Below are positions 1 to 64,000 of a stretch of 64,000 bases of DNA, one piece after another (position 1 is the stretch's first letter; each line of letters opens with the position of its first letter). Origin of the DNA: Pseudofrankia inefficax (GTDB taxonomy: Bacteria > Actinomycetota > Actinomycetes > Frankiales > Frankiaceae); contig NC_014666.1 in NCBI RefSeq assembly GCF_000166135.1, positions 5,332,001 to 5,396,000 on the forward strand, in the 5' to 3' direction. Below the pieces are notes generated by a model. That model saw only the letters and a list, made by a program, of their open reading frames with translations, made no database searches and was not told where the DNA came from. Position numbers and translations under genes: made by a program.

Positions 1-78
1 GTATGGAAATCGGCATCTCGTCGAGAGCCGAGGCTCGTAAGCGGCTGCGGGATCTCCGGCATCCCACGAATGGTGTGG

Positions 79-1122
79 TCACAGGCCGGTGGTGAGGACC
101 ATGCGGTAGCGGGCGTCGCCGGACAGCATGCGGTGGTAGGCCGCGTCGGCCTCGTCGAGCGGGCGGGCCTCCGTCATCGCCCGGACTCCGGTGAGCACGG
201 CGAACCGCATGGTCTCCTCGACGTCCCGGGCCGTTCCGGACGGGTGGCCGTGCACGGACCTGCTGTTGCCGATGAGCTGGAGCGGGCTGACCTGGATCGG
301 CTCCGGCGTGACGCCGATGACGGTGAGCTCGCCGTTGTGGCGCAGGCCGTCGATGGTGGCGCTCATGGCCGTGGAGCTGGCCGCGGTCGCCAGCACGACC
401 TTGGCCCCGCCCAGCGCCTGCAGCCGCTTGGCCACGTCGCCGGTGTTGCTGTCGAGGTAGTGGTGGGCGCCGAGCTTCCTGGCCATGTGGCCCTTGTCGG
501 GGCCCCGGGCGATGGCCACGGTCTCGAAGCCGAGCTTCGCGGCGAACTGCACGCCCAGGTGGCCGAGCCCGCCCACCCCCAGCACGGCGACCAGGTCACC
601 CGGCCCGGCCGGGCTGCGGCGCAGCGCGTTGAACGTGGTCACGCCGGCACAGCCCATCGGCGCCGCCTCGACGGCGGTCAGCCCGTCGGGGATGCGCGCC
701 AGCGCCGACGTGGGAACGACGACGGCCTCGGCGTAGCCGCCCGGGTAGGCCCAGCCGGGAACCTGCATGAGCGCACAGTGGATGAAGTCGCCCTCCCGGC
801 ACGCGACGCAGAAGCCGCAGTTCCCGCCGAACCAGCCGACGGCGACGCGTTCGCCCGTGCTCCAGCCTTCGACGTCGTCGCCGACCGCGTCGATGCGTCC
901 GGCGATCTCGTGCCCGGGCACCAGCGGGAACGACACGCCGGGGAACGCGGCGTCGACGAACCCGGAGTCCGAGCGGCAGACGCCGCAGGCCTCGACGGTG
1001 AGGCGGACGTGGCCCCGTCCCGGCTCGGGCAGCTCGTTTCTGACGATGCTGAACGAGCCACCCGGCTCGGCGACCTGCGCGGATCGGAAGGTCAACAGCT
1101 TGGCGGACGTCTGCGTCGGCAT
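79..1122 (-). CDS. Zinc-dependent alcohol dehydrogenase (MDR family)
   Basis: A 347-residue medium-chain dehydrogenase expected to oxidise an alcohol or reduce an aldehyde with NAD(P). The N-terminal catalytic lobe shows the zinc ligands in ACGVCRSD and VPGHEI, and the structural-zinc lobe is intact (CGFCVACREGDFIHC, a C-x2-C-x2-C-x7-C pattern). The Rossmann nucleotide fold follows at GVGGLGHLGVQ. I chose the ATG at 1122 because GAGGT lies six bases upstream; a TTG two codons earlier is also open. It points the same way as the crotonase gene upstream, about 105 bases away, so the two may be co-transcribed. Substrate unknown. Confidence 0.9.
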   Translation of the reverse strand: MPTQTSAKLLTFRSAQVAEPGGSFSIVRNELPEPGRGHVRLTVEACGVCRSDSGFVDAAFPGVSFPLVPGHEIAGRIDAVGDDVEGWSTGERVAVGWFGGNCGFCVACREGDFIHCALMQVPGWAYPGGYAEAVVVPTSALARIPDGLTAVEAAPMGCAGVTTFNALRRSPAGPGDLVAVLGVGGLGHLGVQFAAKLGFETVAIARGPDKGHMARKLGAHHYLDSNTGDVAKRLQALGGAKVVLATAASSTAMSATIDGLRHNGELTVIGVTPEPIQVSPLQLIGNSRSVHGHPSGTARDVEETMRFAVLTGVRAMTEARPLDEADAAYHRMLSGDARYRMVLTTGL

Positions 1123-1227
1123 GGCCAACCTCTTCCCGGCCCCGGGGAGGCGAGAACATGCCGTCCGGCCTCGAACCCCGGCGCGGTGAACCCCGGTGCG
1201 GTGGCCGCCGGCGCGCGCAAGCCGGGT

Positions 1228-2073
1228 CTAGCCGACGAGCCCGTCGGCCCGCATGCCGAACATCTGGTGGGCGAGGCCGAACCCGAGGTCCTGGACGAGA
1301 CGGCGCTTCCACGGGCGTTGGGCGATGGCGTGGGTGAGGCGGCGGGCCGCGCGGGGGGCCTTCATGATGGCCTCGGCGAGTTCCCAGGCGCGGGGCAGCA
1401 GACGGTCGGCGGCGAGCACCTCGTTGACCAGCCCGAGCTCCAGCGCCTGCTGGGCCCCGATGGGCTCGCCGGTGTAGAGGTGGTAGGCGGCGCGTTTCGT
1501 GCCGATGAGCTCCTGCAGGGTGAGCTGCTGCCCGTCGCCGGGTGCGGCGCCGACCAGGAAATGCGGGTCGACGATGGTGGCGGCCGTCGACGCCAGGGTG
1601 ATGTCGCAGAGCAGGGCGAACTCGGTGTGGGCGACGCTGGGACCGTTGATCGCCGCGATGGTCGGGATCTCGATGCCGAAGACGAAGTTCTCCAGCAGCT
1701 TGGTCGCGTCGTAGTAGGTGTGCTCATAGGCGAAGTCCCTGGGACGCTCGCCCTGCCTGAGCCTGGCCGCCGCCGCCGCGGGGTCGGTGACGACCGGGTC
1801 GGGGACCCCCAGCCACCGGTCACCGGTCCCGGTGATGATCAGCACCTCGTTGTCGGGGTCGTTGCCGATCTCCTGCCAGGCCTGGGCCCAAGCGTTGTGG
1901 ACGGCGAAGTCGAACCGCGCCGGGCCGCCGTCGGTGTGCATCCGCAGTTCGAGGATGCCGTCCCGGCGGTGCATGACGAAGTACTCGGCGTACTTCTCGG
2001 CGTAGACCTCGAAGCTCGGCCGTGGCACATAGCCGCCGGCCTGGGCATGCCACTCGTCAAGTTCCCGCGGCAT
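1228..2073 (-). CDS. Enoyl-CoA hydratase/isomerase family (crotonase) protein
   Basis: A 281-residue crotonase-fold protein. The core AAINGPSVAHTEFALLCDI matches the oxyanion-hole and first-glutamate region of the family. At the place of the second catalytic glutamate of true hydratases the sequence reads DPHFLVGAAPGDG, without Glu, so the reaction may not be simple enoyl-CoA hydration. A helix region near KRAAYHLYTGEPIGAQQALELGLV follows as usual. The frame stays open far upstream, but the ATG at 2073 has a strong ribosome site (GAGGTGAT) nine bases before it and gives a normal family length. It is divergent from a TetR regulator across a 121-base gap, which suggests control by that regulator. 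Confidence 0.85.
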   Translation of the reverse strand: MPRELDEWHAQAGGYVPRPSFEVYAEKYAEYFVMHRRDGILELRMHTDGGPARFDFAVHNAWAQAWQEIGNDPDNEVLIITGTGDRWLGVPDPVVTDPAAAAARLRQGERPRDFAYEHTYYDATKLLENFVFGIEIPTIAAINGPSVAHTEFALLCDITLASTAATIVDPHFLVGAAPGDGQQLTLQELIGTKRAAYHLYTGEPIGAQQALELGLVNEVLAADRLLPRAWELAEAIMKAPRAARRLTHAIAQRPWKRRLVQDLGFGLAHQMFGMRADGLVG

Positions 2074-2127
2074 AGAACGATCACCTCGCGCGCTCGTGGG
2101 GGCACCGGAGTAGCCTCGGGCCATAAC

Positions 2128-2163
2128 CGAAGCGGTGCTCCCATTATGCGTAACGGTGCTTCG
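2128..2163. promoter_or_regulatory. Candidate operator between the crotonase and TetR genes
   Basis: Arms CGAAGC (2128-2133) and GCTTCG (2158-2163) form an inverted repeat. Within it CGGTGCT occurs twice (2133-2139 and 2154-2160), and the near-palindrome TTATGCGTAA sits in the middle. It lies in the only gap between the divergent crotonase and tetR genes, where an autoregulating TetR would bind. Binding is inferred. Confidence 0.4.
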
Positions 2164-2194
2164 CTTAGCAAGACTCCGGGAGAAGGGCCCTGTG

Positions 2195-2794
2195 ATGGAT
2201 GAGGCGACCCCTCGACACGTCGGGCTTCCCGTGCGGGCCGACGGCCGGCGCAGCCACGAGCACCTGCTGGCCGCGGCCCAGGCGACGTTCGCGGACCAGG
2301 GGACGGACGCCTCGCTGCGGGAGGTCGCCCGCCGGGCCGGCGTCAGCATCGCGACCCTGTACCGGCACTTCCCGACCCGAGAGGCGCTGCTGGAAGCACT
2401 GCTGCGGCACGGGTTCGACACGCTGCGCGCCCGGGCGGCCGAGCTGCTCACCGCCGCCGACCCCGGCCAGGCCCTCGTCGTCTGGATCGGGGAGCTGGCC
2501 GCGGCGTCCACCCGCTACGACGGCCTGCCCGCCTCCGTCCTGCGAGCCCTGCACGATCCCGGATCCAGCCTGCACCACTCCTGCGACGGCCTGCGCACCG
2601 CGGCCGCCGACCTGCTGGCCCGCGCCCAGCGTTCGGGCGCGATCCGCGCCGACCTCGACCCGGGCGAGCTCATCGCCACGGCCTACGCCATGGCCTGGGC
2701 CGCCCGCCAGGCCGGCCGCACCCTCGACACCGGCGACCGGCTCCTGACCCTCCTCGTCGAAGGACTCGCCGCCCGCCCCCAGCCGGCCGTCTAG
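2195..2794 (+). CDS. TetR-family transcriptional regulator
   Basis: A 199-residue one-component repressor. The N-terminal helix-turn-helix is clear: LAAAQATFADQGTDASLREV followed by ARRAGVSIATLYRHFPTREA, at about residues 20-62. The C-terminal half is helical and ligand-binding in this family, with no recognisable specificity. The ATG at 2195 gives the canonical short N-terminus; the open frame extends 20 codons further without a good start. The gene is divergent from the crotonase gene, and an inverted and direct repeat lies in the shared gap, so it probably represses itself and the crotonase/alcohol dehydrogenase pair. Confidence 0.9.
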   Translation: MDEATPRHVGLPVRADGRRSHEHLLAAAQATFADQGTDASLREVARRAGVSIATLYRHFPTREALLEALLRHGFDTLRARAAELLTAADPGQALVVWIGELAAASTRYDGLPASVLRALHDPGSSLHHSCDGLRTAAADLLARAQRSGAIRADLDPGELIATAYAMAWAARQAGRTLDTGDRLLTLLVEGLAARPQPAV

Positions 2795-2828
2795 CGCCGG
2801 GTGGGGGCGGGTCGGACCGCCGCCGGCA

Positions 2829-2902
2829 TGATCGCCACCCTCGCCTCCGCTGGTCGTGAATCAGCGCTGATCGCAACCACCTGAGGGCCGAAATCGCGAT
2901 CA
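2829..2902. repeat. Dispersed hairpin repeat, copy A
   Basis: Ends TGATCGC and GCGATCA pair with each other, and an inner GGT...ACC pair flanks the perfect 12-bp palindrome ATCAGCGCTGAT. The order of blocks (GATCGC, CGCC, TGGTCGTGAATC, CGCAACC, GAGGGCC, GCGATCA) recurs at 36488-36561 and, more loosely, at 44656-44730. It lies between the 3' end of tetR and the 3' end of the SRPBCC gene. Confidence 0.65.
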
Positions 2903-2931
2903 CGGCGTCCCTTCGGCCTGCGGCCTCGTCG

Positions 2932-3381
2932 TCAGTTCCAGCGGCTGATCTCTCCGTGGGGATAGGCGGCGAACTGGCCGCTTTCAGCGCCGGTCTTGAG
3001 GCTGGTGAGGTAGCTGCCCCAGTTGGTGCTGCACCCGCTCATGAACTCGCTCGCCTCGCGCCAGCCGGTGTGGGCGAACAGCAGCGTGGTGGCGTCCTCG
3101 CCGCGCGGGCGCAGCGTGAAGGTGATGCGTGTCCCGACCCAGGAGTCCGGGCCCTCCACCACGTGCCAGGTGATCTCGTTCGGAGTGACGGTGACGATCC
3201 GCATGACCGCGGCCGGCTTCTCGGCGGCGCCGAAGTAGACGCCGACGGTCCCGCCGATCTCGGCGCTGCCGTCGAGCGGCCGGCCGGTCCACCAGCGGGC
3301 GATCCCGTCGGCGGTGGCGATCAGCTCGTGCACGCGCGCGGTCGGGGCGTCGATGCTGATCCGGTGCAGGATGTCGGGCAT
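2932..3381 (-). CDS. SRPBCC / AHSA1-type protein
   Basis: A 149-residue protein of the START-like SRPBCC fold. The opening MPDILHRISIDAPTARVHELI and the motif GIARWWTGRP are typical of the Hsp90-ATPase-activator-like (AHSA1) branch. The later TLLFAHTGWREASEFMSGCSTNWGSYLTSLK is also a hallmark of these small domains, which bind hydrophobic ligands in a central cavity. No catalytic role can be assigned. It stands alone on the minus strand about 185 bases downstream of a TetR gene of the same orientation. Confidence 0.85.
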   Translation of the reverse strand: MPDILHRISIDAPTARVHELIATADGIARWWTGRPLDGSAEIGGTVGVYFGAAEKPAAVMRIVTVTPNEITWHVVEGPDSWVGTRITFTLRPRGEDATTLLFAHTGWREASEFMSGCSTNWGSYLTSLKTGAESGQFAAYPHGEISRWN

Positions 3382-3565
3382 TTTTGGGTCCTTCGCTGCC
3401 AGGCGCCGACCAGAAGGTCGGCGGCGGGTGTCGACGCGCCCGAGCCGGGCCGGCGCATCCGCAGCAAGGACGAACGACCGGACGCCAGACGGACACCCGC
3501 GCCGGGAGATTTTCGAGGACCTGGCCGGAGGGCGCAGACGGACCTGCTGATCCCTCTCCGGCCGG

Positions 3566-4186
3566 CTACCGCCCCGCCGGGGAATCCGGCTCCGCGCCGC
3601 GCGTACTCGAAGGCTCCACCTTGTCCAGGTAGCCCGCGAGGAAGTCGACGACCTCGGCGTGGGAACCCGACATGCCGACGGCCTGCTCCATCAGAACCAT
3701 CCGTGGGCTGCTGGTCAGGAGGAAGACGAGTATCTCGGGAGACACCGGTACCAGCGCGGACGTGTAGTCGTTGCCCGACCTGGCCATCGCGGCGAGAGTC
3801 AGCTGGCGGACCTGTTCGCCCACCGCGGCGATCTCGGCGCGGATCGCCTTGCGATGGTTCGCGAGCGCCATGAGCTCCGCGATGAGCGCCGCCGAGGTCT
3901 TGTTGTTGGCGAACTCCCAGATCGCCCGCAGCGGCTGGTCGGTCTCGAGCGCACGGACCAGCGCTCCCACGGTCTGCTCGGACCGGCGCCGGACCAGGGC
4001 CAGGAACAGGTCGTCCAGGGTCGGGAAGTAGTACTGGACCAGCGACGGGGTCATCCCGGCCTGGGCCGCCACCACCCGGTACGTGACGGCGGCATATCCC
4101 TCGGCCAGCATGAGCCGCTCGGCCGCGTCCAGCAGGTCGGCGCGCTTCGCCGACGTCTCGGTACCGACCCGTCGAGGCCTCGTCAC
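3566..4186 (-). CDS. TetR-family transcriptional regulator
   Basis: A 206-residue repressor with the N-terminal HTH read as RADLLDAAERLMLAEGYAAV followed by VAAQAGMTPSLVQYYFPTLDDLF (about residues 14-60). The C-terminal domain is long and helical. The gene follows the CMD-domain gene by 63 bases on the same strand and may be the last gene of the long minus-strand operon that starts at 11643. The palindrome AGGTATACCT at 4206-4215, which contains a -10-like TATACC, may give it its own autoregulated promoter. Confidence 0.88.
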   Translation of the reverse strand: MTRPRRVGTETSAKRADLLDAAERLMLAEGYAAVTYRVVAAQAGMTPSLVQYYFPTLDDLFLALVRRRSEQTVGALVRALETDQPLRAIWEFANNKTSAALIAELMALANHRKAIRAEIAAVGEQVRQLTLAAMARSGNDYTSALVPVSPEILVFLLTSSPRMVLMEQAVGMSGSHAEVVDFLAGYLDKVEPSSTRGAEPDSPAGR

Positions 4187-4205
4187 CCAGCACCCTTCAC
4201 AACCC

Positions 4206-4215
4206 AGGTATACCT
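4206..4215 (-). promoter_or_regulatory. Candidate operator/-10 region of the TetR gene
   Basis: The perfect 10-bp palindrome AGGTATACCT lies 20 bases upstream of the tetR start at 4186. Read on the minus strand it contains TATACC, a plausible -10 element, so a repressor bound here would block the promoter. No convincing -35 was seen. Confidence 0.35.
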
Positions 4216-4249
4216 TCCGCCCGCGGCACTCCCGCGGGCTCGGCGCCGC

Positions 4250-4843
4250 TCACGGGGCGCCAGAGTTCTTCAGGTACTCCGGGATGCGTGGGTCGGGTTC
4301 GAGGTCGAGCGAGTTCATCATCCAGGCCATCGTCTCGTAGCAGCCGGTGACGAACAGGATGTCGAGCAGCTTCCGCTCGTCGAGCTCGGCGCCGAGCGCG
4401 GCCCAGGTGCGGTCAGAGATGACGCCATCGTCGATGAGCTCGTCGACGGCCCGGATGAGCGCGGCGTCCAGTGGTTCCAGGAACGGGGCGTTCGGGCCGT
4501 AGGCGACCCGCGCGATCTCCTCGTCGGTGAGCCCAGCGGCCCGGGCGGCGAAGACGTGCTGGCCCCACAGATACCGGGACTGGCGCCGCGCCGCGACCCG
4601 CAGGACGAGGATCTCGACCTCACGGATCGGTAGCTCGGTGTCAAGCAGCGCGTAGCCGTTGAACGGGAGAAATGCCTTGGCGAGCACGGGATGGCGGGCA
4701 AGCGACGCAATCGCGTCCCGCCCGGACGGCCGCCGGTCCATCTCCGGCGCGGGCCGGCCCCGGGTCGTCGGGTCGATCGCGGTCAGCGCCCGGACCACGT
4801 CGGCGGGCCATTCTCCCGGCGGCAGCGGTGCGATTCGTGCCAT
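4250..4843 (-). CDS. Carboxymuconolactone decarboxylase (CMD) family protein
   Basis: A 197-residue helical CMD/AhpD-like protein. The central motif is RVAARRQSRYLWGQHVFAAR, where the catalytic-type helix carries W-G-Q-H and lacks the CxxC of AhpD, so a peroxiredoxin-reductase role is unlikely. The helix AGLTDEEIARV follows as usual. The ATG at 4843 is supported by GGAG nine bases upstream and a family-like N-terminus. It is downstream of the SDR and SDR remnant on the same strand, in the tail of the P450/ALDH/SDR operon. Such single-CMD proteins often sit in catabolic operons with unproven roles. Confidence 0.82.
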   Translation of the reverse strand: MARIAPLPPGEWPADVVRALTAIDPTTRGRPAPEMDRRPSGRDAIASLARHPVLAKAFLPFNGYALLDTELPIREVEILVLRVAARRQSRYLWGQHVFAARAAGLTDEEIARVAYGPNAPFLEPLDAALIRAVDELIDDGVISDRTWAALGAELDERKLLDILFVTGCYETMAWMMNSLDLEPDPRIPEYLKNSGAP

Positions 4844-4925
4844 CGAAATGCTCCTTCGCGGGTGGTTCTCGTCGAGAACATCGGACTCTTCGCGCCGATC
4901 GCGGCTCACGGGCGCGCGGCCGCGG

Positions 4926-5120
4926 TCACCAGCGAGCCGGGGCACGTTGGCCGAAATCCTCGACTTCTCGCGCGGTGGCCGCCAGCGGCTCCGGCGGGCG
5001 CGCCGCGAGCACCACGTCGGCGCCGTACTCGGCCAGCGCCAGCGCCGAGGCCCGGCCGATTCCCGTGCCGCCGCCGGTGACGACGGCGACCTTCCCCGCC
5101 AGTGAGAATCTGTCGTTCAC
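4926..5120 (-). pseudogene. Remnant of a short-chain dehydrogenase (N-terminal piece only)
   Basis: Starting at a GTG, 64 codons encode FSLAGKVAVVTGGGTGIGRA and ALALAEYGADVVLAARPPE, the first beta-alpha-beta unit of an SDR with its TGxxxGIG cofactor motif. The frame ends at a TGA where the rest of the enzyme (about 190 residues including Ser-Tyr-Lys) should follow, and neither other minus-strand frame downstream continues the homology. The remnant sits between an intact SDR and the CMD gene, so it looks like a deletion scar. Without the catalytic residues it cannot be an active SDR. Confidence 0.75.
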
Positions 5121-5206
5121 AGTTTTCCGGATTCGCTCCGTCGCTTCACTTGCTCCGCGGCCGTCCTCGTCCCTCGGACGACCACTCCACTCGCTCTCTC
5201 CTGCGC

Positions 5207-5950
5207 TCACAGAACCGCTCCCCCGTTCGGCGCGATGACCTGTCCGGTGATGTAGGCCGCCGCGTCCGAGCACAGGAAGGCGCAGGTCGCGGCGACGTCG
5301 TCGGGAGTCCCCACCCGGCCCGCCGGGATCATTCGGGCGATGACGTCGTTCCCCGGCAGTTTTCGGCTGCTCTGCTGGTCACGCAGCAGCGGCGTGTCGA
5401 CCGCGAACGGCGGGATCGTGTTGGCGGTGACGCCTCGGCCGGCGTATTCGAGCGCGACGGCCTTGGTCAGTGCGATGACGCCACCTTTCGTCGCCGAGTA
5501 GTGACCCTGGCCGACCGTGCCGGTCTGCCCCGCCGCCGACGAGATCGTGACCACGCGACCCCACCCGGCGGTGACCATGTCCGGGATCGCGGACTGCACG
5601 CAATGGAAGGTGCCGGTGAGGTTCACCGCGACGAACCGGTCCCACAGCGCGGGCGAGATCTCCTCGAACGGCGTGAACCCGGAGACCGCGGCGCTGGTGA
5701 CCAGGACGCCGATGGGACCGAGCTCGGCGCGGACCCGTGCGAACGCGGCGTCGACCGACGCGCGGTCCGCGACGTCGGCCTCGGCCGCGAGGGCCGCCGC
5801 GCCCGTGGCGCGCAGCCGGCGGGCCGCGTCCTCGGCGCCGGCGCCGTCCAGGTCGAGGACCGCCACCCGCTGGCCGGCGGCGGCCAGGTGCCGGCAGATG
5901 GCCAGCCCGAGCCCCGAACCGCCGCCGGTGACGACAGCCACCCGTGCCAT
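5207..5950 (-). CDS. Short-chain dehydrogenase/reductase (SDR)
   Basis: A 247-residue classical SDR. It has the cofactor loop VVTGGGSGLGLAI at residues 5-17, an aspartate after the second strand (VLDLD) favouring NAD(H), the catalytic serine in TISSAAG and the YSATK tyrosine-lysine pair, and it ends ITGQVIAPNGGAVL as the family does. The ATG at 5950 has GGAAGGAG just upstream. It lies 34 bases after the P450 gene on the same strand and ahead of an SDR remnant. Its substrate is presumably an alcohol or ketone made by the neighbouring P450 or aldehyde dehydrogenase. Confidence 0.88.
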   Translation of the reverse strand: MARVAVVTGGGSGLGLAICRHLAAAGQRVAVLDLDGAGAEDAARRLRATGAAALAAEADVADRASVDAAFARVRAELGPIGVLVTSAAVSGFTPFEEISPALWDRFVAVNLTGTFHCVQSAIPDMVTAGWGRVVTISSAAGQTGTVGQGHYSATKGGVIALTKAVALEYAGRGVTANTIPPFAVDTPLLRDQQSSRKLPGNDVIARMIPAGRVGTPDDVAATCAFLCSDAAAYITGQVIAPNGGAVL

Positions 5951-5984
5951 GGCATCCGTCTCCTTCCGTGGGGACATCTCGCGG

Positions 5985-7175
5985 TCAGCCGGTGACGGCG
6001 GGCATGGAGTCCCAGCCGCGGACGGTGGAGGTCGGCGCCCGGCGGGCGGCGGCCAGGTCGACCTCCCAGGTCGGGAAGCGTCTGAGGACTTCCTCAAGGG
6101 CGATCCGCCCCTCGAGACGGGCGAGACTGGCGCCCAGGCAGAAGTGCGCCCCATGGCCGAAGGTCACCAGCTGGCTGAAGTCGCGGTGGATGTCGAACCG
6201 GTCCGGGTCGGGAAACACCCGCTCGTCGTGGTTGGCCGAGGCCAGCATCAGCAGCAGGGCGCTCCCCGCCGGCACCGTCTGGCCGTGCAGGACGAGGTCC
6301 TCGGTCACGCAGCGGGCGACGTGCGGTCCGGGCGGCTCGACGCGCAGCAGTTCCTCGACCGCCCGCGGGATGAGGGCCGGCTCCGCGACCAGCTCACCGC
6401 GCTGATCGGGATACTCGGCGAGCAGCTTTCCCATCCAGCCGAACAGACGGCTGGTCGTCTCGACGCCGGCACCCGCGATCACCCCGACGAAGATCTGGAC
6501 CTCCTGGCGGGTCAGCCGGCGGACCTTGCCCGAGTCGTCGGTGAACTCCAGCGTCAGCAGCTCGGTGATGATGTCGTCCGACGGGTTCTTCGCCCGCCAG
6601 TCGACGTACTCGGTGTAGTTCCCGCCTCCGAAGTACTTCTCCTTGGTGACCGGCAGCGGTTTGCCGGGCTCGTTGCGCAGGGCCCGCTGGGCGGTCGAGC
6701 GCAGCGACGGCTGCTCCGTGTCCGGAATGCCGAACAGCATGCCGATGGTGCGCATCGGCAGCTCGGCGCCGAGGTCGAGGACGAAATCGAACCGGCCGGC
6801 GCCGACCAGCGGGTCCAGGCAGGCGGCGCAGAACGCCCGGACCTTCTCCTCCAGCGCCCTGATCTTCCTGGGGGTGAACATCCGCGAGACCAGGGCCCGG
6901 TGGATGGTGTGCAGCGGCGGGTCCTCGTTGATGAAGATCCCCGGCGGCATGTCCGGAGCGGCCTGGACGACCTCCAGGATGTCGCCCTTCGTCGAGGTCA
7001 GCCGCCTGAGGTCCTTGAGCGCGGCGACGACGTCGTCGTAGCGGCTGAGCCCCCAGAAGTCGAGGCGCTCGTTGCGGTACAGCGGCGCCTCGTCGCGCAG
7101 CCGCCGGTAGACGGGATACGGATCCCTGTCGATCTCGACGTCGTACGGGTCGTAGTACAGATCGCCTGCGCCCAC
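5985..7175 (-). CDS. Cytochrome P450
   Basis: A 396-residue soluble bacterial P450. The heme loop is FGHGAHFCLGASLAR, with the axial thiolate at about Cys346. The I-helix oxygen-activating motif is AGAGVETT, and the region ending EELLRVEPPGPHVAR is the K-helix equivalent. I chose the GTG at 7175 because GGGGAGGT lies seven bases upstream; the frame remains open 21 codons earlier, across the operator-like repeat. It needs ferredoxin partners that are not in this window. It follows the ALDH gene by about 120 bases, and a 39-bp inverted repeat lies between the two, so it may also have its own regulated promoter. Confidence 0.93.
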   Translation of the reverse strand: MGAGDLYYDPYDVEIDRDPYPVYRRLRDEAPLYRNERLDFWGLSRYDDVVAALKDLRRLTSTKGDILEVVQAAPDMPPGIFINEDPPLHTIHRALVSRMFTPRKIRALEEKVRAFCAACLDPLVGAGRFDFVLDLGAELPMRTIGMLFGIPDTEQPSLRSTAQRALRNEPGKPLPVTKEKYFGGGNYTEYVDWRAKNPSDDIITELLTLEFTDDSGKVRRLTRQEVQIFVGVIAGAGVETTSRLFGWMGKLLAEYPDQRGELVAEPALIPRAVEELLRVEPPGPHVARCVTEDLVLHGQTVPAGSALLLMLASANHDERVFPDPDRFDIHRDFSQLVTFGHGAHFCLGASLARLEGRIALEEVLRRFPTWEVDLAAARRAPTSTVRGWDSMPAVTG

Positions 7176-7199
7176 GTGCCTGACCTCCCCTGGACATCG

Positions 7200-7238
7200 T
7201 TGTACGAACGTACAGCATCGCGCCATACGTTCGTACAA
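7200..7238. promoter_or_regulatory. Two-site operator upstream of the P450 gene
   Basis: TTGTACGAACGTA (7200-7212) and TACGTTCGTACAA (7226-7238) are perfect inverted 13-bp arms separated by 13 bases. Each arm itself contains a palindromic TACG-N2-CGTA core, so this looks like two adjacent dimer sites. It lies 25 bases upstream of the P450 start. The pattern fits a TetR-type regulator, but none is assigned. Confidence 0.6.
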
Positions 7239-7297
7239 AACGCTCGCCCAGGGCAGCCGCGAGGGGACCGCCCGAGGTCCCGCCCCGCCGGCCGGCG

Positions 7298-8788
7298 TTA
7301 GCCGATGCCCTCGCTGATGATCTTCACTTCCGTGTACTCCTCGAAGCCGAGGGTGCCCATCTCGCGGCCGACGCCGCTCTGCTTGTAGCCGCCGAACGGC
7401 ACCTCGCAGCTGAAGTACATGCCGCCGTTGACGTTCACGACGCCCGACCGGATCTTCTCCGCGATGGCGCGGGCCCGGGCCGGGTCCGCGCTCTCGACCG
7501 TGCCGGCGAGCCCGAAGATGGTCGAGTTGGCGATCCGGATCGCGTCGGCGTCGGTGTCGAACGGGATGACGACCAGCACCGGGCCGAAGATCTCCTCCTG
7601 GGCGATCCGGGAGGCCGGGTCGACGTCGGCGAAGATCGTCGGCTCGACGTAGTAGCCGCGTTCCAGGTGGGCGGGCCTGCCGCCGCCCAGGACGAGGCGG
7701 GCGCCCTCCGCCTTGCCGATCTCGATGTAGTCGAGCACCCGGTCGCGCTGCCTCGCGTTGATCAGCGGGCCCATGTAGGTGCTCGGGTCGGCCGGGTCGC
7801 CGTACGGGATCGAGCGGAAGGCGTCCGCGACCTTGGCGATCATCTCCTCGTAGCGGGAACGCTGGACCAGCAGCCGGGTGTTGATCGAGCAGCCCTGCCC
7901 GGCCTGCGACAGCGACTGGTAGGCGATCATCAGCGCGTTCGTGTCCACGTCGGCGTCGTCACACTGGATCCAGGCCGACTTGCCGCCGAGCTCCAGGAAG
8001 ACCTTCTTGACCGTGCTCGCGGCCGTGGCCATCAGATGGCGCCCGACCCCGGTCGAGCCGGTGAAGCTGATCAGGTCGACGCGGGGGTCCTCGGCCAGGA
8101 TCTGGGCGACGGCGTTGTCCGAGGTGGGCACGACGTTGAACACGCCCGGGGGCAGGTCGGTCTCCTCGACCGCCAGACGGCCCAGCGCGGTGGCGTTCCA
8201 GGGCGTGTCCGGGGCGGGCTTGAGGATGACCGTGCATCCGGCGGCCAGCGCGAACGCCGCCTTCGCCAGGTTCACCTGCATCGGGGCGTTCCACGGCGTG
8301 ATCGCCGCGACCACGCCGACCGGCTCGCGGTACTGGCGCCGGCGGCTCATCCGGCCCATCGACTCGCCGACGCCCAGCTCCCGGACGAACTCGTAGCGCT
8401 CGGCGAGGTCCGCGGCATAGGTGATGTTGTCCAGGGCACGGGCGAACAGCGGCACGTCCAGGCTGACGTTCGTCGCGCCGACCTCCGCGCGGATCGTCTC
8501 GCGCAGCTCTGGCTCGTGCCGTAACAACGCGGCGTGCAACTGGCGTAAGCAGCGGACCCGCAGTTCCACGTCGGTCGCCCAGGCGCTCTCGTCGAACGCG
8601 GTCCGAGCGGCGGCGATCGCCGCGCGCATGTCCTCGGCCGTCGCGTCGGCCGCGACCCCGATGACCTCCTCGGTCGCCGGGTTGATGTTCTCGTAGGTCC
8701 GGCCGCCGGACGCCGGGCGCAGCTCGCCGCCGATGAGCAGGCGCTCCTCGACGAACAGGCCGGAGGGAGTGATCACGGGTGTCGACAT
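7298..8788 (-). CDS. Aldehyde dehydrogenase (NAD(P)-dependent)
   Basis: A 496-residue ALDH of normal length, oxidising an aldehyde to an acid. The proton-relay asparagine region reads TPWNAPMQV, the cofactor loop is FTGSTGVGRHL, the general-base glutamate lies in FLELGGKSA, and the nucleophile is Cys300 in GQGCSINTR. The EEIFGPVL and GGYKQSGVGREMG signatures are present. The ATG at 8788 has GGAG at good distance. It is 22 bases downstream of an SDR that shares the operon with PanC-like and DapB-like genes, which suggests an alcohol-aldehyde-acid sequence. Confidence 0.93.
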   Translation of the reverse strand: MSTPVITPSGLFVEERLLIGGELRPASGGRTYENINPATEEVIGVAADATAEDMRAAIAAARTAFDESAWATDVELRVRCLRQLHAALLRHEPELRETIRAEVGATNVSLDVPLFARALDNITYAADLAERYEFVRELGVGESMGRMSRRRQYREPVGVVAAITPWNAPMQVNLAKAAFALAAGCTVILKPAPDTPWNATALGRLAVEETDLPPGVFNVVPTSDNAVAQILAEDPRVDLISFTGSTGVGRHLMATAASTVKKVFLELGGKSAWIQCDDADVDTNALMIAYQSLSQAGQGCSINTRLLVQRSRYEEMIAKVADAFRSIPYGDPADPSTYMGPLINARQRDRVLDYIEIGKAEGARLVLGGGRPAHLERGYYVEPTIFADVDPASRIAQEEIFGPVLVVIPFDTDADAIRIANSTIFGLAGTVESADPARARAIAEKIRSGVVNVNGGMYFSCEVPFGGYKQSGVGREMGTLGFEEYTEVKIISEGIG

Positions 8789-8810
8789 GGGTGCTCCTCG
8801 ACGGTGCTGG

Positions 8811-9632
8811 TCAGCGGTCGCTGGTGGACGACTTGAGGTTGAAGCGGGGCAGAGTCGGCTGGAAGCCGGTGGCTCCGCCGTCGACGGTGATCTGGGTTCC
8901 CGTCACGTACTTGGACTCGTCGGAGGCCAGATAGACCGCGGCGGCGGCGATGTCGGCCGGCTCGCCCAGGCGCGGGAGCACCAGCATCCCGCGGATGACC
9001 TGCATGTACTCGGGGTCCGCGAGCAGCCTGCGCATGCCCTCCTCGCCGGTGTAGATGAAGCCGACGATGATCGCGTTGGCGCGGATGTCGTCGGCGCCGT
9101 AGTCGGCGGCGAGCTGGCGGGTCAGCACGTTCACGCCGCCCTTCGCCGCCTGGTACGCGGGCCGGGACCGCAGCGAGCGCAGGCTGGACGACGCCGAGAT
9201 GTTGACGATCGAGCCGCCGCCCGCGGCCCGCAGGTGCGGGACGGCGTACTTGCAGGCCCACATCGTGCCGTTGAGCGCGGTCCGGACGATGTAGTCCCAG
9301 TCCGCCGTGTCGATCTCGTCGACGTGGTTGTCGCGGCCGCTCGCCGTCACGTCGGTGGCGGCGGCGCTGTTGACGAGCGCGGTGATCGGCCCGTAGGTCT
9401 CGACGGCCGTCGTGACGGCGCGGGCGACGTCCTGCTCGATCGAGCTGTCCGCGTGGACGTAGGTGACGGCGTGGCCGTCGGCGCGCAACGACGCCGCGAG
9501 CTCCTCACCGCGGAGGTCGTTGCGGCCCGTGAAAGCGACCGCCGCGCCCTGCTCGGCGAACATCTTCACGATCCCGGCGCCGATTCCCGCGGTCCCGCCG
9601 GTGACCAGCGCGACCTTTCCCTGAAGCCTCAT
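8811..9632 (-). CDS. Short-chain dehydrogenase/reductase (SDR)
   Basis: A 273-residue SDR. The TGxxxGIG loop is VTGGTAGIGAGI, the catalytic serine lies in ISASSSL and the active pair in YQAAK. The C-terminus TGTQITVDGGATGF is typical, followed by a longer tail (QPTLPRFNLKSSTSDR) than most SDRs. Asparagine is kept in LVNSAAA. Its ATG overlaps the stop of the PanC-like gene by four bases (ATGA), which points to translational coupling within the operon. Confidence 0.9.
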   Translation of the reverse strand: MRLQGKVALVTGGTAGIGAGIVKMFAEQGAAVAFTGRNDLRGEELAASLRADGHAVTYVHADSSIEQDVARAVTTAVETYGPITALVNSAAATDVTASGRDNHVDEIDTADWDYIVRTALNGTMWACKYAVPHLRAAGGGSIVNISASSSLRSLRSRPAYQAAKGGVNVLTRQLAADYGADDIRANAIIVGFIYTGEEGMRRLLADPEYMQVIRGMLVLPRLGEPADIAAAAVYLASDESKYVTGTQITVDGGATGFQPTLPRFNLKSSTSDR

Positions 9633-10567
9633 CGCGCCGTTTCCTCCGTGTCATTCCCGGCCCCGACCGCGCCCACCTCGCCGGCCGGAACAGCGGCGGC
9701 CTGACGGGAGACGGTGATACCGATGTTGTCGACCAGCGGGGTGTCTCCGAAGGTCGCCGAGACGAGCAGCCGGACCTCGCCGTCCAGCACATCGAGTGGG
9801 CGCAACGTGTCCGCCTCGACGGCGTGGACGTAATCCACCGACGCGACGGCGGCTATCCGGTCCGCGATCCGGCCGGTCACCACCTTCGCGGCGCGCTCCC
9901 CCGCGTCGACCAGCTCGACGGCCTCGGTGAGCGCGCGGTAGATGACCGGGGCGGCGGCACGATGGGCCGGCGTCAGCCGGACGTTGCGGCTCGACCGCGC
10001 GACGCCGTCCGGCTCACGCACCGTCGGGCAGCCGACGACGGTGGACGGCGAGAGCAGATCCTCGGCCGCCCGCTTGAAGAGGACGAGCTGCTGCCAGTCC
10101 TTCTCGCCCGAATAGTTCGTACACGGACCGGCGATGTTCAACATGCTGACCACCATCGTCGCGAGGATTCCCGCGTGGTCGGGCGCGAGCAGGCCGGGCA
10201 GGTCCGGCACGAGCTCCGGCTGGGCCAGGAACGTCACCGGGGGCCGCGCGTACAGGTCATCGCGCCGCATCACGTAGAAGAGGTCGACCCCGGCGGCCGC
10301 CAGCAGCTCGGTGTCCCGGTCGACGTCGCGTTCGTAGATCTGGACCGAGGCCGGTGCCGCGTCCACGCTCATGACGCCGGCGTAGAAGAGGGCCACCACG
10401 TCGTTCTCGCGCCGGGCCCGTTCCACCAAGGACAGATGGCCCTCGTGAATGGCGCCGCTGGTGCCGACCATGCCGACCGTCCGGCCGGCGGCCCGGTGCG
10501 CGTCCAGCACCGCCCGCGTCTCGCGGTAGCTTTCCAGCGTCCGCATCACGCCCGCGGGCGCGCTCAC
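9629..10567 (-). CDS. PanC-like (pantoate-beta-alanine ligase family) nucleotidyltransferase/ligase
   Basis: About 312 residues, homologous to pantothenate synthetase but divergent. The ATP site is kept: MVGTSGAIHEGHLSL has the HxGH motif, and VGCPTVREPDGVARSSRNVRLTP has the second signature with SSRN. GEKDWQQLVLFKR matches the KD-QQ helix. The acid-binding strand, usually FVNPxQF, reads FYAGVMSVDAAP here, so the acid substrate is probably not pantoate. It probably still makes an acyl-adenylate and joins it to an amine, but in a specialised pathway. The GTG at 10567 overlaps the upstream stop (GTGA); the ATG at 10546 would give 305 residues. Confidence 0.75.
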   Translation of the reverse strand: MSAPAGVMRTLESYRETRAVLDAHRAAGRTVGMVGTSGAIHEGHLSLVERARRENDVVALFYAGVMSVDAAPASVQIYERDVDRDTELLAAAGVDLFYVMRRDDLYARPPVTFLAQPELVPDLPGLLAPDHAGILATMVVSMLNIAGPCTNYSGEKDWQQLVLFKRAAEDLLSPSTVVGCPTVREPDGVARSSRNVRLTPAHRAAAPVIYRALTEAVELVDAGERAAKVVTGRIADRIAAVASVDYVHAVEADTLRPLDVLDGEVRLLVSATFGDTPLVDNIGITVSRQAAAVPAGEVGAVGAGNDTEETAR

Positions 10568-11643
10568 GGCCGCCCCGCCGCCGGCTTCGCCCGGGCGGCG
10601 AGGGTGGCGGCCCGCGGCGCCGGCAGGTCGAGCACCGTCTTCGTTCCCGGCTCGGCGGCGACGAGAACCGGGATGGCGTTGACCGCGCGGGCGGCGTTCA
10701 GCGCGGAGACCGGTTCGAGGTCCGGGTCGAAGGCCAGGTCGAACACGCAGGTGATGGTCGGGACCCCGGTGATCTCGACCTTCCAGTTGGGCTCGTCCTC
10801 GCTGACGCGCCAGCCGGGCGCCAGGCCCAGCCCGACCGTCTGCTCGTTGACGACCTCGTAGAACGGCACGTCTCCATCCGCGCCGGTGTACGCCGTGAAC
10901 GTCCACCGGGCGCCGGCGATCGTGCCCTTCCTGACGTCCAGGCCGCTGGGATGCAGCACGGTGTCCTGGAGGGCGGCGGCGTACTCCTTCTTGGTCACCT
11001 TCACGTCGACCAGCTCGAAGCCGAGACCGGCGGCGACGATCTCGGCGGACTGGCGGATGCCCCAGATCCAGCCCTGGTCGGCCTCGGTGGGCGACTGGTC
11101 CTCCGGCACCGGCAGACCCATGCCGAGCGCGCCCTGAAGCTGCTGGGCGGCCGGGTAGTGCGGCACGTAGTCGCTCTGCCAGCAGCGGATCTTCTCGACC
11201 TGGCCGGCGTAGCCGGAGACGAACAGCGGCAGCACGTCGCTGACCAGCCCGGGAATGTTGCCGCCGGCGAGGAAGGTCGAGCCGCCCTCGGCGCACGCCC
11301 GGTCGAGCGTCTCCTGGTCGGCGGGGATGAACGACGGCCACCAGCCGCCCATGCTCGAGTAGACGTTGGTGCCCGCGGCCAGGAACCGGGCGATGACCGC
11401 CGGCTCCCAGGTCAGCCCGTGCCACAGCATGCAGTCCGCGCGCAGCGCGACCAGCGCGTCGACGTCGCGCGTCGCGGCCAGCCCGATCGGCCCGATCCCG
11501 ACCAGCTCGCCGACGTCGCGGCCGTCCTTCTCCTCATGGTGGACGAGGACCCCGACGATCTCCATGCCCGGTTCGGCCGCCAGCAGCCGTAAGGCCTGCG
11601 ACCCGACGCCGCCGGTGTAACAGACGACAACCCGAATGCCCAT
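10564..11643 (-). CDS. DapB-fold oxidoreductase, 2,4-diaminopentanoate dehydrogenase-like
   Basis: A 359-residue protein opening with a Rossmann loop (VVVCYTGGVGSQALRLLA) and the DapB-type layout seen in dihydrodipicolinate-reductase-like NAD(P) enzymes such as 2,4-diaminopentanoate dehydrogenase. Later segments GTNVYSSMGGWWPSF and FLAGGNIPGLVSDVLPLF resemble the substrate-domain core of that group. It is the first gene of the minus-strand operon, overlapping the PanC-like gene by four bases. Oxidative deamination of an amine or reduction of an imine is the best guess, with the substrate unknown. The start at 11643 is the first ATG of the frame. Confidence 0.65.
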   Translation of the reverse strand: MGIRVVVCYTGGVGSQALRLLAAEPGMEIVGVLVHHEEKDGRDVGELVGIGPIGLAATRDVDALVALRADCMLWHGLTWEPAVIARFLAAGTNVYSSMGGWWPSFIPADQETLDRACAEGGSTFLAGGNIPGLVSDVLPLFVSGYAGQVEKIRCWQSDYVPHYPAAQQLQGALGMGLPVPEDQSPTEADQGWIWGIRQSAEIVAAGLGFELVDVKVTKKEYAAALQDTVLHPSGLDVRKGTIAGARWTFTAYTGADGDVPFYEVVNEQTVGLGLAPGWRVSEDEPNWKVEITGVPTITCVFDLAFDPDLEPVSALNAARAVNAIPVLVAAEPGTKTVLDLPAPRAATLAARAKPAAGRP

Positions 11644-11733
11644 GCCGCTCCTCTCTACGTCCCAGTTCTCGCGTCCCAGTGCCGGTGGTGCGCGGCCGGC
11701 TCATCGTCACCACGCCTTCCGAGCAGGTCAATC

Positions 11734-11755
11734 AGCGTTCAGTAAGCTGAACGCT
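11734..11755. promoter_or_regulatory. 22-bp palindromic operator in the divergent DapB-like/TetR gap
   Basis: AGCGTTCAG (11734-11742) and CTGAACGCT (11747-11755) are perfect 9-bp inverted arms around TAAG. The site sits in the only gap between the divergent PanC-like operon and the tetR gene, 56 bases before the chosen tetR start. This is the expected place for the repressor to control both directions. Confidence 0.65.
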
Positions 11756-11810
11756 TGTGCAGCCCAGGAGGCGCGGCGGACGCGCCAGAACCAGCGAGAG
11801 GAGCGGCCGC

Positions 11811-12461
11811 GTGGAGCGCGAAACCGAGGAACACCCGCCGGTCCGGCCGGACGACCTCACCGCCAGGGCGCGCATCCGCAACGCGGCGTTCGCGTTGATC
11901 GCGCAGAACGGTGTCGACGCGACGACGGTGCGCGCGATCGCGCGGCGGGCCGACGTCTCCCCCAGCCTCGTCCTGCATCACTTCGGCTCGAAGCAGGGCG
12001 TCGTCGACGAGGTCACGACCTGGGTGACCGACGTCCTCGGCGACGTCTCCCGCGATGCCGACGCCCAGGCGAGCCCGGCCGAGGCACACCGGCGCCGCCA
12101 GCTGCGGTTCGAGCGGATGACCACCGAGACGCCGCTGCTCGGCGCCTACCTGCGCCGGATGCTCCTCGACGGCACCGAGGACGGCCTGGCCTGGTTCGCC
12201 CGGGCCGTCGACGCCTCGGCCGCCGGGCTGAGCCAGCGCGAGTCACTCGGCATCGCGAGCCCGTCCGCCGACCTGCGCGTGACGGCCGCGATGCTGGCCC
12301 TGCTGGGGTTCGCCCCCGTCCTGCTGCGGCCGTATCTCGAACATGCCCTGCATCTCGACTTCGCCGACGAGAACGACCGAAGCCGCTGGCGCGCCGCCGA
12401 GACCGCCCTGCTCACCTCGGTGCTCTACCCCCAGGACGGCGAGGCGGCAGACACGGCCTGA
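11811..12461 (+). CDS. TetR-family transcriptional regulator of the PanC-like/P450 operon
   Basis: A 216-residue repressor. The HTH reads IRNAAFALIAQNGVDATTV, then IARRADVSPSLVLHHFGSKQG (about residues 20-60). I chose the GTG at 11811 because GAGAGGAG lies seven bases upstream; an earlier GTG at 11757 would overlap the palindrome that probably binds the protein. It is divergent from the eight-gene operon and next to a perfect 22-bp palindrome, so it is the likely pathway-specific repressor. Ligand unknown. Confidence 0.88.
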   Translation: MERETEEHPPVRPDDLTARARIRNAAFALIAQNGVDATTVRAIARRADVSPSLVLHHFGSKQGVVDEVTTWVTDVLGDVSRDADAQASPAEAHRRRQLRFERMTTETPLLGAYLRRMLLDGTEDGLAWFARAVDASAAGLSQRESLGIASPSADLRVTAAMLALLGFAPVLLRPYLEHALHLDFADENDRSRWRAAETALLTSVLYPQDGEAADTA

Positions 12462-12478
12462 TCCCTGCCGACGGACAG

Positions 12479-12931
12479 CTACGCGGTCGACCGACGGCCG
12501 CCGTGCCCGGCGGTGCTGGCCGCGACCGGCCTGATCGTGGCGCCGGGAGGGCCGCCGCCTAGGGCCGCGATCCGGCACGGGATGTCGGTGTTCTCGTCCG
12601 TGAGGTAGACCGCGCACACCCGGTGGTACCCGTCGGCGATCGTCATCGGCAGGCCGGCGAACAGATCCCCGCGGACGAGCAGCACCGGCGACAGCTGCTT
12701 TTCCTTGCGGATCTTCTGGAGGTCCGCCGCGACATGGGGGTTGTCCGCCGGCAGCAGTGGCAGCAGGGCGGCCCGCAGGATGTCCTTGGCCTTCCACCGC
12801 TGTTCCGGCGCGACGCGCAGTGCCTTGACCAGCGCCTCGACCTGCGCGGGGGCCGCCAGCAACGCGAGGTAGTCCGCGGCGGCCGGGTAGTCATGCTCCT
12901 GCGGGGCGTCTTTCCAGCGGATGTCCGGCAT
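12479..12931 (-). CDS. Conserved hypothetical protein with a ParB/sulfiredoxin-like motif
   Basis: A 150-residue protein I cannot assign to a characterised family. The first two thirds look helical (YLALLAAPAQVEALVKALR). The C-terminal part has strand-rich LSPVLLVRGDLFAGLPMTIADGYHRVCAVYL, where DGYHRVCA resembles the DGxHR core of ParB/sulfiredoxin-like domains. The ATG at 12931 follows a close GAGGTC; a longer frame upstream is proline- and arginine-rich shadow. It is convergent with tetR, 17 bases apart. Nucleotide or DNA binding is a guess only. Confidence 0.6.
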   Translation of the reverse strand: MPDIRWKDAPQEHDYPAAADYLALLAAPAQVEALVKALRVAPEQRWKAKDILRAALLPLLPADNPHVAADLQKIRKEKQLSPVLLVRGDLFAGLPMTIADGYHRVCAVYLTDENTDIPCRIAALGGGPPGATIRPVAASTAGHGGRRSTA

Positions 12932-13097
12932 GACCTCAGCCTCCAGTCGGGACCACGCGTGGGTGAGTATGCACGCCGTCAGGACTCGGGCTGCCGGTTG
13001 GACGGACCTGGTAGCCAGGGCGGAGACCCTCATGCCCTGGCGGCGACGACCAGTACCGGTCGCCGCCGCCTGGGCGCGGGGCCTTCGGGCCGGGCGC

Positions 13098-15008
13098 CTA
13101 TTCGCGGGCGCCGGTGAGGCGGACCGCCGGCGTCCTGGTCGCCGCCAGCGCGGTGAGGGCGGTCGTCAGGCCGATGACGACGAGCGATCCCAGCCCGACG
13201 GCGGCGATCAGCGCCCACGGCACGCTCAGTACCGTCAGGCCGATCATGTGCCGGATGGCGGTCATGAGGCTGAACACGGTCGCGCTGGCGGTCAGGCCGC
13301 CGAGGAACAGGCCGATCACGACGACGGCCGCCGCCTCCCACAGCGCCATCCGCACCACCTGGCCGCGGGTCAGGCCGGACACCCGCGCCGTCGCGAACTC
13401 CGCCCGGCGCCCGGAGGCGGCGACGACGACCGCGTTGATCATCGCGATGACCGTGTAGACCATGGCGAGCCCGAGGAGCGCCACCATGATCTGGACGTTG
13501 ATCCGCTGCTGCTCGTCCGCGTCGTGCCGGATCCACCCGGCCGCGGTGTCGACCGCGCCGCCGCTGCCGAGGCCGGCGCCGCGCAGCCGGTCCGCGACGG
13601 CGGACCGATCGGCGCCCGGCGTCACCTGGATCGTGTAGCGCCGCGGGGCCGAGGCCTCGACGCCGCGGCCGGCGGGCAACAGGAACTCCGGGCCGGAGAT
13701 CGTCGCCGGTAGCCGCGCCACGACCCGCAGGTTCCGCGGCTCCCCCGCGAACCGGGTCCGCAGCACGGCGCCGACCCGCCAGTGCGAACCGACCACGGCG
13801 ACGGTGTCGCCGCGCAGCTCGGCGAGGTCGCCGGAACTCAGGTCGAGCCGGTGGGTCCGGGCGTAGGCGGCGGGATCCACCGACAGGGCGTTGGCGGAGT
13901 CGTACTCGACCTTCCCGTCGTTGAGCGCGCCGAGGTCGAAGGCGACCGGGACCTCCTCGGACACCACCGCGACCCCGTCGACGGCCGCCAGCCGGGACGT
14001 CAGCTCCCGGTCGGTCGTCACGACCAGGTCCGCGCGCAGCGCGCGGGCCGTCTCCTGCCGGGACGCGACGCCGAGGGTGTCGAGCGAGCCGGCCATGCCG
14101 ACGACGAACGCGAACAATACGATGACGGGGGCCGCCGTGGCGGCGCTGCGACGGGCACCCGCGCGCAGGTTCGCGTGGGCCAGCTGGCCGAGCGGCCCGA
14201 CGGCGAACAGCCGCGGCAGCCAGCTCGCCGCCGGGACCAGCAGCGGGGTGAACGCCGCGACGGCGACGACCAGCACCATGGACGAGCAGAGCGCCATCGC
14301 GACGGCCGCGTCGCCGCCGACCGCCGGCACGAGCACGAGCAGCGCGATCCCGCCGGCGAGAAAGACACCGCCGAGCACCCACCGCGGGATGGTCATGAGG
14401 CGGGTGTCCCCGCCCGACTCGCGAAGCGCCTCCAACGGCCGGACCCGGGCCGCCCGGACCGATGCCACAGCCACCCCGCAGACGGCTACGACGACACCCG
14501 TGCCCACCGACACGGCTATCACCCAGGACCGCCATTCGCTGGTGAACCCGTCCGGGACCAGGTCGAAACGCGCCAGCATGGCGTCCTGCACGCGCACCAC
14601 CGAACGCCCGGCCAGCACGCCGAGCCCGGAGCCGACGAGGCCCAACAGCAGCGCCTCGCCGAACAGCAGCCTGCGAAGCTGCCGGGGGCTCGCGCCCACC
14701 AGCCGCAGCAGGGCCAGCTCACGGCGGCGCTCGACGGCGGTGAACGCGAAGGTCGAGCTGACGATGAAACCGGCGACGAACGTCGCCAGGCCCAGGGTCA
14801 TGCCGAGCAGCGCGATCGCGGCCGTGTAGCCGTCCCGCATGGTCTGGGCCTGGGCGGCCGGGAGCCCGGCGGGGACCTTGGCGGTCGCCGCCGAGATCAG
14901 GGTGAGCAGCGACGACTGGACGAGTGCGACGCCGAGGGCGACGGTGACGATCGCGCCGATGAAGACCTGCCAGCGGTCGCGGAAGGTACTCCAGGACATG
15001 CGCAACAT
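13098..15008 (-). CDS. ABC transporter permease, FtsX/MacB type
   Basis: A 636-residue membrane protein with about eight predicted membrane segments. It opens with RWQVFIGAIVTVALGVALVQ, followed by a three-helix FtsX bundle (TAAIALLGMTLGLATFVAGF and the motif RRRELALLRLVGASPRQLRRLL). A second bundle lies near the C-terminus (MVALLGLAMVYTVIAMINAVVVAA), with an extracellular domain between. It is the membrane partner of the ATPase encoded 79 bases upstream in the same direction. Proteins of this family move lipids, peptides or drugs outward or work mechanically; the substrate is not evident. Confidence 0.92.
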   Translation of the reverse strand: MLRMSWSTFRDRWQVFIGAIVTVALGVALVQSSLLTLISAATAKVPAGLPAAQAQTMRDGYTAAIALLGMTLGLATFVAGFIVSSTFAFTAVERRRELALLRLVGASPRQLRRLLFGEALLLGLVGSGLGVLAGRSVVRVQDAMLARFDLVPDGFTSEWRSWVIAVSVGTGVVVAVCGVAVASVRAARVRPLEALRESGGDTRLMTIPRWVLGGVFLAGGIALLVLVPAVGGDAAVAMALCSSMVLVVAVAAFTPLLVPAASWLPRLFAVGPLGQLAHANLRAGARRSAATAAPVIVLFAFVVGMAGSLDTLGVASRQETARALRADLVVTTDRELTSRLAAVDGVAVVSEEVPVAFDLGALNDGKVEYDSANALSVDPAAYARTHRLDLSSGDLAELRGDTVAVVGSHWRVGAVLRTRFAGEPRNLRVVARLPATISGPEFLLPAGRGVEASAPRRYTIQVTPGADRSAVADRLRGAGLGSGGAVDTAAGWIRHDADEQQRINVQIMVALLGLAMVYTVIAMINAVVVAASGRRAEFATARVSGLTRGQVVRMALWEAAAVVVIGLFLGGLTASATVFSLMTAIRHMIGLTVLSVPWALIAAVGLGSLVVIGLTTALTALAATRTPAVRLTGARE

Positions 15009-15087
15009 GGGAGTGAAGCCTCTCTAGCCGGGCGGGCTCGGTCGTCCGGGCTCGTCGTCTGGGCTCGTCGTCAGGGGCGACGCGGGC

Positions 15088-15858
15088 TCACGATTCCCAG
15101 CTCGCCAGCAGGTCGGCCACCGCGTGGGCTGACGGCCGTTCCAGCCGGTCGACCAGGCGCCCGTCGCGCAGGAAGAGCACGCGGTCGGCGGTCGCCGCGG
15201 CGGCGGGGTCGTGGGTCACCATGACGATGGTCTGGCCCTCGTCGTCGACCATGGAACGCAGCAGGTCGAGCAGGCCGCGCGCGGACCGGCTGTCCAGCGC
15301 TCCCGTCGGCTCGTCGGCGAACAGCACTGCCGGCCTGGTCACCATGGCCCGCGCGATCGCGACGCGCTGCTGCTGGCCGCCGGACAGCTCCCGCGGCCGG
15401 TGCCGGGCCCGGTCGGCCAGCCCGACCGCGGCGAGCGCCTCCCGGACCACCCGCCGCCCCGGGCGCTGGCCGGCCAGCCGCAGCGGCATGGCGACGTTCT
15501 GCTCCGCGGTCAGCGACCCAATCAGGTTGAAACTCTGGAAGACGAATCCCACCGTCCTCCGGCGCAATTCGGTGAGCTCCGCGTCGGAGGCGCCGGTAAT
15601 ATCCTGGCCGGAAAGCACGACCTGCCCGCCGGTAACCTTCTCAAGCCCGGCCGCGCAGTGCAGCAACGTCGACTTTCCGGAGCCCGAGGGCCCCATAACC
15701 GCCGTCCACGAGCCAGCCGAGAACGCGACGTCCACGTCGTCCAGGGCTCGCACCTCCGTGAGGCGACGGCCATATATGCGGCTTACGCCACGCAGTTCGA
15801 CGACAGGCGCGGACGCCAGCTCCGTCGCGGTCTCCTGGAATCGCGCTCGTACGCTCAC
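15088..15858 (-). CDS. ABC transporter ATP-binding protein (LolD/MacB type)
   Basis: A 256-residue ATPase. It shows Walker A in MGPSGSGKST, the Q-loop in FVFQSFNL, the ABC signature LSGGQQQRVAIARA, Walker B in VLFADEPTGALD and the H-loop in VMVTHD. DEPTGALD is typical of ATPases paired with FtsX-type permeases. The GTG at 15858 fits the family N-terminus, and the promoter just upstream would make a leaderless mRNA. An upstream in-frame ATG at 16047 is less likely because the added 63 residues are low-complexity. It forms a unit with the permease. Confidence 0.92.
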   Translation of the reverse strand: MSVRARFQETATELASAPVVELRGVSRIYGRRLTEVRALDDVDVAFSAGSWTAVMGPSGSGKSTLLHCAAGLEKVTGGQVVLSGQDITGASDAELTELRRRTVGFVFQSFNLIGSLTAEQNVAMPLRLAGQRPGRRVVREALAAVGLADRARHRPRELSGGQQQRVAIARAMVTRPAVLFADEPTGALDSRSARGLLDLLRSMVDDEGQTIVMVTHDPAAAATADRVLFLRDGRLVDRLERPSAHAVADLLASWES

Positions 15859-15865
15859 GGAAATC

Positions 15866-15894
15866 TTTATAGCAGCGCAGGCGGAGCCTGACAG
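15866..15894 (-). promoter_or_regulatory. Probable leaderless promoter of the ABC ATPase gene
   Basis: On the minus strand CTGTCA (-35, 15894-15889) and TATAAA (-10, 15871-15866) are 17 bases apart. The -10 ends seven bases before the GTG at 15858, so transcription would start at or near the start codon. The spacer contains the inverted repeat CAGGC-GGA-GCCTG (15878-15890), a possible repressor site. Confidence 0.45.
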
Positions 15895-16042
15895 TAATGT
15901 AGGCGGGACCCTGCGAGGTGGGGTTTTCCCCCGCCCCGGCCGACAGCCTGGCCCGACGCCGACCAGCCGCCAGGCTCCTTCCGTTCGAGGGGCCGCGGGT
16001 GCCCGGCCGTCCTTCTCAGGTGACGAGTCCATGGTTCGCGTG

Positions 16043-16063
16043 GTCATAGGCGCTCCCTATGAC
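16043..16063. promoter_or_regulatory. LysR-type box upstream of the YeiH-type gene
   Basis: GTCATAGG and CCTATGAC are perfect arms around CGCTC. Inside, T(16047)-N11-A(16059) with ATAGG...CCTAT fits the classic LysR T-N11-A box. It lies 57 bases upstream of the transporter gene, whose downstream neighbour encodes a LysR regulator. Confidence 0.6.
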
Positions 16064-16119
16064 AGTCCCTGGTAGTCGGGCGCTACCGGAGGTTCGGCGG
16101 GCGGTTGACGCTGGACTAC

Positions 16120-17211
16120 ATGACCACCGTCCCCGTCCGGGAACACCGGCCGGCCCGGCCCACACGGTTCGTGGCCGCGAGGTTCGCCGCCTCCGGCGAG
16201 CTGGGCGGGCTGACGCTCGCCGGCGCGATCGGCCTGGCCGCGACCGCTGTCGGCGCGGCCTGCCCGGTGCTCGGCGCGCCCGTCGTCGCGGTCGTCGGTG
16301 GCGCCCTGCTCAGCCCGCTCGCGCGGCGGTGGCGGGGTGTCGTTCAGCCCGGTCTCGACATCGCCCGGGTGCGCCTGTTGCGGTTGTCCGTCGTCTTGCT
16401 GGGCGCCCAGCTGTCGCTGGGTCAGGTGGCGCACGCCGGAGTGGCCTCGCTGCCGGTCATGCTGACCACGCTCGCCGCCTGCCTGGCCGGCGCGGCCCTG
16501 CTCGGTCGAGGTCTGCGGGTGGGCCGCGACCTGCGCGTCCTCATCGGGGTCGGCACGGCGATCTGTGGCGCGTCGGCGATCGCCGCCACGAGCCCGACGA
16601 TCAGAGCCAGGGACCCCGACGTCACCTACGCCGTCTCGACGATCTTCCTGTTCAACGTGGCCGCCGTGCTGGTCTTCCCGCCGCTCGGGCACGCGCTCGG
16701 CCTGAGCCCGAACGGGTTCGGCCTCTTCGCCGGGACGGCGGTCAACGACATGTCCTCGGTCGTCGCCACGGCCGGCAGCTACGGCCCGGCCGCCGCCCAG
16801 CAGGCCGTCGTGGTCAAGCTCGTCCGCACCCTCATGATCATTCCGATCGTGCTGACGCTGGGGGCGCTCGTGCGCCGCCGGGAGGCCCCGGCCGGCCCGG
16901 CCGCCGCGACGCGCCGCCGGCCAGGGCGCGGGGGGCTGGTCGTCGCGCGCCGGGCCGCCCGTCTGGTTCCCGGGTTCCTGGTCGGGTTCGTCCTGGTGGC
17001 GGCGGCCAACTCGGCCGGGCTGCTCCCCGCCGCCAGCCAGGAGCCGCTGCGTCGCGGCGCGATGGTTCTCATCGCTGTCGCCCTCGCCGCGATCGGTCTC
17101 GCCACGGACGTCGCCGCGCTGCGCCGCACCGGGGGCCGGCCGCTGCTGCTCGGTCTGCTGCTGTGGGTGACGGTGAGCGTGACCAGCCTCGCCGTCGCCA
17201 GGGTGGTGTGA
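16120..17211 (+). CDS. YeiH/UPF0324-family putative sulfate exporter
   Basis: A 363-residue integral membrane protein with about nine or ten hydrophobic helices, for example LTLAGAIGLAATAVGAACPV, LLRLSVVLLGAQLSLGQV and MLTTLAACLAGAALLG. The family signature lies around VGTAICGASAIAATSPTIRA and GLFAGTAVNDMSSVVATAG. UPF0324 members are annotated as putative sulfate exporters; firm transport data are scarce. The ATG at 16120 is preferred over the TTG at 16105. The gene overlaps a downstream LysR gene by four bases and has a T-N11-A box upstream, the same gene pairing as yeiH-yeiE in enterobacteria. Confidence 0.87.
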   Translation: MTTVPVREHRPARPTRFVAARFAASGELGGLTLAGAIGLAATAVGAACPVLGAPVVAVVGGALLSPLARRWRGVVQPGLDIARVRLLRLSVVLLGAQLSLGQVAHAGVASLPVMLTTLAACLAGAALLGRGLRVGRDLRVLIGVGTAICGASAIAATSPTIRARDPDVTYAVSTIFLFNVAAVLVFPPLGHALGLSPNGFGLFAGTAVNDMSSVVATAGSYGPAAAQQAVVVKLVRTLMIIPIVLTLGALVRRREAPAGPAAATRRRPGRGGLVVARRAARLVPGFLVGFVLVAAANSAGLLPAASQEPLRRGAMVLIAVALAAIGLATDVAALRRTGGRPLLLGLLLWVTVSVTSLAVARVV

Positions 17212-18149
17212 CACGCTGTCCGGCGATGCCGCTCCCGAGCTGGGCCACGGATCTGGCGACGCTCGACCTGCTGCTGTCGGTCGCCGAGACCGGCAGCGTC
17301 GGCGGCGCCGCGCGGGCGCACGGCATCAGCCAGCCCAGCGCGAGTGAGCGGCTGGCCCGGCTGGAACGGCTGTTCGGCGTCCCGCTGCTGGTCAGGACCC
17401 GGCGCGGCAGCACGCTGACCCCGACCGGCGAGGCCGTCGTCGCCTGGATCCACCCGGTCGTCGACGCGGCGCAGGCGCTGGCCGACGGTGTGCTCTCGCT
17501 GCGGGCCGACCAGCGGGCCCGTCTGCGCCTCACGGCCAGCCTGACCGTCGCGGAGTACCTGCTGCCCCGCTGGCTGCTGGTGCTGCGACGCGGTCACGCC
17601 GACCTGGAGATCTCGGCCAGCGTCGCCAACAGCGCGGACGTCTGCGCGGCGATCCGGTCCGGCCGGGCCGATCTCGGTTTCGTCGAGTCGCCCGACGTCC
17701 CGGCCGACCTCGGCCGCCGGGTCGTCGGCACGGACGGCCTCGCGCTCGTCGTCGCCGCCCGCTACCCGCTGGCCGCGCGGGCCGACCGGGACCTGCGCGC
17801 CGGCGACCTCGTGGATGTCCCGCTGCTGCTGCGCGAGCCCGGTTCCGGCACCCGCGAGACGTTCCTGCGGGCCCTTGCCGGCGCCCTCGGGCGCACTCCG
17901 TCGATCCCCCGGGCGACCAGCCTCGGCTCGACGGCGACGATCCTGGCCACGGTCCGCGCGGGCGGCGGCGTGGGCGTCGTCAGCGCCCGGGCGGCGGCGG
18001 CCGGCCTGGCCACCGGTGAGCTGGTGCGGCTCCGGGTCGCCGATCTGGCCCTGGAGCGGCCACTGCACGCCGTCTGGTCCGGCCAGGCCCCGAGCCCCCT
18101 GGCCGCGGAGCTGATCGACCTCGCGATCAGCCTGCCGCCCTCGGACTAG
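17208..18149 (+). CDS. LysR-family transcriptional regulator
   Basis: About 313 residues. The winged HTH is at the N-terminus (LDLLLSVAETGSVGGAARAHGISQPSASERLARLERLFG, about residues 20-58), followed by a linker helix and a periplasmic-binding-like effector domain (LRLTASLTVAEYLLPRWLL, then GLALVVAARYPLA). The GTG at 17208 overlaps the transporter stop (GTGA); an ATG at 17226 would shorten it by six residues. It probably senses a sulfur compound or other anion and acts at the T-N11-A box at 16043-16063. The gene ends just before a stem-loop shared with the convergent MaoC-like gene. Confidence 0.92.
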   Translation: MTRCPAMPLPSWATDLATLDLLLSVAETGSVGGAARAHGISQPSASERLARLERLFGVPLLVRTRRGSTLTPTGEAVVAWIHPVVDAAQALADGVLSLRADQRARLRLTASLTVAEYLLPRWLLVLRRGHADLEISASVANSADVCAAIRSGRADLGFVESPDVPADLGRRVVGTDGLALVVAARYPLAARADRDLRAGDLVDVPLLLREPGSGTRETFLRALAGALGRTPSIPRATSLGSTATILATVRAGGGVGVVSARAAAAGLATGELVRLRVADLALERPLHAVWSGQAPSPLAAELIDLAISLPPSD

Positions 18150-18159
18150 CGCCGCCCAG

Positions 18160-18180
18160 GCCGCTCCAAGCCGGAGCGGC
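18160..18180. terminator. Bidirectional stem-loop between convergent genes
   Basis: GCCGCTCC and GGAGCGGC pair perfectly around AAGCC, between the LysR stop and the MaoC-like stop. There is no T-run, so it may stabilise 3' ends rather than act as a strong intrinsic terminator. Confidence 0.5.
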
Positions 18181-18668
18181 TAGTAGCGGATCGTCGTCCG
18201 CACTCGGGTCTTGACGAGCTCGTCGTGCTGGTTCGTCCATTCGGTCAGGACGTACAGGTAGAGGGTGAGGCCGTTGCGCCCCTGGCGTTCCTCCCAGTGG
18301 GTCAGCTGGGACCGGGTGGTGATGACGTCGCCGGGCCGCATCTTCACGCCGAACTTCTCGGTCATCCCGCCGTTGAGGGTGTTCTCGCCCTTCTTGACCT
18401 CCTGGCCAGGAACGGCGCCCATCATGACCGGCCTGGTCATGGACCAGGCGAACGGGTTGAAGTCCTCCGGGGCGATGATCCCGCCCCATCGGGTCGACCT
18501 CGCGTACTCCTCGTCCCAGTAGATCCGCGGCGGCGTCTCGTCCCAGTACACCGCGATGGCCCACTTGCGGATGTCCGAGGCGGAGATCGGGTAGGAGACC
18601 TCTTCGTCGATCCACACGCCCTTCTGGGCCTCAAGTTCAGGCGTTACCAGCGTCTCGAGGTGCGTCAT
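18180..18668 (-). CDS. MaoC-like dehydratase, FAS1-type N-terminal hot-dog domain
   Basis: A 162-residue single hot-dog protein. The stretch DIRKWAIAVYWDETPPRIYWDEEYARSTRWGGIIAPEDFNPFAW matches the N-terminal half of MaoC-like acyl dehydratases, and the segment FGVKMRPGDVITTRSQL is the central-helix and strand region. The catalytic D-x4-H signature of active hydratases is not obvious in this half; partners that carry it often lie nearby, but none is seen here. It could form a heterodimeric hydratase with a protein encoded elsewhere. It stands alone between two stem-loops. Confidence 0.75.
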   Translation of the reverse strand: MTHLETLVTPELEAQKGVWIDEEVSYPISASDIRKWAIAVYWDETPPRIYWDEEYARSTRWGGIIAPEDFNPFAWSMTRPVMMGAVPGQEVKKGENTLNGGMTEKFGVKMRPGDVITTRSQLTHWEERQGRNGLTLYLYVLTEWTNQHDELVKTRVRTTIRY

Positions 18669-18729
18669 CGTTTCCTTCGGTCCACGGACCCGCGGACGTT
18701 CTCCCCGCCCCGGGCGCGACCGTCGCGGC

Positions 18730-18763
18730 GGCAGGCCCGGGGCCGGGTGGCCGCGGGCCTGCC
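18730..18763 (-). terminator. Stem-loop downstream of the secreted hydrolase gene
   Basis: GGCAGGCCCG (18730-18739) and CGGGCCTGCC (18754-18763) form a perfect 10-bp stem with a 14-base loop, 14 bases past the stop at 18777. No T-run is present. Confidence 0.45.
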
Positions 18764-18776
18764 GGTCTCGTGCGGT

Positions 18777-20714
18777 TCAGGGTGCTGTCTGGACGATCGG
18801 GAGCTTGGCGGTGACGGTCAGGGCGAACGTCGTGCTGATGCCGTTGCTGGGCCGGGCATACGGGCCGTCGGAGGAGAGCAGCTCCAGCTTGGGACGGTGC
18901 CCGGCAGCGAAGGTATAGGCATTGCCGTCCAGCTGGAAACCGATGGTGCCCGACTGGTTGGCCGTCACCCGGTAAAGACCGCGGCTGACGAGGATCTGGG
19001 TCCCGGTGGGGCTGACGTCCCACAGCCGGGCGTCCAGCTGGCCATCCGGGCCGGTGTGCTGGATGGACGCGGTGACCTGGGGCATGCCGGCCAGGGTGTC
19101 CGCGTGCGTGAGAGCGGGCCCGAGGACGACGATGCTGTTCGGCTGGATCAGGGCCGGCGAGGTGGCGCAGGGGTTCGAGGTCTGCAGGGCCTGCGAGAAC
19201 AGCGAGCCGAACTGGGAGCTGCCGCCGCCGCCCAGGATGGACAGCAGGCTGGACGGGTCGACGGTGCCGTTGACGAGGCCGGTGAGGACGTCACCGACGG
19301 TGCCCGGCAGGATGCCGATCACCGGGTCCTGGCCGACCTGGCCGAGGTAGTTCAGGCCGCTGGAGGTCGTCGACTGCGGCAGGGTCAGGCTGAAGCTGAG
19401 CGTGCCGGGGTGCGCGGCGCCCCAGGAGGCCGCGGTGATCGGCGCCGGGGTGGCGCTGCCGGCGGGGCAGGACATCGGTGACAGTGCCACCGAGCCGGGT
19501 GCCGGCCCGGTGCCGGTCCCGCGCAGCTTGGCGTCGAAGAACGCCGAGCCGGCGTCGACCAGCCGGTCCACCACGTCCGAGCGGTTGCTCGCGCCCGGGT
19601 GCCCGGTGTCGGCGAGCTGCAGCGACACGTCCGCGCTCGGGCTGGCCGCCCGGGCCTGGTTGAACAGGGCCAGGCCCTGCTGGGCACCGAACAGGTTGTC
19701 CGTCCAGCCGTTCTCGATCAGCATCGGCGTCGGCGCGCCGGGGATGCCCGTCGTGCCCTTGTACTTCAGCGCCTCGACGAGGCCGGTGACGGCGCTGCCG
19801 GAGTACGGCTCGCCGGCGAGCAGCGTCTTGTACCAGGTCGTCAGGTCGGCGCCGGGATCCGTGCCGGCGGGCGCGACCTGGCCGAGCAGGTCGGTGATCA
19901 GGTAGAGGAAGCTCGTGTAGGACAGCTTCGACACGCCCACCGGGGAGGTGTCGGCCGCGTAGCTCGGCGGGGCGGTGTCGGTGGCGCGGCCGTTCGGGAC
20001 CAGCGCGGTGGCCAGGTCGGCCCAGCCCCAGCGCGGGTAGGACGCGGCGATGTGCAGGGGCGCGCCCGCCGGGCTCGTCCACGGGGCGAAGCCGCCGCTG
20101 GGCAGCTCGATCCGGTTGTTCAGGAACGCGAGCTGGGCCGCGGTGCCACCGCCGTACGAGATGCCGGTGACGCCGAGGGCCGACGGGTCGGCGACGCCCT
20201 CGTCGACGAGGGTTCCCAGCAGTTGCTGGATGTCGCGTGCCTCGTAGCGGGCGTCGTCCAGGTGCACCCATCCGGCGGCGCAGCCGGCGCTGGTCTTGGA
20301 CGCCGAGCCGCAGGAGTTGCCGAAGCCGCGGGCCGTCGGGGTCACCACCGCGTAGCCACGCTGGGCGTAGTAGTTGGTGTTGTAGTGGTAGGTCAGGGCC
20401 TGCGAGCCGGTCGCGGAGGTGTCCTCGAACGCGGTCTTGTCCTCACCCAGGCCGTGCATGATCACGATCGTGGGGAACGGCCCGGACCCGGTGGCCGGGA
20501 GCGTCACGTCAACGTCCAGCGGAGTGCCGTCCCAGGACGCGACTCGCCCGCCCAGGTCGGCGGTCGGGCAGAAACGCACCCCGTTCTGCGCCGTGCAGGC
20601 GTGCCCGAACGGCGTCACGTCCGCACGGGCCACGGCCGTGTCCAGCACGACGGCCAGGCTCGCCGCGATCGCGCTCGCGGCAACCGCTCCCATCACTCTC
20701 CATAATCGTCTCAT
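18777..20714 (-). CDS. Secreted CocE/NonD-family alpha/beta hydrolase (Xaa-Pro peptidase-like)
   Basis: About 645 residues. A signal peptide (RRLWRV, then AVAASAIAASLAVVLDTAVARA) directs export. The hydrolase domain has an oxyanion turn after FPTIVIMHGLGEDKT and the nucleophile elbow GVTGISYGG, as in Xaa-Pro dipeptidyl-peptidase/cocaine-esterase proteins. GHPGASNRSD further on is a possible His region. The C-terminal third is beta-rich and jelly-roll-like (LDARLWDVSPTGTQILVSRGLYRV), typical of CocE. It likely cleaves an ester or peptide outside the cell. The ATG at 20714 is used; a GTG lies one codon upstream. A TetR-like palindrome precedes it. Confidence 0.85.
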   Translation of the reverse strand: MRRLWRVMGAVAASAIAASLAVVLDTAVARADVTPFGHACTAQNGVRFCPTADLGGRVASWDGTPLDVDVTLPATGSGPFPTIVIMHGLGEDKTAFEDTSATGSQALTYHYNTNYYAQRGYAVVTPTARGFGNSCGSASKTSAGCAAGWVHLDDARYEARDIQQLLGTLVDEGVADPSALGVTGISYGGGTAAQLAFLNNRIELPSGGFAPWTSPAGAPLHIAASYPRWGWADLATALVPNGRATDTAPPSYAADTSPVGVSKLSYTSFLYLITDLLGQVAPAGTDPGADLTTWYKTLLAGEPYSGSAVTGLVEALKYKGTTGIPGAPTPMLIENGWTDNLFGAQQGLALFNQARAASPSADVSLQLADTGHPGASNRSDVVDRLVDAGSAFFDAKLRGTGTGPAPGSVALSPMSCPAGSATPAPITAASWGAAHPGTLSFSLTLPQSTTSSGLNYLGQVGQDPVIGILPGTVGDVLTGLVNGTVDPSSLLSILGGGGSSQFGSLFSQALQTSNPCATSPALIQPNSIVVLGPALTHADTLAGMPQVTASIQHTGPDGQLDARLWDVSPTGTQILVSRGLYRVTANQSGTIGFQLDGNAYTFAAGHRPKLELLSSDGPYARPSNGISTTFALTVTAKLPIVQTAP

Positions 20715-20752
20715 CACGCAACGTCCTCCCAGTGGGCCTACGCCCGTTGTTA

Positions 20753-20768
20753 CCTACCGGTCAGTAGG
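20753..20768. promoter_or_regulatory. Candidate operator upstream of the secreted hydrolase
   Basis: CCTAC (20753-20757) and GTAGG (20764-20768) flank CGGTCA, about 40 bases upstream of the gene start. The ACYGACCGGTAG-like sequence resembles sites bound by TetR-type repressors in actinobacteria. No adjacent regulator gene was found. Confidence 0.35.
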
Positions 20769-21578
20769 AACCGTGGGACGGAAGGATGCCACGGGGATTG
20801 CGCCTATGTCACCCAAAAGGGGGTAGAGGCCGACATGTGCGCTGGTCAGGCGCACGGCGGTTAGGGAAGGGCGACGCGACCGGTCAGCGCGAGGCCACGG
20901 TGAACGCGCTTCTCGCCCGGCGTCCCCACCCAGGAATCCGCGGCGTGTAGATACTTCCGAGCCACCAAAGCGAGATTCGCGTCCCTTTGAAATCTCAGTT
21001 TGCTCCCCTATGCTCCGGTCCACCCGAGGAATGCACGGCGACCGTCGGCGACCACGTCGGGCACGAGCGAAAGATTATCGGACACGCACGGTTTCCTGCG
21101 CAACAAATCCGGCCTGCCCGCACCGCCAGGCAGGCGAGACGTCCAACAGAACGGCGCCTCCGCGACAAGGGGCCCGCGACACCAGGGCAACTGATCTTGG
21201 ATGCCTGCCGGCGCGTCAGCGTCAACACGCAGGCGACCAGCACAGCAGCCCTGATCTCGCCCGCCGGCGGAATCTCAACCGGTTGTCATCGGTCATAGGC
21301 GCTCCTGTCGATTTCTGGACACTTCGCCAAGGTTTTCCGTGCGCCGCTGACCTACGCTTGGCCTGCCCGGCTGAAACCCTGGCCTGGAATCCGGCGACGC
21401 GCTCCTGGAAGCGTCGATGTGAACCAGCCACGGCACCGGTACTCCTTTCCTGCGCGAAAAGCGACACGCAGCTGTTCGCTGGCCCAGGGAAGGCAGGGAA
21501 GGCCTCGCATCGACGGAAGATCGCCACCGGACCGGCCCATGGCCGGCCGGCTGGGGGGACAGGCTTGGAGGACAGGAA
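20769..21578. other. Long intergenic region ahead of the lipid/PKS cluster
   Basis: About 810 bases hold no gene I can support; open frames here are short, mutually overlapping and lack family-like sequence. Base composition is a little lower in GC than the flanking genes. GGTCATAGGCGCTCC at 21291-21305 repeats exactly the left part of the LysR-type box at 16042-16056. Being upstream of the acyl-AMP ligase, it probably contains the promoter of the PKS cluster, but I cannot place -35 and -10 boxes with confidence. Confidence 0.5.
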
Positions 21579-23447
21579 ATGTGTGGGGTTCGCATGGCTC
21601 CAAGCGGCGGCCGGGCGACCGGGGACGCGTTCACGTCCGTCCCGCTGCCCGAACAGCTGGCCGCACGCGCTCAGGGCGAGCCTGACCGGGTCGCCCTCAC
21701 CTTCGTCGACTACGCCGTCGACCGGGCCGGCGCCGCCACGTCGCTGACCTACGCCCAGCTGTTCGAGCGGGTGTGCGCGTTCTCGACCCGGATCGCGGCC
21801 CGCCAGGAGCGGGGCTCCCGGCTGGCGATCAGCGCCCCCCAGGGGCTCGACTACGTGGTGGCGTTCCTCGGCGCGCTGCGCGCCGGCATCGTCGCCGTTC
21901 CCCTGTTCCCACCCGATCTGCCCGGGCATTCCGGCCGGCTGGACGCCGTCTTCCGCGACTGCGAGCCGGCGGCCGTCGCCACCACCCGGGCAGCGTTGCC
22001 GGCCGTGCGGGAGTTCCTGGCGGGGCAGGACCGGCCCATCGACGTCGTGGTCATCGACGACGCGGCGGGCGACGGCGCGGCCCCGGGAACCGCCGAGCCG
22101 GTGGGCCGCGTACCGGACGCGCTCGACGCGGACGACGTCGCCTACCTGCAGTACACCTCCGGCTCCACCCGGTCGCCGGCCGGGGTGCTGATCTCGCACC
22201 GCAACATCGCCGTCAACGCCGCCCAGGCCGCGGCCGCCTACAGCCAGGGCCGTGGCCCGGGGCTGACCCTGGTCAGCTGGCTCCCGCTGTTCCACGACAT
22301 GGGCCTGGTCCTCGTCGTCGGTGGCTGTGTCGCCGGTGGCTACCCGGCCGTGTTCATGGACCCGGTCGCCTTCCTCGCCAGGCCGGTCCGGTGGCTGCGG
22401 CTGCTGTCGTCGAGCCCTGGCGCCGTGACGTCCGGCCCGAACTTCGCCTTCGACTTCTGTGCCAGCCGGGTCTCACCCGAGGACGCCGCCGGCCTGTGGC
22501 TGGGCGACGTCGCCGCGATCGGCAACGGCGCGGAGCCCGTCCAGGCAGGCACCATCGACCGCTTCGTCCGCAGGTTCGCCCCCCAGGGACTGCGCCGGGA
22601 GGTCATCCGGCCGGCCTACGGCCTCGCGGAGGCGACGGTGTACGTCTGTGGGTCCACCGACGGGACCCCGGCCCGGGTCCTGCGGGTCGACCAGGAACGG
22701 CTCGGTGCGGGTGAGCTGGTGGTACTGGCCGGGGACGCCGACCGCGACGCGCCCCCGGGCGAGACCCACACCCTGGTCTCCTGCGGCCACCCGGTCGGGC
22801 AGCGGCTCGCGATCGTCGATCCCGCGACGTCCCGGGTGCTGCCGGACGGAAGGGTCGGCGAGATCTGGGTCCACGGCCCCAACGTCGCGCAGGGGTACTG
22901 GGGCAACCCGGAGCTGTCCGCGACGACGTTCGGGCAGTGGCTCGCGCCGGGCGGCCCCGCGGCGCCCGCTCACGGTGGCGGCGTGGTCGAGCGGGCCGAC
23001 GGCCTGCCCGTCGGCCCCTGGCTGCGCACCGGTGACCTGGGCGTCCTCGCCGGCGGCGAGCTGTTCGTCACCGGCCGGCTGAAGGACGTGATCGTCATCG
23101 ACGGCCGCAACCACTACCCGCAGGACGTGGAGGCGGCCGTCGAGGCCGTCCACGACGCGCTGGGCCGCCACCGCACGGCGGCCTTCTCCGTGCCGAGCGA
23201 CGACGGCGAGCGGGTCGTCGTCGTCGCGGAGATCTCCCGGCGCGCGCTCGACGGAGGGTGGGACCCGACCACCGTCACGCAGGCGGTCCGCCGGGCCGTC
23301 TCCGACCGCCACGGCCTCGCCGTCCACGACGTCGTGCTCACCCGGCCCGGCTCCGTCCCGCGCACCACCAGCGGGAAGATCGCGCGCCGCGCGAGCCGGC
23401 AGCGCTACCTGGCCGGCGGGTTCGCCCGGGTGGGGAACCCATCATGA
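21579..23447 (+). CDS. Fatty acyl-AMP ligase (FAAL, FadD32-like)
   Basis: A 622-residue adenylate-forming enzyme that activates a fatty acid as acyl-AMP for loading onto an acyl carrier protein. The P-loop YTSGSTRSPAGVLISHRN, the SWLPLFHDMGLV block, GPNFAFDFC, YGLAEATVYVCG and RTGDLG...FVTGRLKDVIVIDGRNHYPQDVE are all characteristic of FAALs rather than CoA ligases. The terminal catalytic lysine is in TTSGKIARRA. GGAGG lies seven bases before the ATG at 21579. Its stop overlaps the PKS start by four bases (ATGA), and the PKS begins with a carrier domain, so direct acyl transfer to that domain is expected, as between FadD32 and Pks13. Confidence 0.93.
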   Translation: MCGVRMAPSGGRATGDAFTSVPLPEQLAARAQGEPDRVALTFVDYAVDRAGAATSLTYAQLFERVCAFSTRIAARQERGSRLAISAPQGLDYVVAFLGALRAGIVAVPLFPPDLPGHSGRLDAVFRDCEPAAVATTRAALPAVREFLAGQDRPIDVVVIDDAAGDGAAPGTAEPVGRVPDALDADDVAYLQYTSGSTRSPAGVLISHRNIAVNAAQAAAAYSQGRGPGLTLVSWLPLFHDMGLVLVVGGCVAGGYPAVFMDPVAFLARPVRWLRLLSSSPGAVTSGPNFAFDFCASRVSPEDAAGLWLGDVAAIGNGAEPVQAGTIDRFVRRFAPQGLRREVIRPAYGLAEATVYVCGSTDGTPARVLRVDQERLGAGELVVLAGDADRDAPPGETHTLVSCGHPVGQRLAIVDPATSRVLPDGRVGEIWVHGPNVAQGYWGNPELSATTFGQWLAPGGPAAPAHGGGVVERADGLPVGPWLRTGDLGVLAGGELFVTGRLKDVIVIDGRNHYPQDVEAAVEAVHDALGRHRTAAFSVPSDDGERVVVVAEISRRALDGGWDPTTVTQAVRRAVSDRHGLAVHDVVLTRPGSVPRTTSGKIARRASRQRYLAGGFARVGNPS

Positions 23448-26400
23448 CGCGACGCCCCGGACCGACCGAGCCGGAGCTGCGGGCCTGGCTCACCCGCGAG
23501 GTCGCCCGCCTGGTCGGCACGCGGGCCGAGTCGATCGACCCGTTCCAGCCGCTCGGCGAGCTGGGCCTGGCGTCCCGCGCCGCGGTCGCGCTGGCCGGCG
23601 ACCTCGAGGACCTGCTCGACATGACCCTTCCGGCCACGCTGGTCTGGGAGAACCCGACCATCGCCGCCATCGCCGCGCGGCTGGCGGCGCTCGGCTCCGA
23701 GCGCGAGGACGGCGACGTCCCGCGCGTCGCGGCGGTCCCGAGCGGCGAGCCGGTGGCCATCGTCGGCATGGGCTGCCGGCTGCCCGGCGGGTCGGCCGAC
23801 CCGGAGGCGTTCTGGGCCTTCCTCACCGCCGGCGGCGACGGCGTCCGCGCGGTGCCGGCCGGCCGGTGGGAGCACTTCGTCGCCCAGGGCTCGCCGTCGG
23901 CCGCGGAGCTGGCCGGGCTGGGCAGGTTCGGTGGGTTCCTCGACGACGTCGCCGGCTTCGACCCGGGGTTCTTCGGCATCGCGCCGCGCGAGGCCGAGCT
24001 GATGGACCCGCAGCACCGGCTGCTGCTGGAGGTCGTCTGGGAGGCGCTGGAGAACGCCGGCATCACCCCGGACTCGCTGCGCGGCACGCCCACCGGGGTG
24101 TTCGTCGGCCTGAGCCTCCTGGAGTACGGCCACCTCACGGCCGCGGACCTGACCCGGATCGAGGCCCACACGTCCACCGGCGCGGCGATGTCGCTCGCGG
24201 CCAACCGGATCTCCTACACGCTGGACCTGCGCGGCCCGTCGATCGCCATGGACACCGCCTGCTCGTCGTCCCTGGTCGCGGTCCACACGGCCTGCGCGAG
24301 CCTGCGGTCCGGCGAGAGCGCCACCGCGATCGCCGGCGGCGTCAACCTGCTGCTCGCCCCGGCCGTCTCCGCCGCGTTCGCCTCGGCCGGCCTGCTGGCG
24401 CCGGACGGGCACTGCAAGGCGTTCGCGGCGTCGGCCGACGGGATCGTGCGCGGTGAGGGCGCGGGCGTCGTCGTGCTGAAGCGGCTGTCGGACGCGCGGC
24501 GCGACGGCGACCGGATCTGGGCTGTCATCCGCGGTTCGGCGGTGAACTCCGACGGGCGCTCGAACGGGATCACCGCGCCGAACCCGCGGGCGCAGGAGGC
24601 CGTCCTGCGCGCGGCCTACCAGGCGGCCGGCGTCGACCCGGCCGAGGTCGACTACGTCGAGGCGCACGGGACGGGCACCCCGCTCGGCGACCCGATCGAG
24701 GCCACCGCCCTGGGCGCCGTCGTCGGAGCGGGCGCGGGCCGCAAGGCCGACCGCCCGCTGCTGATCGGGTCGGTCAAGACCAACCTCGGGCACCTGGAGG
24801 CCGCGGCCGGCATCACCGGCCTGATCAAGGTCGCGCTCGGCCTGACGCACGGCGTGATCCCCGCCAGCCTCCATTTCGACGCGCCGAGCCCGCACATCCG
24901 CTTCGACGAGGCGGGGCTGCGGGTCGTCACCGAGCCCCACCCCTGGCCCCGCGTCGCCGGGCGCCCGGCCCGTGCCGGCGTCTCCGGCTTCGGCTTCGGC
25001 GGGACCAACGCCCACGTCGTCCTGGAGGAGTGGCCCGCCGGCGGGCCGAGCGTCGCCGAGGCCCCGACACCGGACGACCGGGCGGCGGACGCGGCCAGGA
25101 CCCTCCTGCTGTCCGGCGCCGACCCGGCCAGGATCCGGCGGCAGGCCGCCCGGCTCGCCGGCTGGCTCGACGAGCCGGCCGGGCGGATCGCGCGCCCCGC
25201 CGACGTCGCCGCGGTCCTCGCGCGCCGGCACTCCTACGACGCGCCGGTGAGCGCCGCCGTCGTCGGCCGGACCCGCGGCGAGCTGGCCGACGTCCTCTCC
25301 GCGCTCGCCGGGGAGGCCGACCACCCGGCCGTCGTCGCCCCGGCGCCGACGGCGCGGCGGCGGGCACGCGCCGACGGGCCGGGCACCGTCTGGATCTTCT
25401 CGGGCCAGGGCTCGCAGTGGGCCGGCATGGGTCGGCGGCTGCTCGCGACCGAACCCGACTTCGCCGCCGCCGTCGACTGGGTCGAACCCGTCCTGGCCCG
25501 CCACACGGGCCGCTCGCTGCGGGCCGCCCTGACCGGAGCGACCCCGTTCGAGGGGCTCGAGGCCATCCAGGTGGTGCTGTTCGGGACGCAGGTCGCCCTG
25601 GCCAGGCTGTGGCGCTCACGCGGACTGGAGCCCGCGGCCGTTCTCGGGTTCTCGATGGGCGAGGTCTCGGCGGCGGTCGTGTCGGGCGCGCTCGACCTCG
25701 ACAGCGCCGCCCGGGTCATGGCGACCCGGGCCAGGCTGCTCACGTCGCTGGAACGGGACGGCCGCGGCGAGCTGGCCATGGTCGAGCTGACCGACGCCGA
25801 GTGGGACGCGCTCGCGCCCGACTACCCGGACGTCGCGGTCAGCGTCTACACCAGCCCCACGCAGCGTGCCGTCGGCGGCGACCCGGACCAGCTGCGCGCG
25901 CTGTGCGCCCGGGTCGAGGCGATGGGTCACGCCGTGTTCCCGATGAGCATTCCCGGCGGGGCGCACTCCAGGGCGGTCGACGTCCTGCTCCCCGAGCTGA
26001 CCAGCGAGCTGTCCGACATCGCCGGGCGGCAGCCGGCCGTGGCCTTCTACGGCACCACCCTGGACGACCCGCGCGCGCGGCCCGCCTTCGACGCCGACTA
26101 CTGGGCGGCGAACGCCCGCCGGCCGGTCCGCTTCGCCCATGCCCTGGCCGCCGCCGGCGCGGACGGCCACGACACGTTCCTGGAGGTCTCGCCGCACCCG
26201 ATCGGGGCGCGCGCGGTGCGCCAGACCCTCGGCGCCGGGCGGGTGACCGTCGCCGGAACGCTGCGCCGCGGGACCGACGACCAGGTGACGTTCCGGGCCA
26301 ATCTGGCCCGGCTCGCCCTGGCCGGCGGCGACGCCGGGGCCCGGGCCGCGCTCGACCGTGAGACCGGCGGCCCCGGCCCGGCACGGCGGGCACCCGAGCC

Positions 26401-29400
26401 GCCCACGACCTCCTGGGACCGCCGGCCCTACTGGTTCCGCCCGAGCGCCGAGCCGCGGCCGGCCGTGGCCGACCGCCATCCGCTGCTCGGCACCCGGGTC
26501 GACCTGCCCGAGGGCGACCGGTACCTGTGGAGCGCCGAGGTCGGGACCAGCGACGCGCGCTGGCTCGCCGACCACACGGTCCACGGGGTTCCCGTGCTGC
26601 CGGGCGCGGCGCACGCCGAGCTCGCCCTGGCGGCGGCCACCGCGGTCCTCGGCTCGCCCGACGTCGTCGTCAGCGACCTGGAGATCCACCGGATCGTGCC
26701 GCTGGCCGACCACACGACGCTCACCGTCTCGCTGCGCGTGACCGACACGGGTGGCACGGTCGACGTCCACAGCAGGACGGCCGGGCCGGACCGCTGGGTC
26801 CGCTGCGCGACGGCGACGGTCGCGCTGGCCGGGACCGATCTCCCCCACGGTCCTGACGCGATGCTGGGCGACGGCGAGGGTGAGCCGCTCGACCTCTACG
26901 CGGCGTTCGACGCGGTCGGGCAGCACTACGGCCCCGCGTTCGTCGGCGTGACCGAGGCGCGGTTCGGCGGATCGGGCACCCGGGGTGTGGCCCGCGCCCG
27001 GGTGCGACTGCCCGACACGGCGACCGGGCATCCGCTGCTGCGCGTGCACCCGGCGCTGCTCGACGTGTGCCTCCAGACGCTCGCCGCGGCCGGCGCGGGC
27101 GTCCCGCAGGCGCAGGACGACCGCGCGGTCTACCTGCCGGTGGGCATCGGCCGGCTGCGCGTCGGCGCGGCCCAGCCCCGGGAGGGAACCTGTCACGCGA
27201 CGCTCGCGCCGCTCGGCGCGGACGCGACCGGCCTGGTCGGCGCGGTCCGCCTCGTCGGCGACGACGGCGCCGTCCTGCTGGAGGCCGACGAGATCTACCT
27301 GCGGCGGCTGCAGCGCGACGACGTGCCGGTCGCGCTGGAGTCCATGCTGTTCGAGGCCCGCTGGGAGCCGGCGGAACTCCCGGCGCCGACGGCCGGTACG
27401 GGTCGGCCCGAGGACATCGCGTGGGTCGTGGTGACGGCGGGGCCGCCGCCCTACAGCCTGATCGCCCAGCTGGAGGCCCGGCTGGAGGCAGCCGGGGGCT
27501 CCGTCGTCACCGTCGCGCTGGCTGACGGTCCGGCCCTCGCCACGGCGCTGGCCGGACAGGCGGCCCGCGGCGACGCCGGGGTGCTGTTCCTCGTCCCCGA
27601 TGAGCCCGCGCTGGTCGACGGGGACGACCCGGCCGCGCAGGTAGCAGCGGCGTCCGCGCTGGTCGCCGGGGCGGCCGCGCTGGCCCGCGCGGTGGTGGAG
27701 GCCTCGTCCGGGCGGACGCCACGCCTGTGGATCGTCACCCGGGGCGCGTCGGTGGCCGCCGACGGCGAGGCCGGTCGGCCGGGCCCGGCGTCGCTGCGCG
27801 GGCTGGTGCGGGTGCTCGCGTTCGAGCATCCGCTGCTGCGGGCGACGCTGGTCGACCTGGACCCGGCCCGCGACCCGCTGCCCGACCTGCTGGCCGAGCT
27901 GGCCGCCGGCACCCACGACGACGAGGTCGCCTGGCGGGGTGGCCGCCGGCTGGCGGCCCGGCTCGCCCGCGCCCAGCTCACGCAGGCTCGGGCGGGGCGG
28001 CCGACCCTCGTGCGTCCGGAGGCCTACCTGGTGACCGGCGGCCTCGGCGGACTCGGTCTCGCGCTGGCCGCCCGGCTGGCCGAGGGCGGCGCCGCCCGCC
28101 TCGTTCTCGGCGGCCGGCGCCAGCCGTCCCCCGAGGTCGAGGCGGCGCTCGGGCGGCTGCGGGCCGACGGGCGCACGGACGTCGTGGTCGTCACCGGCGA
28201 CATCGCGCGACCGGAAACGGCGGAGCGCCTCGTCGCCGCGGCGACCGCCGGTGGGATGCGGCTCGCTGGCGTCGCCCACGCGGCCGGGCTGCTGGTCGAC
28301 CAGACTGTTCTGGCCCTCGACCGCGACAGCCTGGAGCGGGTCTGGGCCCCCAAGGTCACCGGCACCTGGCTGCTGCACCGGGCGACCGAGCACCTCGACC
28401 CCGACTGGTGGCTGGTCTTCTCGTCCGCCGCCGGCCTGCTGGGCTCCCCTGGGCAGGCGTCCTACGCGGCGGCCAATGCCTGGCTGGACGGGTTCACCCG
28501 GTGGCGGCGCGCGACCGGACGGCCGGCGACGAGCATCCAGTGGGGCGCCTGGTCCCAGGTCGGCAAGGCCGCCGGGAACGCGAACCCGCTGCTGGAGCCG
28601 CTGTCGCCGGCCGCCGGCCTGGAGGCTCTGGAGGCCGTCCTCGCCTCCGGCCGGGACGTCACCGGCGTCACCCGGCTGTCGCCCACCCGCGCCGTCGCGC
28701 TGCTGCCCGAGATCACGGACGTCGCCTTCTTCGGCCCGCTGCTGGCCGAGCACGCCACCCAGGAAGACACGCCCGACGGCGCCGGCGAGGACCGCTGGCC
28801 CGGCGCGGCCGCCCTGCGCTCGTCGGACCCGGCAGCGGCCCGCGGCCTACTGGCGGCCAGGCTGCGCTCCCGGGTCGCCCAGATCATGGGCTTCCCGCCG
28901 GACCGGGCCGAGCTCGTCGACGCGGACGCCCCGCTGACCGGGCTCGGCCTCGACTCGCTGATGGCGGTCCGGCTGCGCAACGCGGTGGAGGCCGACTTCG
29001 ACGTCGTGCTGCCGGTGCGCCTGATGCTGCAGGGCGCGAGCCTGACCGACGTCGAACACCACCTCGCCGCCGAGCTGGGCCTGCCCGACCTCGGCACCGG
29101 CCGGGCCGACGCCGGCGCCGAGCGGGCGCCCGGCGCCCGTGGGTACATCCCGCCCCGCGACGCGACCGAACGGTGGCTGGTGCTCCTCTGGGAGGAGGCC
29201 CTGGGCCGCTCCCCCATCGGCGTGGCCGACGACCTGGCCGCCGCCGACCGAGACGGCGACTCGCCCGGCCGGGCCGGCCGGGCGGTCGCGGCCGCCGTGG
29301 CCGACCGGCTCGGGCCCACGGCCCCGCTGGACCAGGCGCCGCCGGACGCGGCCCGGCTGCTCGCGGCGGGCACCGTCGAGCGGATGGCGAACCTGCTGCG

Positions 29401-30265
29401 CGAACAGCTGGAGGGCAACGGCGGGAACCCGCTGCGCCTGCTGCGCGCCGCCGGACCCGACGAGGGCCGGGCGCCCGGCGGCGAGCGGCCGCTGTTCCTG
29501 TTCCACCCGGCCGGCGGGCCGACCAGCGTCTACCACGCGCTCGTCACGCGGCTGCCGGCCGGGCCGGCGGTGTACGGCCTCGAACGGCTCGACGACCTGC
29601 GGGACGTCGAGACCAAGGCGGACCGCTACCTGGAGATCCTCCGCGAGATCGACCCGCGGGGCCCCTACCGGCTGGGCGGCTGGTCGTTCGGCGGGGTGCT
29701 CGCCTACGAGGTCGCGCAGCGGCTGGTCGCGGCCGGGGCGACCGTCGAGGTCGTCGCCATGATCGACTCGATTCTCCCGCTGCCCGTCACCGGAGACGTC
29801 CGGGGGCTGGTGGTCGAGCGGTTCCGCCGGTTCGCCGCCTACGTGAGCGAGACCTACCGGGTCGACCTGCGCCTGCCCTACGAGGAGCTGGCCGCCCTGG
29901 ACGAGGACGCCCAGGTGGAGCGGCTCGGCCAGCTGCTCGCGTCCTCGGAGATCGGGATGACGCCGGGGGTGCTGGAGCACCAGCGCACCTCCTACGCGGA
30001 CGCGCGGATCGCCGAGCGTTACCAGCCACGCCCGTACGCCGGCCGGGTCGTGCTGTTCCGCGCGGCGTCCACCCACCAGGTGACGGCCACGCTGGACCCG
30101 CGCTACGGGCGCACCGACGCGGCGCTGGGCTGGGACGCCCTCTGCCCGGACCTGGACGTCGTCGTGGTCCCCGGCGACCACACCTCGGTCATCGACCCCC
30201 CTGCTGTGGACCTCATCGCCGGCCACCTAGGCCGGCTCCTGACCGGCGACCGGCCGGCCGGCTAA
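23444..30265 (+). CDS. Type I polyketide synthase: ACP-KS-AT-DH-KR-ACP-(degenerate carrier)-TE
   Basis: A 2273-residue single-module PKS. Loading ACP with Ser44 (GLASRA, like the Pks13 N-terminal ACP); KS with Cys273 (DTACSSSL), His408 ([12 protein letters not shown]) and His450 (NLGH); AT with Ser737 (GFSMGE) and His841 (GGAHS); DH with His1044 ([11 protein letters not shown]) and Asp1207 (HPALLD); KR with GGLGGLG, Ser1661 and Tyr1674; ACP with Ser1838 (LGLDSL); then a carrier-like stretch with an altered core (DGDSPG near 1940); TE with Ser2081 (GWSFGG) and His2246 (GDHTS). No enoylreductase. Predicted product: a FAAL-supplied fatty acyl chain extended once, reduced and dehydrated, then released by the TE. 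The extender unit is uncertain because both AT motifs are atypical. Overlaps the FAAL gene (ATGA). Confidence 0.94.
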
Positions 30266-30283
30266 CGGACGGAGAGACTGGAC

Positions 30284-31453
30284 ATGCCCGCACAGTTATC
30301 GACGCGGCGGCGCCGGTGGATCGCGGTGGCCGCGGCGGTGGTCGCGGTCGCGATCCCGCTCGGGCTGGCCGGCGCCCTGCCGGCCGCCGGATCAGCCGCC
30401 GCGCCGTCCGCCACCGGGGCACCGGTCGCCCCGGTGGCCCAGGTCAACCAGAGCGTGAACGGCGGCGACAACCCCAAGACGGGGACGGTGCCCGACACGG
30501 CGACGCTCGGCGTACCCAACCCGGGGACCGTGCCCGTGGTCGGCCTCGCCACCGCGAAGGCCGCCGACGGTGCCCGGGTCCTCTACGAGACCCGCGTCGA
30601 CGCCCGCACGGTCGACCTCATGGTCAGCTCGCCGGCCCTGGGCGGCGCCGCCCCGGTCCGGCTGATGCTCCCGCCGAACTGGTCCGGGGACCCGACGGCC
30701 ACGTTCCCGGCGCTGTACCTGATCCACGGGTGCTGCGAGAAGGCCGACTACCAGTCGTGGTCGCTCTACACGGACGTCGAGGCCGCCACCGCGGACAAGA
30801 ACGTCCTCGTCGTCATGCCCAGTGACGGCTCGGCCGGCTTCGGCACCAACTGGTGGAACTTCGGCGTGCCGAACAAGGGCTGGGGCTACGACACCTTCCT
30901 CGCGACCGAGGTGCCGCAGATCCTGCGCGCCGGGTACCGGGCCTCCGGGCGGGCCGCGATCGCGGGCGTGTCGATCGGCGCCTACGCGGCCGTCGCGCTC
31001 GCCGCCCTGCACCCGGGTGAGTACGGGGCGGCCGCCTCCTTCAGCGGCCTGCTCGACACCCAGACGCCGGTGGTGAGCACCGAGATCGCGGCGATCCTCG
31101 TGCGGGAGAGCCAGAACCCGCTGGCCATGTGGGGCGACCCGGTGCTGCTGGGGCTGCAGTGGCTCTTCACGAACCCGACGGCCCTGCTCGGGCGCCTGAA
31201 GGGCGTCGGGCTGTTCGTCTCCTCGGGGAACGGCAACCCCGGCCCGCTGGACCCGGCGAACACGCAGAGCAGCCTGCTGGACACGATCACGCTGGCCAAC
31301 AGCACGACGTTCGTCACCCTGGCCCGGCTGTCCGGGCTGAACCCGACCGTTGACTTCTATGGAGCGGGCACCCATTCATGGCCGTACTGGAATCGCGAGC
31401 TCGCCCGGGCGTGGCCGGTGCTGGCGGCCGGGCTGGGACTGCCGGCGAGCTGA
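30284..31453 (+). CDS. Secreted antigen 85 (mycolyltransferase)-like esterase
   Basis: A 389-residue exported alpha/beta hydrolase. An Arg-rich start and a hydrophobic stretch (WIAVAAAVVAVAIPLGLAG) form the signal peptide, followed by an Ala/Pro linker. The core follows the Ag85/esterase-D pattern: FPALYLIHGCCEKADYQSW, the nucleophile elbow GVSIGA (Ser230) and the C-terminal catalytic histidine in GTHSWPYWNREL (His364), which closely matches GTHSWEYW of mycolyltransferases. It lies 18 bases after the PKS stop with GGAG before the ATG. It could transfer the PKS-made acyl chain to a sugar or lipid acceptor outside the membrane, or hydrolyse it. True mycolic acids are not implied. Confidence 0.85.
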   Translation: MPAQLSTRRRRWIAVAAAVVAVAIPLGLAGALPAAGSAAAPSATGAPVAPVAQVNQSVNGGDNPKTGTVPDTATLGVPNPGTVPVVGLATAKAADGARVLYETRVDARTVDLMVSSPALGGAAPVRLMLPPNWSGDPTATFPALYLIHGCCEKADYQSWSLYTDVEAATADKNVLVVMPSDGSAGFGTNWWNFGVPNKGWGYDTFLATEVPQILRAGYRASGRAAIAGVSIGAYAAVALAALHPGEYGAAASFSGLLDTQTPVVSTEIAAILVRESQNPLAMWGDPVLLGLQWLFTNPTALLGRLKGVGLFVSSGNGNPGPLDPANTQSSLLDTITLANSTTFVTLARLSGLNPTVDFYGAGTHSWPYWNRELARAWPVLAAGLGLPAS

Positions 31454-33024
31454 CCGTCGGACCGGGCCGCCCGAGGCGACCTCGGGCGGTCCGGCGGACC
31501 GGGCTGCTGCTCACGGTCGCGCTCGCGGCGTTCGTCACGGCGCTCGACAACACCGTCGTGAACGTCGCGCTGCCGTCGATCGAGCGCGACCTGACGCTGT
31601 CGACGACCGGCCTGGAATGGGTCGCGACCGCCTACATCCTGACCTTCTCCAGCCTGCTGCTGGCCGGCGGCCGGCTCGCCGACCTGTTCGGGCGCCGCCG
31701 CGTCCTGCTGCTCGGCCTGGTGATCTTCGCCGTCGGGTCGGTGCTGTGCGGCCACGCCTCCTCGGGCACCGAGCTGATCGCCGCCCGGGCCGCGCAGGGC
31801 GCGGGCGGTGCGGCGGTGCTCCCGGCGACGCTGGCGATCCTGACCGCCGATCTGGACGGGCGCGACCGTGACCTGGGCGCCGGGGTGCTGACCGCGGCGA
31901 TCGCGGCGGCCCTCGCGCTCGGGCCGGCGGTCGGCGGCGCGATCAGCCAGTACGCGCACTGGAGCTGGGTCTTCTACGTCAACGTCCCGGTCTGCGCGGT
32001 GACGATGGCGCTGGCCTGCTGGGCCGTCCCGCCGAGCCGCCGCCAGGGCGGCCGGCGGGCGAGCCTCGACATCCTGGGGCTCGCGACCTCCGGCCTCGCG
32101 CTGCTCGCGCTCACCTGGGCCCTGGTCGAGAGCAACGACCGGGGGTTCACCTCGCCGTCGATCATCTACGCCTTCGCGCTGGCCGGGGTGGCTGGCTGGG
32201 CGTTCGTCGCGGTCGAGACCACCGGGACCGACCCGATGCTCGACCTGGCGCTGTTCCGGTCGCCGGCCTTCTCCGGCGGCACGGCGGCCCAGATGCTGTG
32301 GGGGCTCGGGGTCAACGGCGTCTTCCTGTTCACGTCGCTGTACCTGCAGAGCATCCTCGGCTTCAGCCCGGTCGGGGCCGGCCTCGCGTTCGTGCCGCTG
32401 GCCGTCGCGCTGGTCCTGGCCGTGCCGGCGACCGGACGCCTGGTCGCCGCGTGCGGCGCGCGGTTCACGGTCGCGGCGGGACTCGGGGCTGTCGCCGCCG
32501 GTCTGTACCTGACCGCGCAGGTGGGGCCCGGCGCCTCCTACCTCGACCTGCTGCCCGGCCTGCTGATCATCGGCGCCGGCTCGGCCCTGACGACCCCGCT
32601 GACGTCGGTCCTGCTCGGCGACGTCGACCCGGCCGGGGCCGGGATGGCGTCGGCCGTCCTCAGCACGGCCCGGGAGGTCTCCGGGGTGCTCGGGGTGTCG
32701 GTGACCGGGGCGATCCTGCTCGCCAGGCAACGGGCGGTCGTCGCCGCGGGCGGCAGCGCGGTCGACGGCTTCGTCGCCGGCTACTCCCGCGGGCTGAAGG
32801 TCTCGGCCGGGCTCGTCGCGCTGGGCGCGCTCATCAGCCTGGCCACCCTGGGCCCGGCCGGGCGCGCCCGGCGCGCGCCAGGCCGCCACCGCCGGCCCCG
32901 GCCACACCCGGCCAGCTCAAGGCCACACCCGGCCAGCTCAAGGCCGCGGCCGGCCAGCTCAGGGCGACGGCCGGCCAGCTCAGGGCCCGGACCAGCCAGA
33001 TCAGGGCCTCGCCAGGCGACGTGA
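31378..33024 (+). CDS. DHA2-family (EmrB/QacA) MFS exporter
   Basis: About 548 residues with 14 predicted membrane helices, starting at TGLLLTVALAAFVTALDNTVVNVALPSI, the signature of 14-helix drug:proton antiporters. The loop 2-3 motif is GRLADLFGRRRVLLLG. The helix-5 region is not a perfect motif C. The frame opens inside the 3' end of the esterase gene; ATG 31378 or GTG 31411 are the possible starts, so the two genes overlap by 43-76 bases. The last 45 residues are a Pro/Ser/Arg tail made of 7-residue repeats. Being last in the FAAL-PKS run, it may export the product. Confidence 0.88.
   Translation: MAVLESRARPGVAGAGGRAGTAGELTVGPGRPRRPRAVRRTGLLLTVALAAFVTALDNTVVNVALPSIERDLTLSTTGLEWVATAYILTFSSLLLAGGRLADLFGRRRVLLLGLVIFAVGSVLCGHASSGTELIAARAAQGAGGAAVLPATLAILTADLDGRDRDLGAGVLTAAIAAALALGPAVGGAISQYAHWSWVFYVNVPVCAVTMALACWAVPPSRRQGGRRASLDILGLATSGLALLALTWALVESNDRGFTSPSIIYAFALAGVAGWAFVAVETTGTDPMLDLALFRSPAFSGGTAAQMLWGLGVNGVFLFTSLYLQSILGFSPVGAGLAFVPLAVALVLAVPATGRLVAACGARFTVAAGLGAVAAGLYLTAQVGPGASYLDLLPGLLIIGAGSALTTPLTSVLLGDVDPAGAGMASAVLSTAREVSGVLGVSVTGAILLARQRAVVAAGGSAVDGFVAGYSRGLKVSAGLVALGALISLATLGPAGRARRAPGRHRRPRPHPASSRPHPASSRPRPASSGRRPASSGPGPARSGPRQAT
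32901..33005 (+). repeat. Five tandem 21-bp repeats at the 3' end of the MFS gene
   Basis: Units at 32901, 32922, 32943, 32964 and 32985 follow the plan GCC-N6-GGCCAGCTCARG. The first two are identical and the others differ at a few positions. Being a multiple of three, they add one 7-residue PASSRPx unit each to the cytoplasmic tail without breaking the frame. Confidence 0.85.
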
Positions 33025-33216
33025 ACCCTCCTGGGCGAGCGACCGGCCGCGGCGCCCCTTCGACCCGGTCGGAATCCGGGGCGCAATTGTCCTGCCGGTG
33101 CTCCAGGGGAGTGCCGCCGGGCACCTCCTCGGCGCGCCCGGCTGGTTTTCGCCCGAAGTCGAGGCGAGCATCGGCGACGCCTGTGGCGTTACATTCAGAC
33201 TTGTCCGTTATGTGTG

Positions 33217-33230
33217 TGTGACGGGTCACA
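33217..33230. promoter_or_regulatory. Palindrome upstream of the PucR gene
   Basis: TGTGAC and GTCACA pair around GG, about 95 bases upstream of the regulator start. The half-sites resemble CRP sites, but the spacing (TGTGA-N4-TCACA) is two bases short of the N6 CRP consensus, so an unknown regulator or PucR itself is as likely. The rest of the 33025-33324 gap shows no gene. Confidence 0.3.
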
Positions 33231-33324
33231 GGGAACCACGGCCGTGGCGGCGGGTGGACGCGACCGACTGGCTGGAATTCCCAGTACACGGATGTCGCCC
33301 GCTCACTGACGAGGAGCCCTTGTG

Positions 33325-34599
33325 ATGGCCACCAACAACGCTCGCAACATTCTGGACGGCATCTCAATAGACCAGCGACTGTCCACCGCCAGGGCCGAGC
33401 TCAGCCGCATTATCGTCGACCGCCTGACCGAGGAGATCCCGGTTTACGGGACGCTGCCGGCCGAGGAGTTACGCGGCGAGATCACCCGCATCACCGCCGC
33501 GAACATCGGAACATTCATCGACATGGCCCGCGACCCCGAGGCGCCGTCGGCCCGCCAGGTCGAGCTCATCAGGGAGTCGGCCTCACGCCGGGCGGAGGAG
33601 GGCGTCCCCCTCGAGGCGATCCTGAGCGCGTATTTCCTGGGAACCGAGATCTGCGCCGAGCGCATCCTGGCCGACACCAGTCCCACCGATCTCGCCGAGG
33701 TGGCGGCGCTGCATCATCGGCTGCTGCGCTACCTGCGCATGACCACGACTGTCATCGCGAACGTCTACCTGTCCGAACGGCAGGCCACGTCCGGAAAGAA
33801 CGACCGCGACAGCCGCGCCGCGATGCTTTCCGCCCTGCTGAACGAGTCCCCCGAGATGGCCGAGACGGCCGCGCGGGCCGGCATCGCCCTGCCCGCCTGC
33901 TACCTCGCGATGAGCATCGCCGTGTCCAGGCACCCGGACGAGCAGGCCGCGGGAACCGACCCGGCGATCGCCGGCCGGCGCAAGATCCGCCGCATCCGCG
34001 CCGCGATCGAGCGCCACGCGTCGCCCAGCGCGCTGTCCAGCCTCTCCGGCGACCAGGGCATCGTGCTGGTTCCCTCGTCCACCGCGGCGGCCGACCTGAG
34101 CGCCGCCGACTGGCGCCAGATGTCCGAGCTGGTCGAGCGGCTGCGCGACGCGGCCGGCGCCGACATCATCGCCGGGCTCGCCGCGGCCGAGCCGGACTGC
34201 GTGGCCGCGGCCGCCAGGCTCGCCGCCGAGATCCGCCAGGTCGCCGAGACCTCCGGCCGCCCGCCCGGCGCCTACCGGCTGGTCGACGTGCTCGTCGAGT
34301 ACCAGCTGACCCGGCCGGGCCCCGCCCGCGACCACCTCGCCGACCTGCTCCGGCCGATCCGGGACCGGCCCGACCTGCTGACCACCCTGCGCACCTACCT
34401 CGCCTGCGACCTCGACCGCAGGAAGACCGCGACCCGGCTGCGCATCCACCCGAACACGGTCGACTACCGGCTGACGAAGGCGGCGACCCTGACCGGTCTC
34501 GACCCGACCCGGGGCACCCACCTCCCGACCATCCACGCCGCGATCGCGGCCCACGACGCCCGCGGCGCGCACCCGCACGTCCAGACCGCGGCCGGCTAG
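33325..34599 (+). CDS. PucR-family (PucR/CdaR C-terminal HTH) regulator
   Basis: A 424-residue regulator. The N-terminal half is helical and sensor-like (LTEEIPVYGTLPAEELRGEITRI). The C-terminal HTH of the PucR group is clear: LLTTLRTYLACDLDRRKTATRLRIHPNTVDYRLTKAATLTGLDP, in which the classic HPNTVxYRL is intact. Family members control purine and allantoin use or related nitrogen pathways. The downstream neighbours, an AllA-like lyase and an acetamidase/formamidase, fit that. The ATG at 33325 (or GTG 33322) follows GAGGAG. Its stop overlaps the convergent AllA-like stop by four bases. Confidence 0.88.
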   Translation: MATNNARNILDGISIDQRLSTARAELSRIIVDRLTEEIPVYGTLPAEELRGEITRITAANIGTFIDMARDPEAPSARQVELIRESASRRAEEGVPLEAILSAYFLGTEICAERILADTSPTDLAEVAALHHRLLRYLRMTTTVIANVYLSERQATSGKNDRDSRAAMLSALLNESPEMAETAARAGIALPACYLAMSIAVSRHPDEQAAGTDPAIAGRRKIRRIRAAIERHASPSALSSLSGDQGIVLVPSSTAAADLSAADWRQMSELVERLRDAAGADIIAGLAAAEPDCVAAAARLAAEIRQVAETSGRPPGAYRLVDVLVEYQLTRPGPARDHLADLLRPIRDRPDLLTTLRTYLACDLDRRKTATRLRIHPNTVDYRLTKAATLTGLDPTRGTHLPTIHAAIAAHDARGAHPHVQTAAG

Positions 34600-35093
34600 C
34601 CCCGGTCGAACCAGCATTCGACGCCGAGGCGGACGTCGAGCTGGCTCGTGTCGTGGTCGGCCGCGTTGGTGTCGGTCAGCTCCAGGTTGAAGAACGCCAT
34701 CCGCGGCCCGTCGAAGAACGGCCCGGCATGCCACGTCCCCCGGTGCAGGAGGACCGCGACGTCCCCCGGGATCTCGAACGCGACGATCTCGTCGAGCGCG
34801 GGCGCCACCTCGGCCGGGCCTTCCCCACGGGCCACCGCCATCCACCACGCACCGCCGCCGACCGCGGCCAGCACCTGGGTCACCTGGCGGTGCCGGGTGA
34901 TGCGCGTGAAGGTCGTGCGGCCGTGGGTCAGCTCCATGACGTAGAAACGCGGCGTCCCCCGCGACAGGTCGAGCGCGGCCTCGGCGGCCGTCGTCCTGGT
35001 GCTGTCCGGCTGGGCGGCGAGCACCTGCCCGTACGGAGCGAAGGCGTTCTCGGTGATCGGCACCGTCGCGACGGCATGCCTGGTAAGAGCCAC
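34596..35093 (-). CDS. Ureidoglycolate lyase-like protein (AllA family)
   Basis: A 165-residue cupin-like protein close to the family's usual length. FTRITRHRQVTQVLAAVGGGAWWMAVARG and EIVAFEIPGDVAVLLHRGTWHAGPFF match the AllA pattern, including the RGTWH metal/substrate motif. AllA splits ureidoglycolate to glyoxylate and urea, the last step of allantoin breakdown. I chose the GTG at 35093 as giving the normal N-terminus. It is divergent from the acetamidase gene across 181 bases and convergent with pucR, suggesting a small nitrogen-scavenging locus. Confidence 0.75.
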   Translation of the reverse strand: MALTRHAVATVPITENAFAPYGQVLAAQPDSTRTTAAEAALDLSRGTPRFYVMELTHGRTTFTRITRHRQVTQVLAAVGGGAWWMAVARGEGPAEVAPALDEIVAFEIPGDVAVLLHRGTWHAGPFFDGPRMAFFNLELTDTNAADHDTSQLDVRLGVECWFDRG

Positions 35094-35274
35094 GGGTCCA
35101 TCCTGCGGTGCCGCGCCCGTCCTCCACCACGTCCCGCGGGGCCGGTCCACGCGGAACCGCCTGTCCGAGGCCGCCAAGGGCCCACGGGCCCGCCGCGCCC
35201 GCCGCGCCCGCCGGGGAGAAACACGGGCGAAACGACCAGGCCCTAGCCTCGACGCGGCCGGGGAGGTGCCCACG

Positions 35275-36444
35275 ATGACGGACCAGCACGAGGCCTTCGA
35301 GGCCGAACTCGCGGGTGACAAGCCGGGAGCCTTGATCGAACCGTTCCCGGTCCTGCAGCCCCTCAAGGGCGGCGCGGACGAGGCCTACCTCGCCGCCAGC
35401 CCGGAGAACGTGCTGTGGGGACGCCTGCCCACCGGCTCGGATCAGCCCGTCCGCACGGTCCGGCCCGGCACCGAGGTCCTGATCGACACGGTCAGCCACG
35501 AGGGTGTGCTGGAGGACCAGGGCCGGGACCCGGTGGCGTTCTTCGCCGGCTTCGGGGTGCCGGCCGACGAGGTGCTGACCGACGCCGTCGCCGTGGCCGC
35601 GCGCAGCGCGCACACCCCCGGGCTGGACGGCCCGCATGTGATCACGGGCCCGATCGCGGTGCTCGGCGCGCGGCCGGGCGACGTGCTGGCGGTGCACGTC
35701 CTGGAACTGACCCCGCGCACCCCCTACGGCGTCGTCTCCAACCGGCACGGCCGAGGCGCGCTGCCCGGCGAGCTGCCCGCGGGGCCCGACCCGGTCTTCA
35801 CGTTCTGCCGGGCCGGGAACGGACCGCAGGGCCCGACCGGCACGATCGAGACCGACGCCGGCACCATCACGTTCCCGCTCCGGTTCTTTCTCGGGATCAC
35901 GGGCGTCGCCCAGGCCGAGGACCGCCACCACAGCTCGGTCCCGCCGGGCCGCCACGGTGGCAACATCGACGTCTCGATGATGACCGCCGGGGCGACGCTC
36001 TATCTCCCCGTCCAGGTCCCGGAGGCGCTGGTCTACGTCGGCGACCCGCATTTCGCGCAGGGCGACGGCGAGGTGGCGCTGACGGCCTTCGAGGCGCCGC
36101 TACGCGCGCGGCTGCGCTTCGACGTCATCACCCGCGACCAGCGGGCGCACGCGGACCGGCCGTATGCCGAGACCGACGAGTACCTGATCCCGATCGGGCT
36201 GGACGAGGACCTCGACGCGGCGATGCGCGACTGCGTGCGCGCTGCCCTGGAGCTGCTCGAACGCCGCTACCGGATCGAGCGGGCCGTCGCCTACGCCTAC
36301 CTGAGCGCGGCCACCGACTTCGCCGTCAGCCAGGTGGTCGACATCGTCCAGGGCGTCCACGCCAGGATCCGCAAGGCCGATCTCGCCGCGCTCGCCCGCC
36401 CCGACCCGCCAGCCGCCGAAGGACCCGCATCGGTCCAGACCTGA
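35275..36444 (+). CDS. Acetamidase/formamidase (FmdA/AmdA family)
   Basis: A 389-residue amidase that hydrolyses formamide, acetamide or similar amides to ammonia and acid. Motifs typical of the family include VLIDTVSHEG, the block VITGPIAVLGARPGDVLAVHVLEL, RFFLGITGVA and PPGRHGGNIDVSMMTAGATLYLPVQV. The C-terminal ATDFAVSQVVDIVQGVHARI is the conserved family end. GGGGAGGT lies before the ATG at 35275. With PucR and the AllA-like protein it suggests release of ammonia from purine-, urea- or amide-type nitrogen sources. Confidence 0.92.
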   Translation: MTDQHEAFEAELAGDKPGALIEPFPVLQPLKGGADEAYLAASPENVLWGRLPTGSDQPVRTVRPGTEVLIDTVSHEGVLEDQGRDPVAFFAGFGVPADEVLTDAVAVAARSAHTPGLDGPHVITGPIAVLGARPGDVLAVHVLELTPRTPYGVVSNRHGRGALPGELPAGPDPVFTFCRAGNGPQGPTGTIETDAGTITFPLRFFLGITGVAQAEDRHHSSVPPGRHGGNIDVSMMTAGATLYLPVQVPEALVYVGDPHFAQGDGEVALTAFEAPLRARLRFDVITRDQRAHADRPYAETDEYLIPIGLDEDLDAAMRDCVRAALELLERRYRIERAVAYAYLSAATDFAVSQVVDIVQGVHARIRKADLAALARPDPPAAEGPASVQT

Positions 36445-36487
36445 AGCCCGCGCCACTGCCGTGACCACGAAGGCCGGCCCGGCGGAG

Positions 36488-36561
36488 TGATCGCCGTCTT
36501 CGCCCTCAGGCGGTCGTGAATCGGGCTTCTCGCAACCAGGCGAGGGCCAGAACGGCGATCA
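36488..36561. repeat. Dispersed hairpin repeat, copy B
   Basis: TGATCGCCGT (36488) pairs with ACGGCGATCA (ending 36561), and GCCCTC with GAGGGC inside. Between them GGTCGTGAATC and CTCGCAACC match copy A at 2829-2902 nearly base for base. It lies between the 3' ends of the acetamidase gene and a TetR gene. Confidence 0.7.
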
Positions 36562-36604
36562 TGTCGAGGGCTCGGAGCGGGCAGACGTTGTCGGAGGCGC
36601 TGCG

Positions 36605-37222
36605 TCAGCGGTGGACCTGGGGTGTGGTCGGGGTGAGTGCGGCGGCTGCCTGGGCGCAGGTCGCGACGATCTCGTCGAAGCAGGCGAGGAGCGAGGGCCT
36701 TCCCTCGGTGAGGTAGAGGTGTGTGGCGGTCGTGAACCAGCTCATCGCCATCAGCGCCACGGCGTGAATCTCGAGGGATGACCACCGGGGGTCCGATCGG
36801 GCGGCAAGGATCTCGATAGCCGTTTTCAGGAAGGCGCCGCCCCCGAGCGAGACCTGCTCGGCGACGGACCGCTGCTCGGTCGCGATGACAGCGCGGATCT
36901 GGGCCAGAAGGTTCCGGTCGTAGCCCTGCTCGCACAGGTCACGCAGGACCGCGTGCAGGCTCACCAGCGGGGGTTCGGTCGCCGGCCGTTCGGCCAGGCG
37001 GGTGGCCGCCACCTCCCGCCGGACCACGAGCTGGTCGACCAGGATCGCTTCCTTGCTCGGGAAGTGGTGAAAGACGGTGCGGCGACCGACGCCGGCAGCG
37101 ACCGCGATCTGGTCGATCGTCGTCTCGGCATAGCCCTGGACCTCGAACAGCCGCAGGGCCGCGGCCGTGATGCGCGCCCGCTTCGCGACCGGATCTCGCT
37201 CGCGGGTTCGGGCTTCCGGCAC
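36605..37222 (-). CDS. TetR-family transcriptional regulator
   Basis: A 205-residue repressor. The HTH lies at residues 14-60 (RITAAALRLFEVQGYAETTI, then IAVAAGVGRRTVFHHFPSKEAIL). The remaining helices are ligand-binding. It is divergent from the lipoprotein hydrolase gene across 175 bases; that gap contains the palindrome CACTAGTG at 37313-37320 preceded by TTGACC at 37292, a possible regulated promoter for the hydrolase. Its 3' end faces the hairpin repeat copy B. Confidence 0.88.
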   Translation of the reverse strand: MPEARTRERDPVAKRARITAAALRLFEVQGYAETTIDQIAVAAGVGRRTVFHHFPSKEAILVDQLVVRREVAATRLAERPATEPPLVSLHAVLRDLCEQGYDRNLLAQIRAVIATEQRSVAEQVSLGGGAFLKTAIEILAARSDPRWSSLEIHAVALMAMSWFTTATHLYLTEGRPSLLACFDEIVATCAQAAAALTPTTPQVHR

Positions 37223-37397
37223 GCGACGGGAGTTTACCGGCCGGGGGCCTGGCCCAAGAGCGCGTCGCGCTCGGGCGGTTACGCCCCGGTCTTGACCATT
37301 CCGCTGCTATGGCACTAGTGTCAAAGCGCCTTGTGCGTCCCTACCGAACGGCAGGGTCTCTGGTGCCGTTCACCGTCCGAATAGCTCGGGAGCCCGC

Positions 37398-38933
37398 ATG
37401 AACCGTCGTCGGCCGGGTCGATTAGCCGTCCTCCTTCTTGCCGCGGCCGCGGCTTTGTCCGGCCTCACGGCCTGCGGGGGCGGTGGCGGGGGAACCACTG
37501 TCGCGCCGACCGTGAACGCGGCCACGCGAACCGGGGTGACGGTGACCGGTCCGACGGCGGACGGCGACCGCCCCAACCCGTTCTCCCTTCCGGTGTTCGA
37601 CCTCGGTGCCGCCGGCTACACCGCGCAGGAGTACTTCTTCGGCGGCACCGCCACCTCCTACGCCCCCGAGCCCGCCACGACACTCGGCCCGGACGGCCGA
37701 TGGACGATGAAGGCCTCGCGCACGGCGTCGTTCAAGACGCGGATGCTCGTGCTCCGTCCCAGCGATCCCAAGAAGTTCAGCGGGACCGTCTGGGTCTCCT
37801 GGCTCAACGTCACCGCCGGCTTCGAGATCGGCGACTTCACCCGCGAAAGCCTGCGAGACGGTGACGCGACCGTGTACGTGTCCGCCCAGAAGGCGGGCCT
37901 CGACGGAGTTCCCGGCGCCGAAGGAAACGGCCTGCGGAAATGGGACCCAGAACGGTACGGCTCACTGTTCCACCCCGGCGATGACTTCTCCTACGACATC
38001 TTCACCAAGGCCGCGCTTCTCGTCGGACGCGACCGCGGAAAGCTTCCGGTGGACCCCATGGCCGGGTTCGACGTCAAGCAGGTGTTCGGCACCGGTGCCT
38101 CCCAGTCCGCCTTCCGCCTGACCTCCTACCTCGACGGCGTGCAGCCACTGACCAGGGCCCTAGACGGCGCCCTGCTGATCGCCAACTTCGGGCGTGCGGC
38201 CGCCTTCCAGACCGCCACCGGCACCGACGCCGCCGACGAGGCCTTCAGCCGGCCACCCGTACGCATCCGTGCCGACCTCGGCATCCCGACGATCCTGGTG
38301 AGCACCGAGACCGAGGCGGAATCGGTCTACCCGGCACGCCAGCCGGACACCGCGACATTCCGGTTCTGGGAGATCGCCGGCGCCGCGCACGCCGGCGGCG
38401 GACCCGACACCATCGGCGACGTGGTCAAGCTCTTCACCCGCGACGGCCTGAAACTGCCCACGGGCAGCCTCGGCTCGACCTCAGGAGCGGTCGGCGCCAC
38501 GGCGGCACCCAACTCACTTGACTGGCAGCCCGTCGTGGCCACCGCCGGCGTCGACCTGACCCGCTGGGCGTCGGGCGGCCCACCACCGCCCGCACTGCCC
38601 CGCATCGCCATCGAGGGAAACCCACCACGGATCGAGCGGGACGCGGACGGCAACGCGCTCGGCGGCATCAGGATGCCCGACCTGGAGGTGCCGGTCGCGA
38701 CCTACAGCGGCACCGTCCCCGGCGCCTCCCTGATGGCATCCCTGTTCGGAACGATGTCCCCCTTCCCACCCAGCCGCCTCGCGGCGCTCTACCCGGACCG
38801 CCAGACCTACCTCACGGCCTACGACCACGCCGTCGACAAAGCCGTCACCGCCGGCTACTTCCTCGCCCGAGACGCACCATCGATCAAGGCGGCAGCGACG
38901 GCCAACGCGACCGCGCTGTTCCCGGACCACTGA
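37398..38933 (+). CDS. Lipoprotein with alpha/beta-hydrolase domain
   Basis: A 511-residue exported protein. The signal RRRPGRLAVLLLAAAAALSG ends in the lipobox LTAC, then a glycine run, so it is probably anchored to the outer face of the membrane. The body contains KVFGTGASQSA-like VFGTGASQSAFRL, a nucleophile elbow of the GxSxS type, and AGAAHAGGG as the probable catalytic histidine. This corresponds to a poorly characterised alpha/beta-hydrolase domain family of actinobacteria and proteobacteria. Substrate unknown. Likely controlled by the divergent TetR protein. Confidence 0.75.
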   Translation: MNRRRPGRLAVLLLAAAAALSGLTACGGGGGGTTVAPTVNAATRTGVTVTGPTADGDRPNPFSLPVFDLGAAGYTAQEYFFGGTATSYAPEPATTLGPDGRWTMKASRTASFKTRMLVLRPSDPKKFSGTVWVSWLNVTAGFEIGDFTRESLRDGDATVYVSAQKAGLDGVPGAEGNGLRKWDPERYGSLFHPGDDFSYDIFTKAALLVGRDRGKLPVDPMAGFDVKQVFGTGASQSAFRLTSYLDGVQPLTRALDGALLIANFGRAAAFQTATGTDAADEAFSRPPVRIRADLGIPTILVSTETEAESVYPARQPDTATFRFWEIAGAAHAGGGPDTIGDVVKLFTRDGLKLPTGSLGSTSGAVGATAAPNSLDWQPVVATAGVDLTRWASGGPPPPALPRIAIEGNPPRIERDADGNALGGIRMPDLEVPVATYSGTVPGASLMASLFGTMSPFPPSRLAALYPDRQTYLTAYDHAVDKAVTAGYFLARDAPSIKAAATANATALFPDH

Positions 38934-38943
38934 TCCCGGGTGA

Positions 38944-39378
38944 TCATCGCTGCTCGTCGTGGTGGCCCGCATGGCCCTCGGAGGTCCAGATGAGCTGTTC
39001 GTAGTGGGGGCAGCCGTCCGGTGGCGCGTCGCGATGGTGCTCGAGGGTGTGTTCGAGCAGCGCCCGGGCCGCGCGGAGCCGGTCGGCCTTGGCCTGCAGG
39101 GACTCGATCTGCGTTTCGATCACCCGGGCCCAGGTCGGGTCCGGACGGCCGGCCAGCAGGTCGGCGATGTCGTCGAGGCTCATCAGGGCGGATCTCTGCC
39201 AGTAGCGGATGACGGCCAGCCGGCGGATCTCGGCCGGGCGATACCAGCGGCGCCCAGCGGACCGCACCGCCGGGGCGATCAGGCCGCGCTGCTCGTAGTA
39301 GCGGATCGCCGAGGCGCGCAGCCCGACGCGACGGGCGACCTCGTCGATCGGCACGAGCTCCTCGTCCACCGGCCGCAC
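38944..39378 (-). CDS. MerR-family transcriptional regulator
   Basis: A 144-residue regulator. The N-terminal winged HTH reads IDEVARRVGLRASAIRYYEQRGLIAPAVRSAGRRWYRPAEIRRLAVI, followed by a dimerisation coiled coil (VIETQIESLQAKADRLRAARALLEH) and a Cys/His-containing end (GCPHYEQL, GHAGHHDEQR). There is no SoxR-type four-cysteine cluster. The GTG at 39378 has GGGGAG five bases upstream; a GTG three codons later is the alternative. It is divergent from a flavin/F420-type gene with a MerR-like palindrome between. Confidence 0.88.
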   Translation of the reverse strand: MRPVDEELVPIDEVARRVGLRASAIRYYEQRGLIAPAVRSAGRRWYRPAEIRRLAVIRYWQRSALMSLDDIADLLAGRPDPTWARVIETQIESLQAKADRLRAARALLEHTLEHHRDAPPDGCPHYEQLIWTSEGHAGHHDEQR

Positions 39379-39404
39379 CCTCGCTCCCCTCGAACCGCGG
39401 TTGC

Positions 39405-39422
39405 GTTCAAGCCGACTTGAAC
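39405..39422. promoter_or_regulatory. MerR-type operator in the divergent promoter region
   Basis: GTTCAAG (39405-39411) and CTTGAAC (39416-39422) are perfect arms around CCGA, in the gap between the divergent merR-like gene and the split-barrel oxidase gene. Size and symmetry fit a MerR dimer site. Confidence 0.6.
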
Positions 39423-39484
39423 CGACACGATCGTTCCACACCCGACGACGCCCACGACGGCGCAGTCGAGAAGGAGGAACGACC

Positions 39485-39934
39485 GTGGCCAACGAACAGG
39501 CACTCGACTTCGTCGCCCGCTACCCAGACGCCGCGATGATCACGCTGCGGGCCGACGGCACGGCTCACATGGCGCGGATCGAGGTGGCCACGTTCGACAG
39601 CAGGGTCTGGGCCACCGGCGCCGAGCCTCTGGTAAGGACGAAGAACCTGCGCCGCGACCCGCGCTGCTCGCTGTTCGTCTTCGGCGCGCATCCGCACTGG
39701 CTCGGCCTGGAGACAACCGCATCGATCATCGACGGCCCAGACGCCCCGGGGATTCTTGTTCGCCTGCTACGGGCCCGGCACGGCGACGCGACCCCGCCAG
39801 GCACCGTCCTGGCCCACGACGACCAGCTCGGCCACGACCGGCCATGGCCCGAAGCCGACTACCTCGAACACGCCCACGCCCACCGGCTACTCGCCTACAG
39901 CTTCACCATCATCCGGACCTACGGCAACCCATGA
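39485..39934 (+). CDS. Pyridoxamine 5'-phosphate oxidase-like (FMN/F420 split-barrel) protein
   Basis: A 149-residue split-beta-barrel protein. FVARYPDAAMITLRADGTAHMARIEVATFDSRVWATG and TKNLRRDPRCSLFVF follow the PPOx/F420-dependent reductase pattern (cofactor phosphate-binding Arg/Lys after the second strand). AAGGAGG lies before the GTG at 39485. The redox substrate cannot be inferred. Placement opposite a MerR regulator suggests induction by a reactive compound. Confidence 0.82.
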   Translation: MANEQALDFVARYPDAAMITLRADGTAHMARIEVATFDSRVWATGAEPLVRTKNLRRDPRCSLFVFGAHPHWLGLETTASIIDGPDAPGILVRLLRARHGDATPPGTVLAHDDQLGHDRPWPEADYLEHAHAHRLLAYSFTIIRTYGNP

Positions 39935-39979
39935 TCACCAGTGACGCCGGGTCCCGAGCCGTCACGCTGCCGGCGCTGG

Positions 39980-40235
39980 CCGTCGGCTTCGTCGGCGATG
40001 TTCCAGGCGCTGCCCTGGCGGCGCATGGGTACCTGGGCGGCTCGGACGGCCGTTATCTCGTCGCGGTCGCGTCCGGTCGCGTCCGCGACGCGGTCGACTC
40101 CGACGGGGGTGTCGATCATTCCGGGGACGATGGCGTTGACGCGGATTCCGTGCGGCGCGTATTCGAGGGCGAGCCCGCGGGTCAGCGCGTTGACGCCGTT
40201 CTTGGCGATCGAGTACGGGTTCGCGCCCGGCAGGA
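39980..40235 (-). pseudogene. SDR fragment lacking both ends
   Basis: On the minus strand a continuous frame encodes LLPGANPYSIAKNGVNALTR, then GLALEYAPHGIRVNAIVPGMIDTPVG and AAQVPMRRQGSAWNIAD. This is the active-site YxxxK helix and later part of an SDR. The N-terminal half with the TGxxxGIG loop is absent upstream, and after WNIAD the sequence departs from the usual AALFLASDEA...TG...VDGG ending. No in-frame start precedes the YxxxK motif. It lies just downstream of the TetR gene at 40321 and looks like a decayed former neighbour. Confidence 0.75.
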
Positions 40236-40320
40236 GCCCCTGTCTCCTTCGGTCGACGCCTGCGGCGCCCCACCTCGAAGGGGGCGGCCGCTTGCGGGTG
40301 GTTTCCGGCTCGGGCCGGTC

Positions 40321-40989
40321 CTAGGGGACGAGGAGCCAGCTGGTCGCGTCGCGCCCGGCGTTGTCGCAGGCGGCGAGCGCGGCCGGGGAGACGGGGGCGG
40401 TGAGGTAGCCGACCAGCCCGTCGAGCAGGTCCGCGACGTGCGCGGCGAAGGACAGGACGTCCTGCCCGCGGGCCTTGGCGCGTTCGCGGTCGGCCGCGGC
40501 GTGAATCGCGAAGGCGATGGCCTGGCTTATCCGGTGGGCGCGCAGCGGCTCGGGGATGTCCATGAGGAACGACCGGAAGTGGTCCTGGAAGGCATTGGAC
40601 GCGGCCAGGTAGGTGGGCGCGAACTGGTCGAACACCTCGCGGCTGCCGTGGGTGTGCAGGTTCGCGACGAAGCTGAGGTAGTTGCTGCCTTCCTGCTCGC
40701 CCTGTTCGAGGACCGGCAGCACGTAGCACTCGACCCAGCCGCGCAGGTCGTTCGGGCGGTGCTGGGCGGCTAGCAGGTTGCGCCGCTCGTGCAGGTACGG
40801 CAGCCGGAACTCGAAGATCTCCCGGATCAGCTGTTCCTTCGTGCCGAAGTGGTACTGGACCGCGGTGTTGTTGCCGCTGCCGGCCGCGGCGGAGATCTGC
40901 CGCAGCGAGACCCCGTCCAGCCCGTGCGCGGCGAACAGCGCCTCGGCGGCCAGGATGATCCGTTCCTTCGGCGACGGCGCTAGCGGCAT
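40321..40989 (-). CDS. TetR-family transcriptional regulator
   Basis: A 222-residue repressor. The HTH is at residues 8-55 (RIILAAEALFAAHGLDGVSL, then ISAAAGSGNNTAVQYHFGTKEQLI). GNNTAVQYHFGTKEQLI is characteristic of a TetR subgroup with large C-terminal domains. The ATG at 40989 is used; a GTG at 41007 is possible. It is divergent from the tandem-CMD gene. The shared gap holds a 15-bp box also found twice upstream of the SDR at 43650, so this protein may control both. Confidence 0.88.
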   Translation of the reverse strand: MPLAPSPKERIILAAEALFAAHGLDGVSLRQISAAAGSGNNTAVQYHFGTKEQLIREIFEFRLPYLHERRNLLAAQHRPNDLRGWVECYVLPVLEQGEQEGSNYLSFVANLHTHGSREVFDQFAPTYLAASNAFQDHFRSFLMDIPEPLRAHRISQAIAFAIHAAADRERAKARGQDVLSFAAHVADLLDGLVGYLTAPVSPAALAACDNAGRDATSWLLVP

Positions 40990-41017
40990 GGCTCCATCGA
41001 AACACACTGGACATCGT

Positions 41018-41032
41018 CAGGCAACTGCCTTA
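41018..41032. promoter_or_regulatory. Shared regulatory box, site 1
   Basis: CAGGCAACTGCCTTA contains the palindrome AGGCA-AC-TGCCT and matches each of two boxes upstream of the SDR gene (44482 and 44502). It matches the first of these at 13 of 15 positions. It lies between the divergent TetR and tandem-CMD starts. Confidence 0.5.
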
Positions 41033-41066
41033 GCTTCCATGCATCCGCTTGGACCTGAGGAGTGCC

Positions 41067-41807
41067 ATGGGCAGTGCCGCCGAGCAGACCTATCGCGAGG
41101 TCATGACCATCGAGCCACCGGCCGTGACGACGCCGCTGGAGCAGTTCAGCCGGGACTTCGTGTTCGGCGAGGTGTGGAGCAGGCCCGGCCTCAGCCGCCG
41201 CGACCGGCGCTGGGTGACGCTGACCTGCGTCGCCGCCGCCGACGCGCCGGGGCCGATCGAGGACCACGTCTACGCCGCGCTGAACAGCGGCGACATCGAG
41301 CTGGACGCGATGTTGGAGTTCGTCCTGCACTTCGCCGTCTACTGCGGCTGGCCGAAGGCCTCGCACCTGGAGATGGTCATCGCCCGCCAGTGGCACCGCA
41401 TCCAACGTGAGCAGGGACGCGAGCCGGCCCCGTGGCCGGTCCTTGACAACGCCACGCTCGGCCCGAACGACTGGGAGGCGCGCCTCGCCCGCGGCGTCGA
41501 GGAGTTCGTCGACGTGAACCTCGTGCCGGCGCCGCCCGCGGAGACGCCCTATCGGCACGCCGGCATCCTCAACTTCGTCTTCGGCCACGTCTGGCAGCGC
41601 CCGGGGCTCACCCGCCGCGAGCGGCGCATCATCACCGTCGCCTGCGTCGCCATTGACGACTCGCCGACGCCGCTGACCACGCACGTCGGCTCCGCGCTGC
41701 GCTCCGGCGACCTCACCAAGGCCGAGATGGACGAGATCGTCCTGCACTTCTCCGCCTACTACGGCTTCGCCAAGGGCGAGGCACTCCACGACGCCGCCGA
41801 GAAGTAA
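41067..41807 (+). CDS. Tandem carboxymuconolactone decarboxylase-domain protein
   Basis: A 246-residue protein with two CMD repeats. The first spans about residues 28-115 (FVFGEVWSRPGLSRRDRRWVTLTCVAA ... LEFVLHFAVYCGWPKASHLE), the second about 163-245 (FVFGHVWQRPGLTRRERRIITVACVAI ... EIVLHFSAYYGFAKGEAL). Both have the VLHFxxYxGxxK helix and neither has the CxxC of AhpD. Tandem proteins like this are usually assigned to decarboxylation of 4-carboxymuconolactone-like lactones, but specificity is unproven. GAGGAG precedes the ATG at 41067. Followed 50 bases later by a binding-lipoprotein gene. Confidence 0.88.
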   Translation: MGSAAEQTYREVMTIEPPAVTTPLEQFSRDFVFGEVWSRPGLSRRDRRWVTLTCVAAADAPGPIEDHVYAALNSGDIELDAMLEFVLHFAVYCGWPKASHLEMVIARQWHRIQREQGREPAPWPVLDNATLGPNDWEARLARGVEEFVDVNLVPAPPAETPYRHAGILNFVFGHVWQRPGLTRRERRIITVACVAIDDSPTPLTTHVGSALRSGDLTKAEMDEIVLHFSAYYGFAKGEALHDAAEK

Positions 41808-41857
41808 CGCGCGACGAGGTTTCCACGCTCACCACGCACCACACCTAGGGGAGATCA

Positions 41858-43111
41858 ATGCTCAGAAAGCGCACGACCGTGGCCGCGGCGATCCTGTCGG
41901 CCGCCGCCGTCCTCTTAGCCGCCGGCTGCGGCTCGTCGAGCTCAGGCGGTTCCAGCGGCGGCGGCACCACCACCGCGGCGGCCGCGAAGAAGACCATCAC
42001 GGTGGGTGTGATCGCCGACATGACCGGCGCGGCGGCCCCGCCCAACAAGTCCGTCGTCGACGGGGTCAAGGCCGGCACGTTCTACGCCGCCCGCAACGGC
42101 TACACCATCAAGTACATCGTCGGTGACACCGCGACGAACCCGGCCACCGCCCTCGCCGTCGCCCAGAAGATGGTCACCCAGGACCACGTCTTCGCGGTCC
42201 TGGCGAACTCCGCGCTGCTGTTCGCCGCCGCGCCGTACCTCACCGCGCACAACGTGCCCGTGATCGGCGCCAGCCAGGACGGCCCCGAGTGGATCCCGTC
42301 GAAGAACATGTTCTCGATCTGGGGCCCGCTGCAGGCCACCAAGGTCTCCACCACCCAGGGCAAGTTCTTCAAGATGATGGGCGTCACCAACCTCGGCGTC
42401 CTCGCGAACTCCGTTCCGACCGCGTCCGAGGCCGGCGAGGGGTCCGCCGCGTCGGCCGAGGTCGCCGGCATCAAGGTCGGCTATCTGAACGCCAAGTTCC
42501 CGCTCGGCGGTGACGTCGGCCCGGCCGTGCTCGCGATGAAGGACGCGGGCGTCGACGGCTTCGTCGCCGCCGCGGGCTCCGACACGACCTTCGCCGTGAT
42601 CAAGGGCCTGCAGGACCAGGGCGTCAAGCTCAAGGCCGCTCTGCTGCCCACCGGCTACGGCGGTGACCTGCTGTCCGCCGGCCCCGGCGCGGCGCAGGCC
42701 GCCCAGGGCGCCTACTTCGTGTCCGCCTACGAGCTCATCGAGCAGCAGACGCCCGCCACCAAGCAGTTCGTCGCCGACATGCGAGCGGCCGGCCTCAAGG
42801 GTGAGCCCACCTACGCCTCCTACAACGGCTACGTCTCCGTCGGCCTGCTGGTGCGCGCTCTGAAGGCCGCCGGCGCCAATCCCACCCAGGCCAGCCTGAT
42901 CACGGCGCTCGAGGGCATCCACGACTGGAACGCCCTCGGTCTCTACGGCTCCCACACGGTCGACATCAACGACCGGGAGAACATCGTCTTCGGGCCCGAC
43001 AGCTGCCAGTGGATCGCCCAGTTCCAGGGCAACGCGTTCAAGCCCGTCCCGAACGCGACCCCCATCTGCGGTGACGTCGTCCCCGGCCGCACGGTCGCGC
43101 CCGCGTCCTGA
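41858..43111 (+). CDS. Branched-chain amino acid-type ABC substrate-binding lipoprotein
   Basis: A 417-residue type I periplasmic-binding protein. The signal MLRKRTTVAAAILSAAAVLL leads to the lipobox LAAGC, then a Ser/Gly linker. The mature domain starts ITVGVIADMTGAAAPPNKSVVDGVKAG, typical of LivJ-like receptors, and continues with YIVGDTATNPATALAVAQKMV. GGGGAG lies before the ATG. No permease or ATPase genes follow; an intrinsic terminator closes the unit. It must work with a transporter encoded elsewhere or act as a sensor. Ligands of this group include amino acids, aromatic acids and steroids. Confidence 0.92.
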   Translation: MLRKRTTVAAAILSAAAVLLAAGCGSSSSGGSSGGGTTTAAAAKKTITVGVIADMTGAAAPPNKSVVDGVKAGTFYAARNGYTIKYIVGDTATNPATALAVAQKMVTQDHVFAVLANSALLFAAAPYLTAHNVPVIGASQDGPEWIPSKNMFSIWGPLQATKVSTTQGKFFKMMGVTNLGVLANSVPTASEAGEGSAASAEVAGIKVGYLNAKFPLGGDVGPAVLAMKDAGVDGFVAAAGSDTTFAVIKGLQDQGVKLKAALLPTGYGGDLLSAGPGAAQAAQGAYFVSAYELIEQQTPATKQFVADMRAAGLKGEPTYASYNGYVSVGLLVRALKAAGANPTQASLITALEGIHDWNALGLYGSHTVDINDRENIVFGPDSCQWIAQFQGNAFKPVPNATPICGDVVPGRTVAPAS

Positions 43112-43133
43112 CCGTCCCTCTCCGCTCCCACCT

Positions 43134-43172
43134 GGCCCGGCGTGCTCGACGACGAGCGCGCCGGGCCTTCTT
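43134..43172 (+). terminator. Rho-independent terminator after the binding-protein gene
   Basis: GGCCCGGCG (43134-43142) pairs with CGCCGGGCC (43159-43167), with inner GCTCG/CGAGC pairs extending the stem, followed by TTCTT. It also lies at the 3' end of the convergent dehydrogenase fragment. Confidence 0.8.
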
Positions 43173-43500
43173 ACTCGGAGCCGGCGCGCAGCAGGGCGAG
43201 GGTCTGGTGAGCCAGCGCGACGAGGGCCGCGGGTTCGGTAGCCCCGGCTGCCTGGGCGACGTCGAGCATGATGCCCACGTCCTTGCGCAGCAGCGGCTCG
43301 GCTCCGCGAAGCCCGGTCGTGTCGAACCCGGACCGCGCCAGGGTGGCCGCGGCGAAGCTGCCGCCGCTCCCATGGCCCTGCACGCGCGCGGCCGCGGCCC
43401 GGTCCAGCCCGAGCCGGTCGACGAAGGCGAACAGGTCCAGGGCGATGCCGACGTGGGTCGTGAACAGGAAGTTGTTCAGCGCCTTCGCGACCTGGCCACT
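43171..43500 (-). pseudogene. C-terminal fragment of a 3-hydroxyisobutyrate dehydrogenase-family gene
   Basis: The frame encodes SGQVAKALNNFLFTTHVGIA, followed by LDLFAFVDRLGLDRAAAARV, GHGSGGSFAA and LLRKDVGIMLDVAQAAGA. This is the all-helical C-terminal domain of beta-hydroxyacid dehydrogenases (the family K-x2-N-N catalytic helix is visible as K-A-L-N-N). The entire N-terminal NAD-binding domain of about 165 residues is absent; upstream sequence in the same frame does not resemble it. A truncated relic. Confidence 0.75.
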
Positions 43501-43590
43501 ACGGTGCCTCCTTGAAGGAAGAGGAAACAGGCAGCCGCGCCCGCTCGCGGGTGACCGCCCAGCGGGCGGCGACAGTCCGGGAGCGGCCTT

Positions 43591-43621
43591 TGCTATCGGT
43601 GTGGCGTGCTATCGGTGTGGC
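43591..43621. repeat. Short tandem direct repeat
   Basis: TGCTATCGGTGTGGC occurs at 43591-43605 and again at 43607-43621, followed by a partial third copy (TGGTATCGGCG). It lies just past the 3' end of the SDR gene, between it and the dehydrogenase fragment. Confidence 0.7.
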
Positions 43622-43649
43622 ACCTGGTATCGGCGTCGCGACCGGGCGT

Positions 43650-44441
43650 TCAGGCGTAGTCGGTCGCGATCCGGTCCAGATAGGCGTCGATGTCTGCGGC
43701 GCGCTCGCGCAGCTCGTCGGCGGCCTCGGGCGCGGTGAGGACGAGGAACTGGCCCGCCTCGACGGCGTCGGCGACCAGCTCGCCGACCGAGGCCGCGTCG
43801 ACGACCGGGAACGCCGGCCCTCGCGGTGGCTTGGGCTCGCCGTAGAACCTGACCTGTTCGATGATGTTCGTCGCGACGCCGGCCGGGCACAGGCAGGTCA
43901 CGCCGATGCCCTGCGGCCGCAGGTAGACAGCCAGTGACTCCGACAGGCCGACGACCGCGTGCTTGGTCGCCGTGTAGGGCAGCCGGTCGTAGCCGTACGG
44001 CAGCAGGCCCGCGGTCGACGCCGTGTTGACGATGTGGCCGGACCCCTGGGCGAGCAGCGTGGGCAGGAACACCAGGTTGCTGCGCACGATGCCGAGCAGG
44101 TTGACGTCGATGACGCGCTGCCAGGCCTCCAGCGGGATGTCCTCCACGGCACCTACGGCGAGGATGCCGACGGTGTTCATCACCAGGTCGATCCGCCCGA
44201 ACCGGTCGAGGGCGAGTGCGCGGGCGGCCTCCAGCTCGGCGACCTCGGTGACGTCGCAGCGGAGCGCCACGGCCTGATCGCCGATCTCGGCGGCCACCGC
44301 GGCGGCGCGGTCAGCGTCGATGTCGCTGGCCACGACCCGGGCGCCGCGCCGGGCGTAGGAAAGCGCCGCGGCCCGCCCGATACCGCTGCCAGCGCCGGTG
44401 ACGACCGCGACCGAACCGTCGAGTTTCACGGGCTCCCTCAC
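43650..44441 (-). CDS. Short-chain dehydrogenase/reductase (SDR)
   Basis: About 263 residues. The cofactor loop VVTGAGSGIGRAAAL is followed by VVASDIDADRA, whose Asp favours NAD. The catalytic serine is in NTASTAG and the pair in YTATK. The C-terminus ends without the usual VDGG motif and instead has AADIDAYLDRIATDYA, like some short alcohol dehydrogenases acting on bulky substrates. Starts at GTG 44441 or GTG 44429 (259 residues). A promoter with TTGACT (44488-44483) and TTGCAT (44465-44460) lies upstream and overlaps two copies of the box shared with the TetR/CMD gap, so regulation by that TetR is likely. Confidence 0.88.
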   Translation of the reverse strand: MREPVKLDGSVAVVTGAGSGIGRAAALSYARRGARVVASDIDADRAAAVAAEIGDQAVALRCDVTEVAELEAARALALDRFGRIDLVMNTVGILAVGAVEDIPLEAWQRVIDVNLLGIVRSNLVFLPTLLAQGSGHIVNTASTAGLLPYGYDRLPYTATKHAVVGLSESLAVYLRPQGIGVTCLCPAGVATNIIEQVRFYGEPKPPRGPAFPVVDAASVGELVADAVEAGQFLVLTAPEAADELRERAADIDAYLDRIATDYA

Positions 44442-44481
44442 TTCGTTGACAGGGCCGCCATGCAACCACCTCGACCCGCGA

Positions 44482-44516
44482 CAGTCAACCGCCTTAGGGT
44501 CCAGTCATACGCCTTA
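44482..44516. promoter_or_regulatory. Shared regulatory boxes, sites 2 and 3 (SDR promoter)
   Basis: CAGTCAACCGCCTTA (44482-44496) and CAGTCATACGCCTTA (44502-44516) differ at two positions and are spaced exactly 20 bases apart, about two helical turns. The first includes the -35 element TTGACT on the minus strand. Both resemble the box at 41018-41032. A partial copy (CAGTCATAC) occurs at 44812. Confidence 0.6.
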
Positions 44517-44655
44517 ACCGTGGCCGACGTCGGCCGCGTGGGGAGGCGCTGAAAAGAACCCGCCTCGGTGCCCGGACGCGGAGGAAAGGTGTCGGTGAGC
44601 CGCTCGCCCGAACCGAGGCCCAGAGCGGGCCGGCCGGCGGCCGGAATCACGGCCT

Positions 44656-44730
44656 TGATCGCGGTTTTGGCCCTGGGATGGTCGTCGCGCGGGCATTTCC
44701 GCGACCACCCCAGGGCCCAAACGGCAATCA
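44656..44730. repeat. Dispersed hairpin repeat, copy C
   Basis: The outer ends TGATCGC and GGCAATCA pair imperfectly. Inner arms GGCCCTGGG/CCCAGGGCC and TGGTCG/CGACCA pair well. The block order matches copies A and B, although the loop sequence differs. Otherwise the gap 44466-44880 shows no gene. Confidence 0.55.
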
Positions 44731-44880
44731 TGACCGGTGCGGCGACCCGCGATCCAGGGACTGGACGCCGCGCGACGACTTCTCGATCACTGGAAGGCCC
44801 GGATCAGGCTCCAGTCATACCTCGCGACCGACCACTGACGAGATCCACCACCATCGGTCCGGATCCAGGTCCGGCTGCTG

Positions 44881-45273
44881 TCAGGCGCGCTTGCGGAAAG
44901 AGCGCTTGGGCCCGCGGACCTCGACCGAGCCCAGCACCACGCGGCCCTTGATCGTGAGGGTGTGAACAACGTCGGAGGCCGTCGCGAGGGCGGCGTCCGG
45001 ACCGGGCTTGCGGTGGTCCTGGTAGCTGCCGAGGGTGGTGGCCAGCTCCGCGGTGACGAGCATGTCCTCCGGCACGCGGATCTCCACCGACCCTCCGACC
45101 ATGTCGATGTCGAGGAGGGTGTTCGCGCCGGCCAGGACGGCCTCGGTGAGGTCCAGCTCGGCGGAGCCCATCCGCTGGCGCAGGACGACATGCTCCGGCA
45201 CCGGCCAGGCCCCGTTGCGCTTGATCGAACCGAGCGTGTGGCTCAGGTTGAGGGCCTCGGACACTCGGCTCAC
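44881..45273 (-). CDS. Small LiaF-like / cell-wall-stress-response-type protein
   Basis: About 130 residues. The middle AELDLTEAVLAGANTLLDIDMVGGSVEIRVPEDMLV resembles the C-terminal beta-repeat of LiaF-like and DUF1707-associated proteins, where alternating strands build a small beta-helix. No membrane helix or N-terminal DUF1707 segment is present, so it is a soluble, shortened form. The end is very basic (RGPKRSFRKRA). I used the GTG at 45273, preceded by GGAAGGGG. Function unknown; a regulatory partner of a stress kinase is possible. Confidence 0.6.
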   Translation of the reverse strand: MSRVSEALNLSHTLGSIKRNGAWPVPEHVVLRQRMGSAELDLTEAVLAGANTLLDIDMVGGSVEIRVPEDMLVTAELATTLGSYQDHRKPGPDAALATASDVVHTLTIKGRVVLGSVEVRGPKRSFRKRA

Positions 45274-45391
45274 TACCCCTTCCGGCTGTACTGGGCGATC
45301 TCCACGGCGACGAGTCAAGATACCCCCGACACCAGCCCACGTTGAGACCACGCCCTACCGGCCTCGACCGGCTCGAACGACGTCTACCTGG

Positions 45392-46114
45392 CTACAGGTC
45401 ACGCAGCGCGTTCAGGGTCGTCTCGGCGAGTTCGGGGCGGCAGATGAGCAGGTCGGGCAGGTAGGGGTTGGGTTGGTTGTAGCGCAGGGGTGAGCCGTCG
45501 AGCCGGGAGACGTGCAGTCCGGCGGCCGCCGCGACGGCGACGGGTGCGCAGGAGTCCCATTCGTACTGGCCGCCAGAATGGGCGTAGATGTCGACCTGTC
45601 CGCGGACGACGGCCATCGCCTTGGCGCCGGCTGAGCCCATGGGCACCAGGGTGGCGTTCAGCTGGGTGACGAGATGGTCGACGCAGGCCGGCGGGCGTGT
45701 GCGCGACACGGCGAGGCGGACCGGGCCGGTCGACGGCGGGGCGAGGGCCGGTGGTCGGCCGGTGTGCAGGACGAGGCCGGCCGCGGGTAGCGCGACGGCG
45801 CCGGCGGTGGGCTCCGCGTTGACCGCGAGCGCCACATGGACGGCCCAGTCCTCGCGTGGCGGCTCGCCGTACTCGCGGGTGCCGTCGAGAGGATCGATGA
45901 TCCACACCCTGTCCCGGTCGACGCGGGCGGGATCGTCGGCGCTCTCCTCCGACAGGATCGCGTCGTCGGGCCGCGCGCGGGACAGCCGCTCAAGGAGCAG
46001 CTCGTTCGACCCGCGGTCGCCGGCGGCGCCGCCTTCTGCCCGGATGGCAAGCAGGAGCTCGCCCGCCTCGGCGGCCAGCGTCGCCGCGAGGATGTGGTCG
46101 TCCATGCCCGTCAC
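45392..46114 (-). CDS. cysQ: 3'(2'),5'-bisphosphate nucleotidase CysQ (inositol monophosphatase family)
   Basis: A 240-residue Mg-dependent phosphatase. The metal-binding signatures are [22 protein letters not shown] and, near the end, [20 protein letters not shown]. In this position it should hydrolyse PAP (adenosine 3',5'-bisphosphate), the by-product of PAPS-dependent sulfotransfer, to AMP. The GTG at 46114 overlaps the cysNC stop (GTGA); the ATG at 46105 is the alternative. As the last gene of the sulfation operon it would clear the inhibitor made by the upstream sulfotransferase. Confidence 0.88.
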
Positions 46115-48039
46115 GCTCCGTCCTGCCAGGTGAGGATCCCGGCGTCACGCAGGTAGGTGACGACCTGTTCGGCGCCTTGTTCGGCGGGGATGGTGCCGGA
46201 GGCGTCGAGGTGGATTTCGGGGTTGTGGGGGGCTTCGTAGGGGGAGTCGATGCCGGTGAAGTTGGCTAGTTCGCCGCGGCGGGCTTTGGCGTAGAGGCCT
46301 TTGCGGTCGCGGGCTTCGGCGACGTGTAGGGGGGTGTCGACGTGGACTTCGATGAATTCGCCGTTGTCGAGGAGGTCGCGGGCGAGTTGGCGTTCGGCGC
46401 GGAAGGGGGAGATGAAGCTGGTGAGGACGATGAGGCCGGCGTCGGCCATCAGTTTGGCGACTTCGGCGATGCGGCGGATGTTCTCGACGCGGTCGGCTTC
46501 GGTGAAGCCCAAATCTTTGTTGAGGCCGTGGCGGACGTTGTCGCCGTCGAGGAGGTAGGTGTGGAAGCCCTCGTCGTGCAGCTTCTTCTCGACCAAATTG
46601 GCGATGGTGGATTTCCCGGCGCCGGACAGTCCGGTGAACCAGATGACCGCGGGGCGTTGGCCCTTGGTGGCGGCGCGGGCGGTTTTGTTGACTTCGACGG
46701 CCTGCCAGTGGATGTTGTGCGACCGGCGGAGCGCGAAGTGTAGGAGGCCGGCGGCGACGGTGGCGTGGGTGTATTTGTCGATGAGGATGAAGCCGCCGGT
46801 GTCGCGGTTGACGGTGTAGGGGTCGAACGGGACGGGCCGGTCGAGGGTGAGGTTCGCGACGCCGATCTCGTTGAGTTCCAGGGTCTTCGCCGCGGTCTGT
46901 TCCAGCGTGTTGACGTTGACCTTGTATTTGGGTGGGGCGAGGGTCGCGTTGACGGTGCGGGTGCCGAGTTTGAGCAGGTAGGGCCGGCCCGGGAGCATCG
47001 GCTCGCCGCCCATCCAGACCAAATGGCATGCGAACTGGTCGGCGACCTCGGCCGGGGCGTCGGCGGCGGCGAGGATGTCGCCGCGGGAGACGTCGATCTC
47101 GTCGGCCAGCGTGAGGGTGACCGACTGGCCGGCGTAGGCGGCTTCCAGGTCGCCGTCCGCGGTGACGATCCGGGTGACGACGGACTCCTGGCCCGACGGC
47201 AGCGCTCGGATCTTCTGCCCGGGGCGGATCATCCCGCCGGCGACCTGGCCGCAGAAGCCGCGGAAGTCCAGGTTCGGCCGGTTGACCCACTGGACCGGTA
47301 GCCGGAACGGCCCGTCGCCCGCGGTGTCGGCGATCTGGACGGATTCCAGGTAGCCGACCAACGTGGGTCCGGTGTACCACGGCGTACTCGTGGACAGTTC
47401 GGTGATGTTGTCGCCGCGCAGCGCCGACAGCGGGATGGCGCGGATGGCGTCACCTTCGAGGCCGATCTGGGCGGCGAACGTCCGGTAGTCGGCCTCGATC
47501 TCGTCGAAGGTCTGCTGGGAGTAGTCGACGAGGTCGAGCTTGTTGATCGCGAGCACGACGTGGCGGATCCCGAGCAGCGAGACGAGGTAGCTGTGGCGCC
47601 GGGTCTGGGTCAGGACGCCCTTGCGGGCGTCGATCAGGATGACGGCGAGATCGGCGGTGGAGGCGCCGGTGACCATGTTGCGGGTGTACTGCTCATGGCC
47701 GGGGGTGTCGGCGACGATGAACTTGCGTTTCTCGGTGGAGAAGAACCGGTAGGCCACATCGATCGTGATGCCCTGCTCCCGCTCGGCCGCGAGGCCGTCG
47801 ACGAGCAGCGCGAAGTCGAGTTCGCCGCCCTGGGTGCCGACCTTCTTCGAGTCCGACTCCAACGCGGCCAACTGGTCGGAGAACACCAGCTTCGCGTCGT
47901 ACAACAACCGGCCGATCAGCGTCGACTTGCCGTCATCCACGCTGCCGCAGGTGATGAACCGCAGCATCGACTTGTCCTCATGCCGGCGCAGATACGCCTC
48001 GACGTCCGTCGCGAGCAGCTCATCCGTCGCATGCGCCAT
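46111..48039 (-). CDS. cysNC: Bifunctional sulfate adenylyltransferase large subunit / APS kinase
   Basis: A 642-residue fusion. The N-terminal part is the CysN GTPase: GSVDDGKST (residues 32-40), [12 protein letters not shown], the NKLD guanine motif, then beta-barrel domains. It drives ATP sulfurylase with GTP. From about residue 450 comes APS kinase, with P-loop GLSGAGKST near 470 and FISPFRAER and the conserved [11 protein letters not shown] loop. It turns APS into PAPS. The start overlaps the cysD stop by one base (TGATG). Such fusions are common in actinobacteria and proteobacteria. Confidence 0.95.
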
Positions 48040-48977
48040 CAGAAGTATCCCTCGTGCTTCTTCTTCTCCATCGACCCCGACGAGTCGTGGTCGATGACCC
48101 GGCCCTGGCGCTCCGACGACGTCGTCAACAACATCTCCTGGACGATCTCCAGCAGGGTCGACGCCTCGGACTCGACCGCCCCGGTCAACGGGTAGCAGCC
48201 GAGCGTCCTAAACCGGATCGAGCGCTGCTCGGGGATCTCCCCCGCCGCCAGCGGCATCCGCTCGTCATCGACCATGATCAGCGTGCCGTCGCGTTCCACG
48301 ACCGGCCGCGGCGCCGCGAAGTACAACGGGACGATCGGGATGTTCTCCCGGTGGATGTAGAGCCAGATATCCAGCTCGGTCCAGTTCGACAACGGGAACA
48401 CCCGAATCGACTGCCCCGGCGCCTTACGCGCGTTGTACAACCGCCACAGCTCCGGACGCTGGTCCTTCGGATCCCACCGATGCGCCGCCGACCGGATCGA
48501 GAACACCCGCTCCTTCGCCCGCGACTTCTCCTCATCCCGACGCGCCCCACCGAACGCCACATCAAACCCGTACTTGTCCAACGCCTGCTTCAGGCCCTCG
48601 GTCTTCCAGATGTCGGTGTGCATCGCCGACCCGTGATCGAACGGATTGATCCCCCGCTGCACCGCATCCGGATTCTGATGCACCAACAGATCCAGGCCCA
48701 GGTTCGCGACATGCTGGTCCCGGAAGGCGTACATCGCCTGGAACTTCCACGTCGTGTCCACATGCAGCAACGGGAACGGCGGCTTCGACGGAAAGAACGC
48801 CTTCATCGCGAGATGCAGCATCACCGCGCTGTCCTTACCGACCGAATACAACATCACCGGCCGCTCAGACTCGGCGACAGCCTCCCGAAAGATCTGAATG
48901 CTCTCCGCCTCCAGACGCCGCAAATGCGACAGATGAGGCGTGCCCGGGACGACGGGACTCGACGTGGCAGTGGACAT
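48039..48977 (-). CDS. cysD: Sulfate adenylyltransferase subunit 2
   Basis: A 312-residue PP-loop ATP pyrophosphatase. The motif [14 protein letters not shown] (residues 44-57) binds [22 protein letters not shown] and the C-terminal [13 protein letters not shown] are diagnostic for CysD. It makes APS from sulfate and ATP with CysN. AGGAGAGG precedes the ATG at 48977. Only 41 bases separate it from the alcohol dehydrogenase gene upstream, so it is probably read from the promoter at 54.2 kb as well as any local one. Confidence 0.96.
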
Positions 48978-49018
48978 CAGCCGTTCCTCTCCTGTCCTCG
49001 TCTGTGATGGCCGGCTGG

Positions 49019-50053
49019 TCAGCTCAGCCGCAACGCGACCCGCACGGAGTCGCGGCCGGGGGTGGACCGGGTCAGGAGCGCGAAGGCCTCCTCGAACCGC
49101 TCCAGCGGGAACGAGTCCCCGAGCAGCTCGGCGGTCGGGACCTTGCCCTCGTTGATGAGCGCGACGGCACCGGCGGCGTCCAGGCCGGCGCCGGGATGCA
49201 GCGTGATGCGCCGGGTCGGGATCCAGTCGCTGTGGAAGCCCTCCAGCGGGCGGTCCTTCATGCCGGCGATGACGACGTGGCCGCCCTTGTGGACGAGGTC
49301 CATGGCCAGGTTGACCGTCACCGGGTTGCCCGCGGCGGCGTCGATGACGACGCCGGCCATCGCTCCACCGGTGATCTCCCGGACCCGTTCGACCGGATCC
49401 TCCGCGTCGACGTCGATGACGTGGTCGGCACCGATGCGCAGCGCGCAGTCGAGCCGGAACCGGTCCTTGGCGGTTCCGGTGACGATGACGGTGGAGGCGC
49501 CGGCGGCCTTCGCCGCGACGATCGTGGCCATGCCCATGTGCCCGGGGCCTTCGATGACCACGACGTCGCCGTCGGCGACCGGCTTGACCCAGGTGACGGC
49601 GCAGCTCAGCGGCTCGAAGACGGTGAGCTGGTCGGCGGGGAGGTCGTCGCGCAGCTTGTAGACCATCGAGCCCGGCACCAGCTCCAGGTGTTCGGCGAAG
49701 CCGCCATAGAGGCCGGAGCCCTCGTCTACGGAGAAGTCGTGGCCGTAGATGCGATGCCCGGCCGGAGTGAAGGCGATGTCCCAGACCGCGACCCGGTCAC
49801 CCTCGGCGACGCCCCACTTGTCCGCAGCCTCGGGGGTGATCCTCTCGATGCGGCCGACGATCTCGTGGCCGGGAATCGAGGGGAACGCGCCGCCCCACGA
49901 GGTGTGCACGTGGCCGCGGAAGTGGTCGATGTCGCTGTGGCACAACCCGGTGGCCTCGACGCGCAGGACCGCGCCCCCAGGTTGGGGGTCTGGCACGGGC
50001 AGGTCGCGCAGCTCCCAGGTCTCGTCGCCGTTGAACACGATCGCGCGGCTCAT
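49019..50053 (-). CDS. Zinc-type alcohol dehydrogenase (MDR), no structural zinc
   Basis: A 344-residue MDR enzyme. Catalytic zinc ligands are in GLCHSDI and IPGHEIVGR. The structural-zinc four-cysteine loop is replaced by [15 protein letters not shown], so this second metal site is missing. The cofactor loop is [20 protein letters not shown]. It overlaps the TIM-barrel gene by four bases (ATGA). In the operon it probably oxidises or reduces the same alcohol that the sulfotransferase modifies. Confidence 0.87.
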
Positions 50054-50856
50054 GGCAGTTCCTTTTCCAGGAGGGCGTTCGCCCGGTCGACGGCGCGGCG
50101 GGTGGCGGGTTCGAGGCCCTCGGCCTCGACCGCCGGGCCGACGAGTTCGAGTTCGAAGGGGCCGGTGTAGCCGGTGTCGAGGACGGCGCGCAGGAAGGTG
50201 TCGACGGGCATGTCGCCGTCGCCCGGGACGACGCGGGTTCCGGCGGGGAGTGTTCCTCGCTCGTGGGCGAGGACATCGCACAGCTGCGCGACGGCGAGGC
50301 GGTCGCCGACGTGGCGCACGGCGGCGGCGAGGTCGGGTTCGCGCCAGCAGTTCCCGAGGTCGACGATGAGGTCGAGGCCGGTCCGGTCGGCGACCTCGAC
50401 GGCGTCGCGCAGCGTGTGGACGAACGACCGGTCGGTGCGCTGGGTGGGCTCGATCGCCACCCGGACACCACGCGTCGCCGCGTGGGCCAGGCAGGGAGCG
50501 ACCGCGTCCGCCAGGGCCTGGGTGAGCTCGTCGAACGAACGGCCTGGCGCGGTGCCGGGGGTGAGATAGACGCAGCCGCCGACGACCGCCGCGAGGTCGA
50601 TGGACTGGCGGATCTCGTCGCGGGTCGCGTCCCACGTCGCGGGGGCGGCCAGCTCGAACTGGTTCGTGATCACAGTGGTGAGCCGCAGCGACCGGGCCGT
50701 CAGCGCGCTGACGGCCTGCTCGCGCCCGTAGGCCGCGAGCTTGTTGTCGAGCACGCCGACGTGGCTCAGGTCGAGGGAGTCCCACAGGACGAGCTCGTCG
50801 GCGAACGGCCAGGGGTAGGTGCACATCTCGCTGACGGACAGCCGGGGGTGTGCCAT
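50050..50856 (-). CDS. Sugar phosphate isomerase/epimerase-like TIM-barrel protein
   Basis: A 268-residue xylose-isomerase-like TIM barrel (AP-endonuclease-2 superfamily). Metal-type residues appear in VRVAIEPTQ, LIVDLGNCW and the His/Asp region VPGDGDMPVDTFLRAVLDTGYTGPFELEL. The last is typical of IolE/hydroxypyruvate isomerase-like proteins. Its start overlaps the MBL stop (TGATG) and its stop overlaps the ADH start. Substrate unknown; an isomerase, epimerase or dehydratase acting on a polyol or keto compound fits the operon. Confidence 0.8.
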   Translation of the reverse strand: MAHPRLSVSEMCTYPWPFADELVLWDSLDLSHVGVLDNKLAAYGREQAVSALTARSLRLTTVITNQFELAAPATWDATRDEIRQSIDLAAVVGGCVYLTPGTAPGRSFDELTQALADAVAPCLAHAATRGVRVAIEPTQRTDRSFVHTLRDAVEVADRTGLDLIVDLGNCWREPDLAAAVRHVGDRLAVAQLCDVLAHERGTLPAGTRVVPGDGDMPVDTFLRAVLDTGYTGPFELELVGPAVEAEGLEPATRRAVDRANALLEKELP

Positions 50857-52088
50857 CACAGCTTCTCCTGGGTGTCGCGGATCTCGGCTTCGAGCCAGCG
50901 GACCTCGCTGAAGTTCTCCCGGCCGCCACGGGCCAGCAGGAGTTCGTGGGCGTCGAGCTTCACGCGCAGGGCGTTCGGGTCGTCGGGCGCCTGGGACAGG
51001 ACGATCTCGGCGAAGTGCAGTGCTTCCAGTGGTCGTCCGGCCGCGAGGTGTGCTTCGGCGCGGGCGAGCAGCGGGGCGGTTCCCCCGGCGAGGTCGATGA
51101 GCTCGTCCCAGATCGCCGAGGGCGGCACGTGGTAGAGCTCGGTGGTCGACTCGTAGCGGAACCAGCCGGTGTGCTCCTCCCAGATCGCCCGCACGATCCA
51201 GGGAACCTTGCCGTGGCCCTGGGGGATGTTCAGCTCGGGCGGCAGGGTGACCTGGCCCATCAGGGTCCACAGGTCGACGCCGGCGTTCATGCCCTCGATC
51301 GTCTGGTCGCGCAGCGACGCGGTCGCGTCCCGCAGCTGGGTGAGCCGCCGGCGGATCTCCTCGGCGCCGCGGATCGGCTCGCCGTGCCCGGTGATCAGCA
51401 CCTCGGGGGCGAGCGCGAGGACCCGGTCGACGGTGTGGAGGTAGGAGATGGCGCTGCGGATCTTGTCGCCCCGGACCGTGTACAGGTTCGGGACGTGGCC
51501 GAACAGCGGCCCGAACAGGTTGCCGGTGAACAGGATGCGCTCGTCGGGGAGCCAGACGACCAGCGAGTCGGTCGTCTCCCCGCCCGGCGTCGAGTACAGC
51601 TCGAAGCGGCGGCCACCGAGGGTGAAGGCGTGGCTGTCGAGGAACGTCGTCGTGACGACGGGCTCGGGTGGCTGGTAGGAGCGGTCGACGTTCGTGATGT
51701 CCCTGCTCCACAGCTTCCCGGTGCGCCGGGCGTAGAACGGCTGCAGGTTGTGGAAGTACTCGCGGACGTCGGCGTGGTTCGCGTGCGCGATGGTCTCGAT
51801 GCCCGGGGCGGTCAGCTGGGACCAGCCGCCGACGTGGTCCGGATGGCCCTGCGTGAAGACGATGGCGCGGACCGGATGGTCGCTGACCTCGGCGAACCGG
51901 CTCCTGATCTGGTCGGCCTCGAAGTACATCCCGGTGTTGATCAGCAGGTCGCCGTCCGGGGTGGTGACGAGGTAGCTGTTGGAGATGCCCCTCGACGCGT
52001 AGATGCCGTCTCCGAGCGGTACGGCCGGTTGCTCGCCTTCACCCTCCTTGACGATCAGGGCGTTGAGTGGCTGCTGCTGTGCACTCAC
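50856..52088 (-). CDS. MBL-fold hydrolase, alkyl sulfatase (SdsA1/BDS1)-like
   Basis: About 410 residues. The N-terminal metallo-beta-lactamase domain has FTQGHPDHVGGW (residues 78-89), LFTGNLFGPLFGHVPNLYTVRGDK and ITGHGEPI. The C-terminal segment (TGWFRYESTTELY and LARAEAHLAAGRPLEALHFAEIVLSQAPDDPNALRVK) matches the dimerisation domain of linear alkyl sulfatases. Unlike SdsA1, the first metal ligand of HxHxDH is Gln80. It starts at a GTG overlapping the sulfotransferase stop (GTGA). Cleavage of the sulfate ester made by its neighbour, or another hydrolysis, is possible. Confidence 0.8.
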   Translation of the reverse strand: MSAQQQPLNALIVKEGEGEQPAVPLGDGIYASRGISNSYLVTTPDGDLLINTGMYFEADQIRSRFAEVSDHPVRAIVFTQGHPDHVGGWSQLTAPGIETIAHANHADVREYFHNLQPFYARRTGKLWSRDITNVDRSYQPPEPVVTTTFLDSHAFTLGGRRFELYSTPGGETTDSLVVWLPDERILFTGNLFGPLFGHVPNLYTVRGDKIRSAISYLHTVDRVLALAPEVLITGHGEPIRGAEEIRRRLTQLRDATASLRDQTIEGMNAGVDLWTLMGQVTLPPELNIPQGHGKVPWIVRAIWEEHTGWFRYESTTELYHVPPSAIWDELIDLAGGTAPLLARAEAHLAAGRPLEALHFAEIVLSQAPDDPNALRVKLDAHELLLARGGRENFSEVRWLEAEIRDTQEKL

Positions 52089-53356
52089 CGGGCGCGCTCC
52101 TTTGCCACCTCGGGGCTGAGCTGGACGGTGTCGGTGTAGAAGGCGAACCGCTCGCGCAGCTCGCCCGCGTCGAGGCCGAAGTCGCCCGCCAGGTCGTAGA
52201 CGACCCGACCGCGCTTCCCCCGGGGGTGGGCGGCCAGGTAGTGCTCGATGTCCGTGCGGGTCTCGTCGGTGACCGGGAGGCCGGCTCGTTCCAGTACGCC
52301 GGCGGCGGCCTGGACGTCGTTGCCGACGATCTCGTCGAACCGCAGCTCGACGAGCTGCCCGGCGGGGACCAGGTCGCGGTCGCGCAGGTAGCCGCGCAGC
52401 ATCCGTTCGAGCCGGTCCACCCAGTAGGCGACGTGCGCGTCGACGTCGAAGCGCTTCTGGCTCGCCTTCAGCGCGAGGCCGCGCATCGTCAGCAGGGACC
52501 GGATCGTGGCGACCGGGTCACGGTGGATCATCACCACGGTCGCGTCCGGGTAGGTCGCCAGCAGCGGGCCGAGCTGCTCACTGTGCTGGTTGGACTTCAG
52601 CATCCACCGCTGGTCACTGGGGAACTGCCAGGCGACTGCCCGCAGGACGTCCTTCATGTAGCGGTAGTGCGGGGTCTGGTCGTGGCTGAGGTAGTGGTCG
52701 CGGAAGTGCGGGACGTTCGCCATCCACTCCCACTGGTAGCTGGCGAAGTCGGGCACCTGCAGCTCGTTCTCGCCGCAGGCGTGGTCGGGCGAGTGCTCGT
52801 GCATCGCCGCGAAGATCTCGTTGCTGGCGAGCCGCTGCCAGCGGGCGTCCGACCGGGACCAGCGCGGGTCGACCCCGTCCGGCCCCGGCAGCTCGCCGAG
52901 CTTCGGGGCCGGTTGGGCGGCCAGGTAGACCGGGAGGTGGCGCAGCCGGCGATCGGCGGCCAGCAGGTTCTCCAGATGGGTGCTGCCCGAGCGAGGCAGC
53001 GCGATGACGTTGATCGGCCGTTCGATGGGCGCGTCGAGACAGGCGGGGTTGTCCTTCCAGTAGCGCTGGATGAGCAGCCGGTTCGCCGCGGCCGAGACGC
53101 AGTGCTCGACGAAGGCCGCCTTGTGCGTCCGCCAGACGTTGTCGTCGGCCTCGACCTCGGCGAGCAGCAGGCCGAGCCGCTTGGTGAACTCCAGCGAGCC
53201 GAAGTCATCGAGGCCGGTCCGGCGGGTGGCGCCTTCGAGGACCGCGTCGATGCTCATGTCCAACAGCCGGCGCTCGTCGGCCTCCAGCGCGGCCCGCTCC
53301 GCGGGGGTGCGGGTGTCCTCGCGCATTCCCTCGACGCGTAGCACCTTTACGGCCAT
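52085..53356 (-). CDS. PAPS-dependent sulfotransferase
   Basis: A 423-residue sulfotransferase. The 5'-phosphosulfate loop is ALPRSGSTHLENLL (residues 119-132) and the 3'-phosphate motif is VVMIHRDPVATIRSLL (274-289). The N-terminal 110 residues are helical and are seen in actinobacterial sulfotransferase-family members of unknown acceptor. The ATG at 53356 overlaps the SDR 3' end by ten bases. PAPS is supplied by cysD and cysNC in the same operon and PAP removed by cysQ. The acceptor is unknown and may be a hydroxylated lipid, steroid or small alcohol. Confidence 0.9.
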   Translation of the reverse strand: MAVKVLRVEGMREDTRTPAERAALEADERRLLDMSIDAVLEGATRRTGLDDFGSLEFTKRLGLLLAEVEADDNVWRTHKAAFVEHCVSAAANRLLIQRYWKDNPACLDAPIERPINVIALPRSGSTHLENLLAADRRLRHLPVYLAAQPAPKLGELPGPDGVDPRWSRSDARWQRLASNEIFAAMHEHSPDHACGENELQVPDFASYQWEWMANVPHFRDHYLSHDQTPHYRYMKDVLRAVAWQFPSDQRWMLKSNQHSEQLGPLLATYPDATVVMIHRDPVATIRSLLTMRGLALKASQKRFDVDAHVAYWVDRLERMLRGYLRDRDLVPAGQLVELRFDEIVGNDVQAAAGVLERAGLPVTDETRTDIEHYLAAHPRGKRGRVVYDLAGDFGLDAGELRERFAFYTDTVQLSPEVAKERAR

Positions 53357-54153
53357 GGCGGCAGCTCCGTGATGTCGGTCTTGCCCGCGTTCGCCAACCA
53401 GCCGCCGTCGACGACGACCAGGTCGCCGGTGTGGTAGCGCGACTCGTCGCTCATGAAGTAGACGCCGATGCCCTCGAAGTCGTCGGCGTTGCCGGCCCGT
53501 CCGGACGGGTTGTAGCGGCGGTTGCGCTCGAACAGCGGGCTGTCGACCGCGATGCGCACGGTCTCGCTCACCGTGTAACCGGGACAGACGACGTTGCAAC
53601 GGATGCCGTACCGGCCGGCCTCCACCGCGATGCCCCGCGACATGGCCGCCATCGCGCCCTTGGAGGCGTTGTAGTGCTGCATGCCGGGACTGCCGGTGAG
53701 TGCGGACAGGCTGGCGCAGAACAGCAACGACCCGCCCGGGTCGCCCGCGTCGTAGCGACGTTTCATATGGCGGGCACCCTCACGCATGGCGAAGAACGCG
53801 CCGTGCTGGTTGACGGCGAGCAGGCCGTGCCAGGCCTCGCTCGTCAGCTCCACGAAGCTGCGCTCACGGCGCATCAGCCCGGCGTTGGCGATGACCCCGT
53901 CGACCCGCCCCAGTTCCTCGACGACCTCGTTCATCGCCTCGACGACGCGGGTCTCGTCCGAGACGTCGACCTCCTGCGCCAGGACCCGGTGACCGAGACC
54001 GGCGAGGTCCTTGGCCGCCTCCGCGTTCTTCTCGGCTCGCCGGCCCCAGACGACGACGTCCGCGCCCGCCCGGGCGGCCCCCCGCGCGAAGGCGAGACCG
54101 ATCCCGGCGTTCCCACCACTGACCACGACCACCCGGCCCGTTAAGTCGAACAT
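53347..54153 (-). CDS. Short-chain dehydrogenase/reductase (SDR), first gene of the sulfation operon
   Basis: A 268-residue SDR. The cofactor loop is VVSGGNAGIGLAF, the NAG motif IANAGLM, the catalytic serine region FCASLSALTG, and the active pair YNASK; the end is TGDLVVVDGGWL. VVVWGRRAEKN after the second strand suggests NADP(H). The ATG at 54153 lies close to the promoter at 54160-54189, so the mRNA leader is very short. It may make or remove the hydroxyl that the sulfotransferase uses. Confidence 0.9.
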   Translation of the reverse strand: MFDLTGRVVVVSGGNAGIGLAFARGAARAGADVVVWGRRAEKNAEAAKDLAGLGHRVLAQEVDVSDETRVVEAMNEVVEELGRVDGVIANAGLMRRERSFVELTSEAWHGLLAVNQHGAFFAMREGARHMKRRYDAGDPGGSLLFCASLSALTGSPGMQHYNASKGAMAAMSRGIAVEAGRYGIRCNVVCPGYTVSETVRIAVDSPLFERNRRYNPSGRAGNADDFEGIGVYFMSDESRYHTGDLVVVDGGWLANAGKTDITELPPWP

Positions 54154-54159
54154 GGGACA

Positions 54160-54189
54160 TTGCTATAGCAAAATTTGTATTGCAGTCAA
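54160..54189 (-). promoter_or_regulatory. Promoter and palindromic operator of the sulfation operon
   Basis: On the minus strand TTGACT (-35, 54189-54184) and TATAGC (-10, 54167-54162) are 16 bases apart. The -10 lies inside the perfect palindrome TTGCTA-TAGCAA (54160-54171). The gene starts only eight bases past the -10, so the message is leaderless or nearly so. The palindrome is a natural site for the divergent IclR protein. Confidence 0.6.
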
Positions 54190-54238
54190 GCGGAGAGGCT
54201 GGCCAGGGGTCGCCCGAAGGTCGGCTACCGTTGGCTGC

Positions 54239-55171
54239 ATGGCTCGGCCCGCGCCCGCATCCGCCCGCGCGACGGACATCGTGTCGTTCCTGACGGCGCA
54301 CCCGTCGCGGGGCTTCACGATCAGCGAGCTCGTCACGCACCTCGGCATGAACATCGCCTCGGCGCACGCGACGCTGGCCGTGCTGTGCGACAGCGGGTTC
54401 GTGGTGCGCGACCCGGTCCACCGCACCTACGTCCTCGGCCCCGCGCTGGCGGTCACCGGGTTCGCGACGTTGGAGCAGCACCCCGCGATCGGCGCCGCGG
54501 TCGAGCAGGCCGAGGTGCTCGGCGACGAGCTCGGGACGGAGATCAGCGTGATGGCCGCCGCCGGCCGGGACGTCATCTTCCTCGCCCGACGCGGCCCGGT
54601 GGCACGGGCGCAGGTCCTCGGCTACCCGGGAGACCGGACGCCGATGCTGGCGCCGATCGGCGCGGTGTTCCTGGCCTGGGCCGAGGACGAGGCGGTCAGC
54701 GGCTGGCTGGAGCGGGCCACGCTGACGCCGGCCCTCCGTGAGCTCTACCGGCGCGTTCTCGGGGAGATCCGCGACCGCGGCTACAGCGTGCCCCTGGCGT
54801 CGATCGCCGCACCCGCCGTGATCGACGCCATCGCGAAACTGCGTGACGAGCCCACCGACGCCGACGCCGAGCATCGCCTCGCCGAGGTGCTCGCGAAGAC
54901 CGACGAGATGCTGCTGTCCTTCGAGAGCCTCACCGGCAGCGACAAGATCGTCGTGAAGACGGTCGCCGCGCCGGTCTTCGACCCGATGGGCCGGGTGCTG
55001 CTGTCGCTGAGCATCACCGGGCCGGACCACGCGATCGCGGTCGAGGACGTCATCGAGCTCGGCCGACGGCTCGTCCAGTCCGCGACCATCGCCACCCGCC
55101 AGGCGCGGGGCAGGATCCCAGGCCGGGACCTGCCGCCGACCGGAACGACGAGTGCCGGCCGGCGGCGCTGA
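54239..55171 (+). CDS. IclR-family transcriptional regulator
   Basis: A 310-residue regulator. The N-terminal winged HTH is ATDIVSFLTAHPSRGFTISELVTHLGMNIASAHATLAVLCDSGFVVRD, followed by the IclR effector domain (RTYVLGPALAVTGFATLE ... ISVMAAAGRDVIFLARRG). The domain is somewhat longer than usual and carries a Pro/Arg tail. It is divergent from the eight-gene sulfation operon, with a palindrome over that operon's -10, so it probably controls it. The effector could be the pathway substrate. Confidence 0.9.
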   Translation: MARPAPASARATDIVSFLTAHPSRGFTISELVTHLGMNIASAHATLAVLCDSGFVVRDPVHRTYVLGPALAVTGFATLEQHPAIGAAVEQAEVLGDELGTEISVMAAAGRDVIFLARRGPVARAQVLGYPGDRTPMLAPIGAVFLAWAEDEAVSGWLERATLTPALRELYRRVLGEIRDRGYSVPLASIAAPAVIDAIAKLRDEPTDADAEHRLAEVLAKTDEMLLSFESLTGSDKIVVKTVAAPVFDPMGRVLLSLSITGPDHAIAVEDVIELGRRLVQSATIATRQARGRIPGRDLPPTGTTSAGRRR

Positions 55172-55229
55172 TCCTCGCGCGATTCGCCGTTGGCGGATGC
55201 GCCCGCGTGGGCGCCTTACCGCCTAAGGG

Positions 55230-57287
55230 TCACGTGCTGTTCTGTGGCTGGTGGTAGGCGTGGCCGTTGATGGTGGTGGTCATCGTTCCGGTGGCTTGGA
55301 AGTCGTTGGTCAGTAGGTCGATGGTGAGGTGGAAGCCGTCGGGGCTGGTTTTCTTGGTGCTTGGGGTGATGCCGGTCTGGGTGAGGTCGGAGTACCAGTC
55401 GAGTTTGGAGACGGTGAGGCTCGGGGCGGCGGCGGTGACTTTCTCGGTGCCGTTGAGGGTGCGCAGGCCGTCGTCGGAGTAGTTGGTGTAGCGGACGGCG
55501 ATGGTGTCGATCGCGGTCTTCGCCGCGTTCTCGGTGATCGTGACGGCCGCTGTTCCGGTCTTGGCTCCGGCGAGTGTGTAGGAGCCGGTGGGTGGGAAGG
55601 GGCGGGTCGGGATCGGGCTGCCGGGGACGTAGGGGGTGCCCCAGGGGACGGTGTCGGAGATCGGGGCGACGGTGGGTGCCGGTGCTGGTTTGCGGCTGGT
55701 GAACGTGGCGATCATCAGGCGGGCGGTCCGGCCGCCGGGTTCGGTGGAGGTCTCGCATGTCAGCGGGTTCGCGCCGCCGCAGGCGGGTGGGGTCGCGAGT
55801 GCCTGCCAGTAGACGACGGCGGTGCCGTCCGGTGACCAGCGGGGGTCGGCCTCCCCGTTCCAGTTCGGGTCGTTGATCGCGCCGGGGCTGCCGTCGCCGG
55901 CGGCGTTGATCTGCTGGCCCTGGTAGGTGCCGCGGTCGCCGTAGCGGTCGATCAGGATGGGCTGGAAGAAGCGTCGCGTCCCGTTGTTGCGCACCGAGGA
56001 GACCGCGCCGGGGGTGACCAGGTCGGTGATCGGGGGGATGCCCCGCATGCCGGCGAGGAACTCCTGGCGGTCGGAGCCGCGGGTGTCCATGGCGACGGTC
56101 CAGTCGCCGTCGGGCGAGAGGTCGATCGGGTCGGTGTATTCGGGGTTGCTGGTGAGCCGGCGGACTTTGCCGGTGGTCAGGTCGGCGGCGAAGACATCGA
56201 TGTTGGACGACTCGTCCGGGTAGCCGATGTAGGTGACCTCCTTGCCGTCCTTGCTGAAGCCACGCAGCTCACCCACCGAGATCGCGTTGCGGTTGATCGT
56301 CAGCTGGCCGGGGTGGGCCGGATCGACGTACACGGTCTGCTTGTCGGTCGCGGTGTCGAACAGCCGGGTGACCGACGTGAGGTCGTAGCGGGCAGCCAGC
56401 GGGGTGCCGGTGGTGGGGTTCGGGTTGAACGTCAGCCGGCCGAGGTAGCCGAACTGCCCGATCGCGCCGCCTGAGAACGTGAAGCTGTTGAAGCCGAGAT
56501 GGACGTTGTCCGGGTTCAGCCGCAGCTCACGGATACTCCCGCCCTTGCCGGACCCGTCGGCCGTGTTGTTGAACCGGACCGGATAGACATGGACCCGGCC
56601 CGGGGCGCAGCCGGTATCGGCGAGCTTGAACGACCCACAGTCGATGACGTTCGTGCCGGCCAGGATCCGCTTGCCGTCGTTGAACGGCTGCGGATAGTCC
56701 AGGGCCTCGTTGCGCCCGGCCTGATTCGCGGCCGGGACACCACAGGTCACACACTTCCACGCGTCGCCGCCAGGGAAGGTCGTGCCGTCGGTCCGCACAA
56801 TGATGATCTGCGGGCCCGCGTAGACACTCGCCGGGTCGGGAGCCGCCGGCGCCCCAGCGAAACTGACCATCGCGGAGACCGCGTGCCCGTCCGGCAGATA
56901 GCCACCCGACTGCAGACCGACCGACTGGCCGATACAACCCGTCCCGTGCGGGTTGACCGCCACCGTACAGCCACCCGACGCGGCATTGGTCGTCACCGGA
57001 GGCAATGGCAACTCACTGACCGAGATCGGCTCCGGCTTCGGCGCCGGCGGATTACTCACCACCTCGGGAAGCGCGTTGATCCCGGAGGGCGCCGCTCCCG
57101 TGGTGCCGGCCGAGCCGGACGACGAGCACGCCGCCACCGCGACCATCAGCGCCATCACCAAGCCCAGCACCGACCAACGCGCCCGCGTGGCCGACGCAGG
57201 CGGCCGGCGGCGCCCGCCCGGAACCTTCCGACAAGAGGCGCGCGGAAATCGCGATGCGCCACGAGAAATCGTCAAGCGTAAAGGCAC
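55230..57287 (-). CDS. Exported TolB/WD40-like propeller lipoprotein (paralogue B)
   Basis: About 685 residues. A hydrophobic signal (SVLGLVMALMVAVAAC) with lipobox VAAC lies near residue 53, suggesting surface anchoring; the true start may be somewhat later than 57287. The body has repeated strand-turn units with LSPDGDWTVAMDTRGSDRQEF and RWSPDGTAVVYWQ, as in TolB/WD40-like propellers. A CVTCGVPAANQAG motif and several other Cys pairs suggest disulfides. The last ~130 residues form a separate beta-domain ending GTMTTTINGHAYHQP. It resembles the next upstream gene over most of its length. Function unknown. Confidence 0.75.
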   Translation of the reverse strand: MPLRLTISRGASRFPRASCRKVPGGRRRPPASATRARWSVLGLVMALMVAVAACSSSGSAGTTGAAPSGINALPEVVSNPPAPKPEPISVSELPLPPVTTNAASGGCTVAVNPHGTGCIGQSVGLQSGGYLPDGHAVSAMVSFAGAPAAPDPASVYAGPQIIIVRTDGTTFPGGDAWKCVTCGVPAANQAGRNEALDYPQPFNDGKRILAGTNVIDCGSFKLADTGCAPGRVHVYPVRFNNTADGSGKGGSIRELRLNPDNVHLGFNSFTFSGGAIGQFGYLGRLTFNPNPTTGTPLAARYDLTSVTRLFDTATDKQTVYVDPAHPGQLTINRNAISVGELRGFSKDGKEVTYIGYPDESSNIDVFAADLTTGKVRRLTSNPEYTDPIDLSPDGDWTVAMDTRGSDRQEFLAGMRGIPPITDLVTPGAVSSVRNNGTRRFFQPILIDRYGDRGTYQGQQINAAGDGSPGAINDPNWNGEADPRWSPDGTAVVYWQALATPPACGGANPLTCETSTEPGGRTARLMIATFTSRKPAPAPTVAPISDTVPWGTPYVPGSPIPTRPFPPTGSYTLAGAKTGTAAVTITENAAKTAIDTIAVRYTNYSDDGLRTLNGTEKVTAAAPSLTVSKLDWYSDLTQTGITPSTKKTSPDGFHLTIDLLTNDFQATGTMTTTINGHAYHQPQNST

Positions 57288-57354
57288 CTTTTCCTCTTTC
57301 GTTGAGCAGCCCTGAGGTGCGAGGCGGTTCAGCCGGGACGCCGACGGGTGACCG

Positions 57355-59328
57355 TCAGAAGGATCCGGGCTGGTGGTAGGTGTGGCCGTCGAGCGTCGTC
57401 GTCATGGTTCCGACGGGGTCGTAGGTGCCGGAGATGACGGCGCGCGGCGAGATGGTGTATCCGCCCGGCTCGCTGGTCTTCTTCGTTCCGGTGTGTCTCC
57501 CGGTGAGGGCCAGGTTCTCGTGGAACGTGATGTCGCTGGCCGACGTCCCCTTGTTCTGGACGCTCTCCGTGCCATTGATGACGTCGAGGCCGTCGTCGTT
57601 GAAGTTGGCGTAGGTGACGGAGATCGACAGCACGCCGGTCTTCGTGCTGTTCTCGGCGACCGTGACGGCCGCGGTGCCGGCGGTCCTCCCGCGCAGGGTG
57701 TAGGTGCCGGCGGGGAGGTGCGGCAGGACCGGCGTCGGGTCACCGGCGCGGTACGGCGTTCCCCAGGCGACGGTGTCCGGGAGCGGCCTGACCGCGGGGG
57801 TCGGCCGCGGTGTGCGGCTGGTCAGCTTGGCGAGCATGAGTCGAGAGGTGCGGCCGCCGGGTTCGCTGGAGGGCGGGCAGGTGGTGGGGTCGCCGACGGC
57901 CGGGCCGCAGTCGGCCGCGGCCGGGTAGGTCTGCCAGTAGACGATCTCGGTGGCGCCCGGGGAGAAGTACGAGTCGGCCATCGAGGCCCACAGCGGGTCG
58001 TCGGCGGTGCTGCCGGGCCCGGTCGCGAGCGTGGTGCAGGGGCCGGTGGCGCAGGTGTTGAGCTGCTGGCCGTGGTAGTCGCCGCGGTCGCCGTAGCGGT
58101 CGTACAGGTAGGGCTCGAAGAGCCGGCGCTGGTGGATGTTGTAGCCGGCGGATTCGGCGGCGCCGGTCGGCAGCGCGTCGGTGATCGGCGGGACGCCCGG
58201 CAGCGCGGCGAAGAAGGAGAACCGGTCGTGGTAACGGACGTCCATGGCGACGGTCCACTGGCTGTCCGGTGAGCTCGTGACCGGGTCGCTGTAGGCGGGG
58301 TCGGCGTCCAGGCGCCGGGTGGTCCCGGTGGCGAGGCTGGTCGCGACGTGGTCGAGGTTGTCGGACTGGACATCGGCGATACCGAGCGCCTCGGCGCCAT
58401 CGCCGGTCCAGCCCTTGAACTCGCCGAGGACGTGGTTCTGCTGGTAGGTCAGCCGGGTCGGGGTTGCCGGGTCGACGCGCAGGAAGGTGCCAAACGGCTC
58501 GTCGGCGCTGAAAAGCCCGGTGATCTCCGTGAGGTCGTAACGCGGCACCCTCGGCTCGCCGGTGGCCGGCTTCGGGTCGAACGTGAGCCGGCCGTAGTAG
58601 GCGAGTTCGCTGAAGGTGTCGTCAGCGGTGGCGGGAAAGAGAATCCGGTTCCAACCGACGTGCACGTTGTCCGGGTTCAGCTTGATGCCGTAGATCAGCC
58701 CACCGGCGCCGGAGCCGTCCGCGGTCGTGTTCCACCGGATCGGGTAGATGTGGATGGCCGCGCCGGTGCAGCGCGCATCGGTGAACGTGTACTGCCCACA
58801 GTCGACGATGTTGTTGCCGGCGAGGATTCGCGAGCCGTCGCTGAAAGGCTGAGCCGCGCCGAGACTGGTCGAGGCGCCGGCCTTGTTGGCGGCCGGGATG
58901 CCGCAGGTGAGGCATTGCCACGCGGCGCCGCCCGGGAACGTCGTCCCGTCCGTTCTGATCATCGCGAGCTGGGAGCCGCTGTACACGCTGGCCGGGTCCG
59001 GTGCCGCCGGCGCGCCGGCGTAGGTCAGGGTCGCCAGGACCGTGCGGTCGTCGAGGAAGCCGCCCGCCGACACCGCCGAGATACAGCCGGTGCCCCGCGG
59101 ATTGACCGCGGTCGTGCACGCCCCCGGGCTGGCCGAGGGCGCTGTCGGCGGTACGGGCAGTTCTGCCAGGTCGATCGGCTCGGCCTTCGGCGGCGCCGGA
59201 ATACTCACGGCGGCGCCATTGGGGTGGCCGGACCGGCCCGAAGACCCGGAACTGCTGCAGGCCCCCGCTAACAGCACCGCCGCCGCACCGACGACGAGCC
59301 AGCGGATACCTCGACGGCCACGAGCCAC
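57355..59328 (-). CDS. Exported TolB/WD40-like propeller lipoprotein (paralogue A)
   Basis: A 657-residue lipoprotein. The signal (RWLVVGAAAVLLAGAC) ends in the lipobox LAGAC. The body is a close paralogue of the gene that follows: both have TAVNPRGTGCI-type, APAAPDPASVY, RTDGTTFPGG and CLTCGIPAANKAG blocks, SSPDSQWTVAMD-type propeller strands and a terminal TMTTTLDGHTYHQP. Such propellers bind ligands or peptides. It is 93 bases downstream of a sensor kinase gene and 67 bases upstream of its paralogue, so all may form one transcription unit. Confidence 0.78.
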   Translation of the reverse strand: MARGRRGIRWLVVGAAAVLLAGACSSSGSSGRSGHPNGAAVSIPAPPKAEPIDLAELPVPPTAPSASPGACTTAVNPRGTGCISAVSAGGFLDDRTVLATLTYAGAPAAPDPASVYSGSQLAMIRTDGTTFPGGAAWQCLTCGIPAANKAGASTSLGAAQPFSDGSRILAGNNIVDCGQYTFTDARCTGAAIHIYPIRWNTTADGSGAGGLIYGIKLNPDNVHVGWNRILFPATADDTFSELAYYGRLTFDPKPATGEPRVPRYDLTEITGLFSADEPFGTFLRVDPATPTRLTYQQNHVLGEFKGWTGDGAEALGIADVQSDNLDHVATSLATGTTRRLDADPAYSDPVTSSPDSQWTVAMDVRYHDRFSFFAALPGVPPITDALPTGAAESAGYNIHQRRLFEPYLYDRYGDRGDYHGQQLNTCATGPCTTLATGPGSTADDPLWASMADSYFSPGATEIVYWQTYPAAADCGPAVGDPTTCPPSSEPGGRTSRLMLAKLTSRTPRPTPAVRPLPDTVAWGTPYRAGDPTPVLPHLPAGTYTLRGRTAGTAAVTVAENSTKTGVLSISVTYANFNDDGLDVINGTESVQNKGTSASDITFHENLALTGRHTGTKKTSEPGGYTISPRAVISGTYDPVGTMTTTLDGHTYHQPGSF

Positions 59329-59421
59329 GCCTACCTCCTGATGCCCAGCAGGAACCCGGATCGAATCCGGCGAGAACCTACCGAGCAGGGCGTAAGCGCA
59401 GCGTTAGCTCACAGCGCGGCG

Positions 59422-60600
59422 TCAGCTCACGGCGAGCGGCAACTCCACCCGGGCGGCCACCTGGCCCGGTTGCCGGCTCCACGCGATCGTGCCGCCGTGC
59501 GCCCGCAGAACCGCCTCCACGATGGACAACCCGACCCCGGCGGGACCGGGAACCGCCGCGGTCTCGTCGGGAAGCGCGGTGCCATCGGGACGATCGGCGA
59601 CCGAGTTAGCGACGGAGAGTGACGCAGTGCGACCATCGTTGCCCGGGGCGACGGTCACGTTGACCCAGCCGTCCGGCCGGTTGTGCCGCGCGCTGTTGTC
59701 CAGCAGGTTGCGCGCCAGGCTCTCCAGCAACGCCCGGTCGCAGGCGACCTCGGCGGTCCGCAGGTCGACGTCGACCCGGATTCGGGAGAAGGACGGCGTC
59801 TCGATGACCCGGCCCAGGACGTTCCCGACGAGCTCGTCGAGCGCGAACGTGGTCCGCTCCAGGTCGCCCAGGTCGGTCCGGGAGAGCACAAGCAACTGGG
59901 CGACCAGCCGCTGCCCGCGGTCCACCGCCTCCGCGACGGTCCGCAGCCGTTGCCGCACGTCGGGGTCGGCCGTGTCGTCGAGCAGCATCGCCAGTTCGGC
60001 GGTCGACGTGGCCAACGGGGTGCGCAGCTCGTGCGCGACCTGCCCGGCGAACCGGCGCTGGGCATCGAACGCCGTCGACAGCCGGTCGAGCATCGCGTCG
60101 AACGTGTCCGCGAGTTCCTTCACCTCGTCCTGCGGGCCGTCGATCGCCACCCGGTCACCGAGATCGGACGCCGACGCCGAGCGGGCCCGGTCGGTCATTC
60201 GGCGGATGGGCCGCAGAATGCTCCCCGACAACACCCAGGCGGTGGCCACCGCGCCCACCAGCACCACGAGCAGCCCGATGAACGACCAGCGCCGCGCATT
60301 CGCGAGAGCGTGATCGAGACGGCGCTGTTGTACCTCACGCGCGACCTCGTCGACGGTCTTGCCGTTCGACAGCCGCATGTCGTCGAACTTCGTCGTGAGC
60401 AGTTCCTGCGGATGGGCCTCGATGTAGCTGACGACCGTCTGCTGCCGGACCCCCATCTCAGCCAGCAGCGCGGTATGAAAGGAGTACACCGACGGGTACG
60501 GCACGTTGCGGAACGCAAAGGCGTTGACCACCGACGTGAAAGACCCGGCGACAATCAGGCTCAAAGCGATCATCAGCGCGATGCGGGTGCGGATCTTCAT
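59422..60600 (-). CDS. Sensor histidine kinase with a reduced ATP lid
   Basis: A 392-residue membrane kinase. TM1 is at about 8-28, an extracellular segment of about 80 residues follows, TM2 is at about 106-126, then HAMP. The phosphorylated histidine is His190 in QVAHELRTPLA, the N-box is RNLLDNSARHN, and the G2 box is GVGLSIV (355-361). The G1 box (DxGxG) and F box that normally lie between N and G2 are not recognisable; VANSVADRPDG and a short loop occupy that place. Catalytic activity may be weak or altered. The start overlaps the response-regulator stop (ATGA). Confidence 0.85.
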   Translation of the reverse strand: MKIRTRIALMIALSLIVAGSFTSVVNAFAFRNVPYPSVYSFHTALLAEMGVRQQTVVSYIEAHPQELLTTKFDDMRLSNGKTVDEVAREVQQRRLDHALANARRWSFIGLLVVLVGAVATAWVLSGSILRPIRRMTDRARSASASDLGDRVAIDGPQDEVKELADTFDAMLDRLSTAFDAQRRFAGQVAHELRTPLATSTAELAMLLDDTADPDVRQRLRTVAEAVDRGQRLVAQLLVLSRTDLGDLERTTFALDELVGNVLGRVIETPSFSRIRVDVDLRTAEVACDRALLESLARNLLDNSARHNRPDGWVNVTVAPGNDGRTASLSVANSVADRPDGTALPDETAAVPGPAGVGLSIVEAVLRAHGGTIAWSRQPGQVAARVELPLAVS

Positions 60601-61253
60601 GTCAGGCGGTACCCCACCGCCGGGGCGGTCGCGATCACCGGCGGATCCGCTAGCTTGCGCCGCAGCGTCAGGATCGTGACCCGCACCGCGTTGCTGAACG
60701 GATCCAGCCGTTCGTCCCACACCCGTTCCATCAGCTGCTCCGCGCTCAGGAACGCCCCCTCGGCCAGCATCAATGCCTCCAGCACCGCGAACTCGCGGTT
60801 CGTCAGCCGTAGGTCACGACCACCGCGCCGGGCGGTCCGACGGCCAGCGTCGAGACAGATATCCCGCCATTCCAGCACGGGCACCGTGGCATGCGGGCTA
60901 CGCCGACCGAGCGCCCGGAGCCGGGCCACAAGCTCACGCATGTCGAACGGCTTCGGGAGATAGTCGTCGGCGCCGAGCATCAGCCCCTCGACCCGTTCCG
61001 AGACGTCGTCCGAGGCCGTCAGCATCAGGATCCGCGTCGCTGTGCGCTCAGCCACGATCTTCTCGCACACCACGTCGCCGTGCACCCCCGGAAGCTGGCG
61101 GTCGAGGACGACGATGTCGTATTCGACGACACCTATCTTTTCCAGCGCTTCCTCGCCGCCGTACGCCACGTCGACGGCAAATCTCTCGCGACGTAAGCCA
61201 CGGACCACAGCGTCGGCAAGCGGCGCGTCATCCTCCACGACGAGCACCCGCAT
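60597..61253 (-). CDS. OmpR-family response regulator
   Basis: A 218-residue regulator. The receiver has the acidic pair in VVEDDAPLA, the phospho-acceptor Asp51 in IVVLDRQLPG, and the conserved lysine in YLPKPFDMREL. The C-terminal winged helix is of OmpR type (LTNREFAVLEALMLAEGAFLSAEQLMERVW, and NAVRVTILTLRRKL). The ATG at 61253 follows GGGAG. It is the first gene of the unit with the kinase and two propeller lipoproteins and probably controls their production. Confidence 0.95.
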   Translation of the reverse strand: MRVLVVEDDAPLADAVVRGLRRERFAVDVAYGGEEALEKIGVVEYDIVVLDRQLPGVHGDVVCEKIVAERTATRILMLTASDDVSERVEGLMLGADDYLPKPFDMRELVARLRALGRRSPHATVPVLEWRDICLDAGRRTARRGGRDLRLTNREFAVLEALMLAEGAFLSAEQLMERVWDERLDPFSNAVRVTILTLRRKLADPPVIATAPAVGYRLT

Positions 61254-61445
61254 AACGCGACTCCCACCTTCCTGGACGCCGAACAGAAACGGCCTGCCGG
61301 TGCCGGCGGTGGAAATGTTCACCGAGACCGGTTTCCGGCGGCCGGAGCGCCGCTGCGCCTCAGGCCAGCACGACTCCATGGTCATGGTCGCCAGCCAGCT
61401 CGCGACACCTCACGCGCCTCCGACACGCTCCTCGGCGGCAACCTA

Positions 61446-61550
61446 ACGTAACCGGCCGGCTGAGGCCGTCGAGGTGGGCGTCGACGGAGCCGAGGCCGAG
61501 GCCCGTGGTGACGACCGAGAGGTGGCTGCCTCCCGCGGCACGCCAGGCGT
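61446..61550 (-). pseudogene. Possible remnant of a luciferase-like (LLM) oxidoreductase gene
   Basis: The minus strand reads ADAWRAAGGSHLSVVTTGLG then SVDAHLDGLSRP, similar to the C-terminal strand and helix of F420-dependent LLM enzymes. A stop codon (TAG) immediately precedes it in the same frame, and the other ~250 residues are missing. Short and low in certainty. The remainder of 61254-61596 shows no gene. Confidence 0.35.
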
Positions 61551-61596
61551 CGGCCTACCACCGGTTCGGTGAACGGGACGACCAGACGTGATGCCG

Positions 61597-62577
<981 letters not shown>

Positions 62578-62742
62578 CAGGTTGATTCCTCCTGCTCGGC
62601 GCTTCGGCCGGGGCGACGACACGCGACGTCGCCCCGGCGATGGGCACCATGCAAGCGGGCGCGGGCCACTCGAAGAACACCCCGCTGAAAGGTGTCCTGA
62701 CAGGGCATCCCTCGGCCAACGGGTCCCGCCTAGCCTGGGACT

Positions 62743-63624
62743 GTGGACAACCGCGACGAGGTCAAGGCCTTCCTCAGTTCCCGGCGAGCCAGGATCACCC
62801 CCGCGCAGGCCGGCCTCCCCACCCACGGCCGCGGCCGGCGCGTCCCGGGCCTGCGCCGCGGCGAGGTCGCCGACCTGGCCGGCGTCAGCGTCGAGTACTA
62901 CTCCCGCCTAGAACGCGGCAACCTCGCCGGCGTCTCCGACAGCGTGCTCGACGCCCTCGCCCACGCCCTGCGACTCGACGACGCCGAGCGCACCCACCTG
63001 CTCGACCTCGCCCGCGCCGCCGGCCCCGCCACCCGCTCCCGGCGCACCCCTTCCACCCAGCAGATCCGACCCAGCCTGACCCGCGTCCTCGACGGGATGA
63101 CCGAGCTGCCCGCCCTCGTGAACAACGCACGCCTCGACGTCCTCGCCGCCAACCCCCTGGCGATGGCGCTGTTCGAGCCCCAGTTCACCGACCCCACCCG
63201 ACCGGTCAACCACGCGCGGTTCACCTTCCTCAACCCCCGCGCCCACGACTTCTGGATCGACTGGGAACGGGCCGCCGACGACAACGTCGCCATGCTGCGC
63301 CTCGAAGCCGGCCGGGACCCCTACGACAAGGCGATCTCCGACCTCGTCGGCGAACTATCCACCCGCAGCGAAGCCTTCCGCACCCGCTGGGCCGCCCACG
63401 ACGTCCGCCTGCACCGCGTCGGGCTCAAACACATCCGCCACCCACTCGTCGGCGACCTGCACCTGTCCTACGACGTCATGGACCTGGCCGCCGACCCGGG
63501 CCTCGCCCTCGTCGCCTTCAGCGCCGAAACAGGCACACCCACCGACGACGCCCTCAAACTCCTCGCGAGCTGGGCCGCCACGCACGACCCAGCCCCGACC
63601 CCGACACGTCGAAACCAGGCTTAA
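62743..63624 (+). CDS. XRE-family regulator with MmyB-like ligand-binding domain
   Basis: A 293-residue regulator. The N-terminal HTH reads [30 protein letters not shown] (about residues 29-60), the classic start of the MmyB-like group. The C-terminal PAS-like domain follows ([20 protein letters not shown] ... [36 protein letters not shown]). Members bind small hydrophobic molecules and control adjacent reductases. The GTG at 62743 gives the canonical N-terminus. Likely regulates the divergent aldo/keto reductase. Confidence 0.93.
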
Positions 63625-63637
63625 CCTCGCCACCAGG

Positions 63638-64000
63638 TCAGGCTCGCATGTTGGCGCCGCCGTCGATCGCCCACACCTGACCGTTGATCCATTCGGCGTC
63701 GTCAGAGAGCAGGAAGGCGACCACGGCGGCAAGGTCGCTGGGACGGCCCAGCCGCGTCGTGGGAACCTGCTCCAGGAATCTCTTCTGCAGCGCGACATCG
63801 TTCTGTTGTGCCTGGGTCTCCCCCATGACCAGGCCGGGCATGACTCCGTTGCAGCGCACCCCACGAGATCCCCAGTTTCCCGCGATGTGTCGGGTGAGCG
63901 CGTTGACCGCCGACTTCGAGGCGGAGTACGCGGGGCGCAGCCGGTCGCCACCGCTGACCGCCGTTCCGGACGAGGTGTTGACGATGCTGCCACCGCCGTT
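63638..64000 (-). CDS. Short-chain dehydrogenase/reductase, C-terminal part (runs off the window)
   Basis: The frame is open to the window end. It encodes NGGGSIVNTSSGTAVSGGD (catalytic serine), YSASK (Tyr-Lys pair), the substrate-loop region NGVMPGLVMGETQAQQND and the end WINGQVWAIDGGANMRA. About 120 codons are visible; the N-terminal cofactor half lies outside. It is convergent with the XRE regulator gene, 13 bases apart. Confidence 0.92.
   Translation of the reverse strand, partial: NGGGSIVNTSSGTAVSGGDRLRPAYSASKSAVNALTRHIAGNWGSRGVRCNGVMPGLVMGETQAQQNDVALQKRFLEQVPTTRLGRPSDLAAVVAFLLSDDAEWINGQVWAIDGGANMRA

Follow-up and report, generated by a model that had tools for sequence, protein, structure and literature searches.

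Background

Several described systems each share a part of the locus analysed here. In rhizobia, nodPQ and nodH are a known set of genes for PAPS supply and sulfotransferase (ST) in Nod-factor sulfation, and the product of NodH is a stable signal. A second group, retinol dehydratase, the ST domains of olefin synthase and curacin, and sorghum LGS1, uses sulfate to aid a later loss or ring closure; we know of no member of this group with a co-encoded MBL-fold protein and PAPS supply. The alkylsulfatases SdsA1, SdsAP and Pisa1 form a third, and mycobacteria offer a fourth in the genes Rv3529c-Rv3531c, the first of which we take to encode the sulfotransferase Stf1. In the gene list of PMC6429209, which concerns cholesterol, this trio is described as a conserved hypothetical, a possible oxidoreductase and a hypothetical.

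The locus described here lies in a stretch of 64,000 nucleotides from the soil actinobacterium Pseudofrankia inefficax, referred to in its full length as the window. It resembles NodH/NodPQ in that the ST has a CysD and a fused CysNC of its own in the same operon, but differs in that this operon also carries an alkylsulfatase-like MBL-fold protein, an SDR, an ADH and a TIM barrel, and faces an IclR-type regulator. With the second group it shares the sulfotransferase fold, at a distant score, although the roles of those enzymes lie in biosynthesis or retinoid metabolism, whereas we read the operon as catabolic. The mycobacterial trio, likened here by its list descriptions only, differs in having no MBL protein among the genes listed (PMC6429209). 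Consistent with the first-pass annotation, which knew of no described pathway with this gene set, none was found among the best matches in the open-access literature searched.

We propose, with belief and doubt about evenly balanced, that the operon is an IclR-linked catabolic cassette in which sulfate is put on a small-molecule hydroxyl and then used, more probably as a leaving group than as a tag. Sulfation may thereby make a stubborn alcohol group react during breakdown.

Organization of the operon

Gene calls with Pfam and NCBIfam confirm eight tightly packed minus-strand genes (54153-45392) in the order SDR–ST–MBL–TIM barrel–Zn-ADH–CysD–CysNC–CysQ, as first annotated, and this order recurs in relatives. 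The features are as follows.

54239..55171, plus strand: IclR-type regulator, divergent (PF09339/PF01614); IclR adjoins the same block in relatives
53347..54153, minus strand: SDR oxidoreductase, first operon gene (PF13561, 175 bits)
52085..53356, minus strand: sulfotransferase (PF13469, 117 bits, cut-off 27)
50856..52088, minus strand: MBL-fold protein from a divergent branch of the alkylsulfatases, 410 aa (PF00753 + PF14863); residues Q80, H82, D84, H85, E171, N190, N201, R206, H235
50050..50856, minus strand: TIM-barrel (AP_endonuc_2), isomerase/epimerase-like (PF01261, 107 bits; nearest solved relatives 3ju2/3qc0)
49019..50053, minus strand: Zn-type (MDR) alcohol dehydrogenase (PF08240 + PF00107; nearest structures L-threonine 3-dehydrogenase)
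48978..49018, minus strand: ADH–CysD gap, 41 bases (consensus scan)
48039..48977, minus strand: CysD, ATP sulfurylase small subunit (NF009214, 545 bits; PF01507)
46111..48039, minus strand: CysNC, ATP sulfurylase GTPase fused to APS kinase (NF004035, 1063 bits; Pfam matches to a CysN-type GTPase and to APS kinase)
45392..46114, minus strand: CysQ-like PAP phosphatase (PF00459; 5djf, a PAP phosphatase, E 2e-73)
41067..41807, plus strand: CMD-family protein, possible satellite (PF02627)

The operon genes score above their Pfam family cut-offs, and adjoining genes overlap by 10 bases (SDR/ST), 4 (ST/MBL), 1 (MBL/TIM barrel), 4 (TIM barrel/Zn-ADH), 1 (CysD/CysNC) and 4 (CysNC/CysQ). A simple consensus scan, which covers sigma-70-type promoters only, found no promoter-like or terminator-like site in the ADH–CysD gap. 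The IclR gene faces the SDR end of the operon across 85 bases (54154-54238), provided that its gene-caller start at 54239 is correct; this start is uncertain, and an ATG frame also opens at 54152. The SDR has 71-91% identity to the first gene of relative loci L010-L013, L015 and L018, and homologues of the CMD-family protein, with 79-82% identity to it, lie between ADH and CysD at L011, L015 and L050. The relatives of the TIM barrel and the ADH are too generic to point to a substrate. Farther off in the window, at 21.6-30.3 kb, are a gene of the AMP-binding family and another that encodes 2273 aa.

The ST has the Stf9/Stf1 fold (TM 0.78/0.73 by query; Foldseek match 2z6v, E 2e-18), and both RSG (122-124) and HRDP (278-281) are invariant across all eight aligned STs; by family it is predicted to be a PAPS-dependent sulfuryl transferase. 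It has no NCBIfam match. Its fold matches beyond Stf1 and Stf9 are distant (TM about 0.3); LGS1, retinol dehydratase and the ST domains of olefin synthase and curacin are among them. Its family, PF13469, has 14 loci in this genome. With 102 bits, the CysQ gene falls short of the 229 that the NCBIfam CysQ model requires, but its best solved relative is the PAP phosphatase 5djf.

The MBL protein belongs to a divergent alkylsulfatase branch

Both the MBL domain (PF00753, 63 bits, cut-off 22.7) and the Alkyl_sulf_dimr domain (PF14863, 44 bits, cut-off 26) are present in the MBL protein, whose best solved relative is SdsA1 (E 2e-20). It shares with SdsA1, SdsAP and Pisa1 the fold, a weak Alkyl_sulf_dimr domain, one glutamate ligand and most of the PNLxTxRG stretch, but it has 410 residues against 633-668 in the closest solved enzymes, and its branch scores 46-51 with PF14863, where SdsA1-types score 193-224. 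The main differences are at the metal site, which reads QxHxDH with Asn for the bridging acid. Gln replaces the first His of HxHxDH (Q80) in 35 of 35 aligned members of the branch and in 7 of 7 further ones from sphingomonads, while HxHxDH is present in all four SdsA1-type controls inspected, out of 12. The glutamate that bridges the metals is Glu322 in the SdsAP ligand list (PMC5426288); its place holds Gly/Ser-Asn (N190) in the same 35 of 35 and Gly-Asn in the further 7 of 7, and AEN in two of the four controls, those in which the pattern located the place. The stretch PNLxTxRG, taken for a putative sulfate-binding element, is exact in 32 of 35 members (two of the other three have an unread base) and in 4 of 7 sphingomonad ones, and in one of these seven (L125) Ile replaces the His of DH. 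The AlphaFold model of the protein, built on a six-row alignment, is poor (pLDDT 46.8). An ordinary SdsA1-type enzyme is rejected on the two changed ligand positions. The putative sulfatase of the earlier annotation is therefore probably no ordinary one.

Judged from these residues, QxHxDH with an Asn for the bridging acid suggests one metal and weaker activation of water, and because of this we prefer elimination of sulfate, a sulfation-driven dehydration, over plain hydrolysis as the reaction of the MBL protein. The preference is argued from the changed ligand positions only, and against it counts that hydrolysis is within reach of MBL enzymes that have a single metal or a Gln ligand. Inverting hydrolysis, in which the ST would sulfate a secondary alcohol and the MBL protein would hydrolyse the C-O bond like Pisa1, so that one PAPS is spent for each stereocentre inverted, is in our judgement unlikely. 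The nearest solved relatives are indeed alkylsulfatases, sec-alkylsulfatases among them, the PNLxTxRG stretch is largely kept, and Pisa1 attacks the carbon and inverts it (PMC3920027). Pisa1, however, has a two-zinc cluster (PMC3920027), while two SdsAP-type ligand positions are changed here, and the SDR and ADH of the operon could probably invert an alcohol more cheaply via the ketone.

The sulfotransferase and the MBL protein form a core

The MBL branch tracks STs. Among the ST matches listed, an ST lies near a Q-type MBL gene at no fewer than 9 of 10 places in Frankiaceae and near none of 12 SdsA1-type genes, a control from which five weak or partial PF14863 rows belonging to neither group were left out. 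The same holds for 17 of 17 Q-type genes in another actinobacterial genus, for 3 of 3 plasmid matches at 45% identity or more, and for 5 of 7 in a sample of sphingomonads, drawn from the family of the Novosphingobium genome that holds L016; one of the two sphingomonad loci without ST is on an 8 kb contig. Phylogenetic trees show the MBL branch paired with two deep ST clades, the partner having switched at least twice on well-supported branches. The ST tree, which carries a long-branch warning, omits 5 of 48 rows (four duplicate contigs and the truncated L014), with the partner label of L075 assigned by hand; the MBL tree omits 5 of 35 (four duplicates and the partial L012), with ST-clade labels assigned by hand; and neither tree covers the sphingomonad loci L120-L126. 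This linkage and the partner changes support the view that sulfate is put on and later acted upon.

An ST and an MBL gene make up the core, which mostly includes an SDR and often an ADH as well; outside Frankiaceae it usually lacks cys genes. For the first-pass annotation, an SDR-to-ADH block without cys genes in most relatives would speak against its reading, and this is partly the case: outside Frankiaceae, cysD is absent from 16 of 16 regions in one actinobacterial genus, from 6 of 7 in the sphingomonad sample and from 3 of 3 plasmids, but of nine full-length MBL loci within the family, eight carry cys genes. Local PAPS supply is thus an add-on to an ST–MBL core and not part of it. It recurs across phyla, both as SDR-ADH-MBL-CysD-CysNC-CysQ (L120) and as CysD-CysNC-CysQ-ST-DUF1214 (L130). 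Where sister operons have no MBL gene, its place is taken by DUF1214 or by a family without a name, that of a 345-aa protein. The DUF1214 protein of pNL2 matches one solved, uncharacterised protein (6ans), and the 345-aa protein has no match better than E 0.34.

A protecting, solubility or retention tag, with sulfate blocking reaction of the hydroxyl, or holding the molecule in or out of the cell, until the MBL protein removes it and leaves the carbon unchanged, would also account for the co-occurrence of ST and MBL, and solubility tagging is a common role of sulfation. We regard it as improbable, since PAPS synthesis within the operon would point to a turnover cost rather than a tag and Pfam finds no exporter family among the eight genes. 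Very unlikely is the biosynthesis of a sulfated product, NodH/NodPQ-like or a secondary metabolite, with the MBL protein catalysing another reaction. In its favour are the AMP-binding and 2273-aa genes of the window and the presence of nodH in Frankia relatives (PMC5059922, PMC5584510). However, no nod-type Pfam family occurs in the scanned set, 19 of the window's 54 called genes, several relatives of the core stand in a catabolic setting, on plasmids and with TonB receptor, Rieske and P450 genes, and an IclR gene faces the operon.

PAPS supply and sulfate assimilation

The cassette proposed here spends PAPS, and the supply genes are linked to STs well beyond this operon. Across 35 genomes of Frankiaceae, and among the ST matches listed, 25 or more of 32 places with fused CysNC have an ST within 6.5 kb, against 0 of 19 with unfused CysN; ST counts are lower bounds, the weakest matches not being included. 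Four of the seven misses are at contig ends and two (L111, L113) look like sister operons without ST; genome G034 has a fused CysNC with no ST nearby among the matches listed. Six ST rows were left out of the count (five second pieces of single genes and one place below cut-off), and two ST pieces at 4.139 Mb were counted as a single entry. Because fused CysNC tracks STs and unfused CysN does not, the view that the PAPS made here is for transfer to an acceptor is supported.

All four cysD-cysNC pairs of the present genome have an SDR nearby and an ST within 6.5 kb, where a simple model of random placement expects about 0.026 per gene; this clustering exceeds chance. The pair of this operon has 98.3-98.6% DNA identity to two other copies over 2.8 kb, yet the STs adjoining these three 98% identical pairs share only 29–36% of their residues. 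As the annotation had stated, no sulfite-forming or sulfite-reducing gene adjoins the operon: genes like cysH and sulfite reductase stand together at 7.735 Mb, more than 2 Mb away, so that this is not an operon of assimilatory sulfate reduction. To call it self-contained was nevertheless too strong. The genome search gave no ATP sulfurylase of the Sat type, and since it found this activity only in the four CysD/CysNC pairs, they should also feed cysteine synthesis. That role, and the CysD-CysNC-CysQ sets without nearby ST on 4 of 5 sphingomonad plasmids read, could suggest ordinary assimilation genes placed beside an unrelated operon by chance, which the ST-linkage controls reject and the distance to cysH and the conserved operon order make barely credible.

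A proposed sulfate-activation route

In the catabolic cassette that we favour, CysD and CysNC would make PAPS from sulfate, ATP and GTP, and the ST would transfer the sulfuryl group to a substrate hydroxyl, both steps as expected from the enzyme families. The MBL protein, to judge by gene linkage and descent from alkylsulfatases, would then bind the sulfate ester and expel sulfate, while SDR, ADH and the TIM barrel may oxidise, reduce or isomerise neighbouring carbons. CysQ, by family, would degrade PAP, and the released sulfate could return to CysD. Local cysDNCQ copies would be useful because one PAPS is spent per turn.

More tentatively, and here doubt clearly outweighs belief, the relatives may belong to a sulfate-activation cycle for alcohol breakdown that spans two phyla. 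PAPS would sulfate an unreactive hydroxyl, interchangeable partners (a one-metal MBL "sulfate lyase", DUF1214 or the unnamed 345-aa family) would expel sulfate and so leave the product dehydrated or rearranged, and sulfate and PAP would be recycled by the same operon.

Terpenoids, steroids and polyols are hard to break down where an unactivated hydroxyl has to be removed. If the proposal is true, catabolism by sulfate activation would follow a new logic and could supply new biocatalysts for dehydration or inversion; part of the PF13469 family would gain a role, and DUF1214 and the nameless family a testable one.

Conservation of the operon

The eight operon genes (45392-54153, minus strand), whose families we verified with Pfam and NCBIfam, are co-directional, with neighbours overlapping by 1-10 bases and a single gap of 41 bases between ADH and CysD; an IclR-type regulator is divergent from them. 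CysQ is the weakest name assignment, since its score falls under the NCBIfam cut-off, but its nearest solved structure is a PAP phosphatase. The same genes are carried by Frankia, Pseudofrankia and Parafrankia relatives: the full order of SDR, PF13469 sulfotransferase (ST), divergent alkylsulfatase-like protein (MBL), TIM barrel, ADH, CysD, CysNC and CysQ is repeated at locus L013, and it is kept at L011, L015 and L050 with a CMD gene inserted between ADH and CysD, and at L010 up to CysNC, where the contig stops. In the MAG ZJ2.bin36 (contigs L014 and L018), cysDNCQ lies in the opposite orientation, next to IclR. The operon described in the first-pass annotation thus stands, its order conserved in other genomes, and is found more widely than described there. 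By that annotation's own criterion, an SDR-to-ADH block mostly free of cys genes in relatives would count against its reading; this is so outside Frankiaceae, where they are usually missing from MBL loci, but not inside, where they are present at eight of nine full-length MBL loci.

Several further features were observed around these loci. A second copy in genome G030 (L049:8674-11517) has SDR (in pieces in the gene calls), ST and MBL, and in the order seen there it lacks TIM, ADH and cys genes. Some Frankiaceae operons carry a nitroreductase-family gene ahead of cysD (L108:10497-11309, by Pfam match; L109:8936-9697 and L110:8866-9666, by similar sequence start). In the window, a 70-aa stretch (43171-43383) with 71-72% identity to the 3-hydroxyisobutyrate-dehydrogenase-like gene after CysQ in L011 looks like a remnant, and 55230-57287 and 57355-59328 encode two adjacent proteins (685 and 657 aa) that are related to each other and have no Pfam match, each 90-92% identical to its own counterpart in Frankia sp. 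AgB1.9 and 49-50% to the other's.

PAPS genes and their linkage to sulfotransferases

In the window's genome, a single contig of 8.82 Mb in which the window spans 5332001-5396000, the PAPS_reduct family occurs at five places. Four of these are CysD and the fifth is a CysH-like gene next to a gene for sulfite/nitrite reductase (7.735 Mb), which locates cysH away from the operon. No Sat-type ATP sulfurylase was found in this genome. PF13469 has 15 matches there, representing 14 loci (two are pieces of one frame). Each of the four cysD-cysNC pairs has a PF13469 sulfotransferase and an SDR close by, and the third gene of these operons varies.

Third gene of the four cysD-cysNC operons
Window: MBL
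3.42 Mb: MBL
4.06 Mb: 412-aa DUF1214-like protein (23.7 bits, just below the Pfam cut-off of 25)
6.79 Mb: 345-aa protein without Pfam match

Near-identical cysD-cysNC copies
Window 46111-48977, minus strand
L006:8914-11733
L007:9860-12656

These three pairs share 98.0-98.6% DNA identity over ~2.8 kb, and the adjoining STs share 29-36% of residues with each other. Judged by this identity, the pairs are products of recent copying or gene conversion, the PAPS module having been duplicated into, or homogenised among, ST operons that differ greatly.

Across 35 Frankiaceae genomes we counted PF13469 matches within 6.5 kb, the counts being lower bounds from the ST matches listed. An ST accompanies fused CysNC in at least 25 of 32 places and Q-type MBL in at least 9 of 10, the one exception being a fragment located where a contig starts; among the ST matches listed, none accompanies unfused CysN (0/19) or SdsA1-type alkylsulfatases (0/12). 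Under a simple model of random placement in the window's genome, ~2.6% would be expected by chance. Four of the seven CysNC genes without a nearby ST are at contig ends (G015 once, G019 three times); a fifth (G031) retains a shortened 345-aa-family frame upstream of cysD, a sixth (G021) has an SDR and a nitroreductase-like gene ahead of cysDNCQ, resembling L108 and L110 minus the ST, and in G034 no ST was found near the fused CysNC.

The MBL metal site and the proposed working of the cassette

The nearest solved structures to the MBL are SdsA1, PSdsA and sec-alkylsulfatases. The published site description for SdsAP names His192, His194, Asp196, His197, Glu303, Glu322 and His367 as metal ligands (PMC5426288). 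Read by alignment to SdsA1 (numbering offset from SdsAP by 23 at the glutamates, by our count), the MBL branch retains H82, D84, H85, E171 and H235 but, unlike SdsA1-type enzymes, has Q80 at the first His and Gly/Ser-Asn (N190) at the bridging Glu. Both replacements occur in 35 of 35 rows (four being duplicate contigs) and in all seven sphingomonad rows, in one of which (L125) Ile takes the place of the His of DH. The stretch PNLxTxRG, which we take to be the sulfate-holding part, matches exactly in 32 of 35 rows (L015 and L054 contain an unread base, L088 has F for L) but in only four of the seven sphingomonad rows. HxHxDH is intact in the four SdsA1-type controls examined (of 12), and the bridging Glu in the two where the pattern located its place. 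In Pisa1, as the structural account has it, a two-zinc cluster activates water for attack on carbon and a His protonates the sulfate (PMC3920027). Loss of the second metal site suggests that the MBL reaction differs from this, and elimination is the one we infer by preference.

Gene content, order, linkage and motifs are seen directly. From their families, the operon genes would synthesise PAPS, transfer the sulfuryl group and remove PAP. The MBL may then act on the ST's product with sulfate as leaving group, the SDR, ADH and TIM barrel acting adjacent to the sulfated position, in a cell that would import the substrate and degrade it. The earlier proposal that sulfate is put on and taken off is well supported as gene linkage, but as chemistry it is what we infer. 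Stf9 and Stf1 are the top fold matches of the ST; distant ones include retinol dehydratase, the olefin synthase and curacin ST domains, and LGS1, whose entry title speaks of sulfation-assisted ring formation. Among the papers listed from the open-access literature searched, none describes a pathway with this gene set; Frankia nodH, placed near nodABC by two papers (PMC5059922, PMC5584510), is in a different setting.

Copies outside Frankiaceae and changes of partner

In another actinobacterial genus (g10; 13 genomes, 17 MBL genes; class sample of 393 genomes, 19 with a match), an ST adjoins or lies near the MBL in 17 of 17 cases, cysD is in none of the 16 regions examined, and six of these regions have an IclR-like gene facing the ST or flanking it. 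The MBL is present in 7 of 149 sampled genomes of the family to which the L016 genome (a Novosphingobium) belongs, with an ST within ~3 kb at five of the seven loci; one (L120) reads SDR-ADH-MBL-CysD-CysNC-CysQ with a divergent ST. MBL adjoins ST on plasmids of Novosphingobium RL4, Sphingobium V4 and Sphingobium RAC03, and Novosphingobium KACC 22771 has CysD-CysNC-CysQ-ST-DUF1214. On four of five sphingomonad plasmids examined (from 357 records with a cysD match), no ST was found near the cysDNCQ unit, which cautions against over-reading the linkage. The relatives' gene setting includes TonB receptors, TetR/IclR/AraC regulators, Rieske oxygenases and P450s. On plasmid b of Sphingobium TomMM15 (L074:1-14000), ADH-ST-SDR-DUF1214 adjoins beta-xylosidase, beta-galactosidase and beta-glucosidase genes; a study of tomatine breakdown by tomato Sphingobium reportedly involved this strain.

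The third gene is interchangeable here too: N. aromaticivorans pNL2 carries ADH-ST-DUF1214-TIM-Gfo/Idh-SDR, with DUF1214 where the MBL stands and one additional gene. The 345-aa family without Pfam match occurs near ST and SDR in Frankiaceae (L006:7845-8882) and on a Mycolicibacterium madagascariense plasmid (L079:11929-12966), the two proteins being 46% identical. On the ST tree (43 rows, several long branches flagged), MBL-associated STs fall in two deep clades and the MBL label requires five changes, at least three on well-supported branches; on the MBL tree (30 rows), the ST clade switched at least twice on well-supported branches. MBL and ST have been brought together repeatedly, which points to a shared function rather than to a single inherited neighbourhood. 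At the core of the cassette are ST and MBL, in most cases joined by SDR and frequently by ADH, and the PAPS supply is a repeated addition in Frankiaceae.
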